NCBI GenBank assembly: GCA_021777835.1
Contig: JAJYDC010000001.1
Coordinates: forward strand, 124,001-188,000
Source: Bacteroidota bacterium
GTDB taxonomy: Bacteria > Bacteroidota > Ignavibacteria > Ignavibacteriales > Ignavibacteriaceae
Direction: 5' to 3'
Length of the DNA: 64,000 bases
A program made the position numbers and the translations under genes. Below, piece by piece: positions 1-64,000 of the stretch. The notes beneath the pieces were generated by a model, which did no database searches, was not told where the DNA came from, and saw nothing but the letters and a program-made list of their open reading frames with translations. How positions within the stretch are numbered: the first letter of the stretch is position 1; every line of letters starts with the position of its first letter.

Positions 1-531
1 ATAACTGAAGTAATGGAATCTGCCCAAATTAAATTGATCGAAGAGTATACAGATATCTTCCAGGTAGGTGCTCGTAATATGCAAAACTTTTCCTTGCTCC
101 GGGACTTAGGAAAAACATCTACTCCTATAATGCTAAAACGAGGCTTGTCAGCAACTGTAGAAGATTGGCTAATGTCCGCTGAATATATCTTGGCTAATGG
201 AAATAAAGATGTAATGCTATGTGAAAGAGGTATACGTACATTTGAAACTTTTACCCGCAACACATTTGATCTTTCGGCAATTCCTGTAGTTCATAAAAGA
301 AGTCATTTACCCGTTATCGCTGATCCATCACATGCTACTGGACTTCGCGACAAGGTATTGCCTATGGCGCGTGCCGCTGTTGCTGCAGGCGCAGATGGTC
401 TTATGGTGGAAGTTCATAATGATCCAGAAAAAGCCTTGTCTGATGGACCTCAAGCATTATTGCCTGAACAATACACTGATCTTATGAAACAAGTAAAAAT
501 GATTGCAGAAGTAATCGGTAGAAAAATGTAA
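1..531 (+). CDS. aroF: DAHP synthase, class I (3' part, cut by window start)
   Basis: Makes 3-deoxy-D-arabino-heptulosonate 7-phosphate from PEP and erythrose 4-phosphate, the first step of the shikimate pathway, in the cytosol. The reading frame is open from base 1, so the first ATG at 13 is internal and the true start lies outside the window. The visible 176 residues carry the TIM-barrel motifs of the type I-beta (AroF/KdsA-like) family: [13 protein letters not shown], a SATVEDW stretch, CERGIRTFE and DPSHATG. The protein ends right after the barrel, so there is no C-terminal chorismate mutase domain; an N-terminal regulatory domain cannot be judged. tyrA follows 87 bases downstream on the same strand, so the two probably belong to one aromatic amino-acid unit. 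Confidence 0.93.
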
Positions 532-561
532 TTCCTACTTCTTGACTTCTTCGCGCAGTTC

Positions 562-576
562 CGCTAATCCTTAGCG
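562..576. repeat. Small perfect hairpin between aroF and tyrA
   Basis: CGCTAA-TCC-TTAGCG, a 6-bp stem with a 3-base loop, inside an 87-base gap that is richer in G and C than its surroundings. There is no T run after it, so it is a poor intrinsic terminator. It could be a processing or attenuation hairpin, or a remnant of a small repeat. Confidence 0.35.
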
Positions 577-618
577 TCCTCCGTTGAAGCATGCAAGACA
601 ATAACATAAAGGTCTGAT

Positions 619-1695
619 TTGTCAACAAGCAAAATATCAATTATCGGCTTAGGCTTAATAGGCGGCTCCATAGCAAAGTCATTAAAGAATAATGATCCGG
701 CACTCAATATAAGCGCCTATGACATAAAAGAAGTCATAACTTCCGCCAAGAACCTTAATATAATTGATGAAGGACTGCAGAACTTAAAAGATTCTAAAAG
801 CGCGGACATTATATTCCTTTGCCTCCCGACTGACCTTTCCCTGAAGGCTCTAACTGAGTTGGCTCCTCTTGTCAAAGAAAATACAATAATAACAGACGTT
901 GCCGGAGTAAAAGGCGTATTCGAGAAGAAATGGAAAAAACTCAAAAGCAAAGGGACATATATTGGCGGACATCCAATGACCGGGAAAGAGCAGGGAGGTT
1001 TTGCGAATTCTGATCCGTTATTGTTTGAGAATTCAACTTATATATTATCAGATACCTATAAAGATGATTCACAACCATTGGTTGAACTTTTGAAAATTCT
1101 CGGCGCACGAATAAAATTTCTTAACCCAAAGCTTCACGATAAAATAGTTGCACGAGTAAGCCACTTACCTCAACTTTTAGCCGTTAATTTAGTTAATTCT
1201 CTACCGGATCAAACAAAGGATATCAACTACCTCGATTTTGCAGCCGGTGGCTTTAGAGATATGACCCGGATAGCCTCAAGTAACTTCGATATATGGCAAC
1301 CAGTTATTGACCTAAACAAGGAGAACATTATCTCGTCAATAAAAGTGATCCAAAAAGAACTTACCGGTTTAGAAAAATTCATAAGAAAAGAAGATTGGAC
1401 TAGACTAGAAACCCTATTTGAAAATGCTCGTTTGAAGCGTAACGAAATCCCTAAAAACAACAAAGGCTTCATTAACCCCCTGTATGACATCTATGTCTTT
1501 GTCAATGACCAACCGGGTGTATTAAGTAAACTGACAACTCTGCTGTTTAATGACGGAATAAATATTAAAGACATAGAATTACTTAAGATTCGAGAGGGGA
1601 CAGGAGGTACTTTCAGAATCTCCTTTGACTCAGAAATATCCTCAAAAAAAGCCCAATCGCTTATTGAAAAATCAGGCTTCTCTGTTAAAAATTAA
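619..1695 (+). CDS. tyrA: Prephenate dehydrogenase with ACT domain
   Basis: Oxidatively decarboxylates prephenate to 4-hydroxyphenylpyruvate in tyrosine synthesis. The N-terminus is a Rossmann fold with GLGLIGGS at residues 10-17. The family motif HPMTGKEQGGF starts at H118, and a second conserved histidine lies in the helical dimer domain (SHLPQ). The last 70 residues or so form an ACT domain (VFVNDQPGVLSKLTTLLF), which in this family normally binds tyrosine for feedback control. The TTG start at 619 is chosen because AAAGG lies at 608-612, six bases upstream, and the Rossmann strand begins directly after it. It follows the DAHP synthase gene and fits a co-transcribed aromatic pair. Confidence 0.93.
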   Translation: MSTSKISIIGLGLIGGSIAKSLKNNDPALNISAYDIKEVITSAKNLNIIDEGLQNLKDSKSADIIFLCLPTDLSLKALTELAPLVKENTIITDVAGVKGVFEKKWKKLKSKGTYIGGHPMTGKEQGGFANSDPLLFENSTYILSDTYKDDSQPLVELLKILGARIKFLNPKLHDKIVARVSHLPQLLAVNLVNSLPDQTKDINYLDFAAGGFRDMTRIASSNFDIWQPVIDLNKENIISSIKVIQKELTGLEKFIRKEDWTRLETLFENARLKRNEIPKNNKGFINPLYDIYVFVNDQPGVLSKLTTLLFNDGINIKDIELLKIREGTGGTFRISFDSEISSKKAQSLIEKSGFSVKN

Positions 1696-1824
1696 AGCAA
1701 TTATTTAAATTTAACTCATCCTAATTCAGCGTATATTATCATTCATGTAATATTATCTAACCCATGGTTATTCAACAATATAACGGCATTATATCAAAAT
1801 TATTCGAATAGTAATAACTAAAAG

Positions 1825-1854
1825 AAGATCATTCTTATTATTAATGATTTTTTT
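1825..1854 (+). terminator. Possible intrinsic terminator downstream of tyrA
   Basis: ATCATT (1828-1833) pairs with AATGAT (1843-1848), extendable by A/G-to-T pairs on the outside, and a run of seven T follows (1848-1854). The stem is AT-rich and lies about 130 bases after the tyrA stop, so the call is tentative. Confidence 0.4.
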
Positions 1855-2025
1855 AGGCTCGCATTGCACGCTTATACCTTTGCAATTCCACCTAATTATT
1901 TGAATTATAAGCGATGATTTTATATATTTGCCAATGACAATTATCAGTTTTTCCCCCGTTCATATTGAATCTGATAATAGCCTTATTATATTTCAAAAAT
2001 ATCTTCCAAAAGCAAAATACCATCA

Positions 2026-2113
2026 CTTGAAAACGTTCTGAATTCACTCTGAATACACTATGAATGCACTCTGAATGCACTGTACTACCTACCTAACACC
2101 ATACCCACCCCAC
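2026..2113 (-). repeat. Array of 11-bp units with G-rich flank, copy 1
   Basis: Read on the minus strand from 2113 to 2026, eight consecutive 11-mers stay in strict register: two G-rich units, TAGGTAGTACA, then GTGCATTCAGA, GTGCATTCATA, GTGTATTCAGA, GTGAATTCAGA and ACGTTTTCAAG. The last unit is identical to one in the array at 17282-17369, and 17 bases (TTCAGAACGTTTTCAAG) match exactly across the two sites. Outside the array, the 547-base gap 1696-2242 is AT-rich and holds no convincing gene. A 62-codon minus-strand ORF runs through the array but looks like a by-product of the repeat. Confidence 0.7.
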
Positions 2114-2242
2114 CAAGGCTACTCTATCATAAATTACCTCTTAACAAATATAAAGCGCATAAATATTTGCCACTCAAACGCGTAACCTTTCTTTCAATTA
2201 ATCATAAATTTGAATATATTCGTAACATAATATTAGGAAAAT

Positions 2243-3043
2243 ATGATCCCACTTAACGTCCTTTTTGTCGGTGATATTATCGGCAAGCCAGGTCTAAACA
2301 TTGTCCAAACCTGGCTACCGGGTCTGATCCAAAAATATAAAGCTGATTTTGTAATTGCGAATGGGGAAAATGCCGCTGATGGCAAAGGTTGTACTGAGAA
2401 AGAAGGCTCTGTCCTCTTTAACTTGGGAGTTAATGTCATTACTGGCGGAAACCATACATGGGATAAACACCAATCTCAAGATTACCTTCGCGCAGAACCC
2501 AGAGCACTTAGACCCTTAAATTATCCCAAAGGCGCCTATGGTAATGGATACATTGTATCCGAAACCAAAAAGGGAAAAGTAGCCGTAATGAACCTGCAGG
2601 GAAGAACTTTCATGGCTTCAATCGACTGCCCATTTAGGATTGCTGAATGGGTTCTTTCTAAATTGAAAAATGAAACTAATATAATCTTCATGGATTTTCA
2701 TGCAGAAGCTACTGCTGAGAAAATGGCTATGGGAATTTACCTTGATGGCAAAATAACTGCTGTAATTGGTACCCACACCCACATTCAAACTGCCGACGAA
2801 AGAATCTTACCTAATGGAACAGGATATATTTCCGATGTCGGAATGACCGGTCCTTACGAGTCAGTTATTGGTATGAAAAGTCAGGCAGCTATAAATCGTT
2901 TTATATATCAAACTCCCCAAAAATACGAAACAGCAGAAAACGATGTACACTTAAGTGCACTGTTCCTGAAAATTGACACACAAACAGGAAAAACAATTGA
3001 GATTGAAAGAATTACTTTTCCCGAATTCGTAAAAAAAGTCTAA
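2243..3043 (+). CDS. ymdB: YmdB-family metallophosphoesterase
   Basis: A 266-residue protein covering the whole YmdB (TIGR00282) family. Bacillus YmdB hydrolyses cyclic nucleotides such as cAMP and 2',3'-cNMP and affects biofilm and motility decisions; the substrate here is unknown. Metal-ligand motifs of the calcineurin-like fold are all present: VGDIIGKPG near residue 8, NGENAADGKG near 40, GGNHTWD near 70, DFHAEAT near 150 and GTHTHIQTADE near 175. No signal peptide, so cytoplasmic. The stop is only 6 bases before the DNA methyltransferase start, so the two are probably translated from one message. Upstream is the long gap with the 11-bp repeat array. Confidence 0.92.
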   Translation: MIPLNVLFVGDIIGKPGLNIVQTWLPGLIQKYKADFVIANGENAADGKGCTEKEGSVLFNLGVNVITGGNHTWDKHQSQDYLRAEPRALRPLNYPKGAYGNGYIVSETKKGKVAVMNLQGRTFMASIDCPFRIAEWVLSKLKNETNIIFMDFHAEATAEKMAMGIYLDGKITAVIGTHTHIQTADERILPNGTGYISDVGMTGPYESVIGMKSQAAINRFIYQTPQKYETAENDVHLSALFLKIDTQTGKTIEIERITFPEFVKKV

Positions 3044-3049
3044 ACTTTC

Positions 3050-4039
3050 ATGCAAAACTTTCCGTTGCCGAGAATTGACTCAGATGAAGAATTACAAAAG
3101 CTTTTAATTCCTTATTGTAGATTTAGGAAAGGTGACGTTTGGACTGATCCTACAGGCAAGCATAAAATAGGCTGCCTTGATGCGGGAGACTCTTCTGAAA
3201 TATCATATCTAATGGGTAGCGAATTAGCCTCCCTAGCTGTGCATGACCCTCCTTATAACTTCGTAGCCTTTGAAGAGATGGACGAGAAAAAATTCGTCGA
3301 ATGGAGTAAACTATGGGTTAATAACTCGTATAACTCTCTTATGCAAAACTCATCTCTTTACATTTGGCTTGGCGCCGATCAGAAAAATCATTTTCAACCG
3401 CTTCCTGATTTTATGTTAATGATGAAAACCAGTGATTTTAACTCCCGAAGTTTTATTACAATGAGAAACCAACGTGGTTATGGTACTCAAAAGAACTGGA
3501 TGTCTGTGAGACAAGAGCTTTTGTATTATACAAAAGATAATCCTGCATTTAATGTCGATGCCGAATACACCGATATTCCTAAAATATTAAAAGGCTATTA
3601 CAAATTTGTTGGTGGCAAAGAAACAGAGAATACTGAAAGAGGTAAGTCAGAATTTATTCGAGCTGGAAATGTGTGGGTAGATATTCAACAAGTATTTTAT
3701 AGGATGGAAGAAAATGTTAATGGCTGCTACGCTCAAAAACCTTTGAAAGCTATAGAAAGAATAATAAATGCAAGTAGTAATCGCCAGGATATTGTAATAG
3801 ACTTCTTTGCCCATTCGGGCACAACATTATTATCCTCGGAAATAAATAATAGGAGATGTTTCACTACTGATCTTAGTCCTGTATTCTGTGAAATTTCTCT
3901 CCGACGTCTCGAAAATTATAGGAACTTAGGTAAGACTGGCTGGCAAAATTCAAATCCCTTTGCTGAAGAAATCCTGACTGATAAAAAATTGAAGAAATAT
4001 TTGAATAGTATCTTAGACTTAAATTCAAATAATCAGTAA
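3050..4039 (+). CDS. Solitary beta-class DNA methyltransferase (N6-A or N4-C)
   Basis: A 329-residue amino-methyltransferase of the N6_N4_Mtase family (PF01555). The catalytic motif IV, DPPYNF, is near residue 66, and the AdoMet-binding motif I, FFAHSGTT, is near residue 252. The order catalytic motif before AdoMet motif, with the target-recognition region between them, is that of the beta class. No restriction endonuclease or specificity subunit lies nearby, so it acts either as an orphan, regulatory methylase or as a remnant of a restriction system. It sits 6 bases after ymdB with no clear ribosome-binding site and 35 bases before folD. Family and chemistry are secure, target sequence unknown. 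Confidence 0.85.
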   Translation: MQNFPLPRIDSDEELQKLLIPYCRFRKGDVWTDPTGKHKIGCLDAGDSSEISYLMGSELASLAVHDPPYNFVAFEEMDEKKFVEWSKLWVNNSYNSLMQNSSLYIWLGADQKNHFQPLPDFMLMMKTSDFNSRSFITMRNQRGYGTQKNWMSVRQELLYYTKDNPAFNVDAEYTDIPKILKGYYKFVGGKETENTERGKSEFIRAGNVWVDIQQVFYRMEENVNGCYAQKPLKAIERIINASSNRQDIVIDFFAHSGTTLLSSEINNRRCFTTDLSPVFCEISLRRLENYRNLGKTGWQNSNPFAEEILTDKKLKKYLNSILDLNSNNQ

Positions 4040-4074
4040 ATTTACAATTGAAAATATATTAGTGAATAAAAATA

Positions 4075-4953
4075 ATGATCCTAATCGATGGTAAGAAAAC
4101 TGCTTCTGAAATAAGAAGTGAACTGAAAACAGAAATATCAAAGCTAGTCCAACAGGGCAAAAATGTCCCTGGCTTAGTAGCTATATTAGTAGGTGCAAAT
4201 CCTGCTTCAGAAATATATGTCCGGAGCAAAGCTAAGGCTTGTGAAGAGATTGGTATGCGAAGCAAAGTTGAATTACTTAGCGAATCAACTAAAGAGGACG
4301 AGCTTCTTGAACTGGTGAAAAAATATAACAATGACAATAACTATCACGGAATATTAGTACAGCTTCCTCTTCCGTACCATATAAGCGAAGAAAAGGTAAT
4401 TGAAACAATCTCACCTAAGAAGGATGTTGACGGCTTTCATCCAATAAGTATAGGTAATTTAGTAATCGGGAAAGATACCTTCGTATCGTGTACTCCAGCA
4501 GGTATTCATGAGCTTTTAAAGCGTTATAACATTGAAACAAAAGGCAAACATGTAGTTGTTTTAGGCAGAAGTAACATTGTAGGTAAACCCATTGCTAATA
4601 TCATGCTGCAAAAGAAAGAAGGAGCAAATTCAATAGTTACTATATGCCACTCTGCTACTAAAAATATCTCTGACTTTACACAACAAGCCGATATTTTAAT
4701 AGCTGCCATAGGAAGCCCAAATTTTGTTAAGGCAGATATGGTTAAAGAAGAAGTTGTAATTATTGATGTAGGAATAAATCGCATAGAAGATAAAAGCGCT
4801 TCCAAAGGATACAAAGTCGTTGGCGATGTTGACTTTAACTCAGTTGCCCCAAAAGCATCGTTTATAACACCAGTTCCGGGTGGCGTCGGGCCAATGACAA
4901 TTGCCATGCTTCTAAAAAACACATTAACCGCATATCTGAAATATGGAGAGTAA
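4075..4953 (+). CDS. folD: Bifunctional methylenetetrahydrofolate dehydrogenase/cyclohydrolase
   Basis: Interconverts 5,10-methylene-THF, 5,10-methenyl-THF and 10-formyl-THF using NADP, feeding purine and formyl-Met synthesis. The 292-residue length is normal. The catalytic signature YVRSK (Tyr48, Lys52) and the VQLPLP loop lie in the N-terminal domain. GRSNIVGKP marks the dinucleotide-binding Rossmann domain, and PVPGGVGPMT closes the active site near the C-terminus. Its TAA stop is immediately followed by the ATG of deoC, which indicates translational coupling. Confidence 0.97.
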   Translation: MILIDGKKTASEIRSELKTEISKLVQQGKNVPGLVAILVGANPASEIYVRSKAKACEEIGMRSKVELLSESTKEDELLELVKKYNNDNNYHGILVQLPLPYHISEEKVIETISPKKDVDGFHPISIGNLVIGKDTFVSCTPAGIHELLKRYNIETKGKHVVVLGRSNIVGKPIANIMLQKKEGANSIVTICHSATKNISDFTQQADILIAAIGSPNFVKADMVKEEVVIIDVGINRIEDKSASKGYKVVGDVDFNSVAPKASFITPVPGGVGPMTIAMLLKNTLTAYLKYGE

Positions 4954-5790
4954 ATGCAAACGCAATTAAATTATATATCAGCTTCGCTCTCGGATGTAGA
5001 AAAAATTTACCAGGAATTTCTAAGCTCTGATGAAATATTCCTAAAATGGCTGTCAGCAAATAATACTACTTTCATTATTGACAAGAACATAGAGCAAGTA
5101 TTAACTATCCACAAAACTAAGTATGAGCCATTAACAAATACTGTTCTGGCAAAGACAATTGATCATACCTTGCTCAGGCAAGATGCAACCCCTATCGAAA
5201 TTAAATCACTATGTTCAGAAGCAATTCAATATCAATTCGCTTCGGTTTGTATAAACCCATGTCATGTCGAATTATGTTCTCGTGAATTAGCTGGATCTGG
5301 TGTTAAAGTCTGTACAGTAATTGGTTTCCCACTTGGCGCTAATACAACCTATATAAAGAGAAAAGAATCTGAAAACGCAATTGAATCTGGCGCTCAGGAA
5401 GTCGATATGGTAATAAATATCGGCAGTCTTAAAAGTAAAAATTATGACTATGTCTTTAATGATATATCTGAAGTAGTCAGCGCAGCCAAATCAAAAAATG
5501 TATTAAGCAAAGTTATCATAGAAACAGCTTTACTTTCGGATGATGAGAAGATAAAGGCTTGTTTTATATCAATGAAAGCTGGTGCGGATTTCGTTAAGAC
5601 TTCAACAGGTTTTAGCAAAGGAGGAGCAACTGTGCAAGACGTTGCTTTGATGAAATATATTGTAGGAGATCTGCTAGGAGTAAAAGCATCCGGAGGTGTT
5701 AAAACCCGCGAAGATGCTATTTCAATGTTAATGAATGGCGCTTCTAGAATAGGCGCAAGTTCAGGAATAAGAATAATCAATAATCCTTAG
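4954..5790 (+). CDS. deoC: Deoxyribose-phosphate aldolase with N-terminal extension
   Basis: Cleaves 2-deoxyribose 5-phosphate to glyceraldehyde 3-phosphate and acetaldehyde in deoxynucleoside breakdown. The DeoC barrel starts near residue 60 ([14 protein letters not shown]). Lys215 in FVKTSTGF is the expected Schiff-base residue and Lys244 in VKASGGVK the second catalytic lysine. The first 60 residues or so are an extension not needed by the minimal enzyme and contain no motif I recognise. The ATG directly abuts the folD stop, with a GGAG sequence inside the folD end. The 117-base gap that follows contains a near-palindrome (5816-5829). Confidence 0.93.
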
Positions 5791-5815
5791 GTTATTGTTT
5801 TGTAAATCCTATATC

Positions 5816-5829
5816 CTTGGTATACTAAG
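5816..5829. promoter_or_regulatory. Near-palindrome between deoC and the HicB-like gene
   Basis: CTTGGTATACTAAG is symmetrical except for one pair. Flanking AGGTTAT (5789-5795) and ATAACCT (5830-5836) form a second, outer inverted repeat. It could be an operator for the downstream hicB-like/trmH pair or a weak hairpin at the deoC end. Confidence 0.3.
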
Positions 5830-5907
5830 ATAACCTCAGCTCCTATATCATATTTACTGATTGTTAAATAAGAAATATTCTCTGATATCTTATCCTGGAA
5901 TAAGAAG

Positions 5908-6138
5908 ATGATTTTAGACGTTGTGCTAAATAAAACCGATGATGGCTATACTGCAGAGATACCCAGTATAAATGGCTGCGAATGTTGGGCACATGATGAA
6001 GACACTGCTCTTGAGAAAATAATAGAGCTCGCGTCGTATTATCTTAAAGTGGACCTAAAGAAATTTAAGCTTGACAGGGCAAGGAGAAACAATATGCAAA
6101 CGATTTACAAATTAGTATTTGACAAAGTTATATCGTGA
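5908..6138 (+). CDS. HicB-like small protein, no HicA partner
   Basis: A 76-residue protein of the HicB/UPF0150 type. The start (VVLNKTDDGYTAEIPSINGC) fits the partial RNase H fold, where the G-Y-x-A-x-x-P pattern is typical, followed by EDTALEKI. In toxin-antitoxin systems HicB neutralises and represses the HicA RNase, but no HicA-like ORF is adjacent and there is no DNA-binding domain at its C-terminus. The stop codon overlaps the GTG start of trmH (GTGA at 6135-6138), so both are co-translated. Role unknown; a stand-alone member of the family is common in bacteria. Confidence 0.65.
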   Translation: MILDVVLNKTDDGYTAEIPSINGCECWAHDEDTALEKIIELASYYLKVDLKKFKLDRARRNNMQTIYKLVFDKVIS

Positions 6139-6725
6139 AATCATTTAGGACAGACCGTAGAGAAAAGAAAATTATTTCAGTTGCAAATACCCGCCAGAAA
6201 TATCTAAGGGTGGTTCTGGAAAACATTCATGATCCCCACAATGTGAGCGCAATATTCAGAACATGCGACGCAGTCGGCGTACCGAAAGTATCTTTGATCT
6301 ATACAAAAGAAAAATTCCCTAAGATTGGCAGAAAGACCTCAGGTTCTGCATTCAAGTGGGTCGAAAGAGATAAATTTACTAGCATCAAAGAGTGTTACAC
6401 TCAGCTTCGTAATGAAGGATTTAAGATATATGCTTCCTCGCTTTCTGAGAATACAAAGAATATCTATGATCTTGACTTTACAGAAAAAACGGCAATCGTA
6501 TTAGGGAATGAACATCGAGGCGTATCGGAAGAAGCTGCAAACCTTGCAGATGTTACATTTACAATTCCAATGTTTGGTATGGTCCAAAGTTTAAATGTCT
6601 CAGTGGCTACTGCTGTCATACTTTATGAAGCACTTAGACAAAGAGATAAAAAGAATTTATATCTGAAAAGTGAATACGCAGAAGAAGAACTTAACCAACT
6701 AATCGAAGTATGGTGCAAGAAATAA
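6135..6725 (+). CDS. trmH: tRNA (guanosine-2'-O-)-methyltransferase, SpoU/TrmH family
   Basis: Likely 2'-O-methylates G18 in the tRNA D-loop using AdoMet. The 196 residues form a SPOUT trefoil-knot enzyme. Motif 1 is NVSAIFRTCDA with the catalytic arginine at position 42, motif 2 is IVLGNEHRGVS, and motif 3 is PMFGMVQSLNVSVA. It lacks the N-terminal RNA-binding domain of the RlmB/TrmG-type relatives, favouring TrmH. GTG is the start, overlapping the stop of the HicB-like gene by GTGA. aroA begins 13 bases after the stop. Substrate identity is inferred from family and length. Confidence 0.87.
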   Translation: MKSFRTDRREKKIISVANTRQKYLRVVLENIHDPHNVSAIFRTCDAVGVPKVSLIYTKEKFPKIGRKTSGSAFKWVERDKFTSIKECYTQLRNEGFKIYASSLSENTKNIYDLDFTEKTAIVLGNEHRGVSEEAANLADVTFTIPMFGMVQSLNVSVATAVILYEALRQRDKKNLYLKSEYAEEELNQLIEVWCKK

Positions 6726-6738
6726 TAAAAGTACTTAA

Positions 6739-8019
6739 ATGACTCAAGAATTTAATCAGATTAACAAAATAAATGGTACTCTTGAATTACCAGGCGATAA
6801 ATCAATCTCTCACAGAGCGGTGATGTTTGCATCTCTTGCAAAAGGGAAGTCCAGGATATATAATCTATCAAATGGCGAAGACGTTAAATCTACATTGCAA
6901 TGCTTTGAAGCTTTAGGAATTACCATACAAAAACGAAGCAATTCTATTGAAATTCTCGGCAATGGGTACAAAGGTTTGCGAAAGGCAGCTAAAGATCTCG
7001 ATGCAGGTAATTCGGGTACAACAACTAGATTAATAAGTGGAATCCTAGTTGCACAAGACTTTGATTCAAAGATTATAGGAGATGAATCATTATCAATACG
7101 CCCTATGAAGAGAATCATTACACCGCTTACACTAATGGGCGCGAATCTTCAAAGTTCAATCAATTATACTTTGCCATTGATGATTCATGCTGTAGAAGGA
7201 ATACACTCAATAAACTATGACATGCCTGTTGCAAGTGCTCAAGTTAAAAGCGCTATATTACTAGCTGGGCTTCACTGCAACGATATAACAACTGTTAACG
7301 AAAATATACCATCTAGAAATCATACTGAAATAATGCTTGGTCTAAAAAGCACTGCAAGTCAATCCGGCAATACTGTTTTTGTTTCCAAAGAAAATTATCC
7401 TGTAACTAAAGAATATTTCGTCCCTTCTGATATTTCGACTGCATCCTTCTTTATAGTACTAACCTTGCTTTCTAAGAATTCAAAACTAAAAGTAAAGAAT
7501 GTTTCTTTAAATGAAACTAGAACGGGGGTAATAAAAGTACTAAAGTCTATGGGCGGTAAAATAGAAATAGAGGATATTAAACAAAGCTCAGGTGAAGAAT
7601 ACGGAGATATAATAATAACAAGCAGTCATCTTAAAAATATTATAATCGATAGTAACATAATACCAAACATTATTGACGAAATCCCTATTCTTTCCATAGC
7701 CGGAATATTCGCAGAAGGTAAATTCGAAGTTAGAAATGCATCTGAGTTAAAGGGAAAAGAGACTGATAGAATAAAATCAATGTGTCACAATTTAAAGTTA
7801 CTTGGCGTGAATGTGGATGAATATGAAGATGGATACTCTTTATCCGGCAAGGCGCTTAATATGAACCCTACCTTTAATAGTTTTGGCGACCATAGGATAG
7901 CAATGGCCTTTGGCATATTATCATTGCTTCTAAAAGACGGGGGTAGAGTAGACAATTTCAATTGTGTAAATATATCCAACCCAAACTTTCTGAGACAGTT
8001 AAATAGCATCATTAAATAA
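6739..8019 (+). CDS. aroA: 3-phosphoshikimate 1-carboxyvinyltransferase (EPSP synthase)
   Basis: Joins PEP to shikimate 3-phosphate in the sixth shikimate-pathway step. The 426 residues match the family length. Key motifs are LPGDKSISHRAVM (substrate lysine and serine), DAGNSGTTTRL near residue 93, SIRPMKR near 117, and the C-terminal KGKETDRI and FGDHRIAMA loops. It belongs functionally with the DAHP synthase and tyrA at the start of the window, although five unrelated genes separate them. It converges with bshC; the 86-base space between holds only a weak hairpin. Confidence 0.97.
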   Translation: MTQEFNQINKINGTLELPGDKSISHRAVMFASLAKGKSRIYNLSNGEDVKSTLQCFEALGITIQKRSNSIEILGNGYKGLRKAAKDLDAGNSGTTTRLISGILVAQDFDSKIIGDESLSIRPMKRIITPLTLMGANLQSSINYTLPLMIHAVEGIHSINYDMPVASAQVKSAILLAGLHCNDITTVNENIPSRNHTEIMLGLKSTASQSGNTVFVSKENYPVTKEYFVPSDISTASFFIVLTLLSKNSKLKVKNVSLNETRTGVIKVLKSMGGKIEIEDIKQSSGEEYGDIIITSSHLKNIIIDSNIIPNIIDEIPILSIAGIFAEGKFEVRNASELKGKETDRIKSMCHNLKLLGVNVDEYEDGYSLSGKALNMNPTFNSFGDHRIAMAFGILSLLLKDGGRVDNFNCVNISNPNFLRQLNSIIK

Positions 8020-8105
8020 AATAAAAGTCACAATAATTCTTATCTTTTAATAACGATGAAGATATTGACCAAAATCAATCCACTTTCATAATAAACAGAC
8101 CATCG

Positions 8106-9740
8106 CTATAAATTTATGATCTGATGCTCAAATTTATTGATGGCTAATTCTTCAAATATGGTGTCTAAGAATTCTTCCCCGTACTTATTCATAAAATAAA
8201 CAAAGTTTATTTCTCTTTCCTGCAAAGCCGAGTTAGGGTAAGCAATATTAATTATTTTATCAATTTGTCTCAACGTAGTTTCGTGTTTCCTCTTTTGTGC
8301 TTCAATCGACTTAGACTTAAATTCGGTTATATACTGTTCAACCTTTTGTTTGTACTTTGAACTAGCATCACTTAATGTCCTATCAAAGTCGAATAATTTC
8401 TCTTTAAGTCGATCGAATACTACTTCTATATTATTTGAAGCTTCGGTGAATATATCATCGAGTGTAGTCTCGGAAATTGAGTTAATTACCTTTTGCTTTA
8501 ATTCTTCGGGATTACGAAAGATATCCTGGATATTTAAGTTATACTTTTCCATTAATGAAATAATGTTCTTCTCCAGAATTGTAATCGAGGAGCGAGGATA
8601 CACAAAGGGGGCCTCAACATTAAAAAAATCATAAAGCGGCATCACCTGAGCAAAATAAGCAATTTCACTTGGTCCTCCTACGTAGAATGCGGTCGATAAC
8701 AAATAGTCCTGACAAATAGGGCGAAGTAGTACATTAGGACTGAAATTCCAGGGCTCCTTTTCTATTGTATCAACTAATTCTTCATAAGTAAACTTTTTCC
8801 TTTTTCTCTTCAACCGGAAGTCATTGTCAATTGGTTCAATTAAATATCTACCTTCTTCATTGCCGTAGAACAAATTAATTGCCTGCACCTTTACCTGTGC
8901 GTGAAACGTCTCTTCAAGTTTTGCACTAATATTAACAATTCTCTCGGCGTGCTGATGAAATTCACTTATCTCCTTTTTGAATATAGGCTTTAATAAAGAT
9001 TTTATCTTTGTATCTTGGGGATCAAAAAGTACTAGACCATGTTTATCAAATAACCAAAACATTAATTCTTTAAACGATTGTTTGAATGACTTCCCAGTAG
9101 AGTAAAATGATTGTAGCCTGTCTAACAAAGGCTGAGTAAATTCTGTATTCCGTAGATCTCCTTTAAGATCTTCGAAAAACTTATTTAGTGTATCCTTAAA
9201 AACCTGATTCCCTACACTTCCCTTATTTTCATCCTCTGCTATTTCTTCTGATTCTAAATTATAAGACACCTTTTTAATTTCATTTGCATCATTTACTAAG
9301 TATATTGATCTAACTTCCTCTATATCATGATCATCTCCTTCAAGCCAAAAAATAGGGACAAAATGGAAATCGTTATAACGTTCTGAAAGGAAGTTACTTA
9401 GTTTAATTGCAGTAATTATTTTATAGAAGGTATATAGGGGACCCCCTAAAATACCTAATTGCTGACCAGTCACAATAGCTAGAGTTTTCTTATTAGAAAG
9501 CAAATTAATATTCTTTTGTGTTTTAGAAGAAGGGGTAAGTCCGAAATATTGTTCTGTAAGGATATTCGGGAGGTCTATTTTGAATTCTTTCTGCTGTTCA
9601 GAAATATTCTTAAACCTTGCTATGTATTCTTCTTTATTTTGGAAGTTTGTCCTGTAAAACTCAGTAACATTATCAAATTCATAAAGGTAGTCTAAGAAAA
9701 GATTTTCGCTTCCGGGTATATCGCCGAAGTTAATAAACAT
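8106..9740 (-). CDS. bshC: Putative cysteine ligase BshC (bacillithiol synthesis)
   Basis: Adds cysteine to glucosaminyl-malate, the last step of bacillithiol synthesis. The 544 residues have the family length. Signature segments are VTGQQLGILGGPLYTFYK near residue 90, PIFWLEGDDHDIEEV near 130, and YVGGPSEIAYFAQV near 355. A lysine-rich helical stretch at about 455-500 is the coiled coil seen in BshC structures. The ATG has a GGAG 10 bases upstream. bshB1 lies in the same window at 56122-56841; bshA is not present here. The 407 bases upstream (9741-10147) are AT-rich, carry the divergent control regions of this gene and the next, and show no gene. Confidence 0.93.
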   Translation of the reverse strand: MFINFGDIPGSENLFLDYLYEFDNVTEFYRTNFQNKEEYIARFKNISEQQKEFKIDLPNILTEQYFGLTPSSKTQKNINLLSNKKTLAIVTGQQLGILGGPLYTFYKIITAIKLSNFLSERYNDFHFVPIFWLEGDDHDIEEVRSIYLVNDANEIKKVSYNLESEEIAEDENKGSVGNQVFKDTLNKFFEDLKGDLRNTEFTQPLLDRLQSFYSTGKSFKQSFKELMFWLFDKHGLVLFDPQDTKIKSLLKPIFKKEISEFHQHAERIVNISAKLEETFHAQVKVQAINLFYGNEEGRYLIEPIDNDFRLKRKRKKFTYEELVDTIEKEPWNFSPNVLLRPICQDYLLSTAFYVGGPSEIAYFAQVMPLYDFFNVEAPFVYPRSSITILEKNIISLMEKYNLNIQDIFRNPEELKQKVINSISETTLDDIFTEASNNIEVVFDRLKEKLFDFDRTLSDASSKYKQKVEQYITEFKSKSIEAQKRKHETTLRQIDKIINIAYPNSALQEREINFVYFMNKYGEEFLDTIFEELAINKFEHQIINL

Positions 9741-10147
9741 TATTTCTCCAAAAAATTATATTCTTTTTAACAAGCTAAATAAAAGTTATTTTCATAACAA
9801 CTACAAATGTAAGCAAAAATGAATATTTTGTAAGATATTATTTAGTAATTCTTATCACAGTTCGAGTAACGATCGTTGCAGAAAAGACTAAACTTAAAAG
9901 CATCTAATTTTTTATATTACAAAATTAAAATATATTTATACTTTATATATTTAATATTTGTATTAATGATTAAATAGTCCAGGTGTGAGCAAGTATATTA
10001 TTTCCTTATTATATGATTTTAAGGTAAGACTAGACTTATAAATGGATTTAGTAAACATAGTTATACATTTTCCAGAAACCCTTTATAGTAAAGGCTAATA
10101 TATCTACTAATTGGTGCTTGTAATATATTTAAAAGCTTAGTTTAACA

Positions 10148-11152
10148 ATGATTAATTCCTTAATGAGCTCAATGATTAGTTATGTAAAAACTTTTTATGA
10201 TACTATCAAACTTAAAAAGTCTGCTATTATTGTAATTGTTAAACTCTTAATTGCGAGTGGTCTAATTTATTATTTGATCTATTATGTTAACCTAAAGGAT
10301 ATAGCAGATGTATTTGCTAAAGCAGATTATAGATTCATTACTTTAGCAATGTTGCTTACATTTATTAATATTACACTGCAATATTTCAAATGGAAGATTT
10401 CCTGCTCTGCAATTCTTAAGGAAACTGATCGAAAGAAAATCTTTTATTCCTTATTCTATGGATTTGCGGCAGGTCCGTTTACACCTGCGCGTGTAGGAGA
10501 ATATTTCGGGAGGGCGCTTGAGTTTAAGAACAAGTCTATGGTAAGCATAACAGTAGCAACGTTAGTTGATAAGTTTTTTCTTCTTATACCAATTACTTTC
10601 TTTGGTTCAATAGGAAGTATCTTATTTCTTAAGGATTATTATCATGTAAGCTCTTATATAACAGTCTCATTATTTGTTGTAATTTTCATTCTTTTCTATA
10701 TTCTGATTATGTTAATGATAAGCCCAAGTATTTGGCATAATTTTATGCTTAAAAGGATGAATAACTCAAAAAGACTTCACAAGTTCTATTCGGAGATACT
10801 GTTGCTTAGAGAGCTAGACGGAAAGTTTTTTGTTAAAATGTTCTTAATTTCTATTGTTTTTTACTCTTGCTTTATAATTCAATATGCTATACTTGCGATA
10901 GGGTTTTCTCAACATGGAAACTTTATTGACTTCATTTGGGCAGGAAATATGGTAATGTTTGCTAAGACAATCATTCCACAAATTTCATTTGGTGATTTAG
11001 GTGTTAGGGAAGGAGCTTCGGTTTTCTTTCTAACTAAAATGGGGCAGACAAGTTCAACGGGCTTCGATTCGGGTATTTCTTTGTTTGGTATAAATGTATT
11101 ATTGCCAGCAATAATAGGGATGATTTTGCTTATAAAGAAGAACAATGCTTAA
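10148..11152 (+). CDS. YbhN/UPF0104-type integral membrane protein
   Basis: A 334-residue polytopic protein of the lysylphosphatidylglycerol-synthase transmembrane-region (flippase-like) family. About eight hydrophobic helices can be seen. Family-typical patches are YGFAAGPFTPARVGEYFGRA near residue 100 and the SFGDLGVREGASVFF loop near 285. Relatives take part in lipid or glycan export, but the substrate here is unknown. Its end overlaps the start of the GT2 gene by 8 bases, which argues that the two work on the same envelope lipid or glycan. No strong ribosome-binding site precedes the chosen ATG; internal ATGs at codons 6 and 9 are possible starts. Confidence 0.8.
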   Translation: MINSLMSSMISYVKTFYDTIKLKKSAIIVIVKLLIASGLIYYLIYYVNLKDIADVFAKADYRFITLAMLLTFINITLQYFKWKISCSAILKETDRKKIFYSLFYGFAAGPFTPARVGEYFGRALEFKNKSMVSITVATLVDKFFLLIPITFFGSIGSILFLKDYYHVSSYITVSLFVVIFILFYILIMLMISPSIWHNFMLKRMNNSKRLHKFYSEILLLRELDGKFFVKMFLISIVFYSCFIIQYAILAIGFSQHGNFIDFIWAGNMVMFAKTIIPQISFGDLGVREGASVFFLTKMGQTSSTGFDSGISLFGINVLLPAIIGMILLIKKNNA

Positions 11153-12281
11153 TATTATACTGGAACTAATCTTTCTTAGCCTTCTAATTTACTATTCATC
11201 TTTTTTACTTAAAGTATTGTCAGGCCTTTTCAATTTAACTACTGAAAATGATGGAACTTTAGCAAAGGAATTTATTTCTATCATTATACCTTTTAGAAAT
11301 GAGTCTGAGAATATACTTGAAAGTTTGGATAGCCTTGAAAGTCAAAATTATCCTAAAGATAAATTCGAGGTCATTTACGTGAATGATTCTTCTGAAGATG
11401 ATTCATTTCAGAAGATAATGTCAATAAAGAAGTCTTCAAATATTAGAGTAATGTCTGTCCCAGAAGATTTTTCAGTGAATGCACACAAAAAAAGAGCAAT
11501 AAGATTCGGAATTCTTCACTCAAACGGCGACATTATTATTACAACTGATGCTGATTGTATACATGGTAAGAGTTGGCTTAAGAAAATGATGGACTGTTTT
11601 GACAGTAGTACCTTATTTGTGTCAGGTCCGGTTGAGTTTATTGAAGAACGGAGCATTTTTGAGAAATTACAGAAGCTTGAATTCTCGGGTTTAGTGCTGA
11701 CCGGCGCAGGATTAATTGGAATTAACAAACCTGTCATTTGTAATGCTGCTAATATTGCATATAGAAAAGAGGCGTATGATAAGGTAAACGGATTTAACGA
11801 TCAAATGAATTTATCTTCAGGTGATGATGAGTTATTAATGCAAAAAATGTGGGCAGCGAATAGATCAGGCGTTAAATTCTGCTGGAATAGGGAAGCCGTT
11901 GCTTATACTAAAGGTAACGAGTCTCTAAGTAAGTTTTATTATCAACGAAAGAGATGGGCAAGTAAGGGTTTATTTTATGCAGATAAGATTCTAATACTAA
12001 AGCTTATATTGATTTTTATGTTCTATCTTGGTTTAATTGTCCAGCCAGTATTATCAGTCTTAATGTCTCCTCTTTTTCTTTTATCTTTTATCATTAGCCT
12101 CTTGATTAAAAGTATCCTAGAATACTTAATACTTAGAAGGGGATTGAATTTTGTGCTTAATAGGGCAATTTTGAGATACCTTCTTCTTGCAGAGCTATTC
12201 CAAATTCCGTATATAATTATTGCCGGTATTACTGGAACCTTTGGTAATTATATTTGGAAGGAACGTAGGGTAAAACGGTAG
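11145..12281 (+). CDS. Membrane-bound family 2 glycosyltransferase
   Basis: Transfers a sugar from a nucleotide donor to an unknown envelope acceptor. One N-terminal helix precedes a GT-A domain with VNDSSEDDS (donor binding), TTDADC (the DxD metal site), SGDDELLMQKM (catalytic acid) and YYQRKRWASKG (the QxxRW-like motif of processive GT2 enzymes). Two to three C-terminal membrane helices follow. It overlaps the upstream YbhN-type gene by 8 bases. The 158-base gap after it contains a 12-base direct repeat (ATACATCTCCTT near 12286 and 12351) and the dyad described at 12402. Confidence 0.85.
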   Translation: MLNIILELIFLSLLIYYSSFLLKVLSGLFNLTTENDGTLAKEFISIIIPFRNESENILESLDSLESQNYPKDKFEVIYVNDSSEDDSFQKIMSIKKSSNIRVMSVPEDFSVNAHKKRAIRFGILHSNGDIIITTDADCIHGKSWLKKMMDCFDSSTLFVSGPVEFIEERSIFEKLQKLEFSGLVLTGAGLIGINKPVICNAANIAYRKEAYDKVNGFNDQMNLSSGDDELLMQKMWAANRSGVKFCWNREAVAYTKGNESLSKFYYQRKRWASKGLFYADKILILKLILIFMFYLGLIVQPVLSVLMSPLFLLSFIISLLIKSILEYLILRRGLNFVLNRAILRYLLLAELFQIPYIIIAGITGTFGNYIWKERRVKR

Positions 12282-12401
12282 TGTAATACATCTCCTTAGA
12301 TCTTGTCTAAATTTGGATTCAACCTGTGCAATTTACTATACAAATGTCTTATACATCTCCTTGTAAAACAATGAAAATAGTTTGTTTTTGGTGGCACAAC
12401 T

Positions 12402-12425
12402 GTTGACTAATCTAATTTAGTTAAC
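12402..12425. promoter_or_regulatory. Dyad just upstream of the Trp/Tyr-rich secreted protein gene
   Basis: GTTGACTAA and TTAGTTAAC, 9-base arms with one mismatch and a 6-base spacer, end directly before the ribosome-binding site. The position suits an operator or an RNA hairpin that affects translation. Confidence 0.4.
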
Positions 12426-12427
12426 TC

Positions 12428-12435
12428 AGGAGGTG
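12428..12435 (+). promoter_or_regulatory. Strong ribosome-binding site AGGAGGTG
   Basis: A full anti-16S match 4 bases before the ATG at 12440. It is the strongest Shine-Dalgarno sequence seen in the window and suggests high expression of the secreted protein. Confidence 0.75.
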
Positions 12436-12439
12436 TGAA

Positions 12440-13663
12440 ATGAAAAAGATAATAATAGCATCGTTTATATTAGTTATAGGACTATCGACTCAAATGAAGG
12501 CTGATGTTGGTTTCTCATTTGAAGGTGGATTTGGGTTTTTCTATTCATCATTAGCTCCATATGGTACCTGGATTCAGATAAATGGAGGGGTAAATGTTTG
12601 GCATCCAGACAATGTTGGCTATGGTTGGTCGCCCTATCATTATGGACATTGGATATGGACAAACGATGGATGGTATTGGGACTCAAATGAGCCCTTTGGG
12701 AATATCGTTTATCATTACGGTAGATGGTATTATGATGATTATTATGGTTGGATATGGGTTCCTGACTACCAATGGGCACCTGCCTGGGTCGAATGGCGGT
12801 ATGACAATGATTACATAGGATGGGCACCACTTCCCCCTTACGCTTCTTTCTCTATTGATTTCGGTATTAGATTTACTTCTTCATATTATACTCCTTACCA
12901 ATATTATTCCTTTGTTAGCTACAGATATATGTGCAACCCGCATGTCTATAATTATTACTTAGATAATAATATAAAGTACAGGGTTTATTCATCAACTAAG
13001 TATAGAACTAATTATGGCTACTCGAATGGAAGAGTGGTAAACCGAGGCGTTGATGTAGATTATATAAGGCAAAGAAGCGGAGATAGAATAATTGAAAGAA
13101 GAGTGGAGGGTATTTCAAATCCACGTAATCTTGCTGGAGTAAGAAGTTCTAGTAATACAGTTAGAGCATTGATATTACCAAAAGATCAGATTGATCGAGG
13201 TACAGGAAGAAATGTTAGGATTCAGAAAGCAAGCAGAGCCGCTTCGCTAGATGTGTCAAGAATTGCTGTTGGAAACAGAGGTGAGAGAAACGGGGGCCCA
13301 ACTGTAGAGAATCCATATTATTTAAATGCTAACCCTAATAGTAGGATAAATGACTGGAATAACAGTAGACCTCAAGGAAATATAAACAGTAGACCTAATA
13401 ATAATAGACCCAATAACTATGTGGCTCCTAATAGAAATGACAGGAATAATTATATTCGTCAACCTATTCAAAATGATAGACCAAGAAATAATCAGAGTAA
13501 TTATAATAGTCCTAATAGAAATGAGCCAAGGGCACAACAGCAGATAAGAAGAGAAGCACCGCAAAGAAGTGCACCGCAAATTCAAAGGAGTAATGAAAAT
13601 AGAAATAAAGGGAATGCAGGCAATGTTAATAGGGGTAATAGTGATAACCGAAGGCATCGGTAA
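12440..13663 (+). CDS. Secreted Trp/Tyr-rich DUF6600-like protein with Asn/Arg-rich tail
   Basis: Function unknown. A signal peptide (residues 1-21, cut after MKA) is followed by a domain at about 30-135 that repeats a Y-G-x-W pattern: APYGTWIQ, GYGWSPYHYGHWIW, YHYGRWYYDDYYGWIWVP, WAPAWVEWRYDNDYIGWAPL. This resembles the DUF6600 family of Gram-negative bacteria. Residues 200-280 are ordinary, and the last 120 or so are low-complexity, rich in Asn, Arg, Pro and Gln, so positively charged and probably disordered. There is no T9SS sorting domain, so the final site is periplasm or outer membrane. A strong ribosome-binding site and a clear terminator bracket it as a single-gene unit. Confidence 0.75.
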   Translation: MKKIIIASFILVIGLSTQMKADVGFSFEGGFGFFYSSLAPYGTWIQINGGVNVWHPDNVGYGWSPYHYGHWIWTNDGWYWDSNEPFGNIVYHYGRWYYDDYYGWIWVPDYQWAPAWVEWRYDNDYIGWAPLPPYASFSIDFGIRFTSSYYTPYQYYSFVSYRYMCNPHVYNYYLDNNIKYRVYSSTKYRTNYGYSNGRVVNRGVDVDYIRQRSGDRIIERRVEGISNPRNLAGVRSSSNTVRALILPKDQIDRGTGRNVRIQKASRAASLDVSRIAVGNRGERNGGPTVENPYYLNANPNSRINDWNNSRPQGNINSRPNNNRPNNYVAPNRNDRNNYIRQPIQNDRPRNNQSNYNSPNRNEPRAQQQIRREAPQRSAPQIQRSNENRNKGNAGNVNRGNSDNRRHR

Positions 13664-13684
13664 TTAAATTATAACTCCTCTTAG

Positions 13685-13718
13685 ACGGCGTTGGATTTTT
13701 ATTCGACGCCGTTTTTTT
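13685..13718 (+). terminator. Intrinsic terminator
   Basis: ACGGCGT (13685-13691) pairs with ACGCCGT (13706-13712), followed by seven T (13712-13718). It ends the secreted protein gene and separates it from the convergent aminotransferase gene. Confidence 0.85.
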
Positions 13719-14820
13719 ATTTATTCTCTTTAAAGAAATTGGAAATTTCGTTTGCTATATATTTAATATTATCCTGAGTTAAGCCCGGCCAGCTTGGCAT
13801 ATTTATACCATGCCATCCGAGATACTCTGCAATAGGCAGCTTCTGAAATTTTTGTGAGAACATTGGCATAGTATGTACAGGGAAAAATGTAGGACGTGTC
13901 TCTACTCCTTTTTCACTTAGGTACTTTCTTAAATCTTCTCTAATTTGTGGCGATTCTACTAGAATAGAATACATCCAATAAGAATGAAATACTTCTCCAA
14001 ACTCACCGTGATGTTTTATGGGCAGATTCTGAAGTGATTCGTTGTACCATTTAGCTATAAGCTGCTTCTTTAAGATCTTCTCATTTGCCTTTTCTAATTG
14101 AGCTAATCCGATGGCAGCACAAATATTAGTCATTCTGTAATTGAAGCCTAGTACGTCGTGCCAGTATTGCCTATACTTAGCAAGGCCGTGCATTTTTAAG
14201 TGATAGGCTCTATCATATAAAGTCTCATCATTTGTTACAAGCATACCACCTTCACCTGTAGTAATTGTTTTATTCCCGTAGAAACTAAAGGTAGCTAAGT
14301 CACCAAAAGTGCCTACGTGCTTTTTCTTATAGATTGAACCAAATGCCTCTGCGCAGTCTTCAATTAAGAATAGACTATTTTCCTTGGCAATCTGTGCCAG
14401 TTCATCCATTTCGCATGGATGACCATAGAGATGCACAGCCATTATAGCTTTAGTTTTGGGAGTTATTTTTCTTTTGACATCTTGAGGATCCATTTGCCAT
14501 GTGTCTTCTAAAGAATCAACAAATACGGGGGTTGCTCCTGTAATTGCAATGGTACTGACCGAAGCTATGTAAGTGAATGAGGGTACGATTACCTCATCGC
14601 CGAGTCCTATGCCGAGGGTAACAATGGCTAAATGTAAGGCTACTGTACCGTTGCATACTGCGGTAGCATGTTCAATTCCAATGAACTTTCTGAATTCATT
14701 TTCAAACCTTGGTATAAACTCTCCACGTGATGATATCCAGGATGTATCTAGGCATTCGTTAACATATTTCTTTTCGTTGCCGTCCAGAGAAGGTTGGTAA
14801 ATTGGGATATTTTTATTCAT
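13717..14820 (-). CDS. DegT/DnrJ/EryC1 family PLP-dependent sugar aminotransferase
   Basis: Transfers an amino group to a nucleotide-linked keto-sugar for surface glycans; perosamine synthetase-type enzymes are the closest in motif pattern. The 367-residue fold-type I enzyme has the PLP-contacting Asp155 in FLIEDCAEAFG and the Schiff-base Lys184 in SFYGNKTITTGEGGM. The substrate loops SFTYIAS and HLYGHPCEMD are intact. It lies 26 bases downstream of a GT9 gene on the same strand, so the three minus-strand genes 13717-17078 probably form a glycan operon. The exact sugar cannot be read from the sequence. Confidence 0.87.
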   Translation of the reverse strand: MNKNIPIYQPSLDGNEKKYVNECLDTSWISSRGEFIPRFENEFRKFIGIEHATAVCNGTVALHLAIVTLGIGLGDEVIVPSFTYIASVSTIAITGATPVFVDSLEDTWQMDPQDVKRKITPKTKAIMAVHLYGHPCEMDELAQIAKENSLFLIEDCAEAFGSIYKKKHVGTFGDLATFSFYGNKTITTGEGGMLVTNDETLYDRAYHLKMHGLAKYRQYWHDVLGFNYRMTNICAAIGLAQLEKANEKILKKQLIAKWYNESLQNLPIKHHGEFGEVFHSYWMYSILVESPQIREDLRKYLSEKGVETRPTFFPVHTMPMFSQKFQKLPIAEYLGWHGINMPSWPGLTQDNIKYIANEISNFFKENK

Positions 14821-14846
14821 AGCAGTACTCTTTCAAATTTGGGTGA

Positions 14847-15998
14847 TTACTTTTTGCCGGCGAATTCTTTAGTCAGCTGTATTATTTTATCAAGGTCAAT
14901 CATTTGAATACACTCTAGGTTATACGGGCATACCTTCTTCCAACAGGGGGAGCATTCTAGTCCTAAGGGAACTAGTTTTTCTCCTTTACCGTATAATTCT
15001 ATCTCTGCTGCACAGGATAAGCCGAACCATGCAATTACATATTTCTTTAGTCCTATTGCCATGTGCATTCCAAAAGAATCACCTGTAATGACTATGTCGC
15101 ATATGTCCATAAAGCATGCACCTCGCCGAAGACCTAAGGTAGTGGGGGTTGAAATAACTTTTGAGCGTACCTTGTCATTTAGCATCCCCAATATAGTCTC
15201 ATTCCTATCAGTGTCTTCTTTTCCACCAAGAAGAACAAGTGTAAGGTTACTCTCCTTAACTAGAATGTTTATCAGCTTAACGTGTTGTTCAATTGTCATC
15301 TTCTTGTTAGGGAAAAGATTGGAGCATCCAGTATTGAAGCCTACATAAGTTTTTGTATCGTCGTACTTAATATCCTTTTTGTATGTACTTATAAATTCCT
15401 TTTCTTCGGCTGAAAGATTGAAAACGTATGGGTCTTTTTCGTATTCGAGATCAAATACCTCGTGGATTATATCTACTCCGCTGCGTGTATTCTCTCTAAA
15501 CTTTTTCTGGTCATCGTTGCCCAGCATATAGCTGTACATAGCTCCTTCATTTGCAGGGATAATTTTACCATCATTGTTTAATAAGAAGCCGAGTTTCTTC
15601 TTTGCCTTTACTTCGTTTGCAAATGCACAGGCGTAATCAGATTTATCCGCGTTCATTACGTAGTCGAATTCAATTTGTTTTAAGATCATTCGTTGTTCGT
15701 CAGTCCAAGTAAAGGTTTTGTCTATGAGAGGATTATTGAGGAGTATCTTGTCTGCTCCCGGCATAGTTATCCAATAAATAGTGCTAACTGGATATTTCCT
15801 TTTTATTGCATGAAGGATTGGGGTATTGTCCAAAACATTTCCGAGTGCATCTAGTGAGATAATTAGGATTTTTATTCCCATTTGGGTCTGGTCATTTTCA
15901 TGCTGGCAGCCGTTCTGTAAACAATTCTCGTAAGAGTAGCACGGTTTATATCCGCTAAAATTCTTGCACTTTGGTATATTTAATTCTGAAAGGTTCAT
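14847..15998 (-). CDS. Family 9 glycosyltransferase with Cys-rich N-terminus
   Basis: A 383-residue GT-B enzyme of the heptosyltransferase (GT9) family, expected to add a sugar during lipopolysaccharide-like glycan assembly at the inner face of the membrane. The catalytic fold begins at MGIKILIISLDALGNVLDNT (about residue 39), and the donor-binding part includes GFNTGCSNLFPNKK and TGDSFGMHMAIGLKK. Before the fold is a segment with four cysteines (C12, C20, C26, C31). A second cluster lies near the end (LECSPCWKKVCPYNLEC); the latter is usual in GT9 relatives. Start ATG at 15998 has AAGG directly before it, so an internal start at the second Met is possible but would drop the Cys segment. Confidence 0.82.
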   Translation of the reverse strand: MNLSELNIPKCKNFSGYKPCYSYENCLQNGCQHENDQTQMGIKILIISLDALGNVLDNTPILHAIKRKYPVSTIYWITMPGADKILLNNPLIDKTFTWTDEQRMILKQIEFDYVMNADKSDYACAFANEVKAKKKLGFLLNNDGKIIPANEGAMYSYMLGNDDQKKFRENTRSGVDIIHEVFDLEYEKDPYVFNLSAEEKEFISTYKKDIKYDDTKTYVGFNTGCSNLFPNKKMTIEQHVKLINILVKESNLTLVLLGGKEDTDRNETILGMLNDKVRSKVISTPTTLGLRRGACFMDICDIVITGDSFGMHMAIGLKKYVIAWFGLSCAAEIELYGKGEKLVPLGLECSPCWKKVCPYNLECIQMIDLDKIIQLTKEFAGKK

Positions 15999-16055
15999 CC
16001 TTAATCCAGTAATAGTTATTTAATTTATGACTTTATAATATGGTGAAAGCAAACA

Positions 16056-17078
16056 TTACTCTTTTAATTTAATTATACTATCGATTACTTCTTCGATAGT
16101 TAGACCTTTTTCTATCCCGCAAGTTTCCTGATCTGCACTGCAGTATTGCTTACAGTTCTCGTCCGAAACTTCTAAATTGATTGATTGTTTGTTAATTAGG
16201 CCTTGATGGATTGCGCAGCTCATTGGTCTATGGCAATGGATGCCAATACATTTTATTTTCAAGGAATCAGCTATATGTAAGGGGCCAGTAGACGGGCTAA
16301 TGAAAATATCAGCCTGTCCGATTACCTTAATTAGATCTCTAAGATCGAACAATTTCTCAGAGAGATTGATTATTCGAGTAGACTTTATGTCCTGTATGTT
16401 TGATAAGAACTCCTTGCTCATTTCTTGTGCTGTAAGGATAATTTTTGTCCTGTTCCCAGGGAATCTTTCAAGGATTGCGGCTATTAGTTTAAGATACTTA
16501 TCCTCTGACCAATTGGGAGCTGAGCCTAAGGAGCCAGAATGGACGTATATTTTGAAGTCTTCCTTCTTAATTCCGTTCTGATTTAGAATGGTTAGTGCTT
16601 CGGTTTTTTCCTTTTCAGTAATGAATATTTGCAGAGTTATATCAGTCGTATCAACGCCTATTTTGCGGGCAAGATCCATGCAGTAATCAGCTTCGTGGCG
16701 TAGGGGTTGGTAGTTATTTCTTGAAACGCTTTTCATTCCGGTAATGACTTCATATAGCTTATGCCCAACGCCGATGCGGGTATTGATACCTGCCCAGAAC
16801 ATTTGGAATGCTGCTCGTTCTGTAGGCATCATTAGTAGACCATGCGTAAAATTATAACTTCGCAACTCTCTAACAACCTTCCAAAAAGTTTTTTTGCTCA
16901 AATCATCTGTTAATGTTTCATCTACATAGGGGTTGTTAATTATTATATTCTTGGTATGCGGCTGAGTTAGAGTTGCTATAAAGGCATCAGGGAAAGCCTT
17001 GCGCAATTCTCTAATCATTGGTGTAATAAAAACTACATCGCCAACTCTGTCAGTTCTTACGAGGAGAATTCGTTTCAT
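16056..17078 (-). CDS. Family 9 glycosyltransferase (heptosyltransferase-like)
   Basis: A 340-residue GT9 enzyme. The start MKRILLVRTDRVGDVVFITP is the classic N-terminal Rossmann motif of ADP-heptose:LPS heptosyltransferases, and residues near 185 (YVHSGSLGSAPNWSEDKYL) and near 270 (ISPSTGPLHIADSL) form the donor site. A C-terminal Cys-containing segment (ENCKQYCSADQETC) resembles that of its neighbour. First gene of the minus-strand set with the second GT9 and the DegT aminotransferase. Which sugar and which acceptor are unknown. The 749-base gap upstream holds the second 11-bp repeat array. Confidence 0.87.
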   Translation of the reverse strand: MKRILLVRTDRVGDVVFITPMIRELRKAFPDAFIATLTQPHTKNIIINNPYVDETLTDDLSKKTFWKVVRELRSYNFTHGLLMMPTERAAFQMFWAGINTRIGVGHKLYEVITGMKSVSRNNYQPLRHEADYCMDLARKIGVDTTDITLQIFITEKEKTEALTILNQNGIKKEDFKIYVHSGSLGSAPNWSEDKYLKLIAAILERFPGNRTKIILTAQEMSKEFLSNIQDIKSTRIINLSEKLFDLRDLIKVIGQADIFISPSTGPLHIADSLKIKCIGIHCHRPMSCAIHQGLINKQSINLEVSDENCKQYCSADQETCGIEKGLTIEEVIDSIIKLKE

Positions 17079-17281
17079 GAATACTTTATATATCTGGGAA
17101 AAATGTCTTTCAAAAATAGCAATTCTAGAGGATATATCATCGAATAGGGTGTGACTATTTTAATATTAAGTAAAATTTGAATAGGGGGATGGTCTGGGTT
17201 GATTAAATATGGGGGGTAGGGGGAAGAGGTTGGCATTTAGGTGTGAATAGTGGGAAAAGAAGGTGTTGGGAGTGGTTAGGA

Positions 17282-17369
17282 TAGCTGTCAGAGACTTGTC
17301 AGATAGGTAGCAGTACGTTTTCAGAACGTTTTCAAGACGTTTTCAGAACGTTTTGAGGACGTTTTCAGA
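17282..17369 (+). repeat. Array of 11-bp units with G-rich flank, copy 2
   Basis: Eight 11-mers in strict register: TAGCTGTCAGA, GACTTGTCAGA, TAGGTAGCAGT, then ACGTTTTCAGA, ACGTTTTCAAG, ACGTTTTCAGA, ACGTTTTGAGG and ACGTTTTCAGA (17315-17369). A G-rich stretch with runs of five and six G lies just upstream (about 17185-17280). The spacer unit TAGGTAGYA and a 17-base exact match link it to the array at 2026-2113 on the other strand. The rest of the 749-base gap 17079-17827 has no convincing gene. Confidence 0.75.
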
Positions 17370-17747
17370 TTTATTGGATAGTTTATAGGGTTGGAAGTCA
17401 TTTGTCTTTATTTCCACTGCTTTAGATGAATAACGTGGAAATTGAAGTAAATGGGCTCTTATAACAAATATACTAAACACTTATTCTTGAAGCAAAAAAG
17501 AGAGAGGTACTTTCGGAAAAGTACAGTAAACTTTGGATTATAAAGTGCAGAGGAAAGGAATTATTCGTAGAGGCAAAATGATTTCGCCTAAGCCGGATAA
17601 ATGTTCATTTAGAAATCAACGAGTCTGAATACTTATTGTGTGAATGGCGTTTTGAGTAATTATCGATTTCCTATAATTATAGAATTATTTGGATATTTAA
17701 AAGGAAAATCTATTATATTTAAGAAGTAATTTTTAGTGATGGTGAGC

Positions 17748-17808
17748 TAGCGATCCGAAGGTAGTGAAAAACCGGCTATCCGAAAATGATATTCAAAAAT
17801 ATATTCGG
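17748..17808 (+). other. Possible structured 5' leader before the membrane protein gene
   Basis: Short complementary blocks follow one another: TAGC (17748-17751) with GCTA (17775-17778), GGT (17760-17762) with ACC (17771-17773), and CCGAA (17780-17784) with TTCGG (17804-17808). They end 19 bases before the ATG at 17828. The stems are short. I cannot match it to a known riboswitch class. Confidence 0.25.
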
Positions 17809-17827
17809 GAAAAAATGAGGGATTTAC

Positions 17828-18400
17828 ATGGCTACTAAATATAACCGGATGTTTACTTCAATAATAATAGAAGCAATTACTTTTTTGTCTATTGGAATGC
17901 TGTTTGCCGGTAAATTTATTTTTGATATTCATTCAAGTACTTTCACCTATATAATATTTGGAATAGCTTCAATTCTTTTAATTAATATCTTTGAATATAT
18001 TTCATTTAGGAACTTCGTAATCACGGCGATTGTTTTTGCAATAATTTTTATAATAGCATATTACAATAATTACGTGCCTCTATATTCAGTTAGAAACTTA
18101 TTGTGGTTTTTATTTATTGGCTTTTCAATTTATTACTCTTCAAAATTTCTTACGCAGGAAAAATACAAAACTAGAAGATTTCTCGGCATTGCTGTTTGGA
18201 TGATAAACTTTGCAGTAATTTATCTAGTAATGACTTTAATTAACACATATGCGTTTAAGTTTTATGATTCTGCGATGATAAATCAGTTCTTGATCATTGC
18301 ATTTAATATGGGCACGTCAATGGGGTTAGGAATTGGAATCGGTTACGAAGTCTCGAGGAGATATTTAAGAGATGCTAATACAAAGAAGGTTGTTGAATAA
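17828..18400 (+). CDS. Unknown integral membrane protein, about six helices
   Basis: Not recognised. The 190 residues contain about six hydrophobic segments, at roughly 10-31, 38-58, 62-80, 88-106, 118-140 and 152-172, with a short basic C-terminal tail. No enzyme motif is visible. A GAGGGA sequence at 17816-17821 sits 6 bases before the ATG. It is followed by a zinc-ribbon gene and a cupin gene on the same strand, and may share their transcript, which would end at the terminator at 19287. Confidence 0.65.
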   Translation: MATKYNRMFTSIIIEAITFLSIGMLFAGKFIFDIHSSTFTYIIFGIASILLINIFEYISFRNFVITAIVFAIIFIIAYYNNYVPLYSVRNLLWFLFIGFSIYYSSKFLTQEKYKTRRFLGIAVWMINFAVIYLVMTLINTYAFKFYDSAMINQFLIIAFNMGTSMGLGIGIGYEVSRRYLRDANTKKVVE

Positions 18401-18526
18401 GATTTATTTATTGATTGGAATTTGCGGTAAGAAATTGTCAGAATATACAAAATATGTATTTGGATTTTTTAATGAAGGAAACGAAAACCAAGTAAATTCA
18501 TTTGAAAACAGAACTAGGAGGGAAAA

Positions 18527-18871
18527 ATGTTTTGTCCGAAATGCAGATCAGAATATAGGGAAGGATACACTATGTGTATCGATTGCGAAGTCGATCTTGT
18601 TGAATCATTAGAGGATATAACAAAAATTCATAAAGATAAGGAAAGGTCTCAAGAAAATATAGCTTTTGTACCTGTGCTAATGATACATAAAGTTCAGAAT
18701 ATTCCTGTAGTAAAGCAAATACTTGAAGAGAGGTGGATTCAGTATTATTTCCTTGAAAGCGGAGACATTTTAAATCCAAATATATTAATGGTACGTGAAG
18801 ACCAAGTGCCTTCAGTAATAGAACTATTAAAAAACTATGGGGTTAGTTATTTAATGCACACTACAATATAA
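18527..18871 (+). CDS. Small zinc-ribbon protein with DUF2007-like domain
   Basis: A 114-residue protein. The N-terminus CPKC-x12-CIDC (MFCPKCRSEYREGYTMCIDC) is a four-cysteine zinc ribbon. The C-terminal 65 residues (VLMIHKVQNIPVVKQILEER through the VREDQVPSVIELLKNYG helix) fit the DUF2007 putative signal-transducing fold, related to the ACT-like or GlnB-like alpha/beta sandwich. Function unknown. An AGGAGGG ribosome-binding site at 18516 gives the ATG at 18527; a longer overlapping ORF starting at 18372 in another frame is a shadow. Confidence 0.75.
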   Translation: MFCPKCRSEYREGYTMCIDCEVDLVESLEDITKIHKDKERSQENIAFVPVLMIHKVQNIPVVKQILEERWIQYYFLESGDILNPNILMVREDQVPSVIELLKNYGVSYLMHTTI

Positions 18872-18896
18872 GAATCATAATATAAGGAAGAGAATA

Positions 18897-19259
18897 TTGC
18901 CGAAAGTAATAAATAGCCCATCCATAATAAAGTCAGCAGGCAACAAGCCAAAGATCATAGAGGAATATTTCGGTCGAGTTAATTCAAAAACTTCGTCGGT
19001 AAGTATAGCAAGAATGAAAAGCCCAGGTGGATGGATAGAACCAGGTCAAACGCCCGAATTCGATGAATATACCGTAGTACTAAGGGGAACACTGCGTGTG
19101 AATTCGAAAGATGGATTTGTTGATGTAAAAGAGGGCGAAGGTATCTTAATTTCAAAAGGAGAGTGGGTTCAATATAGTACTCCGGATGAAAGCGGTGCAG
19201 AATACATTGCAGTATGCCTTCCTGCTTTTTCACCGGATACAGTAAACAGAGACGAATAA
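18897..19259 (+). CDS. Small cupin-domain protein
   Basis: A 120-residue single cupin barrel. The region GGWIEPGQTPEFDEYTVVLRGTL holds the first cupin motif, with EFDEYT supplying acidic ligands where two histidines are common, and VKEGEGILISKGEWVQYSTP is the second. This pattern resembles EutQ-like cupins. The ligand and reaction are unknown. The start is TTG at 18897 with GGAAGAG a few bases upstream; no ATG occurs before the barrel. It is the last gene before a strong two-way terminator. Confidence 0.78.
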   Translation: MPKVINSPSIIKSAGNKPKIIEEYFGRVNSKTSSVSIARMKSPGGWIEPGQTPEFDEYTVVLRGTLRVNSKDGFVDVKEGEGILISKGEWVQYSTPDESGAEYIAVCLPAFSPDTVNRDE

Positions 19260-19286
19260 TCAAATATTAACAATGTAATAATAAAT

Positions 19287-19320
19287 AAAACTCCCGCTTA
19301 TAAAGCGGGAGTTTTATTTT
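19287..19320. terminator. Strong bidirectional terminator
   Basis: AAAACTCCCGCTT (19287-19299), loop ATA, AAGCGGGAGTTTT (19303-19315): a perfect 13-bp stem with T-rich ends on both strands, between the converging cupin and T9SS protein genes. Confidence 0.93.
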
Positions 19321-19357
19321 AAATAGCCCCTAATTATACAGAGTGTGGAATATAATC

Positions 19358-21244
19358 CTATTTAGACAATATCATTTTCTTAACGGAAACAAAGTTATCT
19401 GTTTGAAGACGATAGAGATATACTCCTGAAGCAAATCTGCTAGCGTCGAATGAGTAGTTATATTGCCCTGCGCTTAAGTTTTTATTTACCAAAGTAGCGA
19501 CTTTTTGTCCCAAAACATTAAATATATCCAAAGTAACATGAGTTGAATAAGGGACAGAGAAACCAATTATTGTGCTTGGATTAAATGGATTAGGATAATT
19601 GTTTTCCAAGACAAAATTTGATGGTGTATTGCTAACATGAGATTTTACCGCAGTTACAGATTGAGTCATGGTGAAATTAGATACTGTGGTTGAACCAGAA
19701 TTAGGGTCATAAGTAGTTGTTTGGTTCTGGCTACTGTAGGTAGAAATACTTGCAACAACGGTATAGTTTCCTTGAGCAAGACCAGAAATAGTGTATGATC
19801 CATTAGCGTCTGTAACAGCCGAGCCGACAGTTTCACCTGTTGAATCTTTTAATGTTACTAGTACGCCTGCTAAAGGTGTGCCTTTATCAGAATGTATATC
19901 ACCAATAACATCGCCGCCAAAGACTGAATTATTATTCGTGATTAAAACAGCATTCAAATTATTAACTGTATCATTGACCACTACAGAGGTAGCACTTTCC
20001 CATTTATCAGCATTAAGATAAAATTGGGGTTCATATCCTTTTGCATAGAACATAAGGTAGTATGTACCTTGAGCCAATTCTCTAATCGAATAATTACCAT
20101 TGGAATCAGATATAGCGACACGAGATTGTCCTGAAGCTGAATCAAATGCAGTAACGAAAGCGTTTTTAATTCCCATACCGGCAGAATCGGTTACGGTACC
20201 ACTAATAGAGAATTTATTATTAGTATCAGCCTGTACAAGACTAAAGTTTAGATTAGAAAAAGTTGTATCATTAAAAGCTCTTAGGACGGTAGCATCAAAG
20301 AAAGCATCTTGGTTATTATAAAATTGTAATTTGTAACCTTCCTTATGAGCAGCGATCATGAAAGAGCTAATAGTTTGAGAAAGGCTGTCAAGAGTAATTG
20401 AAAAATTTCCATTGGCATCTGTTCTTGTTGAAGCTAAAAGGGCTCTATCGCCATGATCTTCTCCTGCTGCAGTTAAAATATCAATTCTAGCAGAGTCAAT
20501 CGGGGTAGAAGTGGTAGATTGAACATTTCCGCTAAAGGTGATTGTATGTTTCATTCCAATATGCTGCGGAATTTCAAAACTAATGTTATCCATAGGTTCC
20601 ATTCCATTAACATTAATTATTTTTGCTTGAGAAATTGATGGTGCATTTTCATAATACTCGTGGAAGAAAGCCGCAGAGTCATTCATAGAAACTGTACATG
20701 ATACATAATATTGACCGGCGGGAACTTTAGCGCTGTAAAAGCCCATAGAATCAGTAGTAGCAAAAACATTAGGAGTAGTATTGCTCAAACTAATGAATTC
20801 AATAATAGCTTGAGAAATAGGTGTATCGGATTCATCAAACTTAACCCTACCTGATAAAGTTTCGCCTGAAGCGGAAAGAGTATCATGAAGATAAAGATTT
20901 ATAGATGAATTCATGTCTTCAAAATCAAGTCCTTGTCTTACTAAAGTAGTATAACCTGATGCAGAGCAAAAGATAACATAATTTGCATTTTTAATTCCGC
21001 CAATTACAAATGCTCCGGTTGAATCGGTAGTAGCGCTATAAAAGGTAGAGTCTCCCAACATTGTAAAACTGTGCAGAGAAACGGTTGCATTTGCAATTGG
21101 AACACGAGGTGATTCATCATTGCTATTGGCAACGTAAACATGGCCTCTCAGAGTATCTTGCATCATCATTTGAGGATACTGCTTAGCAGCAAAGAGGAAA
21201 AAGATTAATGAAAGATAAAAAAAGGATTGTGTAAGTTTTTTCAT
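19358..21244 (-). CDS. T9SS-exported protein of repeated carboxypeptidase-regulatory-like domains
   Basis: A 628-residue extracellular or surface protein of unknown role. Signal peptide at 1-22, then about five beta-sandwich repeats of the CarboxypepD_reg type, each with a pattern like G-x-V-x-(D/S)-x(4)-P-(I/L)-x-x-A-x-(V/I), followed by TDSxGxFxI and GxYY: near residues 35, 135, 235, 350 and 445. The last 80 residues are a T9SS type A sorting domain: [35 protein letters not shown] and a terminal KKMILSK. No catalytic domain is visible, so adhesive or structural use is most likely. Confidence 0.88.
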   Translation of the reverse strand: MKKLTQSFFYLSLIFFLFAAKQYPQMMMQDTLRGHVYVANSNDESPRVPIANATVSLHSFTMLGDSTFYSATTDSTGAFVIGGIKNANYVIFCSASGYTTLVRQGLDFEDMNSSINLYLHDTLSASGETLSGRVKFDESDTPISQAIIEFISLSNTTPNVFATTDSMGFYSAKVPAGQYYVSCTVSMNDSAAFFHEYYENAPSISQAKIINVNGMEPMDNISFEIPQHIGMKHTITFSGNVQSTTSTPIDSARIDILTAAGEDHGDRALLASTRTDANGNFSITLDSLSQTISSFMIAAHKEGYKLQFYNNQDAFFDATVLRAFNDTTFSNLNFSLVQADTNNKFSISGTVTDSAGMGIKNAFVTAFDSASGQSRVAISDSNGNYSIRELAQGTYYLMFYAKGYEPQFYLNADKWESATSVVVNDTVNNLNAVLITNNNSVFGGDVIGDIHSDKGTPLAGVLVTLKDSTGETVGSAVTDANGSYTISGLAQGNYTVVASISTYSSQNQTTTYDPNSGSTTVSNFTMTQSVTAVKSHVSNTPSNFVLENNYPNPFNPSTIIGFSVPYSTHVTLDIFNVLGQKVATLVNKNLSAGQYNYSFDASRFASGVYLYRLQTDNFVSVKKMILSK

Positions 21245-21305
21245 TTTTAGATTCCTTAATTAGTTGATTATTTTTTACACATCGGGATAACCAAATGATA
21301 TGCCG

Positions 21306-21328
21306 CACTTTTATCTTGAGTAAAAGTG
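21306..21328. repeat. Hairpin in the 21245-21752 gap
   Basis: CACTTTTA (21306-21313) and TAAAAGTG (21321-21328), 8-base perfect arms around a 7-base loop. It lies about 60 bases upstream of the T9SS gene start. The remainder of this 508-base gap is AT-rich with no gene seen, apart from the dyads at 21658-21713. Confidence 0.4.
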
Positions 21329-21657
21329 TGTCAAGGGCTTCATTTTTGAACAAAAACAAATGTTTTTTGAGAAATGATTAGGGTTAGTTGAAAAATGATT
21401 GATAAAAAGATTCGTATCAAACGAATAAAATTCGCAGGTACAGTTGGGGGAAATTTCAGATAAAAGTAGGTTATATCGTTCTACATTTATCAATTACTTC
21501 TTATCATTAGAAAAAATTTTTCAAAATTGGGAAATGTTAAAGGCAAATGTATAGTAGGCAAGGATTTTTGTAGATAAATAAATGACTTACAGCGATATAT
21601 AAGAGAACAAAATGGCACGCTTTATGGTTGTCATATAAATCAGTTTTATTACATAAT

Positions 21658-21713
21658 AAAGAATTACAAAAATAATTCTTTGACAAGAATTGAAAGGTTT
21701 AAAACTTTCAATT
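21658..21713 (+). promoter_or_regulatory. Two tandem dyads upstream of maeB
   Basis: AAAGAATTA-N6-TAATTCTTT (21658-21681) and AATTGAAAG-N8-CTTTCAATT (21688-21713) are both perfect 9-base-arm inverted repeats, six bases apart and ending 39 bases before the maeB start. A TTGACA hexamer (21680-21685) lies between them. Two operators for one dimeric regulator, or one operator plus a promoter-proximal hairpin, are the likely readings. Confidence 0.45.
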
Positions 21714-21752
21714 ACTTTTATATGATAGAAAGTAAACATAGAGGGAACAAAA

Positions 21753-24011
21753 ATGAAAATTCGAGTTGAAGATGCACTTGATTACCACAGTCAAGGTAGG
21801 AAAGGCAAAATTGAAGTTGTTTCTACAAAGCCCTGTCTAACTTCAAGGGATCTATCATTAGCATACACTCCAGGCGTAGCGGAACCATGCAGGGAAATTG
21901 AAAAGAATCCAGACGACGTATACAAATACACGGCAAAAGGAAACTTGGTAGCTGTAGTGTCAAACGGAACAGCAGTATTGGGTTTAGGAGATATAGGACC
22001 AGCCGCAGGTAAACCAGTTATGGAAGGTAAAGGAGTTTTATTCAAAAGATTTGCAGATATAGATGTTTTCGATTTAGAGCTTAAAAGTAAGGACCCAAAG
22101 GAAATTATTAGAGCAGTTCAGCTTCTAGAACCAACGTTCGGCGGAATAAATTTAGAAGATATAAAAGCTCCGGAGTGTTTTGAGATTGAAGAGACATTAA
22201 AAGAGACGATGAACATACCTGTATTTCATGATGATCAACATGGGACGGCAATTATTTCGTGTGCGGCTTTAATAAATGCAGCGGAAGTAGCAGGGAAAAA
22301 GTTAGCAGATTTAAAGATAGTAGTAAACGGTGCAGGCGCTGCAGCAATTTCATGCTGCAAATTATATGTACGTGCAGGCGCATCGCTTGAAAATATAGTA
22401 ATGTTTGATACAAAAGGCTGTTTGACTAAAAAAAGGACAGACCTGAATAAATACAAACAAGGTTTTGCAACGGACAAAGAATATTCATCATTAAAAGAAG
22501 CGATGACAGGTGCAGATGTATTTGTAGGGCTTTCAATAGGCGGAATTGTTAAAAAAGACATGATAAAAGTAATGGCACCGAATCCAATTGTGTTTGCTAT
22601 GGCAAATCCTGATCCAGAAATAATGTATGACGAAGCCGTAAGTGTAAGAGACGATATTATTATGGCTACAGGTAGAAGTGATTTTCCTAATCAAGTAAAC
22701 AACGTATTAGGATTTCCATTTATATTTAGAGGGGCGTTAGACGTAAGAGCATCAGCTATAAACGAAGAGATGAAAATGGCTGCAGTGCGAGCGTTGGCGG
22801 AATTGGCTAAGAAGAAAGTTCCTGAAATGGTTATTAATGCATACGGAGGATCTGACTTTAAATTTGGTAAGGAATATATAATACCAAAGCCATTTGACCC
22901 TCGCGTATTATGGTTTGTGGCGCCAGCAGTTGCGAAAGCTGCAATAGCAACAGGAGTAGCAAGAATACAGATAGATGATTGGGACGCTTATGAAGAGCAA
23001 TTAAAAGAAAGACTTGGCTTGTCAAAGGAAATAATTCGAGTAGCCATTCATAAAGCACAAAAGAATCCTCGACGAGTTGTTTATCCTGAAGGCGAGGAAG
23101 AAAAAATTATTAGAGCGGCACATGTTTCTTTCAGTGATAATATTGCAAAGCCGATACTCTTAGGCAATAAGGCAATAATTAAGAAGAACATCGAAAACCT
23201 TGGGTACGATCAAAAAGAGTTTGAAGTTTATGATCCGGAGAACTGCGAGAGAGGACCAAAATATGCTTCAGAGTTTTACGCAAAGCGCTATCGCAAAGGA
23301 GCTACTCTGAAAGAAGCAAGCGAATTGATGAAAAATTCAGTTTACTACGGGTCAATGATGGTAGAGAAAAATGATGCAGATGCAATGATTTGCGGACTAA
23401 CTTCAAATTATCCTAATACAATAAAGCCAGCATTGCAATGCATCGGAATAAAGGAGGGCTTAAAAGTCGTTTCAGGATTATATATAGTTGTAACGAAAAA
23501 AGATGTTTTCTTTTTTGCTGATACAACAGTAAATGTTAATCCGACTTCAAGTGAGCTTGCTGAAATAGCAATATCTGCTGCGGACACAGCTAGAGCTTTT
23601 GATGTTGAGCCAAAAGTAGCGATGCTATCATTCAGTAACTTTGGTTCGGCAAAATATCCCGAGACCACAAAAGTTAAGGATGCAGTTAAAATAGTACATA
23701 CATTAAGACCAGATTTAATTGTTGACGGAGAAATGCAGGCGGATACAGCAGTGATGACGCAAATACTAGAAAATGATTATCCGTTCAGCGTGCTAAAGAG
23801 CAAGGCGAACATTTTAATATTTCCGGATTTGAATTCAGGAAACATCGCTTACAAATTGATGGCAAGAATAGGAGAAGCAACAGTAATAGGCCCGGTATTA
23901 ATGGGAATGAAGAAGCCTGTGCACGTTCTGCAAAGAGGTGCCACGGTAGATGATATAATTAATATGACAGCAATTGCTGTACTAGAAGCTAACAGAAAAT
24001 TAAAGGTATAA
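21753..24011 (+). CDS. maeB: NADP-dependent malic enzyme with phosphotransacetylase-like domain
   Basis: Decarboxylates malate to pyruvate with NADP reduction. The first 430 residues or so are the malic enzyme proper: YTPGVAEPC near 36, the [16 protein letters not shown] metal/substrate segment near 90, DDQHGTA near 160 and GAGAAAISC for NADP. Residues from about 430 on are a phosphotransacetylase-like domain (ending in [21 protein letters not shown]). In MaeB proteins this domain binds acetyl-CoA as a regulator and does not act as an enzyme. The 752-residue length is standard. The Nfn genes start 11 bases after the stop, which ties NADPH production to electron bifurcation. Confidence 0.96.
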
Positions 24012-24022
24012 TCGGAAGAAAA

Positions 24023-24883
24023 ATGTATAAAATTATTGATGCAGAATTTATTGCGCCCAATGTAAGGAAAATTATTATTGAGGCGCCTAAAATTGCAAAG
24101 AAAAGAAAAGCGGGTCAGTTTGTTATAGTTAGGGTAAATGATCACGGAGAAAGGATTCCGCTTACTATATCAGATTCCAATCTTGAAGAAGGTACAATAA
24201 CTCTTATAGTGCAAGGTATTGGTTGGACGACGCAAGAGCTAAATAGTTTAGTTGCCGGAGATTTCATTTTGGATGTTGTAGGACCATTAGGTAAGGCATC
24301 GCACATTGAAAAATTTGGTACTGCTGTGAGTATCGGCGGCGGAGTAGGTACAGCAATAGCATATCCGACAGCAGTTGCATTGAAGCAAGCCGGTAATTAT
24401 ACGATATCGATTATTGGCGGGCGTTCAAAGGAATATGTAATACTTGAAAATGAAATGAATAAGGTATGCGATGAAGTATTTGTAACAACGGATGACGGAA
24501 GCTATGGATATCCAGGGTTTGTAACGACCAAACTTCAAGAACTGATAGATGCAAAGAGGAAAATCGATTTTGTTCTAGCTATAGGACCTATTCCAATGAT
24601 GAAGGCGATTGCCGAAGTAACAAGGAAGTATAAAATAAAGACAGTTGTAAGTTTAAATCCAATTATGGTTGACGGAACGGGGATGTGCGGTGGATGCCGC
24701 GCAACAGTAGATGACAAAACTGTTTTTGTATGTGTCGACGGACCAGAATTCGATGCACACAAAGTAGACTTTGCTACATTAGAACGTCGGAACAGAACGT
24801 ATCGTGAAGATGAAAAGGATGCATTACAAAGGCACTCATGTAAAAGCGAAGAAGCGATTCTTAAAGCTGTTAATGAGGGATGA
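24023..24883 (+). CDS. nfnA: NfnA-type FAD/[2Fe-2S] subunit (ferredoxin-NADP reductase-like)
   Basis: Small subunit of NADH-dependent reduced-ferredoxin:NADP+ oxidoreductase, which couples NADH and ferredoxin oxidation to NADP reduction or the reverse; the same family also contains sulfide/dihydroorotate dehydrogenase-like FAD proteins. The 286 residues show an FAD barrel (GERIPLTISD near 47), an NAD site (SIGGGVGTAIAYP near 104) and a C-terminal iron-sulfur site (GMCGGCR near 214, then VCVDGPEFD). Lies 11 bases after maeB and 42 bases before nfnB. The pairing with nfnB is what favours Nfn over a lone flavoprotein. Confidence 0.85.
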   Translation: MYKIIDAEFIAPNVRKIIIEAPKIAKKRKAGQFVIVRVNDHGERIPLTISDSNLEEGTITLIVQGIGWTTQELNSLVAGDFILDVVGPLGKASHIEKFGTAVSIGGGVGTAIAYPTAVALKQAGNYTISIIGGRSKEYVILENEMNKVCDEVFVTTDDGSYGYPGFVTTKLQELIDAKRKIDFVLAIGPIPMMKAIAEVTRKYKIKTVVSLNPIMVDGTGMCGGCRATVDDKTVFVCVDGPEFDAHKVDFATLERRNRTYREDEKDALQRHSCKSEEAILKAVNEG

Positions 24884-24925
24884 ATTGATGTTAAAATGTG
24901 AAACCAAAAACTACCGGAGAAATTG

Positions 24926-26347
24926 ATGCCTAAGTTATCAAATAAGGAAAGAATGAAGATCCAACGACAAGCAATGCCAGAGCAAGAAAGTGCTGTAAGA
25001 AGAAATAATTTTTCAGAAGTGAATCTTGGATTTACAGAAGAACTTGCAAGAATGGAAGCAGAGCGTTGCATACAATGTCCAAAGCCTACATGTATTGAAG
25101 GATGTCCAGTTGGCGTAAAGATAAAAGACTTCATTGCTCTAGTGGCAGAAGGCGAGTATTTGAAAGCGGCAGACAAAATAAAAGAAGACAATATGCTTCC
25201 GGCAATATGCGGCAGAGTATGTCCGCAAGAAGAACAATGCGAAGCAAAATGTGTTGTTGGTAAAAAAGGGGAATCAGTAGCAATAGGGAGATTAGAAAGA
25301 TTTGTAGCAGACTTTGAGCGTCAAACAGTTGGAATAAGGGAAGCTACGTTAAAGCCAAAGAGCGGTAAAAAGGTAGCAATTGTAGGAAGCGGTCCAGCGG
25401 GATTAGGTTGTGCCGGAGATTTAATACAGATGGGGCATGATGTAACAGTTTTTGAAGCGCTTCATGATTTAGGCGGGGTATTGATCTATGGAATTCCTGA
25501 ATTTAGGTTACCAAAAGATATAGTTAAAGCAGAAGTAGAGTCGCTCAAGAAACTTGGAGTTGATTTTCAGACAAATGCGGTAATTGGCTTAACTGATACA
25601 GTTGATGAGCTAATGTCAGACGGATATGATGCAGTATTTATTGCAGTAGGTGCGGGGTTACCATATTTTCTAAATATCAAAGGTGAAAATTATAACGGAG
25701 TATATTCAGCAAATGAATTTTTAACTCGTGTTAATTTAATGAAAGCGTATAAGTTTCCAGATTACGACACCCCGGTATTTCATGTGAAGGGAAAGAATGT
25801 AGCAGTCTTTGGCGGAGGCAACACAGCAATGGATGCTGTTAGAACAGCAAAAAGACTAGGTGCAAAGAATGCATATATAATATATCGTCGTTCGGATGCA
25901 GAGATGCCAGCAAGGAAAGAGGAAGTGCATCATGCAAAAGATGAAGGGATAGAATTTTTATTTTTAGCAAATCCATTAGAATTTTTAGGCGATTCTGATG
26001 GTTGGCTTACAAGCGTCAGACTTCAAAAGATGGAATTAGGAGAGCCTGATACATCCGGTAGAAGAAAGCCTATTCCGATTCAAGGTTCAGAATACATTTT
26101 AGATATTGACATGGCAGTTATAGCTATCGGTAACGGGTCGAATCCGATAATACAGAAAACAACTCCTGATCTGCAATACACAAAATGGGGAAACATTGTT
26201 GTGGATGAAAATACTATGAGAACTCCGAAGAAAGGGGTATTCGCCGGAGGAGACATAGTAACAGGCGGTGCTACAGTTATACTTGCTATGGGTGCGGGTA
26301 GAAAAGCAGCAGCGGCTATAAATGAGTTTCTTAATAGTTCCAATTGA
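24926..26347 (+). CDS. nfnB: NfnB-type large subunit (GltD-like)
   Basis: Large subunit partner of NfnA, in the NADPH-dependent glutamate synthase small-chain (GltD-like) family. The N-terminus holds two clusters of cysteines (CIQCPKPTCIEGC near residue 50 and CGRVCPQEEQCEAKC near 90) for [4Fe-4S] centres. GSGPAGLGCAGDLIQMG near 150 binds FAD and GGGNTAMDAVRTA near 290 binds NADP. The C-terminal GGDIVTGGATVILAMGAGR completes the flavin site. ATG at 24926 is preferred because GGAGA lies at a proper distance; an adjacent in-frame TTG is at 24923. It could also be annotated as a glutamate synthase subunit, but no GltB is present. Confidence 0.87.
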   Translation: MPKLSNKERMKIQRQAMPEQESAVRRNNFSEVNLGFTEELARMEAERCIQCPKPTCIEGCPVGVKIKDFIALVAEGEYLKAADKIKEDNMLPAICGRVCPQEEQCEAKCVVGKKGESVAIGRLERFVADFERQTVGIREATLKPKSGKKVAIVGSGPAGLGCAGDLIQMGHDVTVFEALHDLGGVLIYGIPEFRLPKDIVKAEVESLKKLGVDFQTNAVIGLTDTVDELMSDGYDAVFIAVGAGLPYFLNIKGENYNGVYSANEFLTRVNLMKAYKFPDYDTPVFHVKGKNVAVFGGGNTAMDAVRTAKRLGAKNAYIIYRRSDAEMPARKEEVHHAKDEGIEFLFLANPLEFLGDSDGWLTSVRLQKMELGEPDTSGRRKPIPIQGSEYILDIDMAVIAIGNGSNPIIQKTTPDLQYTKWGNIVVDENTMRTPKKGVFAGGDIVTGGATVILAMGAGRKAAAAINEFLNSSN

Positions 26348-26355
26348 AATTGACT

Positions 26356-26393
26356 ACATAAAAAGATAAGATCTCAATCTCATCGTTTTATGT
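26356..26393 (+). terminator. Hairpin at the end of the maeB-nfn unit
   Basis: ACATAAAA (26356-26363) pairs with TTTTATGT (26386-26393), and inside it GATAAGAT pairs with ATCTCATC around CTCA. Total stem is about 15 bp with two small bulges. There is no long T run after it, so termination may be partial; it separates the Nfn genes from the efflux operon. Confidence 0.5.
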
Positions 26394-26438
26394 GAACTGT
26401 TTAACTAACTTATTCCTAAAAAATAATAGGGGCTCTTT

Positions 26439-27785
26439 ATGAAAGAGCGTTTACTGTTTGTTTTTATCTCGATAAGTGTATTCATATTTTTCGGGTCTAC
26501 GGTAGTATCCGCGCAGCAAGACACGCTTACATTTACTCTAGAGAAGGCAATTACTCAAGCGTTAGAAAGTAATTGGGATATTCAATTAGCGAAGAAAGAT
26601 ATTGATAAATCTCAAGAGCAAATCAGTGAAGCATACTCAAATGCATTTCCGAGAATAGACTTTACAGGAAATTATACTAGAAATATAATGCTTCCGGTAT
26701 TGTTTATTCCACCTAACAATCCTTTTAATCCGACACCTAACACACAAACAATAGAACTTGGTTCGAAGAATAGCTTTGCGGCTACTTTAGGTTTAACGCA
26801 AGTGTTATATAGTCAAAAAGTAAATACAGCAATAAAGATCGCAGGAGAGTATGCAGAATATTCAATAATAGGTGAAAAGGCTGTAAAGCAATCGGTTATA
26901 TTATCTGTTAAAAAAGCATTCTATACAATACTAATGGCAGAGGAAATTGTAAGAGTGAGCCGCCGAAGTTACGAGTCAGCAGAAGCAAATTATAAAAATG
27001 TTGCCGCATTGTATAAGCAAGGGGTTGCATCGGAGTTCGATTTGTTAAGATCAGAAGTACAAGTAGCAAATGTAAAACCAGGATTGTTACAGGCAGAAAA
27101 TAATCTTGAGCTAGCAAAAAGCATATTGAAGAATTTAATAACTGTTGATATTAAAACGCCGATAAGAGTAGTAGGAAATTTTGACTATCAAGAAGTTCCG
27201 GCAGAGGAACTTAATGAAGCCGGGAATAATGCAATAAATAACAGTCCGTTAGCCCAGCAATTAAAAGTACAAGAGTCATTACTAGATAAAAACGTGACGG
27301 TTGAGCGAGCGGATTATTTTCCGACGCTGGCATTTTTCGGGCAATATCAATATCAGACGCAAGATAATACATGGAAAATAAATAATTATAATTGGGCAAA
27401 GAGTTTCATGTTAGGACTTCAATTAACGTATACGTTATTTGACGGATTTGGGCGCGGGGCAAGGATTCAGCAGGCTATTATTGATAAAGAAAAAGTGGGG
27501 CTTGGGAGACAAAAATTGGAAGAGGGAATTAAAGTCCAGGTACAGCAAGCGCAGTTAAAGATGGAAGACTCTAAGAAAAGAATACTTGCACAAGAAAAAA
27601 GTCTTTCTCAAGCAGATAAGGCATTGAAGATTGCTTTAACAAGATACAAAAGCGGAGTAGGTACGCAATTAGAAATTATTGATACAGAGACGGCGTTAAC
27701 GATGGCACAGACCAATTATTCGCAGGCTATTTATGATTTTCTAATTTCGAAATCAGAGTGGGAATACGCCGTAAGCATTTATTAA
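26439..27785 (+). CDS. TolC-family outer-membrane efflux protein
   Basis: Outer-membrane channel of a three-part RND export pump. A signal peptide (1-26, ending VSAQQ) precedes 420 residues with the two internal repeats of long helices typical of the OEP family (ALESNWDIQLAKKDI near 35, KIALTRYKSGVGTQLEIIDTE near 385). First gene of a four-gene unit with the periplasmic adaptor, the RND pump and a PG0541-like protein. A GGGGC sequence at 26429-26433 lies upstream of the ATG. The exported compound is unknown. Confidence 0.92.
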   Translation: MKERLLFVFISISVFIFFGSTVVSAQQDTLTFTLEKAITQALESNWDIQLAKKDIDKSQEQISEAYSNAFPRIDFTGNYTRNIMLPVLFIPPNNPFNPTPNTQTIELGSKNSFAATLGLTQVLYSQKVNTAIKIAGEYAEYSIIGEKAVKQSVILSVKKAFYTILMAEEIVRVSRRSYESAEANYKNVAALYKQGVASEFDLLRSEVQVANVKPGLLQAENNLELAKSILKNLITVDIKTPIRVVGNFDYQEVPAEELNEAGNNAINNSPLAQQLKVQESLLDKNVTVERADYFPTLAFFGQYQYQTQDNTWKINNYNWAKSFMLGLQLTYTLFDGFGRGARIQQAIIDKEKVGLGRQKLEEGIKVQVQQAQLKMEDSKKRILAQEKSLSQADKALKIALTRYKSGVGTQLEIIDTETALTMAQTNYSQAIYDFLISKSEWEYAVSIY

Positions 27786-27830
27786 CAAATGACATTGACT
27801 GAGTAAAAAGCAAAGGAGAAATATTTAACT

Positions 27831-28883
27831 ATGAACAAGACAATAAATTTCAGATCTGAAATTATTTTGTTGATCATAATAATATTTGGATTTTATATAG
27901 AGGGGTGTGCTAATAAGGGAAACAACACAAATAAAGTAAATTCTGTAAATGCTATACCTATAAAAGTCGAGACGATAAAGAAAAAAGACTTTCAGATAAA
28001 GAGAGATTTCACAGGTACGCTAGAGGGAGAAGAACAAGCAAATATAGTTGCAAAGATTCAGGAGAAAATTACAGCTATAAGAGTTAGAGTGGGAGAAAGA
28101 GTAAAACCAGGCGATATTATACTAACCTTAGATAAAGCCGGCGCATCTTCTCAATATTATCAAGCAAAAGCAAGCTTAGATAATGCTACTCAAAATCTAG
28201 ATAGGATGAAAGCGCTATATGGTGAAGGTGCAATAGCCAAGCAGATGTTAGATGGAGCTCAGACAGCATATGATATTAGCAAAGCAAATTTCTATGCGGC
28301 TAAAAGCGTGGTTGAATTAGAATCTCCGATCTCGGGAATAGTGACTTCAATTGACGGTAACCTTGGTGATTTGACTTTGCCGGGAAGAGTTATTGCAACA
28401 GTCGCCAGTATAGAGAAAATGAAAATTGTGTTTAGCGTTAATGAAATTGAGCAACCTAATTTTGCAGTTGGTCAGTCGGCAGAAATTTTCTCTGAGTTAA
28501 GACAAGATTTGGTACAGAAAGGCAAAATATCTCAAGTTTCAAAATCAGCTGATATTCAATCAAGAAGTTTTGAGGTAAAAGCAATATTTTCAAACACAAA
28601 TGATAGGTGGTTTAAGCCCGGGATGTTCTGCAGAGTTAATATTCAAATGAATTCTAAAAAGGGAGCATTAGTAATTCCGAATAATGCGATAGTAATTCAG
28701 GAGAATCGAAAAGGAGTTTATGTAATTGAAAATAGCAGGGCGACATTCAGGGCGATAGAAACGGGAAGTACGAACGGTGCATTAACCGAAATATTAAACG
28801 GATTAAAAGAGGGTGAAACTATTGCAACAATTGGAATGAATAACCTAAAGGAAGGCAGTAAAGTTTCGGTATCCGGGATTTAA
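27831..28883 (+). CDS. RND periplasmic adaptor, probable lipoprotein
   Basis: Membrane-fusion protein linking the RND pump to the TolC channel. The N-terminus (1-25) is a lipoprotein signal with IEGC as the lipobox, so it is probably anchored to the inner membrane through Cys25. The core has a barrel/lipoyl half (VAKIQEKITAIRVRVGERVKPGDIIL near 75), an alpha-hairpin at about 110-150 with AIAKQM and VELESPISGIVTS as the return strand, and the C-terminal beta domains (PNNAIVIQENRKGVYVIEN). 350 residues is normal for this group. AAAGGAG precedes the ATG. Confidence 0.93.
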   Translation: MNKTINFRSEIILLIIIIFGFYIEGCANKGNNTNKVNSVNAIPIKVETIKKKDFQIKRDFTGTLEGEEQANIVAKIQEKITAIRVRVGERVKPGDIILTLDKAGASSQYYQAKASLDNATQNLDRMKALYGEGAIAKQMLDGAQTAYDISKANFYAAKSVVELESPISGIVTSIDGNLGDLTLPGRVIATVASIEKMKIVFSVNEIEQPNFAVGQSAEIFSELRQDLVQKGKISQVSKSADIQSRSFEVKAIFSNTNDRWFKPGMFCRVNIQMNSKKGALVIPNNAIVIQENRKGVYVIENSRATFRAIETGSTNGALTEILNGLKEGETIATIGMNNLKEGSKVSVSGI

Positions 28884-28913
28884 GAGAAATAATTTTATAT
28901 AAAGAGGAAGTCT

Positions 28914-31900
28914 ATGAAATTAGCTGATGTTTCAATTCAGCGACCTGTATTTGCTACAATGATGATTCTTGCATTGATAGTACTTGGGTTATTTTCTTAT
29001 GTAAAATTGAATGTCGATTTATATCCTGATGTAGATATTCCATATGTAATAATCACAACAGTGCTGCCCGGAGCCGGGCCAAATCAAGTTGAAACAGACG
29101 TAACCAAAAAGATAGAAGATGCAGTCAATCCAATTTCAGGAGTAGATTGGATACAATCATATTCGAGAGAGGGGGTATCGATAGTTGTTATTGCGTTTAA
29201 GCTTGAAGTTGACGGGAAAATAGCTGCTCAGGATGTTCGCGAAAAGTTATCGGCAATTAAGTCAGATTTGCCTACTGATATAGAAGATCCTGTAATTCAG
29301 CGATATGATCCGGCAAGTTTACCAATTATGTCCTTAACTGTTTCAGGAAATGAATCTGACAAAGAAATCACTACGATAACGAAGAATATTGTTAAAAAGA
29401 GATTGGAAAATATTCCCGGTGTTGGTTCAGTAGATTTAGTCGGAGGTGCTGAAAGAGAAGTGCAGATTGCAGTGGATGCTGAAAAGTTGAAGGCTTACAG
29501 TATATCAATTCAGGATGTAATTCAAAGTGTGGGGGCATCAAATGTAGAGATACCGGGAGGGAATCTAATCGAAGGTTCTAGGCAGTTGTTATTGCGAACG
29601 ATGGGGAAATTTAGAAATGTAAGTGACTTTAACAGCGTAATAGTTGCAGTCAAAAAAGGGAAGCCAGTTTATCTATCTGACATTTCGACAGTAACTGACG
29701 GTATAAAAGAGCAAACAAGTTTAACTCGTGTAAACGGGAAACTTGCGGCAGGATTGAACATTATAAAGCAGTCAGGGAGCAACACAGTAAAGGTTGCTAC
29801 TGAAGTAAAAAAACAATTGGAGAAGATTAAGCGTGAGCTTCCCGCCGGAGTAAGTATTTCACTTGCTCAGGACAACAGCGTATTTATAAAGGACTCAATA
29901 AACGATGTTCTTTTTGATATAATTTATGGCGGTTTACTCGCAGTAATAGTAATTTATCTTTTTCTAGCAAATATTAGAGCGACAATAATAAGCGCATTGG
30001 CTTTACCGTCTTCAATTATAGCAAGTTTTATAATAATGTACGCGCTGAACTTTACATTGAACATGATGTCTCTGCTAGCTCTTTCGCTTGCTGTTGGATT
30101 ATTAATAGATGATGCAATAGTTGTAATTGAAAATATTTATAGACACATGGATCAAGGGGAGACGCCATTGGAAGCAGCCAAGTCAGCATCTCAAGAAATT
30201 GGTCTAGCAGTCATGGCAACAACATTTACGATAGTAGCAGTTTTTATCCCAGTAGCCTTTATGCCAGGAATAGTAGGAAGATTTTTCTATCAATTTGGTA
30301 TTACAATATCAGCAGCAGTACTAGTTTCTTTATTTGTTGCATTTACACTAACCCCTATGTTATCATCCAGATGGTTAAAGAGGGAAGATGAGGCTCTTTC
30401 AAAAACAGGTAATATCAAGAACAAAATATTATTCTACTTCAATCATTTCTTTGAGCTATTAAGTGTAAGATATAAAGCAGGGCTTGCATGGGCACTGTCG
30501 CATAGGAAGACAGTAGTTTTTGGGTCAATCATAGTTTTTATTTTTAGTTTTATGTTAATGGGAAGTTTAGGTAGTCAATTTTTCCCTGACAGCGATCAAA
30601 GTGAATTCAATATTGTTGTAAAAGCGGCTCCAGGAAGTTCACTAGAGGAAACGAGTAATGTGTGCAATGAAATTGAAAAATCTCTTACTAAATATCCAGA
30701 AGTTACAACAGTATTAACAACGATTGGTTCCAGTAATAACCCAGTAACACAAGCAAATATATTAGTTAAGTTAGTGAAGAAAAGCGAAAGAGAAAGAAGT
30801 GACAAAGATATAATTGGTAGTTTAAGGAAGAAATTACAGCTTATCCCAGGAGCAAATATTAGTTTTCTATTGCAAGGCGGGCCAGGGGGAAATGAAAAAC
30901 CAATTACACTTAGTGTAAGAGGTGAAAATTTAGATAAGATTGCGAAATATGCAGATAGGATAGAGGCAATTATAAAATCTACACGGGGAACGGTTGATGT
31001 AGAAAACAGTCTAGAAATTTCTAAGCCGGAAATACGTCTAGTAATTGATAGGCAAAAGTCATCAGATCTTGGAGTGAATCCTATGCTGATAGCATCCTCA
31101 GTAAGAGCAATGGTGGATGGTTATGTGGCAACTCAATTTCAAGAAGGGGACGAGCAGTACGATGTAAGGGTTAGGTTGAAAAAAGGTGATAGGTTAAATG
31201 CGAATAATTTATATAACCTAACAATTAAGAGCACAAAGAATCATCCTGACGGAAGTCCGATAATAGTTCCTGTTTCAGATGTCGCAAGTATTATAGAAGG
31301 TGTAGGACCCTCGCAAATAAACCGTTATGCAAGGCAGAAGGAAATCCGCGTTGATGCGAATCTGACGGGAAGGTTTTTAGGAGATGCGCTGAATGATATT
31401 CAAAAGGAAATCAAGAAAATAACCTTTGAGCCCGGCTACACAGTAAGCACGGTAGGAGAGGGACAACAGCAGGAGGAAGCATTTGGAAACATATTACTTT
31501 CGCTTGCGTTAGCAATTGTGTTTGTTTATATAGTTCTTGCTGCTCAATTCGATAGTTTTGTTCATCCTTTCTCAATCATGCTAGCTTTACCAATGTCAAT
31601 AATCGGTGCCGTTTTAATGTTGTTGATTTTTGGGAATTCAATTTCGGTAATTTCATTAATTGGGATAATTATGTTAATGGGATTGGTTACTAAAAATGGA
31701 ATATTGCTAGTTGATTTTACAAATGTTTTGCGAGGAAGAGGTTTATCAAGGAGGGAAGCGTTATTAAAAGCAGGGCCAACTAGATTAAGACCTATATTGA
31801 TGACCACATTTGCAATGATATTTGGGATGATGCCAGTAGCTTTAGGATTAGGAGAAGGGGCAGAGTTTCGAGCGCCGATGGGTCAAGCCGTAATTGGAGG

Positions 31901-32024
31901 TTTAATTACATCAACATTGCTAACATTGGTTGTCGTGCCAGTAGTCTATACGATACTTGATGATCTTTCATTTGCAAACATAAAGATATGGGCGGGTAAA
32001 ATAATATTGAGAAAACAGAAGTGA
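28914..32024 (+). CDS. RND-family efflux pump (AcrB/HAE1-like)
   Basis: Proton-driven inner-membrane exporter. The 1036 residues match the HAE1 family. N-terminal MKLADVSIQRPVFATMMILAL is the first helix, followed by the porter domain. Helix 4 contains the paired aspartates in GLLIDDAIVVIENIYRH, which carry protons, and a matching LMGLVTKNGILLVDF is in helix 10. GMMPVALGLGEGAEFRAPMG near 970 is typical of this family. Downstream by 31 bases from the adaptor; 22 bases before the PG0541-like gene, so all four probably make one message. Substrate unknown. Confidence 0.96.
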   Translation: MKLADVSIQRPVFATMMILALIVLGLFSYVKLNVDLYPDVDIPYVIITTVLPGAGPNQVETDVTKKIEDAVNPISGVDWIQSYSREGVSIVVIAFKLEVDGKIAAQDVREKLSAIKSDLPTDIEDPVIQRYDPASLPIMSLTVSGNESDKEITTITKNIVKKRLENIPGVGSVDLVGGAEREVQIAVDAEKLKAYSISIQDVIQSVGASNVEIPGGNLIEGSRQLLLRTMGKFRNVSDFNSVIVAVKKGKPVYLSDISTVTDGIKEQTSLTRVNGKLAAGLNIIKQSGSNTVKVATEVKKQLEKIKRELPAGVSISLAQDNSVFIKDSINDVLFDIIYGGLLAVIVIYLFLANIRATIISALALPSSIIASFIIMYALNFTLNMMSLLALSLAVGLLIDDAIVVIENIYRHMDQGETPLEAAKSASQEIGLAVMATTFTIVAVFIPVAFMPGIVGRFFYQFGITISAAVLVSLFVAFTLTPMLSSRWLKREDEALSKTGNIKNKILFYFNHFFELLSVRYKAGLAWALSHRKTVVFGSIIVFIFSFMLMGSLGSQFFPDSDQSEFNIVVKAAPGSSLEETSNVCNEIEKSLTKYPEVTTVLTTIGSSNNPVTQANILVKLVKKSERERSDKDIIGSLRKKLQLIPGANISFLLQGGPGGNEKPITLSVRGENLDKIAKYADRIEAIIKSTRGTVDVENSLEISKPEIRLVIDRQKSSDLGVNPMLIASSVRAMVDGYVATQFQEGDEQYDVRVRLKKGDRLNANNLYNLTIKSTKNHPDGSPIIVPVSDVASIIEGVGPSQINRYARQKEIRVDANLTGRFLGDALNDIQKEIKKITFEPGYTVSTVGEGQQQEEAFGNILLSLALAIVFVYIVLAAQFDSFVHPFSIMLALPMSIIGAVLMLLIFGNSISVISLIGIIMLMGLVTKNGILLVDFTNVLRGRGLSRREALLKAGPTRLRPILMTTFAMIFGMMPVALGLGEGAEFRAPMGQAVIGGLITSTLLTLVVVPVVYTILDDLSFANIKIWAGKIILRKQK

Positions 32025-32046
32025 TGTTGTAACTTTTAAATCAAAG

Positions 32047-32355
32047 GTGAGTGAGATGAAAGTCATATTTATAGTTTATCATGATATACTTGATGATAGA
32101 ATCGATAATTTATTTAGCGAATTAAAGATAGATTATTATACCGAATGGGAAAATGTAAAAGGAAGAGGGCATCAAACGGAAGCACATCTTGGAACCAGGA
32201 CATTCCCGGGCTATAATGTAGTAAGGATGATTGCGCTTCAGAATGAGGATATTCTCTTGCAGTTGACGGATAAGATCACCTTAATGAATAACGAGGCTGT
32301 TCGAAACGACGATAAGATTAGGCTCTTCCAGGTACCGCTTGAGAGAATTATCTAA
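32047..32355 (+). CDS. PG0541-type transporter-associated small protein
   Basis: A 102-residue alpha/beta protein with no signal peptide. The sequence (KVIFIVYHDILDDRI at the start, YYTEWENVKGRGHQTEAHLGTRTFPGYN in the middle) matches the PG0541 family that follows RND pump genes in Bacteroidota. The fold is predicted to resemble the PII (GlnB) sandwich, with the GRG-x-T loop in the position of a regulatory loop. Role is unproved; being last in the pump operon, it could regulate the transporter in response to a ligand. A GGTGAG sequence lies before the ATG. No terminator is seen in the 62-base gap that follows. Confidence 0.8.
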   Translation: MSEMKVIFIVYHDILDDRIDNLFSELKIDYYTEWENVKGRGHQTEAHLGTRTFPGYNVVRMIALQNEDILLQLTDKITLMNNEAVRNDDKIRLFQVPLERII

Positions 32356-32417
32356 TTACGTTGAAACGACGGAACTTTGCATTAAGCAATAAGATGAAAC
32401 GATCGGGGCTAAGCGTT

Positions 32418-34103
32418 CTAAGCAAGGTAGGCTTTCAGTAGCTTTTCATTGTCGAGTGAACTTACTAGTAGAGCCTCGTCATAATTAGCAGGTTTTTCAG
32501 AATCACCAAAGAAGTCTGTACTTGTTCTATCTTTTTGTGTAATTGATTTTGCTTTTTCGACTGAAAATACAGAAAGCCTCTCTACAATAATATTAGCGCC
32601 ATTTTCTGCATCCACCTTGCCTTCAACTAGGTATGGTCCCATTGATAAAGTTTGTTCAGCATACACTTGATATGTTTTTGGAAACAACACAGCTTCGAAA
32701 GTCCCGGTAAGATCTTCGAGCGAAAGGAATTTCATTACCTCTCCTTTGCTTGTTAGAATTCTCTTTGATGCCATATACCAGCCTATCATTTTTACTTTGC
32801 GGTTATGGTAATTTTGCATATCTGATGAGTCGACAACATTGATTGTCTTAATTTCGTCTTTAAATAATTGAAGCGGGTGTTTTGTAACCATATACCCAAA
32901 TGATTCATATTCGTAGATACATATTTCTTCAAGGCTGAACTGTCTGTCTGTGATTGCCTCTTGCTCAAGCTTTGACTGCTCATTAGCGAAAAGATTTCCG
33001 TTTATGCTATCGTTTAGTTTTTTGTTGTTGAAATAGATATCTAAATATCTAAGTAAATTTGGTCTAGTTTTCTTAAAGCAATCCATGGCGCCGCATTTAA
33101 TAAGTATCTCAGATTGTATAAAACTTAAATTTGTTCTTTGAAGAAAATCTTTAAGCGACAGGAATATGCCATTCTTTATTCTTTCATTTATAATTATATC
33201 TGAAGAATCTTGTTCAAAATTTTTAATAGCTACAAAGCCGATTCGCACCGTATTATTTTCCCCTCGATACTCATAGTCACTTTGGTTAACGGAAGGCAGG
33301 AGAACTTTAATTCCTAGTCTCCGGCACTCACTTATGTAAACTGCAGAAGAATAATAGCCGCCGCCGTTAGATAAAACACCTGCGAGAAACTCGGCTGGAT
33401 AATGAGCTTTAAGATATGCCACCTGAAATGAAAGAACGGCGAATGATGCGCTATGTGCTTTGCAAAATGCATAACCGGCAAATGATTCGATCTGTTTCCA
33501 AAGTTTCTGTGACACCTCATCTGAATAGCCTTTGTTTTTGCAGCAGGTAAAGAACCTATCGACGATCAGTTCCATGGCTTTATGGGAGCGCATCTTTCCG
33601 CTCATTGCCCTTCGAAGCAGATCGGCCTCTTCAAGAGTTAGGCCGACAATATGATGTGCGACTTTTATAACATCTTCCTGGTAAATCATAACCCCATAAG
33701 TTTCGCCAAGATATTTTTCCATTTCCGGCAGTAGATATTTTCTTCGTTTCGGCTCCTTATGACGTTCAATAAATTCCTTCATCATACCGCTTTCTGCAAC
33801 ACCCGGGCGGATTACAGAAGATACTGCTGTTAGTAATTCAAAATTATCACAGTGTGTTCTTTTAAGAAGCGACCTCATTCCGGGGCTTTCGATGTAGAAA
33901 CAGCCTATAGTATTGCCTTCCCGTATCAGTTTCTTTGTAGCATCATCAGAGAAAACTCTGTCATACTCAAATATATTAAATCCGGATTTCCTGATTATTT
34001 TAGGAATAGCATCAAATATATGGGAAATACTAGCAGTTTGAGACAGTTCGTAAGCCGGTATATCCGCCGAAATAGTCTTGCTTATATTTATAATTTTCTT
34101 CAT
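32418..34103 (-). CDS. C-terminal half of a split DnaE-type DNA polymerase
   Basis: Starts where a normal DnaE/DnaE2 chain continues past its palm: residues 55-80 (FSDDATKKLIREGNTIGCFY) correspond to the DDP-x-T-x-x-x-x-x-x-GDTVGVFQIES segment. It continues through IRPG, YGVMIYQEDVIKVAHHIVG, EADLLRRAMSGK (fingers), FAGYAFCKAHSASFAVLSFQ, the C-domain up to YRGENNTVRIGFVAIKNF, and an OB fold near residues 425-520 (KMIGWYMASKRILTSKGEVM). The three catalytic palm aspartates are absent here and lie in the separate gene at 35340-36992. No intein C-fragment precedes it. Transcribed divergently from dinB with a LexA-like box in between. The 561 residues look intact. Confidence 0.85.
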   Translation of the reverse strand: MKKIINISKTISADIPAYELSQTASISHIFDAIPKIIRKSGFNIFEYDRVFSDDATKKLIREGNTIGCFYIESPGMRSLLKRTHCDNFELLTAVSSVIRPGVAESGMMKEFIERHKEPKRRKYLLPEMEKYLGETYGVMIYQEDVIKVAHHIVGLTLEEADLLRRAMSGKMRSHKAMELIVDRFFTCCKNKGYSDEVSQKLWKQIESFAGYAFCKAHSASFAVLSFQVAYLKAHYPAEFLAGVLSNGGGYYSSAVYISECRRLGIKVLLPSVNQSDYEYRGENNTVRIGFVAIKNFEQDSSDIIINERIKNGIFLSLKDFLQRTNLSFIQSEILIKCGAMDCFKKTRPNLLRYLDIYFNNKKLNDSINGNLFANEQSKLEQEAITDRQFSLEEICIYEYESFGYMVTKHPLQLFKDEIKTINVVDSSDMQNYHNRKVKMIGWYMASKRILTSKGEVMKFLSLEDLTGTFEAVLFPKTYQVYAEQTLSMGPYLVEGKVDAENGANIIVERLSVFSVEKAKSITQKDRTSTDFFGDSEKPANYDEALLVSSLDNEKLLKAYLA

Positions 34104-34111
34104 ATTTAGGT

Positions 34112-34123
34112 AAACATTTGTTC
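34112..34123. promoter_or_regulatory. LexA-like SOS box in the divergent promoter
   Basis: AAACATTTGTTC differs at one base from the GAAC-N4-GTTC pattern of DinR/Bacillus-type LexA boxes; the wider 16-mer GTAAACATTTGTTCAC keeps 12 of 16 positions symmetrical. It begins 4 bases downstream of the -10 of the minus-strand promoter, which suits a repressor. Whether this lineage uses that type of box is not known to me. Confidence 0.45.
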
Positions 34124-34126
34124 ACT

Positions 34127-34155
34127 ATATTATAAAATAAAAAAACCATTTTCAA
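34127..34155 (-). promoter_or_regulatory. Candidate sigma-70-type promoter of the DnaE C-half gene
   Basis: On the minus strand, TTGAAA (34155-34150), a 17-base spacer and TAATAT (34132-34127). It would start transcription near 34120, inside the LexA-like box and about 17 bases before the ATG. Bacteroidota often use other -10/-33 elements, so this is tentative. Confidence 0.35.
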
Positions 34156-34188
34156 TAGCTAAATCAATAGAAATTGACAGTTTTTAAG

Positions 34189-35331
34189 ATGAAAACGATT
34201 TTCCACCTTGATATGGATGCTTTCTTCGTTTCAGTAGAGCGAGTTCTTGATTCTTCATTGGAAGGTAAGCCGGTAATTGTCGGCGGCGATCCTTATGGCA
34301 GAGGAGTGGTGGCGGCATGTAGTTATGAAGCCCGTAAGTTTGGTTTGCAATCCGGTATGCCGATTAGAACAGCATTCCGTTTATGCCCGCAAGGGATTTA
34401 TCTTCATGGGCATGGAAAGGAATATGAGCGCTACTCAAATATTGTAAAAGAAATCTTAGAAAGTTATTCCCCTACAGTGCAGCAAGCGTCAATAGATGAG
34501 TTTTATCTTGATTTTACGGGCTGTGAGATAATATATGGGACAGCTCTTTCATTAGCCCAAAAGATACAATTTGACATTTGGCAGCAGTTTGCTTTACCAT
34601 GCTCAATCGGAATAGCATCTAATAAAACCATAGCTAAAATCGCATCAGATTATAAAAAGCCTAAAGGCATAACCTTAGTAGCTCAAGGCAAAGAAAAAGA
34701 ATTTTTGGCTCCTCTTCCTATCGAAAAGATACCGGGTATAGGTAAAAAAACCTTTCCGTTACTTCGCGCACGCGGCTTTAAGACTGTGGGTGATATTGCA
34801 AACTCATCGCCGGATTATCTTTCAGTTCTTCTTGGCAAGTTCGGTAATGAACTTTGGGAGAAAGCTAACGGAAATGGGAGTGAGATTCTTACAATTGAGC
34901 GTGAGAGAAAAAGTATCTCTAAAGAAACAACATTCGGAACAGATATTGTGGATAAGGTTGCAATCGAGATAAAACTTTTTGAGCTTACAGGCAAAGCATC
35001 TCAGCTTTTACGGAATGAAAATTTACAGGTATCAACCGTATCGATCAAACTGCGTTATTCTGATTTCGTAACAGTAACAAGGGCCAGAACAATTATACCT
35101 ACCGATGACGACAAAGCTATTTTTAATATTGCTGTTGATCTCTTTCGCAAAGCATTCACGCGCCGGGTAGGCATTAGGCTCATTGGAATTCATCTTAGTA
35201 AGTTGAGTTATTTCGGCGAGCAGGAAGTTTTATTTGAAGATGAGAATATAATTCGCAAGCGAATGTTGCGTGCTGTAATGAAGATACGCGACAAATACGG
35301 TTACCAGGCAATTCATATTGGAAAGACTTAG
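34189..35331 (+). CDS. dinB: Y-family DNA polymerase (DinB/Pol IV type)
   Basis: Error-prone translesion polymerase. With the ATG at 34189 the start MKTIFHLDMDAFF is at the normal place (Asp8 and Asp10); the in-frame TTG at 34174 would add five residues. The second catalytic motif is intact: YSPTVQQASIDEFYLDFTG, with Asp103 and Glu104, so this is an active polymerase and not an ImuB-type inactive homologue. KIPGIGKKT near 178 is the DNA-binding hairpin. A QEVLF motif near residue 347 fits the beta-clamp binding consensus QxxLF. The stop is 8 bases before the DnaE N-half gene, so they are co-transcribed. Confidence 0.93.
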   Translation: MKTIFHLDMDAFFVSVERVLDSSLEGKPVIVGGDPYGRGVVAACSYEARKFGLQSGMPIRTAFRLCPQGIYLHGHGKEYERYSNIVKEILESYSPTVQQASIDEFYLDFTGCEIIYGTALSLAQKIQFDIWQQFALPCSIGIASNKTIAKIASDYKKPKGITLVAQGKEKEFLAPLPIEKIPGIGKKTFPLLRARGFKTVGDIANSSPDYLSVLLGKFGNELWEKANGNGSEILTIERERKSISKETTFGTDIVDKVAIEIKLFELTGKASQLLRNENLQVSTVSIKLRYSDFVTVTRARTIIPTDDDKAIFNIAVDLFRKAFTRRVGIRLIGIHLSKLSYFGEQEVLFEDENIIRKRMLRAVMKIRDKYGYQAIHIGKT

Positions 35332-35339
35332 GAATTATT

Positions 35340-36992
35340 ATGTTCTCTTTACATGTCCATTCGAATCATTCTCTTTTAGAAGGGACAATTCCGGTGGAAG
35401 AGCTAGTCTCATTTGCAAAGATATCCGGGAGCCGGTATGTTGCACTTACGGATACAAATTCGATGCACGGATTAATTCAATTTGCCAAATTAGCGAAGGA
35501 ACAGAACATAAAGCCTTTGCTAGGAGTTTGGATTGATGATCCCGACGATAAGAATCTTAATGCTATCTTCATTGCAAAAAATAATGAAGGGTACTCACTC
35601 ATCTGTAAAATAATCACTTCCAGGAAACTGAAAGAAGATTTTTCCCTGGTCGATATTTTTTCTCAGTCACTTGATAATGTGTTTGTCCTTACTTCATCAA
35701 TTGAGCTTCTTGAAAGATTAAAGATTGATTCTTCATTAAGGCAAAACCTATTCATCGAGCTGGTTATTACCGGTAAGCAAAGAAAGAAAACCCGTGAGCT
35801 TTACGATTATGCCCGAACTAATAATCTTCAAATAGCTGCTTCTCACCCGGCTTACTTTATCAAGCGGGAAGACTTTCTTCTACACAAAGTTGTAGCGTCT
35901 ATAAGGCTAAATACTACACTAGATAATATTCCGCCCGGGGAAGTTGTTGATGAAGAATATTTCCTTAAGACTCCGGATGAATTAAGAAATGATTGGCGAG
36001 CATTACCGGAAGCTATTTGGAATGTTGAAAGAATTGCGCAAGCTTGCAATATAGATCTTCATATCGGCGGATATAAATTCCCAACATTCACACTGCCTCC
36101 GGGGGAGACTGCATTTTCTTTCTTATGGAAAATCTCTTTCCGCGGGCTGGAAGAAAGGTATAAACCTATAACAGAACAGGCAGTAAAACGGCTTCAATAT
36201 GAACTTGAAGTGATCGATGAATTAGGATTTTCAGACTACTTTTTAATAGTTTGGGACATTGTTAATGAAGCGAAAAGGAGAGGAATGATGCATATAGGGA
36301 GAGGTTCTGCAGCAAACAGCCTAGTTTCATTTTGTCTTGGCTTTACGGAGGTTGATCCACTTAAATATAACCTATACTTTGAACGTTTTTTGAATCGCGG
36401 GAGGACCTCACCACCGGATATTGACCTGGATTTTAGCTGGAAAGAAAGAGACGAAATAATTAAATATGTCTTTGATAAATACGGTTATGATAGGGTTGCG
36501 ATGATTTCGACAACAGTTACATTCAGAGCGCGATCTGCTTTTCGGGAAGTAGCAAAAGTGTTTGGCATTTCCGAGGGGGAAATCTCCAAGTACAGCAAAT
36601 TCATTCCCTGGACGAGTGCCAAAGATTTAACATCTATTGCTGAAAAATTCCCTGAAGCAAAATCACTTAACTTCCAAGTAGAGCCGTGGAAAACAATAAT
36701 ATCTTTAGCCGCTAGGCTATCAGGCTATCCAAGACATCTAAGCATTCATCCAAGCGGAATCATAATAACCCAATCTAAGATAACTGACTATGTTGCACTG
36801 GAATTTGCAAAGAATAAAGGAATTGGATTAATAATTACCCAGCCAGATATGTATTCAGTAGAAGATATCGGTTTGATTAAAATTGATTTATTAAGCCAAC
36901 GTTCTCTTGGTGTTATTAAGGACGTGATGAATGAAGTTAATAATAATCATAAAACTTCTCCGGATAGTGTAATTGTGCATCAATTAAATTAG
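35340..36992 (+). CDS. N-terminal half of a split DnaE-type DNA polymerase
   Basis: Carries the PHP domain and palm. Residues 1-270 or so are the PHP domain (SLHVHSNHSLLEGTI; ALTDTNSMHGLIQF); the usual TDH is TDT here, so at least one metal ligand is altered. From about 275 the palm follows: IGRGSAANSLVSFCLGFTEV, PPDIDLDF with the first two aspartates, and GLIKIDLLSQRSLGVI with the third. The chain ends about 25 residues after that point, where other DnaE proteins run on into the fingers; the fingers and C-domain are in the gene at 32418-34103. No intein N-fragment follows. AGGA precedes the ATG; dinB is 8 bases upstream. Confidence 0.85.
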   Translation: MFSLHVHSNHSLLEGTIPVEELVSFAKISGSRYVALTDTNSMHGLIQFAKLAKEQNIKPLLGVWIDDPDDKNLNAIFIAKNNEGYSLICKIITSRKLKEDFSLVDIFSQSLDNVFVLTSSIELLERLKIDSSLRQNLFIELVITGKQRKKTRELYDYARTNNLQIAASHPAYFIKREDFLLHKVVASIRLNTTLDNIPPGEVVDEEYFLKTPDELRNDWRALPEAIWNVERIAQACNIDLHIGGYKFPTFTLPPGETAFSFLWKISFRGLEERYKPITEQAVKRLQYELEVIDELGFSDYFLIVWDIVNEAKRRGMMHIGRGSAANSLVSFCLGFTEVDPLKYNLYFERFLNRGRTSPPDIDLDFSWKERDEIIKYVFDKYGYDRVAMISTTVTFRARSAFREVAKVFGISEGEISKYSKFIPWTSAKDLTSIAEKFPEAKSLNFQVEPWKTIISLAARLSGYPRHLSIHPSGIIITQSKITDYVALEFAKNKGIGLIITQPDMYSVEDIGLIKIDLLSQRSLGVIKDVMNEVNNNHKTSPDSVIVHQLN

Positions 36993-37041
36993 TGACATTA
37001 CCAGAGCAGATTAATTCAAGCATAATGAAAGTAAAAAGTAA

Positions 37042-37083
37042 AGCCTCCAAGATTTAGAGAAATCCCGGAGGCTCCTTTTTTTT
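37042..37083 (+). terminator. Intrinsic terminator after the DnaE N-half gene
   Basis: AGCCTCC (37042-37048) pairs with GGAGGCT (37067-37073); inside it GATTT pairs with AAATC around AGAG. Eight T follow (37076-37083). It also lies at the end of the convergent S9 peptidase gene. Confidence 0.9.
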
Positions 37084-37102
37084 GACTAAAATATTAGCTG
37101 TC

Positions 37103-39088
37103 TTATTTTAAGTATTTTACCATCCAATTGATCCAGCGCTTGAAGACATCAGTTGTTCTAACAATGTCATGCGGGAAATGTGTATCAGCCGGATAAGTAT
37201 AAAATTCAGTATAAACTCCGTTATCTTTTAAGGCGTGGTACATTTCATAGCTATTGACAATGGGAACGTTGGGGTCACCTGCATCTCCCATAATAAGGGT
37301 TGGTGCTTTAACAAATTTCGCATAGACAATTGGGGATTGATCTCTCCAAATATCCCAATATTCCTTACTCCATGGTGAGCCGCCGAAAAAGTAAAGATCT
37401 CCGGTTTGGTAATATGCGATTGTGTAATCCATAACCCAATCATTTAGAGCGGCGCCTTCAACAGCGGCTTTCCATTTAGATGGATAATAACCGTTTAACC
37501 ATGAAGTCATATACCCACCGTAGGACCAGCCAGAAATGCCTATCCGGTTTGTATCTATTACTCCCATCTGTTCGACCTTCTTAAGACCCGCCATTATATC
37601 TTTGCCCGGACCTTCACCTGTATTTCTATAAATTGCATGTTGGTATTCATCACCAAGATTAGTGCTTCCTCTGTAATTTGGCTGAAAGACAAAGAAACCT
37701 TCAGCAGTAATAAGCTGAGGAAGCGCAGAGAACGCTTCTGTAGAAGCACCTTCCGGTCCACCATGAATAACTAATACCAAAGGATATTTTGTACCTGGCT
37801 TATAATTAATTGGGTAGTTTAATACACCATCCTCATTAAATCCGTCCGGTCCTTTCCAAGAAACATTTTCAGTCTTACTTAAAGATAGACTGTCTGCAAA
37901 AGCATTAAGTTTAGTTAGTTGTTTAGGGGTTGTATTTAGTGAAGTCATAACAAATAATTCTGTTGGGTGGGTAGAACTAGCACCGGTAAATGCTAATACT
38001 CCATTCTTAGACACTGATATATCACTTCCGATATTTATATTGCCCAGGTTAAGCAATTTTGGCTGTCCATCCAAAGGTTGTTCCCATATAACTGACCTTG
38101 TGCCCTTTTCGCCTGTTAGCAATAGACTTTTCCCATTGGGGAGCCAAACAAAGCTGTTTATGTTACGGTCAAGTACTTTAGTAACATCTGAGATTTTATT
38201 ATCAGTATTGATATATACAGCATTCCCGTTATTCTGATCACCATTTCTGGGTCGCATAAATGCATAATTTTTCGAGATAGGGTTATATTGAAATTTGCCT
38301 GAACCTTCTTCACTTATAACAGTCTGAAGATTTGTACCGTCTGTATCTATTTGCGCAATTGTACAGTGCCAAGCGTTTCCTTCCCACACGTTTGGAAAAA
38401 GCTGGAAGACAATTTTGCTTCCGTCATGAGTCCATACAAGAGGCGAGATAGTTTCTTGGTCAGTACAAAGACTTTGTACTCCTTTTGTTAGTTGCTTAGC
38501 TTTTCCACCTTTAGCAGAGACAATCCATAGATGCCATGGTTGAAGTGCAGCTCTAACCATATAATTATTATCAGTTACCTGAAAGGCATCTTCATGATGT
38601 TTAATTTCAACTGGATTAGGAATCGTATCTTGAGCTACGTAGGCAATTTTTTTCCCGTCGGGGCTCCATGTATATTCAGTTATACCGGTTTTTGAATCAG
38701 TAATACAAATTGGATCGCCGCCATCCATCGGCATTACAAAAATCTGAGTCTTCTTTGATTCAGAATCACTAGCAATGAAAGCCAAACTCATTCCATCAGG
38801 AGACCAACTTAATTTGGATAATTCCTCCCGCTTGTATGTAATTGTTCTTATTAAGTCATCCGCTATATTAACAAGGTCAATTCTTTGGCTGCTTTTATCA
38901 TTTTTCCAATCAGGCTTTGAAACAATGATAGCAATTTGCTTACCGTTGGGGGAAATTGTAGGATCAGATATATTAACTAGTTTTTGCAAATCCTCAAGTT
39001 TAAATTTATTATTATTGGATTGCTCTTGCGCGGTAATATTTATTGAAATTATAATTAATGTTATAATAGCAAAATATAATGACTTCAT
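37103..39088 (-). CDS. Secreted S9-family (prolyl oligopeptidase) peptidase
   Basis: Serine peptidase of the dipeptidyl-/acylaminoacyl-peptidase type. A signal peptide (1-20) sends it to the periplasm or beyond. Residues 40-390 are a WD40-like propeller with TolB-type repeats (LSWSPDGMSLAFIAS, YTWSPDGKKIAYVAQ). The alpha/beta-hydrolase domain holds VLVIHGGPEG (oxyanion strand), the nucleophile Ser522 in GWSYGGY, the aspartate in MGDAGDPNVP near 600 and the histidine in PADTHFPHD near 636. 661 residues is normal. There is no T9SS tail. It probably degrades short peptides for nutrition. Confidence 0.93.
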   Translation of the reverse strand: MKSLYFAIITLIIISINITAQEQSNNNKFKLEDLQKLVNISDPTISPNGKQIAIIVSKPDWKNDKSSQRIDLVNIADDLIRTITYKREELSKLSWSPDGMSLAFIASDSESKKTQIFVMPMDGGDPICITDSKTGITEYTWSPDGKKIAYVAQDTIPNPVEIKHHEDAFQVTDNNYMVRAALQPWHLWIVSAKGGKAKQLTKGVQSLCTDQETISPLVWTHDGSKIVFQLFPNVWEGNAWHCTIAQIDTDGTNLQTVISEEGSGKFQYNPISKNYAFMRPRNGDQNNGNAVYINTDNKISDVTKVLDRNINSFVWLPNGKSLLLTGEKGTRSVIWEQPLDGQPKLLNLGNINIGSDISVSKNGVLAFTGASSTHPTELFVMTSLNTTPKQLTKLNAFADSLSLSKTENVSWKGPDGFNEDGVLNYPINYKPGTKYPLVLVIHGGPEGASTEAFSALPQLITAEGFFVFQPNYRGSTNLGDEYQHAIYRNTGEGPGKDIMAGLKKVEQMGVIDTNRIGISGWSYGGYMTSWLNGYYPSKWKAAVEGAALNDWVMDYTIAYYQTGDLYFFGGSPWSKEYWDIWRDQSPIVYAKFVKAPTLIMGDAGDPNVPIVNSYEMYHALKDNGVYTEFYTYPADTHFPHDIVRTTDVFKRWINWMVKYLK

Positions 39089-39261
39089 ATTAAGACCTTT
39101 GTATTTCTTTTATGTAAATTTATCTAATATCAAACATAAAACATAAAACAATAAACTTTTTTACGTTTATCTGAGTACAGTATTATATTAGGTAAAGTTT
39201 ATTGTAAAGGGATATCAATTAAGAACTAAATACTAATCCACAATAAAGAAGGATATGAAAG

Positions 39262-39996
39262 ATGAAACTATCCGGTAATACAGTTTTAATCACTGGCGGC
39301 ACTTCAGGAATCGGACTGGCTTTTGCTGAAAAATACTTAGAGCTTGGAAGCAAAGTAGTAATCTGCGGCAGAAGAGAGGATCGGTTGAATGATATTAAGA
39401 AAAAACATCCCGGAATAACTACTAAGCGATGCGATGTCAATGACAGTGCGGAAAGAGCATCTCTGGCAACCTGGGTAATTGAAAACAATCCTGAAGTTAA
39501 TGTATTAATAAATAATGCTGGAATTCAACTTCTTGCTGATTTAACACATCAGATAAATTTAGATAAAGTTTATAATGAAGTTGAAACGAATCTTATAGCT
39601 CCGATTCATCTTAGTTCATTACTTGTACAACATTTAATTCAGAAGAAAGAATCAGCCATAATAAATATTTCCTCCGGGCTCGCATTTGTGCCGCTTTCTT
39701 TCATGCCCGTTTATTGCGCCACAAAAGCCGCTCTCCATTCCGTTACTTTATCTTTAAGGCATCAGTTGAAAGATACAAAAGTAAAAGTGTTCGAAATCGC
39801 ACCACCCTCAGTTGATACTGAGTTAGGTCATGAGAGAAGGGAAGATAAAACTCAAACGCATGGAGGGATTCATGTAGATGAATTTATTAGCGAAGCTATG
39901 AAGGCAATAGAAAATGATATTTATGAATCAGCCGTTGGAATGTCTGAAAACATGCGGCAAAAAAGAGAATCACTTTTCTCATCTATGAATCATTAA
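39262..39996 (+). CDS. Short-chain dehydrogenase/reductase (DltE-like)
   Basis: NAD(P)-dependent oxidoreductase of unknown substrate. The classical SDR pattern is complete: TGGTSGIG (11-18), NNAG (84-87), Ser137/138 in NISSG, Tyr151 and Lys155 in YCATKAAL. The arginine pair in CGRRED after strand 2 favours NADP. The overall length (244) and the ending with DTELGHERRED resemble DltE/YdfG-type family members. Single gene with its own control region; no operon partner. Confidence 0.87.
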   Translation: MKLSGNTVLITGGTSGIGLAFAEKYLELGSKVVICGRREDRLNDIKKKHPGITTKRCDVNDSAERASLATWVIENNPEVNVLINNAGIQLLADLTHQINLDKVYNEVETNLIAPIHLSSLLVQHLIQKKESAIINISSGLAFVPLSFMPVYCATKAALHSVTLSLRHQLKDTKVKVFEIAPPSVDTELGHERREDKTQTHGGIHVDEFISEAMKAIENDIYESAVGMSENMRQKRESLFSSMNH

Positions 39997-40330
39997 TATT
40001 GGAATTAATTAAATTACGAAATACATTTTAATTTACTCAAGCTCTTCACTAGTCTATATTAAGGTATTACAATCAATTGATATGGTTAATTGAGCGACTA
40101 ACTTCTGTAAGCAGCTTGCCATTTATTTGAGACAATAATAATCAAATAATACAATTGCTTAACATCAAAGACATTCAATTTGAGTTATTTAAATAGGTGA
40201 GAATAGTTTTTACCTATCTATAATTTAATAATATTCTATTAACATCCTCTTAAGAATATGTTAATTCCGTCAAGGTTAGAGCGATAAGCTTACTAATAGT
40301 GATAATCTTCACAAAGAATTTACAATATTA

Positions 40331-40387
40331 ATAATCGAGTAATATTTGCTTCAATATTGGAAGCAATAATATTATTTTTTCGATTAT
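40331..40387 (+). other. Long nested inverted repeat upstream of the lipoprotein gene
   Basis: Three nested arm pairs: ATAATCGA/TCGATTAT (40331-40338, 40380-40387), TAATATT/AATATTA (40340-40346, 40368-40374) and TGCTTC/GAAGCA (40347-40352, 40360-40365). The inner hairpin is followed by six T (40375-40380), as in an intrinsic terminator. It lies 60 bases before the lipoprotein start; the rest of the 451-base gap 39997-40447 has no gene seen. Attenuation or the end of a small RNA are both possible. Confidence 0.5.
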
Positions 40388-40447
40388 AGAAATTCACCTT
40401 AGCGAACAGATCATTAGACAAAATTATTAATCATATGGAGTTGTATT

Positions 40448-40900
40448 ATGAAGGCAATGCTTCTATTCTTAGCTGTTATTCTTTATATAGGAATATCAGG
40501 ATGCTCTTCAAATAAAAAAATAATAAACGAAAAGACGGTAATTCCGCCAGGCGTATGCAGGATAAAGGCTGAAGTTGTAAAAATTGACTCAACTTTATTA
40601 GGCGGCACAAAAAACGATCCATGCTCTAAAGCGCCCTGTATTGCATGGATTAAAGTTAAGAATATTATCGGCTACGGTGCTGGATCAGCTACTGTGAAGA
40701 ATAACGACACCTTAAAAACAAAATTCGCTTTCACTTTAAGTCCAACTACTAAAGAATCATTTCCATCATTAAAGGAGCAGCTTCCTGGCTTAGCGGTAGG
40801 CTCTTTATTTGTCGCAGATATTCAATTGCTTCCTAATATGCTATCTGGTGCAAAAAAAGAAAAGCTATACCTGGTGTATAGCTACAAAATAACGAATTAA
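40448..40900 (+). CDS. Small lipoprotein of unknown function
   Basis: A 150-residue protein. The signal ends in the lipobox ISGC (Cys19), so the mature protein is lipid-anchored. The mature part begins with a short polar linker and then about 125 residues of beta-rich sequence with two further cysteines (DPCSKAPC) near residue 60 that might form a disulfide. I do not recognise the family. GGAG at 40437-40440 precedes the ATG. The T9SS gene fragment begins 26 bases after its stop, so they may share a transcript. Confidence 0.7.
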   Translation: MKAMLLFLAVILYIGISGCSSNKKIINEKTVIPPGVCRIKAEVVKIDSTLLGGTKNDPCSKAPCIAWIKVKNIIGYGAGSATVKNNDTLKTKFAFTLSPTTKESFPSLKEQLPGLAVGSLFVADIQLLPNMLSGAKKEKLYLVYSYKITN

Positions 40901-40932
40901 AATATAATATTAATAATAATTAAAGGATGATC

Positions 40933-41583
40933 ATGAAAAGAAACATATTTTACCTTATAATGGTTTTCTATCTAGTATTGAGCACATCAATAATATTTTC
41001 TCAAAGTCTTGTACAAACAAATTCAAATAATTCTTTTTATGGATTTAATCGTATCCCTTTGACACGGGAAAATTTGAACTCTCGCCGGAATTGGGAATTT
41101 ATGAGATTAAGAAATCCATATACTAATAAAATTCCTGAAAATATTTCCACTTTAGAACGCTTGTATGCTAAAAATTTACCTAATGACAGAATGATGAAGC
41201 TTCGGAAGGGAAGTCAGATATTTAATTCAAGTCCATGGACTTATAGAGGTCCTTTTAATCAAGGCGGAAGATCACGAGCTATTGCGGTTGATGTTAACAA
41301 CCCTAACGTTGTCTTGGCAGGAGGCGCTACCGGCGGTATGTGGCGCTCAACTGATAATGGGCAAAGCTGGACTAAGGTGACTCCTGTTCAGGATACAATC
41401 CAAACAGTTACTTGTATTGTACAAGATACAAGGAATGGAAAAACAAATAACTGGTACTATGGCACCGGCGAATATGCATCTAATTTAGAATTACCTGACA
41501 ACGGTGCCGGATTTACTACTTTCTTAGGAGGCGGAATCTATAAATCAACTGATGATGGTTTAACATGGTCACGGTTATCGTAA
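40933..41583 (+). pseudogene. N-terminal piece of a T9SS beta-propeller protein, ended by an in-frame TAA
   Basis: Signal peptide (about 24 residues, ending IFSQ), then the start of a BNR/sortilin-type propeller: NNPNVVLAGGATGGMWRSTDNGQSWTKV and GGGIYKSTDDGLTWSRL. Then comes a single TAA at 41581-41583. The same frame continues without another stop to 43704. The corresponding region of the paralogue at 61864 is uninterrupted (KSTDFGDTWTLLPS). ATG at 40933 is preferred over 40927 because AAGG sits directly before the latter. A fresh nonsense mutation, an assembly error or tolerated readthrough are all possible. Confidence 0.8.
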
Positions 41584-43704
41584 ACTTCTCCTAGCTATTC
41601 TCCAACCCTTACCAACCGCTTCCAAGTTGTTTGGAATATTTCTTTAGATACAACTAATGCATCGCAGGATATTGTTTATGCGGCTGTTCTGGACGGAATT
41701 TACAAATCAACAGATGGCGGTTCATCCTGGACCTTGGTATTAAGTGATAAAGATACTTCGCAAACTAATTTATCTATTTATTCTAATGTCGCCGTGACAA
41801 GCCAAGGTGACGTATATGCCGCATTGAGCAACGGCAAGACTCAAGGTATCTGGCACTCAAATGATGGAGTTAACTGGACAAATATTACCCCACCTACTTT
41901 TCCGGCTGCATACGGAAGAATTGTAATTGCTAGCGCACCAACGAATGCAAACATATTATACGTACTTGCTAATACTCCAGGCAGCGGGAATTCTGGCGAC
42001 CCGAGTAACGGTACTAATGATTATCAAAGCCTTTTTAAGTATGATGCATCTTCAAATCAGTGGACTGACTTAACAAACAGCCTTCCAGCGTGGTCAGGAA
42101 ACGTTGGAGGTTATTCTTCGCAAGGTGGTTATGATATGGTTATTAAAGTTAGTCCATCAGATTCTAATTTCGTAATTATCGGAGGAACAAATTTATATAG
42201 AACTACAGATGGCTTTGCTACTAAATTAGATTCCACGAATTGGGTTGGCGGCTATTCGACAAATAATGATGTTTCGTCGTATACGAATCAACATCCTGAC
42301 GAACACGATCTTTTCTATTTACCATCAGATCCAAAAACGGTTTATTCCGCTAATGACGGCGGTCTTAGTTATACTACTGATATTACTGCTAATCCGGTAA
42401 GTTGGACAAGCATGGATAATGGATTCTCTACAACACAATTTTATTCGGTTGCATTGGATCATGCTACTATGAATTCTCCTTTAATTGTCGGTGGTATGCA
42501 GGATAATGGAAATATGATGGATACAACCACAATTGCTAATTCAAGTTGGATTATTCTTCCTTACGGAGGGGACGGGTGTATCTCTGCAGTTGCCGATAGT
42601 GGAAAGTATATATACTTCGCAACTCAAAATGGAAATATTATGGAGGGAAGATTATCCGATCAGCAGGGATCGTTAATTCAACCTGTTGGTGCCAGCGGAT
42701 ATCTGTTTGTTACCCCATATATACTAGATCCGACCAATACGAATATTATGTATCTAGCTGCCGGTACAAATATTTGGAGGAACTCTGATTTATTAAGCAT
42801 CCCTATTGGAGGAGATTCTGCTACTTCAATAAATTGGACAGATTTTACCAACGCAGATACTACCAATAATGTAACTGCTTTAGCCGTTTCCACCCAACCA
42901 GCTCATGTTCTATATTATGGTACAGACGGTGGTACAGTATTTAAGATTGTGAATTCAGATCAGGGTAATCCAACTGCAGTAAATGTTACTTCAAATTCTT
43001 TTCCGTCCGGTTTTGTAAGCAGCATAGCTGTTGATCCTCAAAATGCAAATAATGTTTTAGTTGCCTTTTCGAATTACAGTATATTAAGTATTTTTTCAAC
43101 TACTGATGGCGGAGTATCATGGAATGCAGTTTCGGGTAATCTAGAACAAAACCCAGATGGCAGCGGTAATGGTCCTTCAGTTCGTGCAGTAAGAATTTTG
43201 AATTTAAATGGAAGTGATATCTATTACGCCGGTACAAGCACTGGACTTTATGCAGCTACCTCACTGAATGGAATGTCAACAACATGGGTTCAGCAGGGTA
43301 CTAACAATATTGGTATGATCGATGCGGAAGCAATCGATACAAGAGATATTGACGGAACAGTTGCAGTTGGAACATTTGGAAGCGGCGTTTTTAGTACTCA
43401 ATTTAGTGTAACCGGAGTACAAGAATCGAAAAGTGTTCCGCAGACTTTTTCACTTTTACAGAATTATCCTAATCCGTTTAATCCTACAACAAATATCACT
43501 TATCAAATTCCAAAGATGGAAAATATAAAGCTTGTAGTTTACAATTTATTAGGAGAGAAAGTGAAAACTCTTGTTGACGGAAATGAAACTGCAGGAATTT
43601 ACCATGTTAAATTTGACGGTAGTAATTTATCTAGCGGAGTATATTTCTACAGACTTCAGGCGGGCAACTTTACGGCTACTAAAAAATTAATACTTATGAA
43701 ATAA
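41584..43704 (+). pseudogene. C-terminal piece of the T9SS beta-propeller protein
   Basis: The frame continues from the TAA at 41581 with [14 protein letters not shown] and more propeller blades ([45 protein letters not shown]). It ends in a complete T9SS type A domain: [35 protein letters not shown] and a terminal KKLILMK. An ATG-less start codon at 41734 is the first usable one, so translation of this part by itself would give an unsecreted protein. Joined to the upstream piece it would form a protein of about 920 residues. Confidence 0.8.
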
Positions 43705-43721
43705 TTGAATATAAAATAAAA

Positions 43722-43745
43722 AAGGTGGGAATTGCTTCCCACCTT
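43722..43745. terminator. Bidirectional terminator
   Basis: AAGGTGGGAA (43722-43731), loop TTGC, TTCCCACCTT (43736-43745): a perfect 10-bp stem between the converging T9SS propeller and cytochrome genes, with an A-rich stretch upstream that becomes a T run on the minus strand. Confidence 0.85.
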
Positions 43746-43777
43746 ATTCGGGGTCAGAATGATGAAATAAGGGTCGG

Positions 43778-45889
43778 TTACTTCATCAAAACCATTTTCT
43801 TAGTATCTCTAAATATCTTAGATCCGTCAAGTGCAACGGCTTCGATTGAATAGAAATATATTCCCGATGAAATTGCACGGCCTGAATTATTTGTGTTGAA
43901 TACAGTCTCATGATATCCGGATGATTGTACTCCATTTACTAGAGTTTTAATTACTGCACCCGTTACATTGTATATTACAACCTTTACATTACTTTCTTTT
44001 GGTAATGTATATCTAATTGAGGTCGAAGGGTTGAATGGATTAGGATAATTCTGGGATAACATAAACCCTGTCGGATTTGATTTTGTTACGGATACACCTA
44101 GCGGTTTGCCAAGATCCTTTAATGCTGCTTGGAGAATCGCAACTGTGTATTTTGCATTATGCACTCCCATACTCTTATCTTCAGTTACAAAGTAGTATGT
44201 ATAAATGCCCTTAACTATGCTTGGTTGTCCTTTAACTTTCAATGAATCTGACATCATTGTTACTACTGCACCTGTTGTATCTTTTGGCAATAATGCAGCT
44301 AAGCTAGTTAACAAGCCTCTAACTTCAGTTTGGACACCCTCTATTTTTCCGTTTCCGTCCCAATCAGCACCAGCGATAATATCATCAAATGAAGTGATTG
44401 GTCCATGGCAGTTTACGCATCCACCAACTAAGTCTTTTGCAGTACCGCCTGTAGTGTCAGTCATATTCCATTGGTGACTTGGACTGTTTCCACCGCCAAT
44501 ATTAGCCATGTGGCAAGTAACGCAAGCATCTTTTACAGATGAGTGAGTCATTAATCCTGTTAAAGAAGAATCTCCGTATTGGTAAGCATTCTGTCCTAAG
44601 AACATATCTGCTTGAGGTCCGTGATGAGGTCCAAATCGATCAGAGTATCCATAATAAGGACCTGCGTTAGTAATAGTTGTTGCAATGTTCTTGCGTGATT
44701 GATGGCAAGTCATACAAAGTTGTCCGTTTCCGCCAACTGTTGAAGGAACAGAATAGCCATTCTTCAAAGTAATTGGAACTAAACGCAATCCAAAATTTGC
44801 TGCTGTATGAGGATCATGACAAACTGCGCAAGTAATGTTCTGTGAACCGTCTGCAGCGGTATAACCCGGTGTTGACTGATTAGCAGCATATTTGAAATAA
44901 GCGCTACCGCTGTGGCAAGGGAAGCATGAAGTAGAAGTTGCATGACTTCCAGCTAGAGGCATAGTTGCGTGGTTTGATGCTTCATAATAGGTACCAATTG
45001 TATGATGCGTTGGTGCATCATGGCACTGCAAGCAAACGCCAGCATCTAAAGTTTTGCTTATCTTATTTACATTTCCAAATGAAGCAGCGTGTCCGTCGCC
45101 AGGTCCATGACAAGTTTCGCAGCCAATATTAGCAACCGGAGCCGCATTTGAATAGGTTGCATTTGTGGTTAACAAATTCCACGCAGTTTGATCTCCTTGT
45201 GGAATTAAATATTCACCGCTTTCAAGCGTGTAAGTAGCTGCCCATGCTGTATCATATCCACTTTGATGAGATAAATAACCAAAATTGCCATTATTGGCAG
45301 ATTGATCGTATCCTGTTGTGTGGCATTTGGCGCAACGAGCTATGGAATATACGCCCATTTGTTGACCATTTACAGGTGCAACTTCTAATTCTCCAGTGAC
45401 TCCCTCTTTAAAAATATTTGCGTGTGGAGTTAACTGCCAGCTTGTGTAGGTTGAAGCGTGACAAACAGAGCAGTTAATAGATGTTCCTGTTACACCTCTA
45501 TAGGTGCTAACATAGAAGGTATCTGCATCAACACTTCCGCCGTTTACCGTTAAACCGATGATGTAATTTCCAACAGAGTCAGGAACAAAGGTAACATTCT
45601 GAGCATTTGTACTGCTCAAGGTTGTTGCTGTTCCCGTTGGTCCGGACAATGTCCAGGTAAAGGTATTTACTCCTCCGGTAGTATCTGCAGTTAAATAAAC
45701 AAGCATACCGCGTGCAACGACTTTAATGCCGCTATATACCGGATTTGTTCCGGCAGGCACCGTGCCCATTGTACGGGGGTATATTTGCCTGGTTTTAATA
45801 TTTGCAGTTTGAGCCGACGTATTAACGACAGGCCCAAATACGAATAAAGCCAGGAAAAAGATTGAAATTAGTAACTTTAGTCTGATCAT
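43778..45889 (-). CDS. Extracellular nine-heme c-type cytochrome with T9SS sorting domain
   Basis: A 703-residue secreted electron carrier. A signal peptide (1-26) and a beta-sandwich domain (about 45-130, PKD-like) come first. Nine CxxCH heme sites follow between residues 140 and 500: CSVCH, CAKCH, CETCH, CLQCH, CFPCH, CAVCH, CMTCH, CVTCH and CVNCH. The last 85 residues are the T9SS domain ([17 protein letters not shown] through FRDTKKMVLMK). The combination puts a multiheme cytochrome outside the outer membrane, suggesting electron exchange with minerals, electrodes or other cells. No partner cytochrome or porin gene is adjacent. Confidence 0.92.
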   Translation of the reverse strand: MIRLKLLISIFFLALFVFGPVVNTSAQTANIKTRQIYPRTMGTVPAGTNPVYSGIKVVARGMLVYLTADTTGGVNTFTWTLSGPTGTATTLSSTNAQNVTFVPDSVGNYIIGLTVNGGSVDADTFYVSTYRGVTGTSINCSVCHASTYTSWQLTPHANIFKEGVTGELEVAPVNGQQMGVYSIARCAKCHTTGYDQSANNGNFGYLSHQSGYDTAWAATYTLESGEYLIPQGDQTAWNLLTTNATYSNAAPVANIGCETCHGPGDGHAASFGNVNKISKTLDAGVCLQCHDAPTHHTIGTYYEASNHATMPLAGSHATSTSCFPCHSGSAYFKYAANQSTPGYTAADGSQNITCAVCHDPHTAANFGLRLVPITLKNGYSVPSTVGGNGQLCMTCHQSRKNIATTITNAGPYYGYSDRFGPHHGPQADMFLGQNAYQYGDSSLTGLMTHSSVKDACVTCHMANIGGGNSPSHQWNMTDTTGGTAKDLVGGCVNCHGPITSFDDIIAGADWDGNGKIEGVQTEVRGLLTSLAALLPKDTTGAVVTMMSDSLKVKGQPSIVKGIYTYYFVTEDKSMGVHNAKYTVAILQAALKDLGKPLGVSVTKSNPTGFMLSQNYPNPFNPSTSIRYTLPKESNVKVVIYNVTGAVIKTLVNGVQSSGYHETVFNTNNSGRAISSGIYFYSIEAVALDGSKIFRDTKKMVLMK

Positions 45890-46632
45890 AGATGATCCCC
45901 GATATATTGTTGTTGATTATGTTAACATGACTATAAATTACAATTACCATACCATAAAATTACTTAATATTAATCTAAATTACTACAAAAATTGTTGGTA
46001 ATTATAAATATAATTTCCATTTATTAAGAATTAATTAAGTAAATTTTCCAATTATGGGAGAAATCAGCATATTTATGCCAGCAGATAGTTGAATTTTTAA
46101 GCACTGATAAGATTATTTAGCATTTTTTCGTAACAGAGGGAAGTTTGAGATTTCTTATTGTCACTTCTGGTGTCAAATGTTAACAATTCAGTTATAAGAG
46201 TTTTTACAATTCCACGTTAAACAGTGTTATTTATCTTGTATCATATTTAATGTTAATAACTTACGCAACTTAAGGTAGTCAAATACTATGATCTCTTGTG
46301 AAAAGTTAAATAATTTTATATTTTTTCGATAGATATCTTTAGTTTTATAGACCAACTGCTTGAAAGTGATTAAATCTTGACAAATGTGACATTATTGCTA
46401 CCTGTAAAGTTAAATACTCCAACTCCGCCTCCTCAATAAGTCTTGAACACATTTTGAAAGTGTTGCTCTCCAATTATACAACGTGTATTCAACCAGTATA
46501 AGAATATCTATTTTTATATACATTTAGCCTCAAACTATATTTTAAATGAAAAATATTTCTATCAAAAATCATTTAAAATTATTTTACCTTAATCTATTAA
46601 ATACTGTATTATAATTCTATTTCAGATACTAG

Positions 46633-46644
46633 TTAGCATGCTAA
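46633..46644. repeat. 12-bp perfect palindrome in the long 45890-46754 gap
   Basis: TTAGCATGCTAA. It is the only clear ordered element I see in this 865-base, very AT-rich gap, which separates the divergent cytochrome and purM genes. No ORF, tRNA or strong terminator was recognised there. Confidence 0.35.
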
Positions 46645-46754
46645 TAATTTTACTTCAAGCAGTACATAATTTTTGAACTTTGCTTCTTTATATGGTAAAT
46701 TTCAGTTATTAAATTTTCTGATGAACTTATATATTTTTATTTAGGAGAAGATTA

Positions 46755-47759
46755 TTGGACAATACTTATAAGTCTGCAGGGGTAAACATTGAAGCAGGAG
46801 ATGAGACTGTAAAGAAGATTAAAACTCATGCCCGCACTACATTTAATAAGCATGTCCTTTCTGATATTGGCTTATTCGGCGGTTTCTATGAATTAAACAC
46901 ATCTGAATATAAAAATCCTGTTCTGGTTTCAAGTGTTGACGGCGTCGGTACAAAACTAAAAGTTGCCTTTGCAATGAACCTGCACGAAACAGTTGGGCAG
47001 GATTTAGTTAATCACTGTGTAAACGACATAGCTGTATGCGGTGCTAAACCGCTATACTTTTTAGATTATCTAGCCTTCGGTAAATTAAATCCTATAGTAG
47101 CTGAAAAAATTGTTGAAGGCTTTGCTAAAGCATGCAGAGAAAACGGGTGCGCACTTATTGGCGGAGAGACAGCAGAAATGCCCGGACTATATACCGGTGA
47201 TGAATATGATATGTCAGGTACAATTGTAGGAATAGTAGATAAATCTCAAATTATCAACGGCAGCAAGATTCAAGAGGGCGATATACTTGTCGGTTATTCT
47301 TCAAACGGCTTGCATACTAATGGATATTCATTAGCAAGAAAAGTATTATTCGAAAAGTATTCCGTTTATTCTAAAGTTGAAAATTTACAACAAGACTTAG
47401 GATCTGAGTTATTAAAAATTCATAAATCATATTTCAAACTCATTAACCATCTTAAAGAAAACGTTGCGATAAAAGGATTTTCTCACATTACCGGCGGTGG
47501 TATTGTGGGCAATACAAATAGAATCTTGCCTAAGGGTCTGAAATTAGATATAAATTGGCAATCGTGGAATATCCCAGAAATATTCAAACTAATTCAAGAC
47601 ACAGGCAAAATCAATGACGATGAAATGAGATTAGCTTTTAACCTTGGTATTGGTTTAATAGCTGTAATTTCAAAGGAAGATGAAAGTAAAATAGTCAAAC
47701 TCTCTAAGGAATTTGGCGATGAGGCAATAATTATAGGCAATGTAAAAAGTATTGCTTAA
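46755..47759 (+). CDS. purM: Phosphoribosylformylglycinamidine cyclo-ligase (AIR synthetase)
   Basis: Closes the imidazole ring to give AIR in purine synthesis, using ATP. The 334 residues contain the family motifs SSVDGVGTKLKVAF near 59, VNHCVNDIAVCGAKPLYFLDY near 90, GGETAEMPG near 135, GLHTNGYSLAR near 185 and HITGGGIVGNTNRILP near 245. The start is TTG at 46755: AGGAGAAG lies at 46743-46750, and no ATG precedes the conserved YKSAGVNIEAG. Other pur genes are not in the window. The lipoprotein gene begins 18 bases downstream. Confidence 0.96.
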   Translation: MDNTYKSAGVNIEAGDETVKKIKTHARTTFNKHVLSDIGLFGGFYELNTSEYKNPVLVSSVDGVGTKLKVAFAMNLHETVGQDLVNHCVNDIAVCGAKPLYFLDYLAFGKLNPIVAEKIVEGFAKACRENGCALIGGETAEMPGLYTGDEYDMSGTIVGIVDKSQIINGSKIQEGDILVGYSSNGLHTNGYSLARKVLFEKYSVYSKVENLQQDLGSELLKIHKSYFKLINHLKENVAIKGFSHITGGGIVGNTNRILPKGLKLDINWQSWNIPEIFKLIQDTGKINDDEMRLAFNLGIGLIAVISKEDESKIVKLSKEFGDEAIIIGNVKSIA

Positions 47760-47777
47760 TAAATACTTATTAAGAAG

Positions 47778-48293
47778 ATGACTAAATATTACTCCGGCAT
47801 AATAATATTAAGCATTGCCTTATTTCTTGCAGGGTGCGGCAAAGGAATTTCTCCCGCTTCTGTTGAAGTCGCACAAAAGGCAGGATTTAGCGGAACCATT
47901 ACTTTTACAGGTGCGTGGCCTGATAGTGTACAAAGAACCCACATTGTAGTATTCAAGAACCCTCTTAAATCGCCAGGAGATTTTAGCATACTTAACTTAA
48001 ACTATATAAGCCTTTCAATACCAAATGGATCGACAAGTGTATACTATAGCTCATTGGATTCATCATACATTCCAATTAGCTCAGGAGAATATTCATATGT
48101 TATAGTGGCTCAGTCTAAAACACCGACGCTATCTTTAAACCGCGCTGATTGGTATGTAGTAGGAGTTTATTATGCTAATGGCGATACCACGGCACCGGGC
48201 AAATTAATTATACCACCTAACACATTAGTGAAAAACATAAATATCACTTGCGATTTTAACCATCTTCCTCCACAGCCTCCCGGAGGTAATTAA
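47778..48293 (+). CDS. Lipoprotein beside a TonB-dependent receptor
   Basis: A 171-residue protein of unknown function. The signal ends in the lipobox LAGC (Cys20). The rest is beta-rich and has no motif I recognise; a proline-rich tail (PPQPPGGN) ends it. The next gene, a TonB receptor, starts 18 bases after the stop. A receptor with an adjoining lipoprotein suggests that this one helps capture the receptor's ligand at the cell surface, though it is not a SusD-type protein (too short). Confidence 0.75.
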   Translation: MTKYYSGIIILSIALFLAGCGKGISPASVEVAQKAGFSGTITFTGAWPDSVQRTHIVVFKNPLKSPGDFSILNLNYISLSIPNGSTSVYYSSLDSSYIPISSGEYSYVIVAQSKTPTLSLNRADWYVVGVYYANGDTTAPGKLIIPPNTLVKNINITCDFNHLPPQPPGGN

Positions 48294-48311
48294 ACATTTG
48301 GCTTTAATAAG

Positions 48312-50480
48312 ATGAAAATATTTGTATCAATAATGATATTCCTAATCGAAGCAGCCTTACTTAATGCCCAAACATTCGAGATAAGCGGAGTAGTGTCTGA
48401 TACTGCCGGTAATCCTCTTACCGGCGCCAATGTTGTAATAATGGGATCAAATCTAGGAGCAGCCAGTAACTTCAAAGGATTATTTAATATTAAAGGCTTG
48501 AAACAAGGGGAGTATTCGCTTAAGATCTCAAGTATTGGATATTCAACTCTGTATATTCCGAACATAGCTATAAAAAATAAATCGATCAGTATTAAAGTGA
48601 TACTACATGAGATTGCAATACAATCAGAACAGGTAGTAATTACTGCAAGCAAGTACAAACAAAGAATATCAGATTTACCCGTAAGTGCAGAAATTATTAA
48701 ATCCGACTTTATCTCCCGGAAAGATATTACGGATTTAGCAGATGCAATGCGTTATGCACCAGGAGTAAATATGGTGGACGATCAAATAAGCATACGCGGC
48801 TCCAGTGGATACAGCAGGGGTGCAGGAACCAGAGTACTCGTTGAGATTGACGGAATACCTTATTACACCGGTGATACAGGTGATATAGTATGGGAAGCTA
48901 TTCCCACAATAGCAATAGATCATGTGGAAATTATCAAAGGAGCGGCTAGTTCGCTTTATGGCTCATCAGCTATAGGCGGTGTTGTCAATGTTATAACAAA
49001 AAATATACCGGCTACACCATCAAATTATGTTAAAACTAGCTTTGGCTTCTATGATAAACCATCCTATAGAATTTGGGACTGGTCAAAAGAATTAAGAACC
49101 TTTACGGGTTTAACACTTTCACATTCGCAGCGGATAGGGAATCTAGGTCTTTCATTTACGTTAACGCGCCTAGCCGATATGAGCTATAAACAAAGCGGAT
49201 TCTATACAAGGTACATAGGATTTATAAAAGGTAACTATAATTTCTCTCCAGTTTCATCTCTGATGTTCTTCGCTAATAGTCTTAATCAAGATGACGGCAG
49301 TTTCTTATACTGGCGTGATTCCCGTAATGTGCTTATTCCTCCGGTTGCAGATGAAGGACAAAGCGTTTTGTCTAACCGCTATATGCTAGGATTAGACTAT
49401 AAAGAAGTTATTTCAAATAGTCTTTTCCTTAACGTAAGAGGAAGTTATTATAAAACACAATGGAATGATAATACATCATCTATGAATTCATCCAAATCAA
49501 ATCAATATCACCTTGAACTGCAGACTAACGCAAACCTCAGTGACAATACTATACTTGTATCAGGTATTGAAACTACCGCATCAAATGTAACTTCAAATAT
49601 TTTTGGTAACCCATCGGCATTCAGCTTTGGTGTCTACTCTCAAGCAGATATTAAATTTGCTGTACCGATTACAATCTCAGCCGGATTGCGCTACGATTTG
49701 AATAAACTTGATACCTTAAATGTATCCAATGCTGTTTCTCCCAAGTTAGGTATTAACTATAAAATATCTAATAGGGTGTCTATTCGTTCCTCATTCGGAA
49801 CCGGCTTCAGGGCACCTTCGTTATCAGAAGCATTTACCACAACATCAGCCGGCGGTATTACAATAAAGCCTAATCCATCAATAAAACCTGAAACTAATTG
49901 GAATATCGAACTAGGCGCAAATTACCAGATTACTAAATCTTCTGATATTGATGCAGCAATATTCCAAAATGAATTCTATGACTTTATTGAGCCAGCAGTT
50001 GATCCAACAGACGGTTTAATATTCTTTAATAATGTTACCCGGGCCAGAATTCAAGGACTAGAGATTAACTTGAACGACAGTTTTTTTGACGATAAACTAA
50101 ACATGTCATTAAATTATATCTATCTTTGGGCTAGAGATCTGCAATTAAATCAAGCTCTTAAATATAGACCGAGAAATTCAGTTACTGCAAGTCTAGATTA
50201 CACATTTAATAATTATGACTTCGGCGCAGACTTCAGGTACTGGAGCAGAGTAGAGGAGATGGACTTTGAGCTTGTTGACTTAGGACTTCTTATAGACGGA
50301 AGGATGCGCGTTCCTGTATATGTATTAGACTTAAGAGCAAACTCTTCGTTAAATATTTTCGGTATTCCTGGAAAAATTTCTATTAACGCAAATAATATTC
50401 TTAATTATAATTATGTTGAGTTGATTGGAAACTTGGCACCTATTAGAAATTACTCTGTAGGATTAGAATTTTTCTTTTAG
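48312..50480 (+). CDS. TonB-dependent outer-membrane receptor
   Basis: Imports a large or scarce ligand such as a siderophore or vitamin across the outer membrane with TonB energy. Signal peptide 1-19, then a carboxypeptidase-like regulatory domain at about 20-105 (FEISGVVSDTAGNPLTGANV), the plug at about 110-225 (DAMRYAPGVNMVDDQISIRG, KGAASSLYGSSAIGGVVNVI) and the 22-strand barrel to the terminal aromatic residue (GLEFFF). 722 residues is normal. The ligand cannot be inferred; the barrel and short plug resemble cobalamin/siderophore-type receptors more than SusC. It follows the lipoprotein by 18 bases. Confidence 0.93.
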   Translation: MKIFVSIMIFLIEAALLNAQTFEISGVVSDTAGNPLTGANVVIMGSNLGAASNFKGLFNIKGLKQGEYSLKISSIGYSTLYIPNIAIKNKSISIKVILHEIAIQSEQVVITASKYKQRISDLPVSAEIIKSDFISRKDITDLADAMRYAPGVNMVDDQISIRGSSGYSRGAGTRVLVEIDGIPYYTGDTGDIVWEAIPTIAIDHVEIIKGAASSLYGSSAIGGVVNVITKNIPATPSNYVKTSFGFYDKPSYRIWDWSKELRTFTGLTLSHSQRIGNLGLSFTLTRLADMSYKQSGFYTRYIGFIKGNYNFSPVSSLMFFANSLNQDDGSFLYWRDSRNVLIPPVADEGQSVLSNRYMLGLDYKEVISNSLFLNVRGSYYKTQWNDNTSSMNSSKSNQYHLELQTNANLSDNTILVSGIETTASNVTSNIFGNPSAFSFGVYSQADIKFAVPITISAGLRYDLNKLDTLNVSNAVSPKLGINYKISNRVSIRSSFGTGFRAPSLSEAFTTTSAGGITIKPNPSIKPETNWNIELGANYQITKSSDIDAAIFQNEFYDFIEPAVDPTDGLIFFNNVTRARIQGLEINLNDSFFDDKLNMSLNYIYLWARDLQLNQALKYRPRNSVTASLDYTFNNYDFGADFRYWSRVEEMDFELVDLGLLIDGRMRVPVYVLDLRANSSLNIFGIPGKISINANNILNYNYVELIGNLAPIRNYSVGLEFFF

Positions 50481-50518
50481 CTTACCTATTATTAACTTTG
50501 TTAAAAGATACAAATTAT

Positions 50519-51880
50519 ATGTTTATAGATACACACGCACATTTATTCGATTCAAATTACGATCTTGATTTAGACGACGTACTAAAGCGAGCTACAGATG
50601 CAGGCGTTGACAAGATAATTGTTCCTGCAACTGATATTCCTACATCCGAAAAGGTATTAGAGCTAATTGAAAAATACAGCTTCATATACGGCGCAGTTGG
50701 AATACATCCGCATGAATCAAAAAATTGGGAGTCTTCACTAATTGAACGAATAGAAGAACTGGCAAAACACGAAAAAGTTGTGGCGATAGGAGAAATTGGT
50801 CTTGATTACTACTATGATTTCTCGCCGAAAGAAAAACAAATCGAAGCATTCAAAGCTCAATTAGATTTAGCCCTTAAAATCAATAAACCGGTAATTATAC
50901 ATAACCGGGACTCGGATGAAGACATGATGGAAATTATACAATATTATAAGGATACATCATTAAGAGCTCAATTTCACTGCTTCAATGGCAAAATGGAAGA
51001 TGCTAAATTACTTGTAAGAATGAATCACTTCCTGTCATTCACAGGGAATATTACTTTTAAGAAAGCTGATGACCTAAGAAATATTGTATCCGGAATTAGT
51101 ATTGAACATATTCTGCTTGAGACAGATTCACCATACCTTACACCGGAACCAAACAGAGGGAGAAGGAATGAGCCTGCTAACGTAAAGTATGTAGCTGAAA
51201 CAATAGCTAAACTTCATAATCTTAATATTGAAGATATAGCACGCGCAACATCCTATAATGTATTTAAGTTCTATGGAATAGGGGACAAACCTAAAAAGAG
51301 TCTTACATATCAAATAGGGAACAATTTATATCTCAACATAACGAATAGGTGCAATGCTCACTGCACCTTCTGCGACAGGCTAGGCGAAGCAGAAGTAAGC
51401 GGCTATAATCTTAAGATGAGCAAAGAGGAAGAACCTTCATCTGAAGCATATATAGAGCAGATTGGTGATCCTACAAAGTATAATGAAATTATATTTTGCG
51501 GATATGGAGAACCTACTATACGTTGGAATGTTGTCAAAGAAATAGCAAAGTACGTTAAAAACGCGGGCGGAGCTACTAGGCTAAATACCAATGGTCATGG
51601 AAATCTCATTAATAAAAGAGATATTACACCTGAGTTAAAAGGTTTAGTAGATACCGTATCGATAAGTCTAAATAGCGGAGACCCACGGCAGTACTCTGAA
51701 ATGATGGGTCTAGATATCAGCCATTTTAATGAAATGGTTGCTTTTGCAAAGAGTGCAAAGAATTACTCAAATAAAGTTGTTATGTCAATTGTATCCATTC
51801 AAGAAGTTGATACAGAACGAGCAAGGAAAGTTGTTGAAGAGAAAATAGGTGCAGAATTCAGGATAAGACATTTCTTCTAA
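50519..51880 (+). CDS. TatD-family nuclease fused to a radical SAM domain
   Basis: Two enzymes in one chain. The first 260 residues or so are a TatD deoxyribonuclease: MFIDTHAHLFDS, GIHPHE, GEIGLDYYYDFS, KPVIIHNRDSDED, HCFNG and LLETDSPYL give the metal-binding barrel. From about 270 a radical SAM domain follows: NRCNAHCTFCDR (C-x3-C-x2-C), CGYGEPTIRW and LNTNGHGNLINK. This second half matches the TatD-associated radical SAM family (TIGR04038), known next to or joined with TatD genes. ATG 50519 gives the usual MFIDTHAH start; a TTG at 50498 would add seven residues. The modification catalysed is unknown. Confidence 0.88.
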   Translation: MFIDTHAHLFDSNYDLDLDDVLKRATDAGVDKIIVPATDIPTSEKVLELIEKYSFIYGAVGIHPHESKNWESSLIERIEELAKHEKVVAIGEIGLDYYYDFSPKEKQIEAFKAQLDLALKINKPVIIHNRDSDEDMMEIIQYYKDTSLRAQFHCFNGKMEDAKLLVRMNHFLSFTGNITFKKADDLRNIVSGISIEHILLETDSPYLTPEPNRGRRNEPANVKYVAETIAKLHNLNIEDIARATSYNVFKFYGIGDKPKKSLTYQIGNNLYLNITNRCNAHCTFCDRLGEAEVSGYNLKMSKEEEPSSEAYIEQIGDPTKYNEIIFCGYGEPTIRWNVVKEIAKYVKNAGGATRLNTNGHGNLINKRDITPELKGLVDTVSISLNSGDPRQYSEMMGLDISHFNEMVAFAKSAKNYSNKVVMSIVSIQEVDTERARKVVEEKIGAEFRIRHFF

Positions 51881-51896
51881 TCTTAGAAAATAATCA

Positions 51897-53327
51897 ATGA
51901 AAACAATATTTATTTTTATTTTCCTCGTTGCTGCGGTTAATGTATATTCTCAGAGTCAACGGTCAGAATTAAAGCAGCAGATAGACTCGATCTATGCAAG
52001 TCCGTTCTTCCAAAAATCGATTATGTCTGTCGACGTTTTTGATTTGACCTCCAACAAATATCTTTACCAAAGGAATGAGAAATTACTAGTAAGACCAGCA
52101 TCAAATCTGAAGATATTAACTACTACGACAGGGTTATTATTCTTAACTCCCGATTATCAATTCAAAACTAAAGTCACTTATACCGGTAAAATTATAAATG
52201 GCACTCTATACGGCAGCTTGTATGTTAAAGGCGGATGTGACCCTGACTTCTATACAACGAATATTGATAGTATTGCCTCGGTAATAAAGTCGATGGGTAT
52301 AAAAGAGATTACCGGAAATATTTTTGGTGATGTCTCTATGATGGACTCTTTGTTCTGGGGACATGGCTGGATGTGGGACGATGATCCCTCTACTGATGCA
52401 CCGTACCTAACACCGCTTGACATAAATGAGAACGCTATCGGCGTTACTATCAGCGGTACAGAGCTAGGCAGACAAGCTTCAGTTAAATTAATACCAGAAA
52501 CGGATTTCCTAAAAATACAAAACAACTCTATAACTGTTCCTGCAGACAGCCCTTCTACGTTTACGGTATCAAGAGATTGGATAGATAGGAAAAATATTAT
52601 TTTAATAAATGGCGGTGTAAAAATATCAGCAGCCGATTCTCTACAAGATACAACATGGTTAAATGTTTATAACCCTGCAGGTTATTTTTTGACATTGCTA
52701 AAGGAGCATATACAAAGTAGGGGTATTTTAGTCAGCGGCAAAATCGGTTATGCGGAAACTCCAAACTACGCGATCAAAGTTGCTGACATGAAAAGAAGCT
52801 TACCTGATGTTGTAATCCATACAAATAAAATTAGTTATAATCTGGGTGCGGAGATGGTTTTATATGCCGTTTCTGATAAATTCTTCGGCGATCCTGCACA
52901 CGCTATTAATGGAATTAAAATAGTTGATAGTCTGATTTCTTTGAGCGGCTTAAATCCTTCAGATTATCGTATTGTAGACGGATCGGGTGTATCTCACTAT
53001 AATTTAATTACTACCGAAACATTAGTGTCTGTGTTAAAATATATATACATTAATCATCCAAATCTCTTTAAGATTCTATATAAATCATTTCCGATAGCGG
53101 GTGTTGATGGAACTTTGCAAAACAGGATGCAGAATTTCCCGGTCCTAAATAACGTGCGTGCAAAGACCGGTTCACTTAGCGGCGTCTCCAGCCTAACAGG
53201 TTTTGTAAAATCCTCAAATGATCATCTATTATTATTCAGCATAATAGTAAACGATTATGTAGGAAGCTCAAAACACGCACGTCAAATTGAAGATGAAATA
53301 TGTAACATCCTTGCATCAATGCAATAA
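51897..53327 (+). CDS. dacB: D-alanyl-D-alanine carboxypeptidase/endopeptidase (PBP4 family)
   Basis: Periplasmic peptidoglycan-trimming enzyme of peptidase family S13. Signal peptide at 1-18 (ending VYSQ). The active-site triad of motifs is complete: SxxK at Ser69-Lys72 (RPASNLKIL), SYN in NKISYNLGAEM near 302, and KTG in RAKTGSLSGVSSLTG near 418. The large insert between the first two motifs is the family-specific domain II/III. 476 residues is normal. Sixteen bases after the TatD-rSAM gene and 41 before prmA. Confidence 0.94.
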   Translation: MKTIFIFIFLVAAVNVYSQSQRSELKQQIDSIYASPFFQKSIMSVDVFDLTSNKYLYQRNEKLLVRPASNLKILTTTTGLLFLTPDYQFKTKVTYTGKIINGTLYGSLYVKGGCDPDFYTTNIDSIASVIKSMGIKEITGNIFGDVSMMDSLFWGHGWMWDDDPSTDAPYLTPLDINENAIGVTISGTELGRQASVKLIPETDFLKIQNNSITVPADSPSTFTVSRDWIDRKNIILINGGVKISAADSLQDTTWLNVYNPAGYFLTLLKEHIQSRGILVSGKIGYAETPNYAIKVADMKRSLPDVVIHTNKISYNLGAEMVLYAVSDKFFGDPAHAINGIKIVDSLISLSGLNPSDYRIVDGSGVSHYNLITTETLVSVLKYIYINHPNLFKILYKSFPIAGVDGTLQNRMQNFPVLNNVRAKTGSLSGVSSLTGFVKSSNDHLLLFSIIVNDYVGSSKHARQIEDEICNILASMQ

Positions 53328-53368
53328 CGATTTTAATTATCTACAATACTTAATGTTTTCATAAGTAC

Positions 53369-54280
53369 TTGGAATTGGATAAATTTGATCGATCAAATAT
53401 TATTATTCATAAACTTTATAAATTACTGAAATTGAAATACTATAAAGAATTTATCGTTTCTGCAGAACCTTTTATCCCTGAAATAATTAGCAGTGTGCTA
53501 TGGCAATTGGAAATTACCGGAGTTTCCGAGGAAGTAAACTGCATTAAAGTATTTGCAGATGGGAACAGCAACATATCAACCGAAGAGATTTCGGATAAAC
53601 TAAAACGATTGGTAGAAGAAAAAGTATTATTGAATTTTATCGTTGAAGAAAATCTGTTTGAAGATAAAAATTGGAACGAAGAATGGGAAAAAAGTCTCAA
53701 CATTATAAAAGTTTCTGATAAGATAGTAATAAAACCTACATTTCGCGATTATGAAAAGACTGAAGGTGAAATAGTAATAAATATAGTTCCGAAAATGTCA
53801 TTTGGCACCGGAGAGCACCAAACTACCAAGCTCGTTATTCAACTCTTAGAGAAATACTTAAAGCCGGGAGTGCTTCTGCTTGATGTTGGGTCAGGAACAA
53901 GTATCCTTTCAATAGTTGCTGTAAAGCTTGGAGCTAAGTCGGCAGTAGCAGTGGATAACGATGAGTGGTGTTTTGAAAATGGTAATGAAAATTGTGTCCT
54001 GAATGGTGTTGAAGATAAAGTAAAAGTTATCCTGGGTGAAATTAAAGATATCAAAGAAGATAATTTTGATTTAATTACGGCAAATATTCAGAAGAATATT
54101 TTAATTATGATTGCCGATGAAATGAAATTTAGATTAGTTAAAAAAGGTTTGCTTATTCTCTCCGGCTTACTAATGAATGACGAGCCCGAAATTATGAAAG
54201 TATACAATAGCATAGGCTTTGAGCTGCTTGAGAAAAAGCAAATGGATGAATGGATTTCACTTGTATTGATAAAAGTGTAA
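53369..54280 (+). CDS. prmA: Ribosomal protein L11 methyltransferase
   Basis: Methylates lysines and the N-terminus of ribosomal protein L11 with AdoMet. The N-terminal substrate-recognition domain covers about 15-115. The catalytic domain contains PKMSFGTGEHQTTKL near 138 (a PrmA hallmark), LLDVGSGTSILSIVAVKLGA (AdoMet site; Ser where Gly is more common), AVDNDEW and DLITANIQKNIL (the active-site NPPY-like position is NIQK). Start TTG at 53369 is the only candidate giving the whole N-terminal domain. 303 residues, normal length. Confidence 0.92.
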   Translation: MELDKFDRSNIIIHKLYKLLKLKYYKEFIVSAEPFIPEIISSVLWQLEITGVSEEVNCIKVFADGNSNISTEEISDKLKRLVEEKVLLNFIVEENLFEDKNWNEEWEKSLNIIKVSDKIVIKPTFRDYEKTEGEIVINIVPKMSFGTGEHQTTKLVIQLLEKYLKPGVLLLDVGSGTSILSIVAVKLGAKSAVAVDNDEWCFENGNENCVLNGVEDKVKVILGEIKDIKEDNFDLITANIQKNILIMIADEMKFRLVKKGLLILSGLLMNDEPEIMKVYNSIGFELLEKKQMDEWISLVLIKV

Positions 54281-54315
54281 TAGGAACTAAATATTGGGCA
54301 TTGTACTACCTTATT

Positions 54316-54370
54316 CCGTCATTGCGAAATGTCATGGCTAACGCGGAGTCTTTGTGAAGAGAACTATCTC
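54316..54370. repeat. Degenerate copy of a dispersed GTCATTGCGA-type repeat
   Basis: The run CCGTCATTGCGA (54316-54327) through GAAGAGAACTATCTC (ending at 54370) recalls the widespread intergenic repeat that begins GTCATTGCGA and ends GAAGCAATCTC. Matching is only at the two ends. It lies in the 107-base gap between convergent prmA and the amidohydrolase gene. Confidence 0.35.
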
Positions 54371-54387
54371 ATTATGAGAAATGTCTT

Positions 54388-55989
54388 TTATCTTCTATAA
54401 ATGATTTCACCATCAAAAATAGTCATTGTAACTTCAGCATCTTTTATTTTCTCAGATTCAATTGTTAGAATATCATCACTAAGAATAACCATATCCGCAA
54501 GTTTGCCGGCTTCGATACTTCCTTTAATGCTCTCTTCGTAAGATGCATAAGCCCCATTGATAGTATAGCACTTAATAGCTTCTTCAACTGAAATTTTTTC
54601 TTCAGGGATCCAGCCATTTGGATATCTTCCATCTGCCGTTTCTCTTGTAACTGCTGAATAAATTCCAAGAAGGGGATTGAGCGAGGTTACCATCCAATCA
54701 CTACCAAAACATAATTTAATTCCTTGCTTCAAAAAAGAATTAAATGAGTAAGCTTCCTGAATTTGAGTGTTGTTGATTTTCTTGTCTGCCCATGCTCCAT
54801 CATCAAAACTGTGATAAGGTTGAGCTGACACAATAGCTTTTAATTTGGCAATTCGTTTTATGTCTTCCTTTCTTACATGCTGTGCATGCTCGATTCTAAA
54901 TCGTCTGTCCCAGGAAGAATTATTTTTAATTATAATTTCAAGTAGATCTAGGACATATGAATTGGCTCTATTACCAATAGCGTGGATTGAAATCTGAAGT
55001 TGATTTCTATCGGATTCAAGTGCCCACTCATCTAATTTCCCATTTGAAACAATTTCCATCGGTAGTCCATAATTTTCTTCATTATCAATGTAATGATCAA
55101 AAAACCACGCAGTGCCTGCACCTAGTGAGCCGTCGGAGAATGCTTTAAGAGAACCTATCCTAATTTTATCATTACCGAAATTAACTGATATCCCTAAATC
55201 AATTAAATCTTTAAATTCAGCTATAGGATGACGTGTATAAATTCGGCAAGTCAGCTTATTATCCTTTTCTAAATGCTGATAAGTCACTAAATCATTTTTA
55301 TTAGTAATATCATGAACACTAGTAACTCCGAATCTTTTAGCTTCTCCCAAAGCTGCAAGTCCGGCATTATAATATTCAGAGTGAGATGGGAAAGGAATTA
55401 TTGAAGATATTAAGAGAATAGCATTATCTTTTAGAATTCCCGTGAGTTCTCCGGTTGAAGGATCTTTATCTATAATACCGCCATCAGGATCGGGAGTATC
55501 TTTTGTTATACCTGCTATTTTTAGAGCAAGACTATTTGCAAGAGCAAGATGTCCATCCATACGGTATGTAAGTATTGGTGTAGTATCTGAAAATTCATCA
55601 ATCATACCTTTGGAAGGGAGGGATTTGGAATCCCAATTCTGATGATTCCAGTTACCGCCGGTAACCCATTTCCCCTTGTTGGCTATAACATAATCTTTAA
55701 GAATTGATTTGAACTCACTGATGGATTTGGCTTTGCCTAAATCAAGTCCTGTCAAAGAAAATCCTCCGGGTATAAAATGAACATGGCTATCGATAAGGCC
55801 GGGTAGCATTAATCTCCCATTAAGATTTATTACTTCAGTTGAATTATCAATAAAATATTTCGAATCTTCGTTTGAACCAGTAAACAAGATTTTATTCCCT
55901 TGAGTTATAACAGCTTCAGCAAAAGGCTGTTGTTCATTTACAGTGTATATCTTTCCGTTTATAAATGCTTTTCTTTCTTGAAATTTCAT
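54388..55989 (-). CDS. Amidohydrolase of the YtcJ type
   Basis: Metal-dependent hydrolase with a TIM-barrel, substrate unknown. The 533 residues show the metal motif HxH in LPGLIDSHVHFIPGG near residue 70, a histidine-containing HAIGNRANSYV near 320, EHAQHVRKEDI near 350 and FGSDWMVTSLNPLLGIYSAV near 415 with the catalytic aspartate. N- and C-terminal small beta domains (AFINGKIYTVNEQQPFAEAV; GKLADMVILSDDI) complete the urease-like fold. No signal peptide, so cytoplasmic. It is divergent from bshB1. Confidence 0.88.
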   Translation of the reverse strand: MKFQERKAFINGKIYTVNEQQPFAEAVITQGNKILFTGSNEDSKYFIDNSTEVINLNGRLMLPGLIDSHVHFIPGGFSLTGLDLGKAKSISEFKSILKDYVIANKGKWVTGGNWNHQNWDSKSLPSKGMIDEFSDTTPILTYRMDGHLALANSLALKIAGITKDTPDPDGGIIDKDPSTGELTGILKDNAILLISSIIPFPSHSEYYNAGLAALGEAKRFGVTSVHDITNKNDLVTYQHLEKDNKLTCRIYTRHPIAEFKDLIDLGISVNFGNDKIRIGSLKAFSDGSLGAGTAWFFDHYIDNEENYGLPMEIVSNGKLDEWALESDRNQLQISIHAIGNRANSYVLDLLEIIIKNNSSWDRRFRIEHAQHVRKEDIKRIAKLKAIVSAQPYHSFDDGAWADKKINNTQIQEAYSFNSFLKQGIKLCFGSDWMVTSLNPLLGIYSAVTRETADGRYPNGWIPEEKISVEEAIKCYTINGAYASYEESIKGSIEAGKLADMVILSDDILTIESEKIKDAEVTMTIFDGEIIYRR

Positions 55990-56121
55990 TGTGAGCTCGC
56001 AAGTAATAAATAAAATTAATGTTAACTTAATAATAAAAAAGAATTAATAAATATTGTGTGAAATCTGGAATTCATGCAAAAATCTATTTAAGTTGGAATA
56101 ACAAAAAAAAGATTATTAGTA

Positions 56122-56841
56122 ATGAACCTAGACGCAATTGTATTTGCAGCTCACCCGGATGATGCAGAATTATCAATGGGGGGTACTATTTGCAAATTGA
56201 CATCCCATAACTTTAAAGTTGGAATAATTGATTTTACAAAGGGCGAATTAGGCACTAGGGGCAGTGCAGAAACTAGACAAAAAGAAGCCTTTCAGGCGGC
56301 AATTGTACTAAAAGCTGCTGTCCGTGAAAACCTAGACATACCGGATGGAGATATCAGAAGGAACAAAGAAAACTTGATGAAGGTTATAATGGCGATTAGG
56401 AAGTATCGCCCCAAAATCGTGTTTGCTCCTTATTTTAATGATCGACATCCTGACCATATTGATGCCAGTGTCCTGGTTAAGGAGGCAATGTTCTCAACGG
56501 GATTAGCAAAAGTTAAAACTTTTGAAAAAGAAATGATTCAAGAGCCATACAGACCTTCCAAACTGTATTATTATATGCAGACTTTCACTTTTGAGCCGTC
56601 CTTCATTGTTGATATAACCGATAATTTTAATCAAAAGATGAAGGCCGTCAAAGCATATGAGACTCAATTCCATAATCCCCGAAGTGTGGAGCCGGAGACT
56701 TTTATTTCACGTCCGGAATTCCTTGATTATGTCCAGTCTCGTTCACAATTTTATGGCTTCCAAATCGGTAAACATTATGGTGAGCCATTTTATTGCGAAG
56801 AAAAGATGGAATTAGACATACTAAATTATCTTAAAAAATAA
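56122..56841 (+). CDS. bshB1: N-acetylglucosaminyl-malate deacetylase (bacillithiol synthesis)
   Basis: Removes acetate from GlcNAc-malate, the second step of bacillithiol synthesis. The 239 residues belong to the LmbE-like zinc deacetylases: AAHPDDAELSMGG near residue 9 supplies two zinc ligands and the catalytic aspartate, and NDRHPDHIDAS near 110 supplies the third ligand. TKGELGTRGS and RENLDIPDGDIRRNKEN distinguish the BshB1 group from MshB/Mca. bshC is at 8106-9740. It converges with the kinase/phosphatase pair; nothing else of this pathway is close by. Confidence 0.92.
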   Translation: MNLDAIVFAAHPDDAELSMGGTICKLTSHNFKVGIIDFTKGELGTRGSAETRQKEAFQAAIVLKAAVRENLDIPDGDIRRNKENLMKVIMAIRKYRPKIVFAPYFNDRHPDHIDASVLVKEAMFSTGLAKVKTFEKEMIQEPYRPSKLYYYMQTFTFEPSFIVDITDNFNQKMKAVKAYETQFHNPRSVEPETFISRPEFLDYVQSRSQFYGFQIGKHYGEPFYCEEKMELDILNYLKK

Positions 56842-56849
56842 TTACTTTA

Positions 56850-57725
56850 TTATTTCAAATAATAGTTTAGTAATGAGACAGCCTGGGAGTAATACGACAT
56901 TCCGAAAAGATTAAGATGATTCATTACGTGGTATAACTTGTATAAATTCTCCCTGTATTCGTAACCTTCTTTTAGGGGATAAACTTCTTTATAAGACTCA
57001 TAAAACCGGGAGGGAAATCCTCCGAATAATTTAGTCATAGCAAGGTCTGCCTCTCTATTTCCATAATATACAGCTGGATCGATTAAGCATGCATGCCCGT
57101 ATTCGTCAACAATGAAGTTACCGCTCCAAAGATCCCCATGAAGCAAAGACGGCATTTCATCTGATCCTGAAAGAATATAGTCTATTTTATTCTCTATTTT
57201 AATTATTGCATCGGTTAATTCCTTCGATGCAAATCCATTTTTTTTTGCAAGTCTATATTGAAAGAGAATCCTTTTGTTGAAGTAGAATTTCTTCCAATCC
57301 TTCATTTCATCAGCTTCAGCAATATTTATTTGAACTGTAGAGCCAATATAGTTGTCTTCATAAAAACCAAAGCTGTTTCCTAAATACTTATGAAGCATAG
57401 CAAACTTCTTACCGAAATCTTCAAAGAAATTCTTTGAAGTCACGGCAGGAGAAATAAGCTCTAATAATATAAATGAACTATCGACGCTTAATACTTCCGG
57501 AGTTTTAATAGAACCTGAATTTTTCAACTCATCTAATCCGTTTTTTTCCTTAGTAAACATATCATCAGGGACAGAGGTATTTACTTTTAAGAATAAATTT
57601 TTACCTGATTCCGTGCTTATCTTATAAGCTTCACTTATACTTCCTCCTCCAACCTGATGCGCAGAAATTATAACTTCGCCGGTTTTAACTTCTACACGCT
57701 TTTTTATTTGATCAGTTAAGCTCAT
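56850..57725 (-). CDS. Fructosamine/ribulosamine kinase family protein
   Basis: Phosphorylates the sugar of glycated protein amines, which then detach (protein deglycation). The 291 residues have the protein-kinase-like fold: VGGGSISEAYKISTESGKNLFLKVN near 26 holds the nucleotide loop and lysine, and LLHGDLWSGNFIVDEYGHACLIDP near 200 holds the catalytic aspartate and the DP metal site (aspartate of the activation region). The N-terminus overlaps the end of the phosphatase gene by 14 bases. Bacterial FN3K genes are known to sit beside low-molecular-weight phosphatases, so the two probably act together on glycated proteins. Confidence 0.87.
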   Translation of the reverse strand: MSLTDQIKKRVEVKTGEVIISAHQVGGGSISEAYKISTESGKNLFLKVNTSVPDDMFTKEKNGLDELKNSGSIKTPEVLSVDSSFILLELISPAVTSKNFFEDFGKKFAMLHKYLGNSFGFYEDNYIGSTVQINIAEADEMKDWKKFYFNKRILFQYRLAKKNGFASKELTDAIIKIENKIDYILSGSDEMPSLLHGDLWSGNFIVDEYGHACLIDPAVYYGNREADLAMTKLFGGFPSRFYESYKEVYPLKEGYEYRENLYKLYHVMNHLNLFGMSYYSQAVSLLNYYLK

Positions 57726-58197
57726 TTTTTATTCTGACTAAGAGATTCTTACAACCGTCTTCTAAAATATCTAAGACCTTTTCAAATCCCTCAGATCCCG
57801 AATAATAAGGGTCCGGGACTTCATCTATTTTATGAACCTTGTAGAAATTAGACATCTTTAGAACTTTAGTCGAATATTCATTCTTATAATCCATACTAAT
57901 AATATCTTCATAATTCTGATTATCCATAGTGACTATATAATTAAATTCCTTAAAATCCTTATTGGGACTAAATCGTCTAGCAAGACTTGTTAAATCATAT
58001 CCGCGTTGACTAGCATGTTTTCTCATTCTCGGATCAGCCTTTTCACCTGTATGATATCCCATAGTTCCTGCCGAATCAACTTCAATTTGATTCTCAAGTC
58101 CTTCTGATTTTATCATTTTATGCATAATACCTTCAGCAGCAGGGGAGCGGCAAATATTTCCAAGACAGACGAACAATATTTTTTTCTTAGACATCAT
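57712..58197 (-). CDS. Low-molecular-weight protein-tyrosine-phosphatase family protein
   Basis: A 161-residue phosphatase. The P-loop FVCLGNICRSPAAEG holds the catalytic Cys11 and Arg17, and EVPDPYYSGSEGF near 121 contains the general-acid aspartate. The rest (DSAGTMGYHTG) is the usual fold. It overlaps the fructosamine-kinase gene downstream. Beside such a kinase this phosphatase may remove phosphate from ribulose-5-phosphate attached to proteins or other sugar phosphates, and not only from phosphotyrosine. A second Met at position 2 makes the start ambiguous by one codon. Confidence 0.9.
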   Translation of the reverse strand: MMSKKKILFVCLGNICRSPAAEGIMHKMIKSEGLENQIEVDSAGTMGYHTGEKADPRMRKHASQRGYDLTSLARRFSPNKDFKEFNYIVTMDNQNYEDIISMDYKNEYSTKVLKMSNFYKVHKIDEVPDPYYSGSEGFEKVLDILEDGCKNLLVRIKNELN

Positions 58198-58331
58198 ATA
58201 GAATTTATTAAGTTAATTGTAAAAGCAATAGCAAATATAAGAGGTATTAGGTTAGTTTCTTCCTTGTGGGACTTCGTGCAAATTCAGCAGCATATGGTTT
58301 ATCCTCATCTTCTTTCTTGTGGCTACTCCCT

Positions 58332-59696
58332 TTAGTTATTCTCAACAAGAATTTCCTGAATCTTCTTCTCCAAAGCAGTTGTGTTTGTAATATAAACGTT
58401 ACCGAATGATTCTCCGTGTTGGCTGATATCTAAACCAACATCTTCATGTTCTTCATCAACACGTAATGGCGATATAATATTTGTAATCTTATATAATAAA
58501 AACGATCCGCCGAATGTATATGTAGTAACAATTAGAAGACCTATTAAGTGAATATATAATAGTTCAGGATGACCAAAAATCAGCCCTACTTTTTGTGCAA
58601 ATACTGCTGTTAATATCATTCCAACAATCCCACCCAGCCCATGGCACGGGAATACATCTAGGGTATCATCAAGAGTTGATTTTGACTTCCAGGACACTGC
58701 AAAATTGCTAACCATACTTGCCACAGTTCCTATAAAAATACTTGCGCCTACATCAACATATCCTGCTGCCGGGGTTATTGCTACCAGACCAACAACGGCT
58801 CCGACACAAGCTCCCAAAGCAGAGGGTTTTTTCCCTCTAATAACGTCAAGTATAATCCATGCCATTGCTGCGGCGGCCGATGCAGTATTTGTGTTTGCAA
58901 ATGCTAATACAGCAATCCCATTTGCTGCTAAAGCGGATCCTGAGTTGAATCCAAACCAGCCAAACCAAAGTAGTCCAGTACCCAATAACACATAGGGTAT
59001 ATTTGCAGGTTCGTGCGATTCTCCATCTATATGGGATTTCCTTCTTCCTAACGTAATTGCTCCCGCTAAAGCTGCCAGACCTGCCGAGATATGTACAACC
59101 GTTCCACCGGCAAAATCCAGTACTCCAAGTCTTCTCAGAAAACCATCAGGATGCCATGTCATATGTGCGAGTGGAGCATAAATGAATAAGCTAAATAAAA
59201 TCATAAATATTAAATAAGAAGAGAACTTAATTCTTCCTGCAAATGAGCCTGTAATTAATGCAGGTGTAATTATGGCAAATTTCATCTGGAACAATGCAAA
59301 TAACATCAAAGGAATTGTTGGAGCCAATTGCGGATCAGTATTAAGGCCAACGTTTCTGAACATGAAATATGTCATGGGGTTGCCAATAATTCCACCTATA
59401 TCGTTTCCGAATGCTAGGCTAAATCCAACTACTACCCATAAAATGCTTATTACTCCCATGGCAACGAAACTTTGCAGCATAGTTGAAATTATATTCTTTG
59501 AACTGACCATTCCTCCATAAAAGAAGGAAAGACCGGGTGTCATCAATAGCACGAGTGCTGTCGCTGTAAGCATCCACGCTACATCTGCTGTATTCACGGG
59601 TCCACCGGTAATACTTTGAGTACCAACCGGCAGGAAAGCTCCTATAAGTGATACCAACAAAAGTATTGCTAAAGCAATCTTCCAGAATATTTTCAT
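58332..59696 (-). CDS. amt: Ammonium transporter
   Basis: Inner-membrane channel for ammonium. The 454 residues contain about eleven membrane helices after an N-terminal hydrophobic segment. The typical TPGLSFFYGGM motif is near residue 53, the pore histidines are in APLAHMTWH near 175 and PCHGLGGIVGM near 350, and VHISAGLAALAGAI near 197 is a family signature. A short acidic cytoplasmic tail follows. No glnK/PII gene is adjacent, unlike in many bacteria. The upstream 378-base gap 59697-60074 holds the terminator at 59986 and otherwise no gene. Confidence 0.96.
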   Translation of the reverse strand: MKIFWKIALAILLLVSLIGAFLPVGTQSITGGPVNTADVAWMLTATALVLLMTPGLSFFYGGMVSSKNIISTMLQSFVAMGVISILWVVVGFSLAFGNDIGGIIGNPMTYFMFRNVGLNTDPQLAPTIPLMLFALFQMKFAIITPALITGSFAGRIKFSSYLIFMILFSLFIYAPLAHMTWHPDGFLRRLGVLDFAGGTVVHISAGLAALAGAITLGRRKSHIDGESHEPANIPYVLLGTGLLWFGWFGFNSGSALAANGIAVLAFANTNTASAAAAMAWIILDVIRGKKPSALGACVGAVVGLVAITPAAGYVDVGASIFIGTVASMVSNFAVSWKSKSTLDDTLDVFPCHGLGGIVGMILTAVFAQKVGLIFGHPELLYIHLIGLLIVTTYTFGGSFLLYKITNIISPLRVDEEHEDVGLDISQHGESFGNVYITNTTALEKKIQEILVENN

Positions 59697-59985
59697 TTAT
59701 TTCTCATAATTATCTAAACGAACATAAAATAAATAAGGAAAAATGTCAAGATCATCTAATATAATAAGGTATAAATCACATAAGCCTTATTAATGAACGT
59801 TTATAGTGTGTGTTTGCTTATTTTTAGCTTGCGCTCTTTTAGCAAACTTATATTATGAATCTTCCATTGTTAGAATATAAGATATAGGGGAATGCATTAC
59901 TTTCGCAGTATGCTTATTGGCTGGAATTATATTTACAAGCAGAATGCTTATTGAAATACTTTATAAAGAATCTAACAATTAATAA

Positions 59986-60052
59986 AAGCCTTGGCTCAAA
60001 GAAGGGATGTGCAATACTGTTTAACAATCCTGCACTCTTTGAGTCAAGGCTT
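59986..60052 (-). terminator. Long hairpin terminating the OmpA-family gene
   Basis: AAGCCTTGGCTCAAAG (59986-60001) pairs with CTTTGAGTCAAGGCTT (60037-60052), 16 positions with one G-T wobble. The 35-base loop contains a second short pairing (GTGCA with TGCAC). On the minus strand a TTTTATT tract follows the stem. Confidence 0.7.
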
Positions 60053-60074
60053 ATTATTATCTAGTAATTAAAGT

Positions 60075-61361
60075 CTAAATCTTAATAAATTCTACTCTTC
60101 TGTTAAGAGCTTTATTAACTGCACTGTCGTTTTGTGCAATAGGCTCGCTTTCACCTTTACCATCGATTTCAATTCGTCCCATATCGATACTAAAATCTTT
60201 AACTAATGCATCTTTGACAGAAGCTGCTCGTCGCTTTGACAGATCAAGATTAGATTTGTCCTCTCCGTCTGAATCAGTGTGCCCCACAATTCTTATTTTA
60301 ACAGCTGGGTTATCTTTCAATATTGCTGCTATTTCTTTTATTGACGGGTATGACTCGGGCTTAACTATATCCTTATTAACATCAAAATAAATTCCATAAC
60401 TTATTAGCTTACCTTCAGTCAGAAGTTTGCTTCTCATATCAGGAAGTCCGGTTGCAATTCTTAAATTGCTTATCATTGGAGTACCTCTATCAAACCGAAT
60501 CATATTATATTTATAGTTCATTGAAATCGCTCTTGGAGCATCAAAAAGTTTTTCTTGACCGATATATAATCGAATCCTTTGTTTCTGCACCCAAATTGAA
60601 ACTCTATATTTTTTATCGGCAAGCATTCGCAAAGCAGTTTCTCTACCTTCTTGGCTCGGAGTGCCGTCTCGAAAATAAGTAAAATAAGCGTTTGAATATC
60701 CAAAAGTAAAAGCTATTGCAGCCTCGCCCGGTCGAGCTAATCCATAATTCAAATCTTTAACCTTTGATGTACTCAAAATGAAAAAACGAAATTCCGTATT
60801 GTTATTATTGCTGACATCTTTTAATGGCACAACATCATATTCAATAGTATAATTTTCGGGTAATACAATTGGGGCATCAAGTGTTGTAATCCCGCGACTA
60901 TTTGTTATGTGAAACCATCTTCCATCATAAACATTTGTTGTAACTACTTCACCAGAGCCAGTTGTGTTCCATTGAATTGGGAAATCTCCTATATTTTCGG
61001 AAGTAAAATCATCAAAGAAGATTACCTTTTCACCGGGTATAAAATCGTACTTTGATGAAACTAAAACTTTTGAAGATTTATCACTTCCTTCTGTAACTGA
61101 TTCATTATTCTTTTTTGTAGCAATATCCTTCGATTTATCATCTGCCTTCTTCCCATCAGTTTTGTCACCTGTTAATTGTTTTTCTACTTCGTCATAGCCT
61201 TTTACTACCCCTTTATTCATCTTATCTTCAGTTCTTTTCTCACCTTCTTTTTTAATCTTCTCTTCTGTTTTCTTCTTAAGTTTTTCAAAGAATTGTGCGT
61301 TGATTGTCTGAGTAGAAGAGAAAGCTATTAGAAGGAATAGGATAAAAAATAATTTTTTCAT
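60075..61361 (-). CDS. OmpA-family outer-membrane/periplasmic protein
   Basis: A 428-residue exported protein. Signal peptide 1-22 (ending INAQ), then a Lys/Glu/Asp-rich low-complexity stretch at about 25-95, a beta-sandwich domain at about 105-300 that looks like a laminin-G/concanavalin-type fold (IFFDDFTSENIGDFPIQWN), and a C-terminal OmpA domain. The last part has the peptidoglycan-binding pattern GHTDSDGEDKSNLDLSKRRA near 360 and ends NRRVEFIKI. It likely ties the envelope to peptidoglycan; the ligand of the middle domain is unknown. Upstream is the 502-base AT-rich gap 61362-61863, in which I see no gene. Confidence 0.88.
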   Translation of the reverse strand: MKKLFFILFLLIAFSSTQTINAQFFEKLKKKTEEKIKKEGEKRTEDKMNKGVVKGYDEVEKQLTGDKTDGKKADDKSKDIATKKNNESVTEGSDKSSKVLVSSKYDFIPGEKVIFFDDFTSENIGDFPIQWNTTGSGEVVTTNVYDGRWFHITNSRGITTLDAPIVLPENYTIEYDVVPLKDVSNNNNTEFRFFILSTSKVKDLNYGLARPGEAAIAFTFGYSNAYFTYFRDGTPSQEGRETALRMLADKKYRVSIWVQKQRIRLYIGQEKLFDAPRAISMNYKYNMIRFDRGTPMISNLRIATGLPDMRSKLLTEGKLISYGIYFDVNKDIVKPESYPSIKEIAAILKDNPAVKIRIVGHTDSDGEDKSNLDLSKRRAASVKDALVKDFSIDMGRIEIDGKGESEPIAQNDSAVNKALNRRVEFIKI

Positions 61362-61808
61362 TTTATGCTCCTATGTTTGGTTATGGTAACTTATTTATTC
61401 AATTAATTGCTATCTATGAAATAATAAGTAATAAATATGTAGTATATGTCATATATATATAATCCTAATATAACTAAATTAATATATTATGCAAATATTT
61501 ATATGATTGTAATGTCTTTCCTGTTAAATTTAGATTATTCTACTAATACATTATTTTTTGAAATGTTAAATGTTTGAAAATATTTTTGGTAAGCCATATA
61601 AGAATCTAAAGGCGCGGTAATAATTTATCCGGGAGTAATTCTAGTTCACGTGCTCCTGAATCATGATATATATAATTGAAAATCTAAATAAATGAAGGGC
61701 TTACAATTTAAATGAGCTATTGATTCTTATAAAAGATCTGTGTTCTTAAAATTATAATGCTAATTCAAATTTCTTAGATAATTTTAGTTCCTTATATAAT
61801 TGGTAAAA

Positions 61809-61844
61809 GGGAAGTGAAAACGAATATTTTATTTGTCACTTCCC
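61809..61844 (-). terminator. Intrinsic terminator of the second T9SS propeller gene
   Basis: GGGAAGTGA (61809-61817) pairs with TCACTTCCC (61836-61844), a perfect 9-bp stem with an 18-base loop; TTTT follows on the minus strand. Confidence 0.8.
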
Positions 61845-61863
61845 GTTTACTCGTTCTAAATTG

Positions 61864-64000
61864 TTATTTCAACAAAATAAACTTCTTAGTATCGACAAAG
61901 TTGCCTGCTTTCATCCTGTAAAAATAAACTCCACTTGCAAATTGTCCGCTGCCCGCAGATAGCTGTACGCTATATTTCCCTGCTGTTTTTTCTCCATCTA
62001 CCAAAGTCTCGATTTCTTTACCCAGTACATCATACACTTTAATTGTTACTAATCCTGCTTTAGCGACAGAATAATTAATAATTGTAGTAGGATTAAAAGG
62101 ATTAGGGTAGTTCTGTGAAAGAATATACTGAGCCGGAACAACATTTTGCTTCACAACTCCGGTAGGTATATCAGTTTCAAATACACTTCTGCCGTGCGTA
62201 AATGCAAATAATTTGTTTGTACTTGCTTGTAAAACCAATTCATCTACCGGCACATAAGCAGGCATTCCGCTTCCAACGTTTGTCCAATTAGTGCCATGGT
62301 CTGTTGTCTGATAAACTCCTGTTTCGGTACCTATATATAAAACTTGAGAATTATTAGGATCAATTACCAAAGAGTGGACTGGTACATCCGGAAGATCACC
62401 TGAAATATCTGTCCAATTCATGCCTTGATCGCTTGAATAAAAAATATGTTTCGTAGGCATGACACCGTCGTTATTATATCCTGAATAACATGCATATATA
62501 TTTTGTTTATTAGACTGATCAACAACTATTCTTCTAACGTAAGCCCCGTTATTATTTAACGGAGTAATATCAGTCCAGGTTGTATCATTATTCCCGGCAA
62601 TATTAGCTTTGAATATAGTTCCGTCTGTTGTTCCAACAAATGCAAGATAGGGAACAGTACTATTTACTACAGCGACTGCACTTATAAGACCTGTTTGATC
62701 TATAACTCCGCTTGAATCTACCCAATTGTTGGCTCCGTCAAAAGTAAGCCATACCCTATTCGACCCAGCAATTATTACATCTGAATTTTCTGGGTTTAGA
62801 GAGAAAGGTGAAATAAATAAAGTTGTGCTGCTATTACCTGCATCAGTTAAACCATTAGTGGAAGAAAACCAATTCCCTCCCGTGGTCTTAGAAATTTGAA
62901 GATTGACATACTCTTCATAAGCTATACTTGAATTCATCTGATCAATACCCGAATAACCTCCGTCTCCTCCGACTACCTCAGTCCAATTTGTTCCATTGTT
63001 ATTAAATTTTAAGTGCCCATTATCCTGGGCGCCGCCATAATAAACTGAACCCGTCGAAGATATAGCGCCGCTGAAAAATTGCGTAATTCCCAATCCATTA
63101 TTCAAGGCTACCCATGTTGCTCCACCGTCAGTTGATTTATATATACCTCCATCATTACCGCTAAATACAGTATTAGGAGTCGAAGGGTCAAAGGTAATCG
63201 CATGATGATCTGCGTGAACTACTGGAGTTCCAAAGTAAGAGTCCCAGTATGTTAATTGATTCCACGTTGTTCCTCCATCGGTTGATTTCATCATATCAAC
63301 CCCGCCGACATATATATTATTTGTGTTGTTTGGATCAATTGAAATAACATTTCCGTACCATCCTTGGCTGCCTAAATAGGTCTTACCTTCCTCAGATGGA
63401 ATTCCTTGTGGTCTAGTTAATGCCGCCCATGTCGAACCAGAATCTATGGATTTATATATTCCTTTTAAACCTCCGTCGCCTGTTTTTGATGCATCTGTTG
63501 ATTCAAATACGGCATATACTTTCCCTGGGGTTGATGGATCTTGAGTCATTGCTATGTTATTATATCCACTGGAAGGAAGACCGATAGTTTGTTGAAACCA
63601 GGTGGCTCCACCATCTGTTGTCTTAAATATTCCGCCTGCTCCTCTAGTAGAGAGCAAAATTGTTGATGAGTTGATTGCAATTACATCGGATGGAGTATAA
63701 TAATGAGTTGAACTTGCAGTTGGACTTATTTTTATCCAGGATCCACCCCCGTCACCTGATTCATATAGCCCACCGTTTGAATAATAGCCTCCTACTCCGT
63801 CTTTATAATTATAACTATATGTCGCAGCATAAATGTTGTTGCTAGGATCAATAGAAATTTTCATAACATTCTTAAAATTCCAAACATTGGCTCCTATTGT
63901 CGAAGGAAGCAAAGTCCATGTATCTCCAAAATCCGTTGATTTATATATTCCGCCTCCATATACAGCATCACCATTTCCCCAGCCTTCACCGGTACCCGCA
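61864..64000 (-). CDS. T9SS beta-propeller (BNR/sortilin-like) protein, cut by window end
   Basis: A large exported protein; the frame stays open from base 64000, so the start lies outside the window (a TTG at 63912 is internal). More than ten propeller-blade repeats carry the pattern (I/V)YKSTDGGxTW, e.g. GIYKSIDSGSTWAAL, DMMKSTDGGTTWNQL, HIFYSSDQGMNWTDIS, GVYQTTDHGTNWTNV. The C-terminal T9SS domain is complete: [34 protein letters not shown] and a final KKFILLK. A paralogue is the interrupted gene at 40933-43704. No glycosidase active site is evident. Confidence 0.9.
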   Translation of the reverse strand, partial: AGTGEGWGNGDAVYGGGIYKSTDFGDTWTLLPSTIGANVWNFKNVMKISIDPSNNIYAATYSYNYKDGVGGYYSNGGLYESGDGGGSWIKISPTASSTHYYTPSDVIAINSSTILLSTRGAGGIFKTTDGGATWFQQTIGLPSSGYNNIAMTQDPSTPGKVYAVFESTDASKTGDGGLKGIYKSIDSGSTWAALTRPQGIPSEEGKTYLGSQGWYGNVISIDPNNTNNIYVGGVDMMKSTDGGTTWNQLTYWDSYFGTPVVHADHHAITFDPSTPNTVFSGNDGGIYKSTDGGATWVALNNGLGITQFFSGAISSTGSVYYGGAQDNGHLKFNNNGTNWTEVVGGDGGYSGIDQMNSSIAYEEYVNLQISKTTGGNWFSSTNGLTDAGNSSTTLFISPFSLNPENSDVIIAGSNRVWLTFDGANNWVDSSGVIDQTGLISAVAVVNSTVPYLAFVGTTDGTIFKANIAGNNDTTWTDITPLNNNGAYVRRIVVDQSNKQNIYACYSGYNNDGVMPTKHIFYSSDQGMNWTDISGDLPDVPVHSLVIDPNNSQVLYIGTETGVYQTTDHGTNWTNVGSGMPAYVPVDELVLQASTNKLFAFTHGRSVFETDIPTGVVKQNVVPAQYILSQNYPNPFNPTTIINYSVAKAGLVTIKVYDVLGKEIETLVDGEKTAGKYSVQLSAGSGQFASGVYFYRMKAGNFVDTKKFILLK

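Follow-up and report, generated by a model that had tools for sequence, protein, structure and literature searches.

C-family DNA polymerases are treated as one-chain enzymes. The split DnaE of cyanobacteria is a replicative enzyme, Methanothermobacter PolB consists of two polypeptides without an intein and is not known to us to have a damage-controlled half, and the ImuA-ImuB-DnaE2 cassette is LexA-regulated, with a catalytically dead ImuB. In the portions of PMC3919608 available to us, 'split cassette' is used of ImuA-ImuB-DnaE2 genes at two loci; one Ignavibacteria genome is scored there as DnaE1+DnaE2, and the authors reconstructed some fragmented sequences and discarded fragments whose active site was not intact, so that a split Ignavibacteria case may have been folded into those counts. 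The word 'split' occurs at three places in the available text of PMC12926913, none of them on a DnaE2 in two pieces, and the corresponding portions of PMC3919608, PMC6390638, PMC8565304, PMC6511836 and PMC7776575 likewise do not describe one. A search of the open-licence PMC literature found no published description of such a division.

We confirm that the window (the whole 64-kb stretch of Ignavibacteriaceae DNA analysed here) encodes, in two genes, a second polymerase of DnaE2 type. Both genes are intact; as the original prediction had it, they flank dinB, which looks active, and their combined length is 1111 aa (first put at about 1110). The N-terminal half (N-half; 35340..36992, + strand, 550 aa) starts 8 bp past the end of dinB, and the C-terminal half (C-half; 32418..34103, - strand, 561 aa), recognized by its ORF, profiles and fold alignment, runs the other way on the far side. 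The dinB ORF (34174-35331, + strand, 385 aa) opens at a TTG at 34174; the ATG at 34189 is the likely start because orthologues align from this Met, which places the Y-family polymerase gene at 34189..35331, with catalytic motifs DMDAFF and SIDE and a RecA-NT-like C-terminal tail. Downstream (3') of the N-half, a terminator-like hairpin with a T run (37042..37083, + strand) folds at -15.8 kcal/mol (z -2.7), although the promoter/terminator scan itself gave it only as an opposite-strand reading.

Together the two genes encode the full set of DnaE domains in standard order, spread over two ORFs rather than one polypeptide. The N-half matches PHP (E 3e-20) and DNA_pol3_alpha (E 8e-83) and contains all three palm aspartates (PPDIDLDF, KIDLL); the C-half matches DNA_pol3_finger (E 9e-38) and HHH_6, with a tandem HhH, and its OB match falls under the Pfam cut-off (21.7 of 27 bits), but the OB region of the structure model aligns to OB folds. 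This allocation of domains agrees with the one first proposed, as does the position of the cut at the palm/fingers boundary: on E. coli alpha the N-half profile extends as far as residue 577 and the C-half profile covers 592-1055, placing the break between about residues 577 and 592. The N-half ends 27 residues past LSQRSL, close to the 25 or so first noted. A counterpart of GDTVGVFQIES is present in the C-half as predicted (GNTIGCFYIES), but it begins at residue 63, so the gene does not start shortly before it but about 62 residues ahead. The N-half model (mean pLDDT 81, the better of the two) aligned to residues 6-582 of 2hqa with Z 31.5 and rmsd 3.5 over 536 residues. The C-half model aligned to Pol III alpha chains with Z 16-20; because its mean pLDDT is a mediocre 66 and its aligned ranges in several Pol III chains begin at residues 354-418, this moderate-confidence model backs the fold only. 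With both halves matching solved DnaE chains and recurring in many genomes, the split is far beyond chance.

In a survey of 164 genomes from the order, both halves are present in 92, the N-half alone in 10, the C-half alone in 10 and neither in 52, a co-occurrence with Fisher P = 2e-22 that is uncorrected for kinship (relatedness of the genomes inflates all P values). Distances between N-halves and between C-halves correlated (r = 0.70, 26 genomes), and none of 5000 permutations reached as high a value. The order-wide search, which had been proposed as a check, listed 102 matches per half without an unsplit gene, the outcome that would have pointed to an assembly artefact; the longest open frames among these were 593 aa (N) and 628 aa (C). 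Both halves occur in six single-contig genomes (G113, G119, G177, G180, G188 and G192) and lie on different contigs in 52 of the 92. Gene orders include the divergent arrangement of the window, tandem either way, convergent, and halves hundreds of kilobases apart. The placement of the halves around dinB holds for the window but is one of several layouts, which suggests an old split with labile gene order.

Ignavibacteria-type halves formed one clade in each of two fast trees, among mostly unsplit DnaE2 relatives (28 N-halves and 55 C-halves, each fully supported; halves with short aligned spans were left out), which rules out a recent or strain-specific break. Two further loci were labelled split by the ORF rule: L170, a contig-end cut, and L162, a separate case; L162 is excluded from the 28 N-halves and both are excluded from the 55 C-halves. 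In a quick tree of 22 rows (L173, L175 and L382 were dropped for want of sequence), six varied DnaE1 fell on one side (support 100) and the split forms on the other, with two genes annotated as error-prone DNA polymerase and unsplit relatives. The PHP metal site is degenerate (LTDTN, versus LTDHG in two DnaE1 of the group), and the N-half has no Glu at the GME position of those two DnaE1. Against NCBIfam PRK05672 (cut-off 939 bits) the halves score 363 and 260 bits; since four unsplit relatives reach only 595-721 bits, this cut-off appears ill-suited to the branch. We suggest a single origin of the split, which would predate the divergence of the Ignavibacteria families carrying it, with genes scattering later.

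A Y-family partner accompanies the halves. dinB is present in 85 of the 92 genomes with both halves versus 13 of the 52 with neither, and adjoins the N-half in at least 32 genomes, a figure resting on the roughly half of dinB places that share a contig with a half. By eye, the DinB tail resembles the genome's own RecA N terminus, so that, as in DnaE2B-PolY-RecA, an active-looking PolY with a RecA-NT-like motif sits beside the polymerase or co-occurs with it. The translesion, DnaE2-like context beside a Y-family polymerase that had been proposed is supported.

The original prediction did not mention an asymmetry in putative regulation. A LexA-like operator at 34108..34127, between the C-half and dinB and 4 bp away from the start codon of the C-half, is an imperfect copy of the TAGTG-N10-CACTA type and the only match in the window at or above the score threshold of 14 (16.6). 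The -10 hexamer of a sigma-70-like promoter match towards the C-half (34127..34155, - strand) abuts it; this is a consensus match only, and weak by itself, as the region holds 20 promoter-like matches versus 15.3 ± 3.8 in shuffles. The motif recurs twice in the genome's own lexA promoter, an operator shared with lexA as in a LexA (SOS) regulon; of eight genomes searched in full, six likewise have the box at lexA.

Where the halves lie apart (58 genomes), the box precedes 55 of 58 C-halves and none of the 52 N-halves whose starts could be read, the other six N-halves starting at a contig end or lacking their first residues in the match; in the 52 paired genomes the counts are 50/52 and 0/52. 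The nearest relative, G160, scored 13.3 and counts as a miss, and upstream stretches were short in six genomes (bases: G160 473, G199 267, G218 911, G228 300, G260 1009, G267 914). Although seven of the eight sites behind the scoring matrix are C-half promoters, a matrix built only from the genome's two lexA boxes separated the halves in the same way (maximum 11.2 for N, median 18.7 for C). The box is missing in 10 of 20 stretches with adjacent pairs: 4 of the 5 that keep the native order and 6 of the 11 in which the C-half comes first (two of the six offer little upstream sequence); no f12 C-half reached the threshold. Of 57 motif matches in 1,826,350 bases, all from loci chosen for their polymerase halves, 53 were at a C-half, and the remaining four include one site twice. 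Because counts of the bare pattern barely beat a reversed control (2 vs 2 in the own genome; 0-5 vs 0-2 strand-wise matches in the eight genomes), the evidence lies in the positions of the sites: in the eight genomes they are at lexA, at the C-half and at just two further positions, which both belong to G192. A LexA-like box in common with the lexA promoter, new in this analysis, thus appears to mark the C-half.

We consider it probable that the halves form one accessory DnaE2-type C-family polymerase, linked to DinB and RecA, made as two separately translated subunits and with a LexA-controlled fingers half. The N-half would supply the scaffold of the PHP domain, the palm and the metals for catalysis, and the C-half the fingers, contacting incoming nucleotide and DNA, together with the HhH and OB fold. 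No intein would be involved: the two chains would associate where palm and fingers natively meet, and would carry out translesion synthesis alongside DinB and RecA. That a working enzyme would have to assemble from two proteins had been proposed at the outset, and is supported by co-inheritance, selection, the lack of a listed unsplit copy and ends unlike those of inteins. A dnaE2 that broke and survives in fragments by chance, or an assembly artefact, is very unlikely. Frames are broken at L148 and L165, and because palm motifs are altered at L137 and L140 some copies may be decaying, but the same cut recurs in 92 genomes, single-contig ones included, which speaks against misassembly, and the operator is kept before 55 of 58 lone C-halves. 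In the comparison with G160, estimates of dN/dS were 0.053 for the N-half and 0.087 for the C-half, and between G029 and G113 they were 0.057 and 0.075; at 0.05-0.09 they point to purifying selection on both halves. The genome's own full-length, replicative DnaE (DnaE1), with which the split enzyme coexists, an open frame of 1161 aa on another contig and the sole other DnaE found by these searches, is only 32-35% identical to the halves, so neither is a decayed copy of it, an origin that had been named as a possible refutation. Joining of the chains by a split intein, for which DnaE is the classic case (PMC3919608, PMC6390638), is likewise very unlikely: a Pfam scan of either half found no intein family, no intein halves lie at the break, and the ends vary among genomes. 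N-halves extend 15-46 residues past KIDLLS (26 measured) and C-halves 18-85 ahead of IGCFYIE (52 measured, the shortest a contig-end cut), versus a spacing of 43-44 residues in four of five unsplit relatives; the fifth has 80. An intein half would take up more sequence, and we reject this route.

The halves might instead have come to function independently, the C-half binding DNA as a factor induced by damage and the N-half acting as a PHP-palm protein, with no joint polymerase now. Regulation differs, the genes are scattered, and separate roles are conceivable because 20 of the 164 genomes keep one half alone, six of these being at least 95% complete; we nevertheless find this improbable, given co-occurrence in 92 genomes, purifying selection on both halves and the retention of polymerase motifs in each (PDxDxDF in 28/28 N-halves, the KIDLLSQR-type motif in 26/28, both misses being contig-end cuts, and LRRAMSGK in 52/55 C-halves). 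For the two-chain polymerase, LexA would bind and repress the C-half promoter, making the fingers/clamp half the SOS-induced one; because no such box precedes the N-half in genomes with separated genes, what DNA damage adds there would be the missing half, and with it a complete enzyme. We judge it an even question whether this amounts to a polymerase gated by complementation, in which a steadily expressed catalytic half stands ready but inert and SOS makes only the fingers half, switching on mutagenic synthesis; LexA may then control little in these bacteria beyond lexA itself and the C-half gene. In the window, the operator could repress both the C-half and dinB-N, since it lies between them. 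The asymmetry could also be incidental to a two-chain polymerase, if damage induces the N-half by way of a different motif or from the promoter of an operon that starts far upstream: for most N-halves the sequence covered reached about 1.4 kb upstream, and one motif was scored. This seems doubtful, as the scanned neighbours of six lone N-halves are purD (two), chorismate synthase, a nucleotidyl transferase and a TonB-like gene (two), and the pattern is so confined in the eight genomes.

A naturally divided C-family polymerase, kept across a bacterial order, offers a ready-made two-piece system separating palm from fingers and suggests SOS control by provision of half an enzyme; it also calls for caution in annotation, where the halves may be counted as fragments or as two polymerases. 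From the available text of PMC12926913, the putative DnaE2B-PolY-RecA mutasome of Bacteroidetes resembles the locus in pairing an accessory DnaE2 with an apparently active Y-family polymerase bearing a RecA-NT motif, but DnaE2 is one chain there and two chains, often unlinked, here; the dinB-dnaE pair of an Emticicia plasmid groups with the split forms in one large clade. Cyanobacterial split DnaE, as presented in the portions of PMC3919608 and PMC6390638 available, is likewise encoded by two genes but trans-spliced into one chain, whereas the split DnaE2 of the window is an accessory enzyme in which no intein was found. Methanothermobacter PolB also comprises two polypeptides, according to the available part of PMC7776575, but is B-family and archaeal. 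The ImuA-ImuB-DnaE2 cassette, exemplified on a Shinella plasmid, shares the combination of DnaE2 with a Y-family partner; its DnaE2 chain is whole and, according to the literature, its ImuB has no catalytic activity, whereas the DinB of the window keeps its catalytic motifs.

The two parts of a DnaE2-type polymerase flank dinB in the window. The C-half gene (fingers, HhH and OB) occupies 32418-34103 on the minus strand and encodes 561 aa; on the plus strand, the dinB open reading frame opens at 34174, with its likely start at 34189, and ends at 35331; it is followed by the N-half gene (PHP and palm) at 35340-36992, encoding 550 aa. Pfam scans assigned PHP and Pol III alpha palm domains to the N-half; the C-half matched fingers and HhH and, weakly, OB. 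In comparisons with solved structures, the best N-half stretch ended at residue 577 of E. coli alpha and the best C-half stretch started at 592, with corresponding positions of 638 and 643 in the Taq enzyme. This places the cut at the junction of palm and fingers, in agreement with the original prediction. The predicted N-half structure (mean pLDDT 81) aligned to residues 6-582 of E. coli alpha (Z 31.5), and that of the C-half (pLDDT 66) to Pol III alpha chains (Z 16-20). Joining of the halves by an intein was rejected: a Pfam scan found no intein model match in either half, N-halves end 15-46 residues past KIDLLS, C-halves begin 18-85 residues ahead of IGCFYIE, and these break-side ends are poorly conserved.

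The split is real and old. We searched 149 genomes of the class Ignavibacteria and 164 of the order Ignavibacteriales with strict E limits (1e-100 and 1e-90), which short fragments escape. Within the order, each half was found in 102 genomes (both in 92, N only in 10, C only in 10, neither in 52); 6 of the 20 single-half genomes have completeness of at least 95%. Among the matches listed there was no unsplit frame, the longest open frames being 593 aa (N) and 628 aa (C). Among the best 80 matches of a C-half alignment in named genomes, Ignavibacteria-type loci carry separate C-half genes, and most relatives from KSB1, Rokubacteria, Nitrospina, Krumholzibacteria and Bacteroidia have a single gene, of about 980-1180 aa, judged only where the contig was uncut. 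In fast trees, the 28 Ignavibacteria-type N-halves and the 55 C-halves each formed one clade with full support, and N and C distances correlated (r 0.70, 26 genomes). The nearest unsplit row in the N tree was a KSB1 protein (support 95), whose gene starts 153 bases past a Y-family polymerase gene; the C tree gave no definite nearest unsplit row, and a DnaE1/DnaE2 tree supported the KSB1 place with 92. Outside the main split clade, the second DnaE of G081 (family f21; L162, 1792-4911) is broken at the same junction: an in-frame stop is followed, 24 bases further, by a new start. G120, of the same genus, has one long frame there. This is either a split that began independently or an error in the sequence.

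Both halves are maintained. dN/dS was 0.053 (N-half) and 0.087 (C-half) between the window and G160, and 0.057 and 0.075 between G029 and G113. PDxDxDF is present in 28/28 N-halves; the finger motifs FCKAHSAS (type) and LRRAMSGK, which we take to contact nucleotide and DNA, occur in 48/55 and 52/55 C-halves, the remainder being mostly close variants. Two C-then-N tandem pairs (L137 and L140) have an altered GRGSAAN palm motif, and from sequence these N-halves may be losing activity. In family f12, halves are fragmentary or frame-broken at L091 (G011) and L090/L165 (G060); long copies of both persist in G051 and G041.

The split polymerase is a second polymerase of its genome (3.64 Mb, 95 contigs, completeness 98.4%), which also encodes a full-length DnaE with an open frame of 1161 aa and 32-35% identity to the halves. 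The split forms were placed in a tree together with six varied DnaE1, unsplit relatives and two plasmid genes annotated as error-prone DNA polymerase, one of which adjoins ImuA and a Y-family gene. They grouped on the side of DnaE2, and their clade includes an Emticicia dinB-dnaE pair. Their PHP metal site is degenerate, as is usual in DnaE2 (PMC12926913).

Gene order is labile. Among the 92 genomes with both halves, these lie on different contigs in 52, more than 10 kb apart on one contig in 6 (linear distance 40 kb to 3.3 Mb), divergently as in the window in 15, in tandem with C before N in 11, in native order in 5 and convergently in 3. At one locus (L065:8103-8726, G113) an NYN-domain gene sits between C-half and dinB. 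In at least 32 genomes dinB sits on the same strand as the N-half and no more than 400 bp from it. This suggests that the N-half kept the ancestral place beside dinB and the C-half moved.

The genome's own lexA promoter (G000:C54:79329-79374) carries two copies, 26 bases apart, of a 20-base palindrome (TAGTG-N10-CACTA type). The same LexA-like motif lies at 34108-34127, between C-half and dinB, and is in contact with the -10 hexamer of a promoter-like match oriented into the C-half. Where the halves are apart, a box precedes 55/58 C-halves versus 0/52 readable N-halves; paired by genome, the counts are 50/52 and 0/52. These genomes contributed no sites to the scoring matrix, and a matrix from the two own lexA boxes alone also separated the two sets (N-half maximum 11.2; C-half lower quartile 17.1, median 18.7). 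Six lone N-halves scanned neighbour purD (2), chorismate synthase, nucleotidyl transferase and TonB-like genes (2). Of 20 stretches that surround adjacent pairs, 10 lacked the box, two of these having little upstream sequence; it was also missing from f12 C-halves at threshold and from the own recA promoter. A whole-genome search of eight genomes (five among the 52), allowing one mismatch, picked out lexA in 6 genomes and the C-half likewise in 6; G177 had no match and G192 two further places, and a reversed control gave 0-2 matches per genome. In the window's genome the pattern matched twice, both at lexA with no further site, and the window box needs two mismatches; the reversed control also matched twice, so the argument rests on site location, not number. 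A small LexA regulon is hinted at there.

The simplest account, predicted from sequence, is a two-chain DnaE2-type translesion polymerase whose halves would dock and act together with DinB and RecA; LexA would repress the C-half, making the fingers half the limiting part. The DinB C-tail resembles the RecA N-terminus, and such a motif is described in PMC6511836. The open-licence PMC literature searched yielded no description of a split DnaE that lacks an intein, nor of a polymerase with one half under SOS control. Already known are DnaE2-PolY-RecA systems (PMC12926913), the intein-split cyanobacterial DnaE (PMC3919608, PMC6390638) and the two-polypeptide PolB of Methanothermobacter (PMC7776575).
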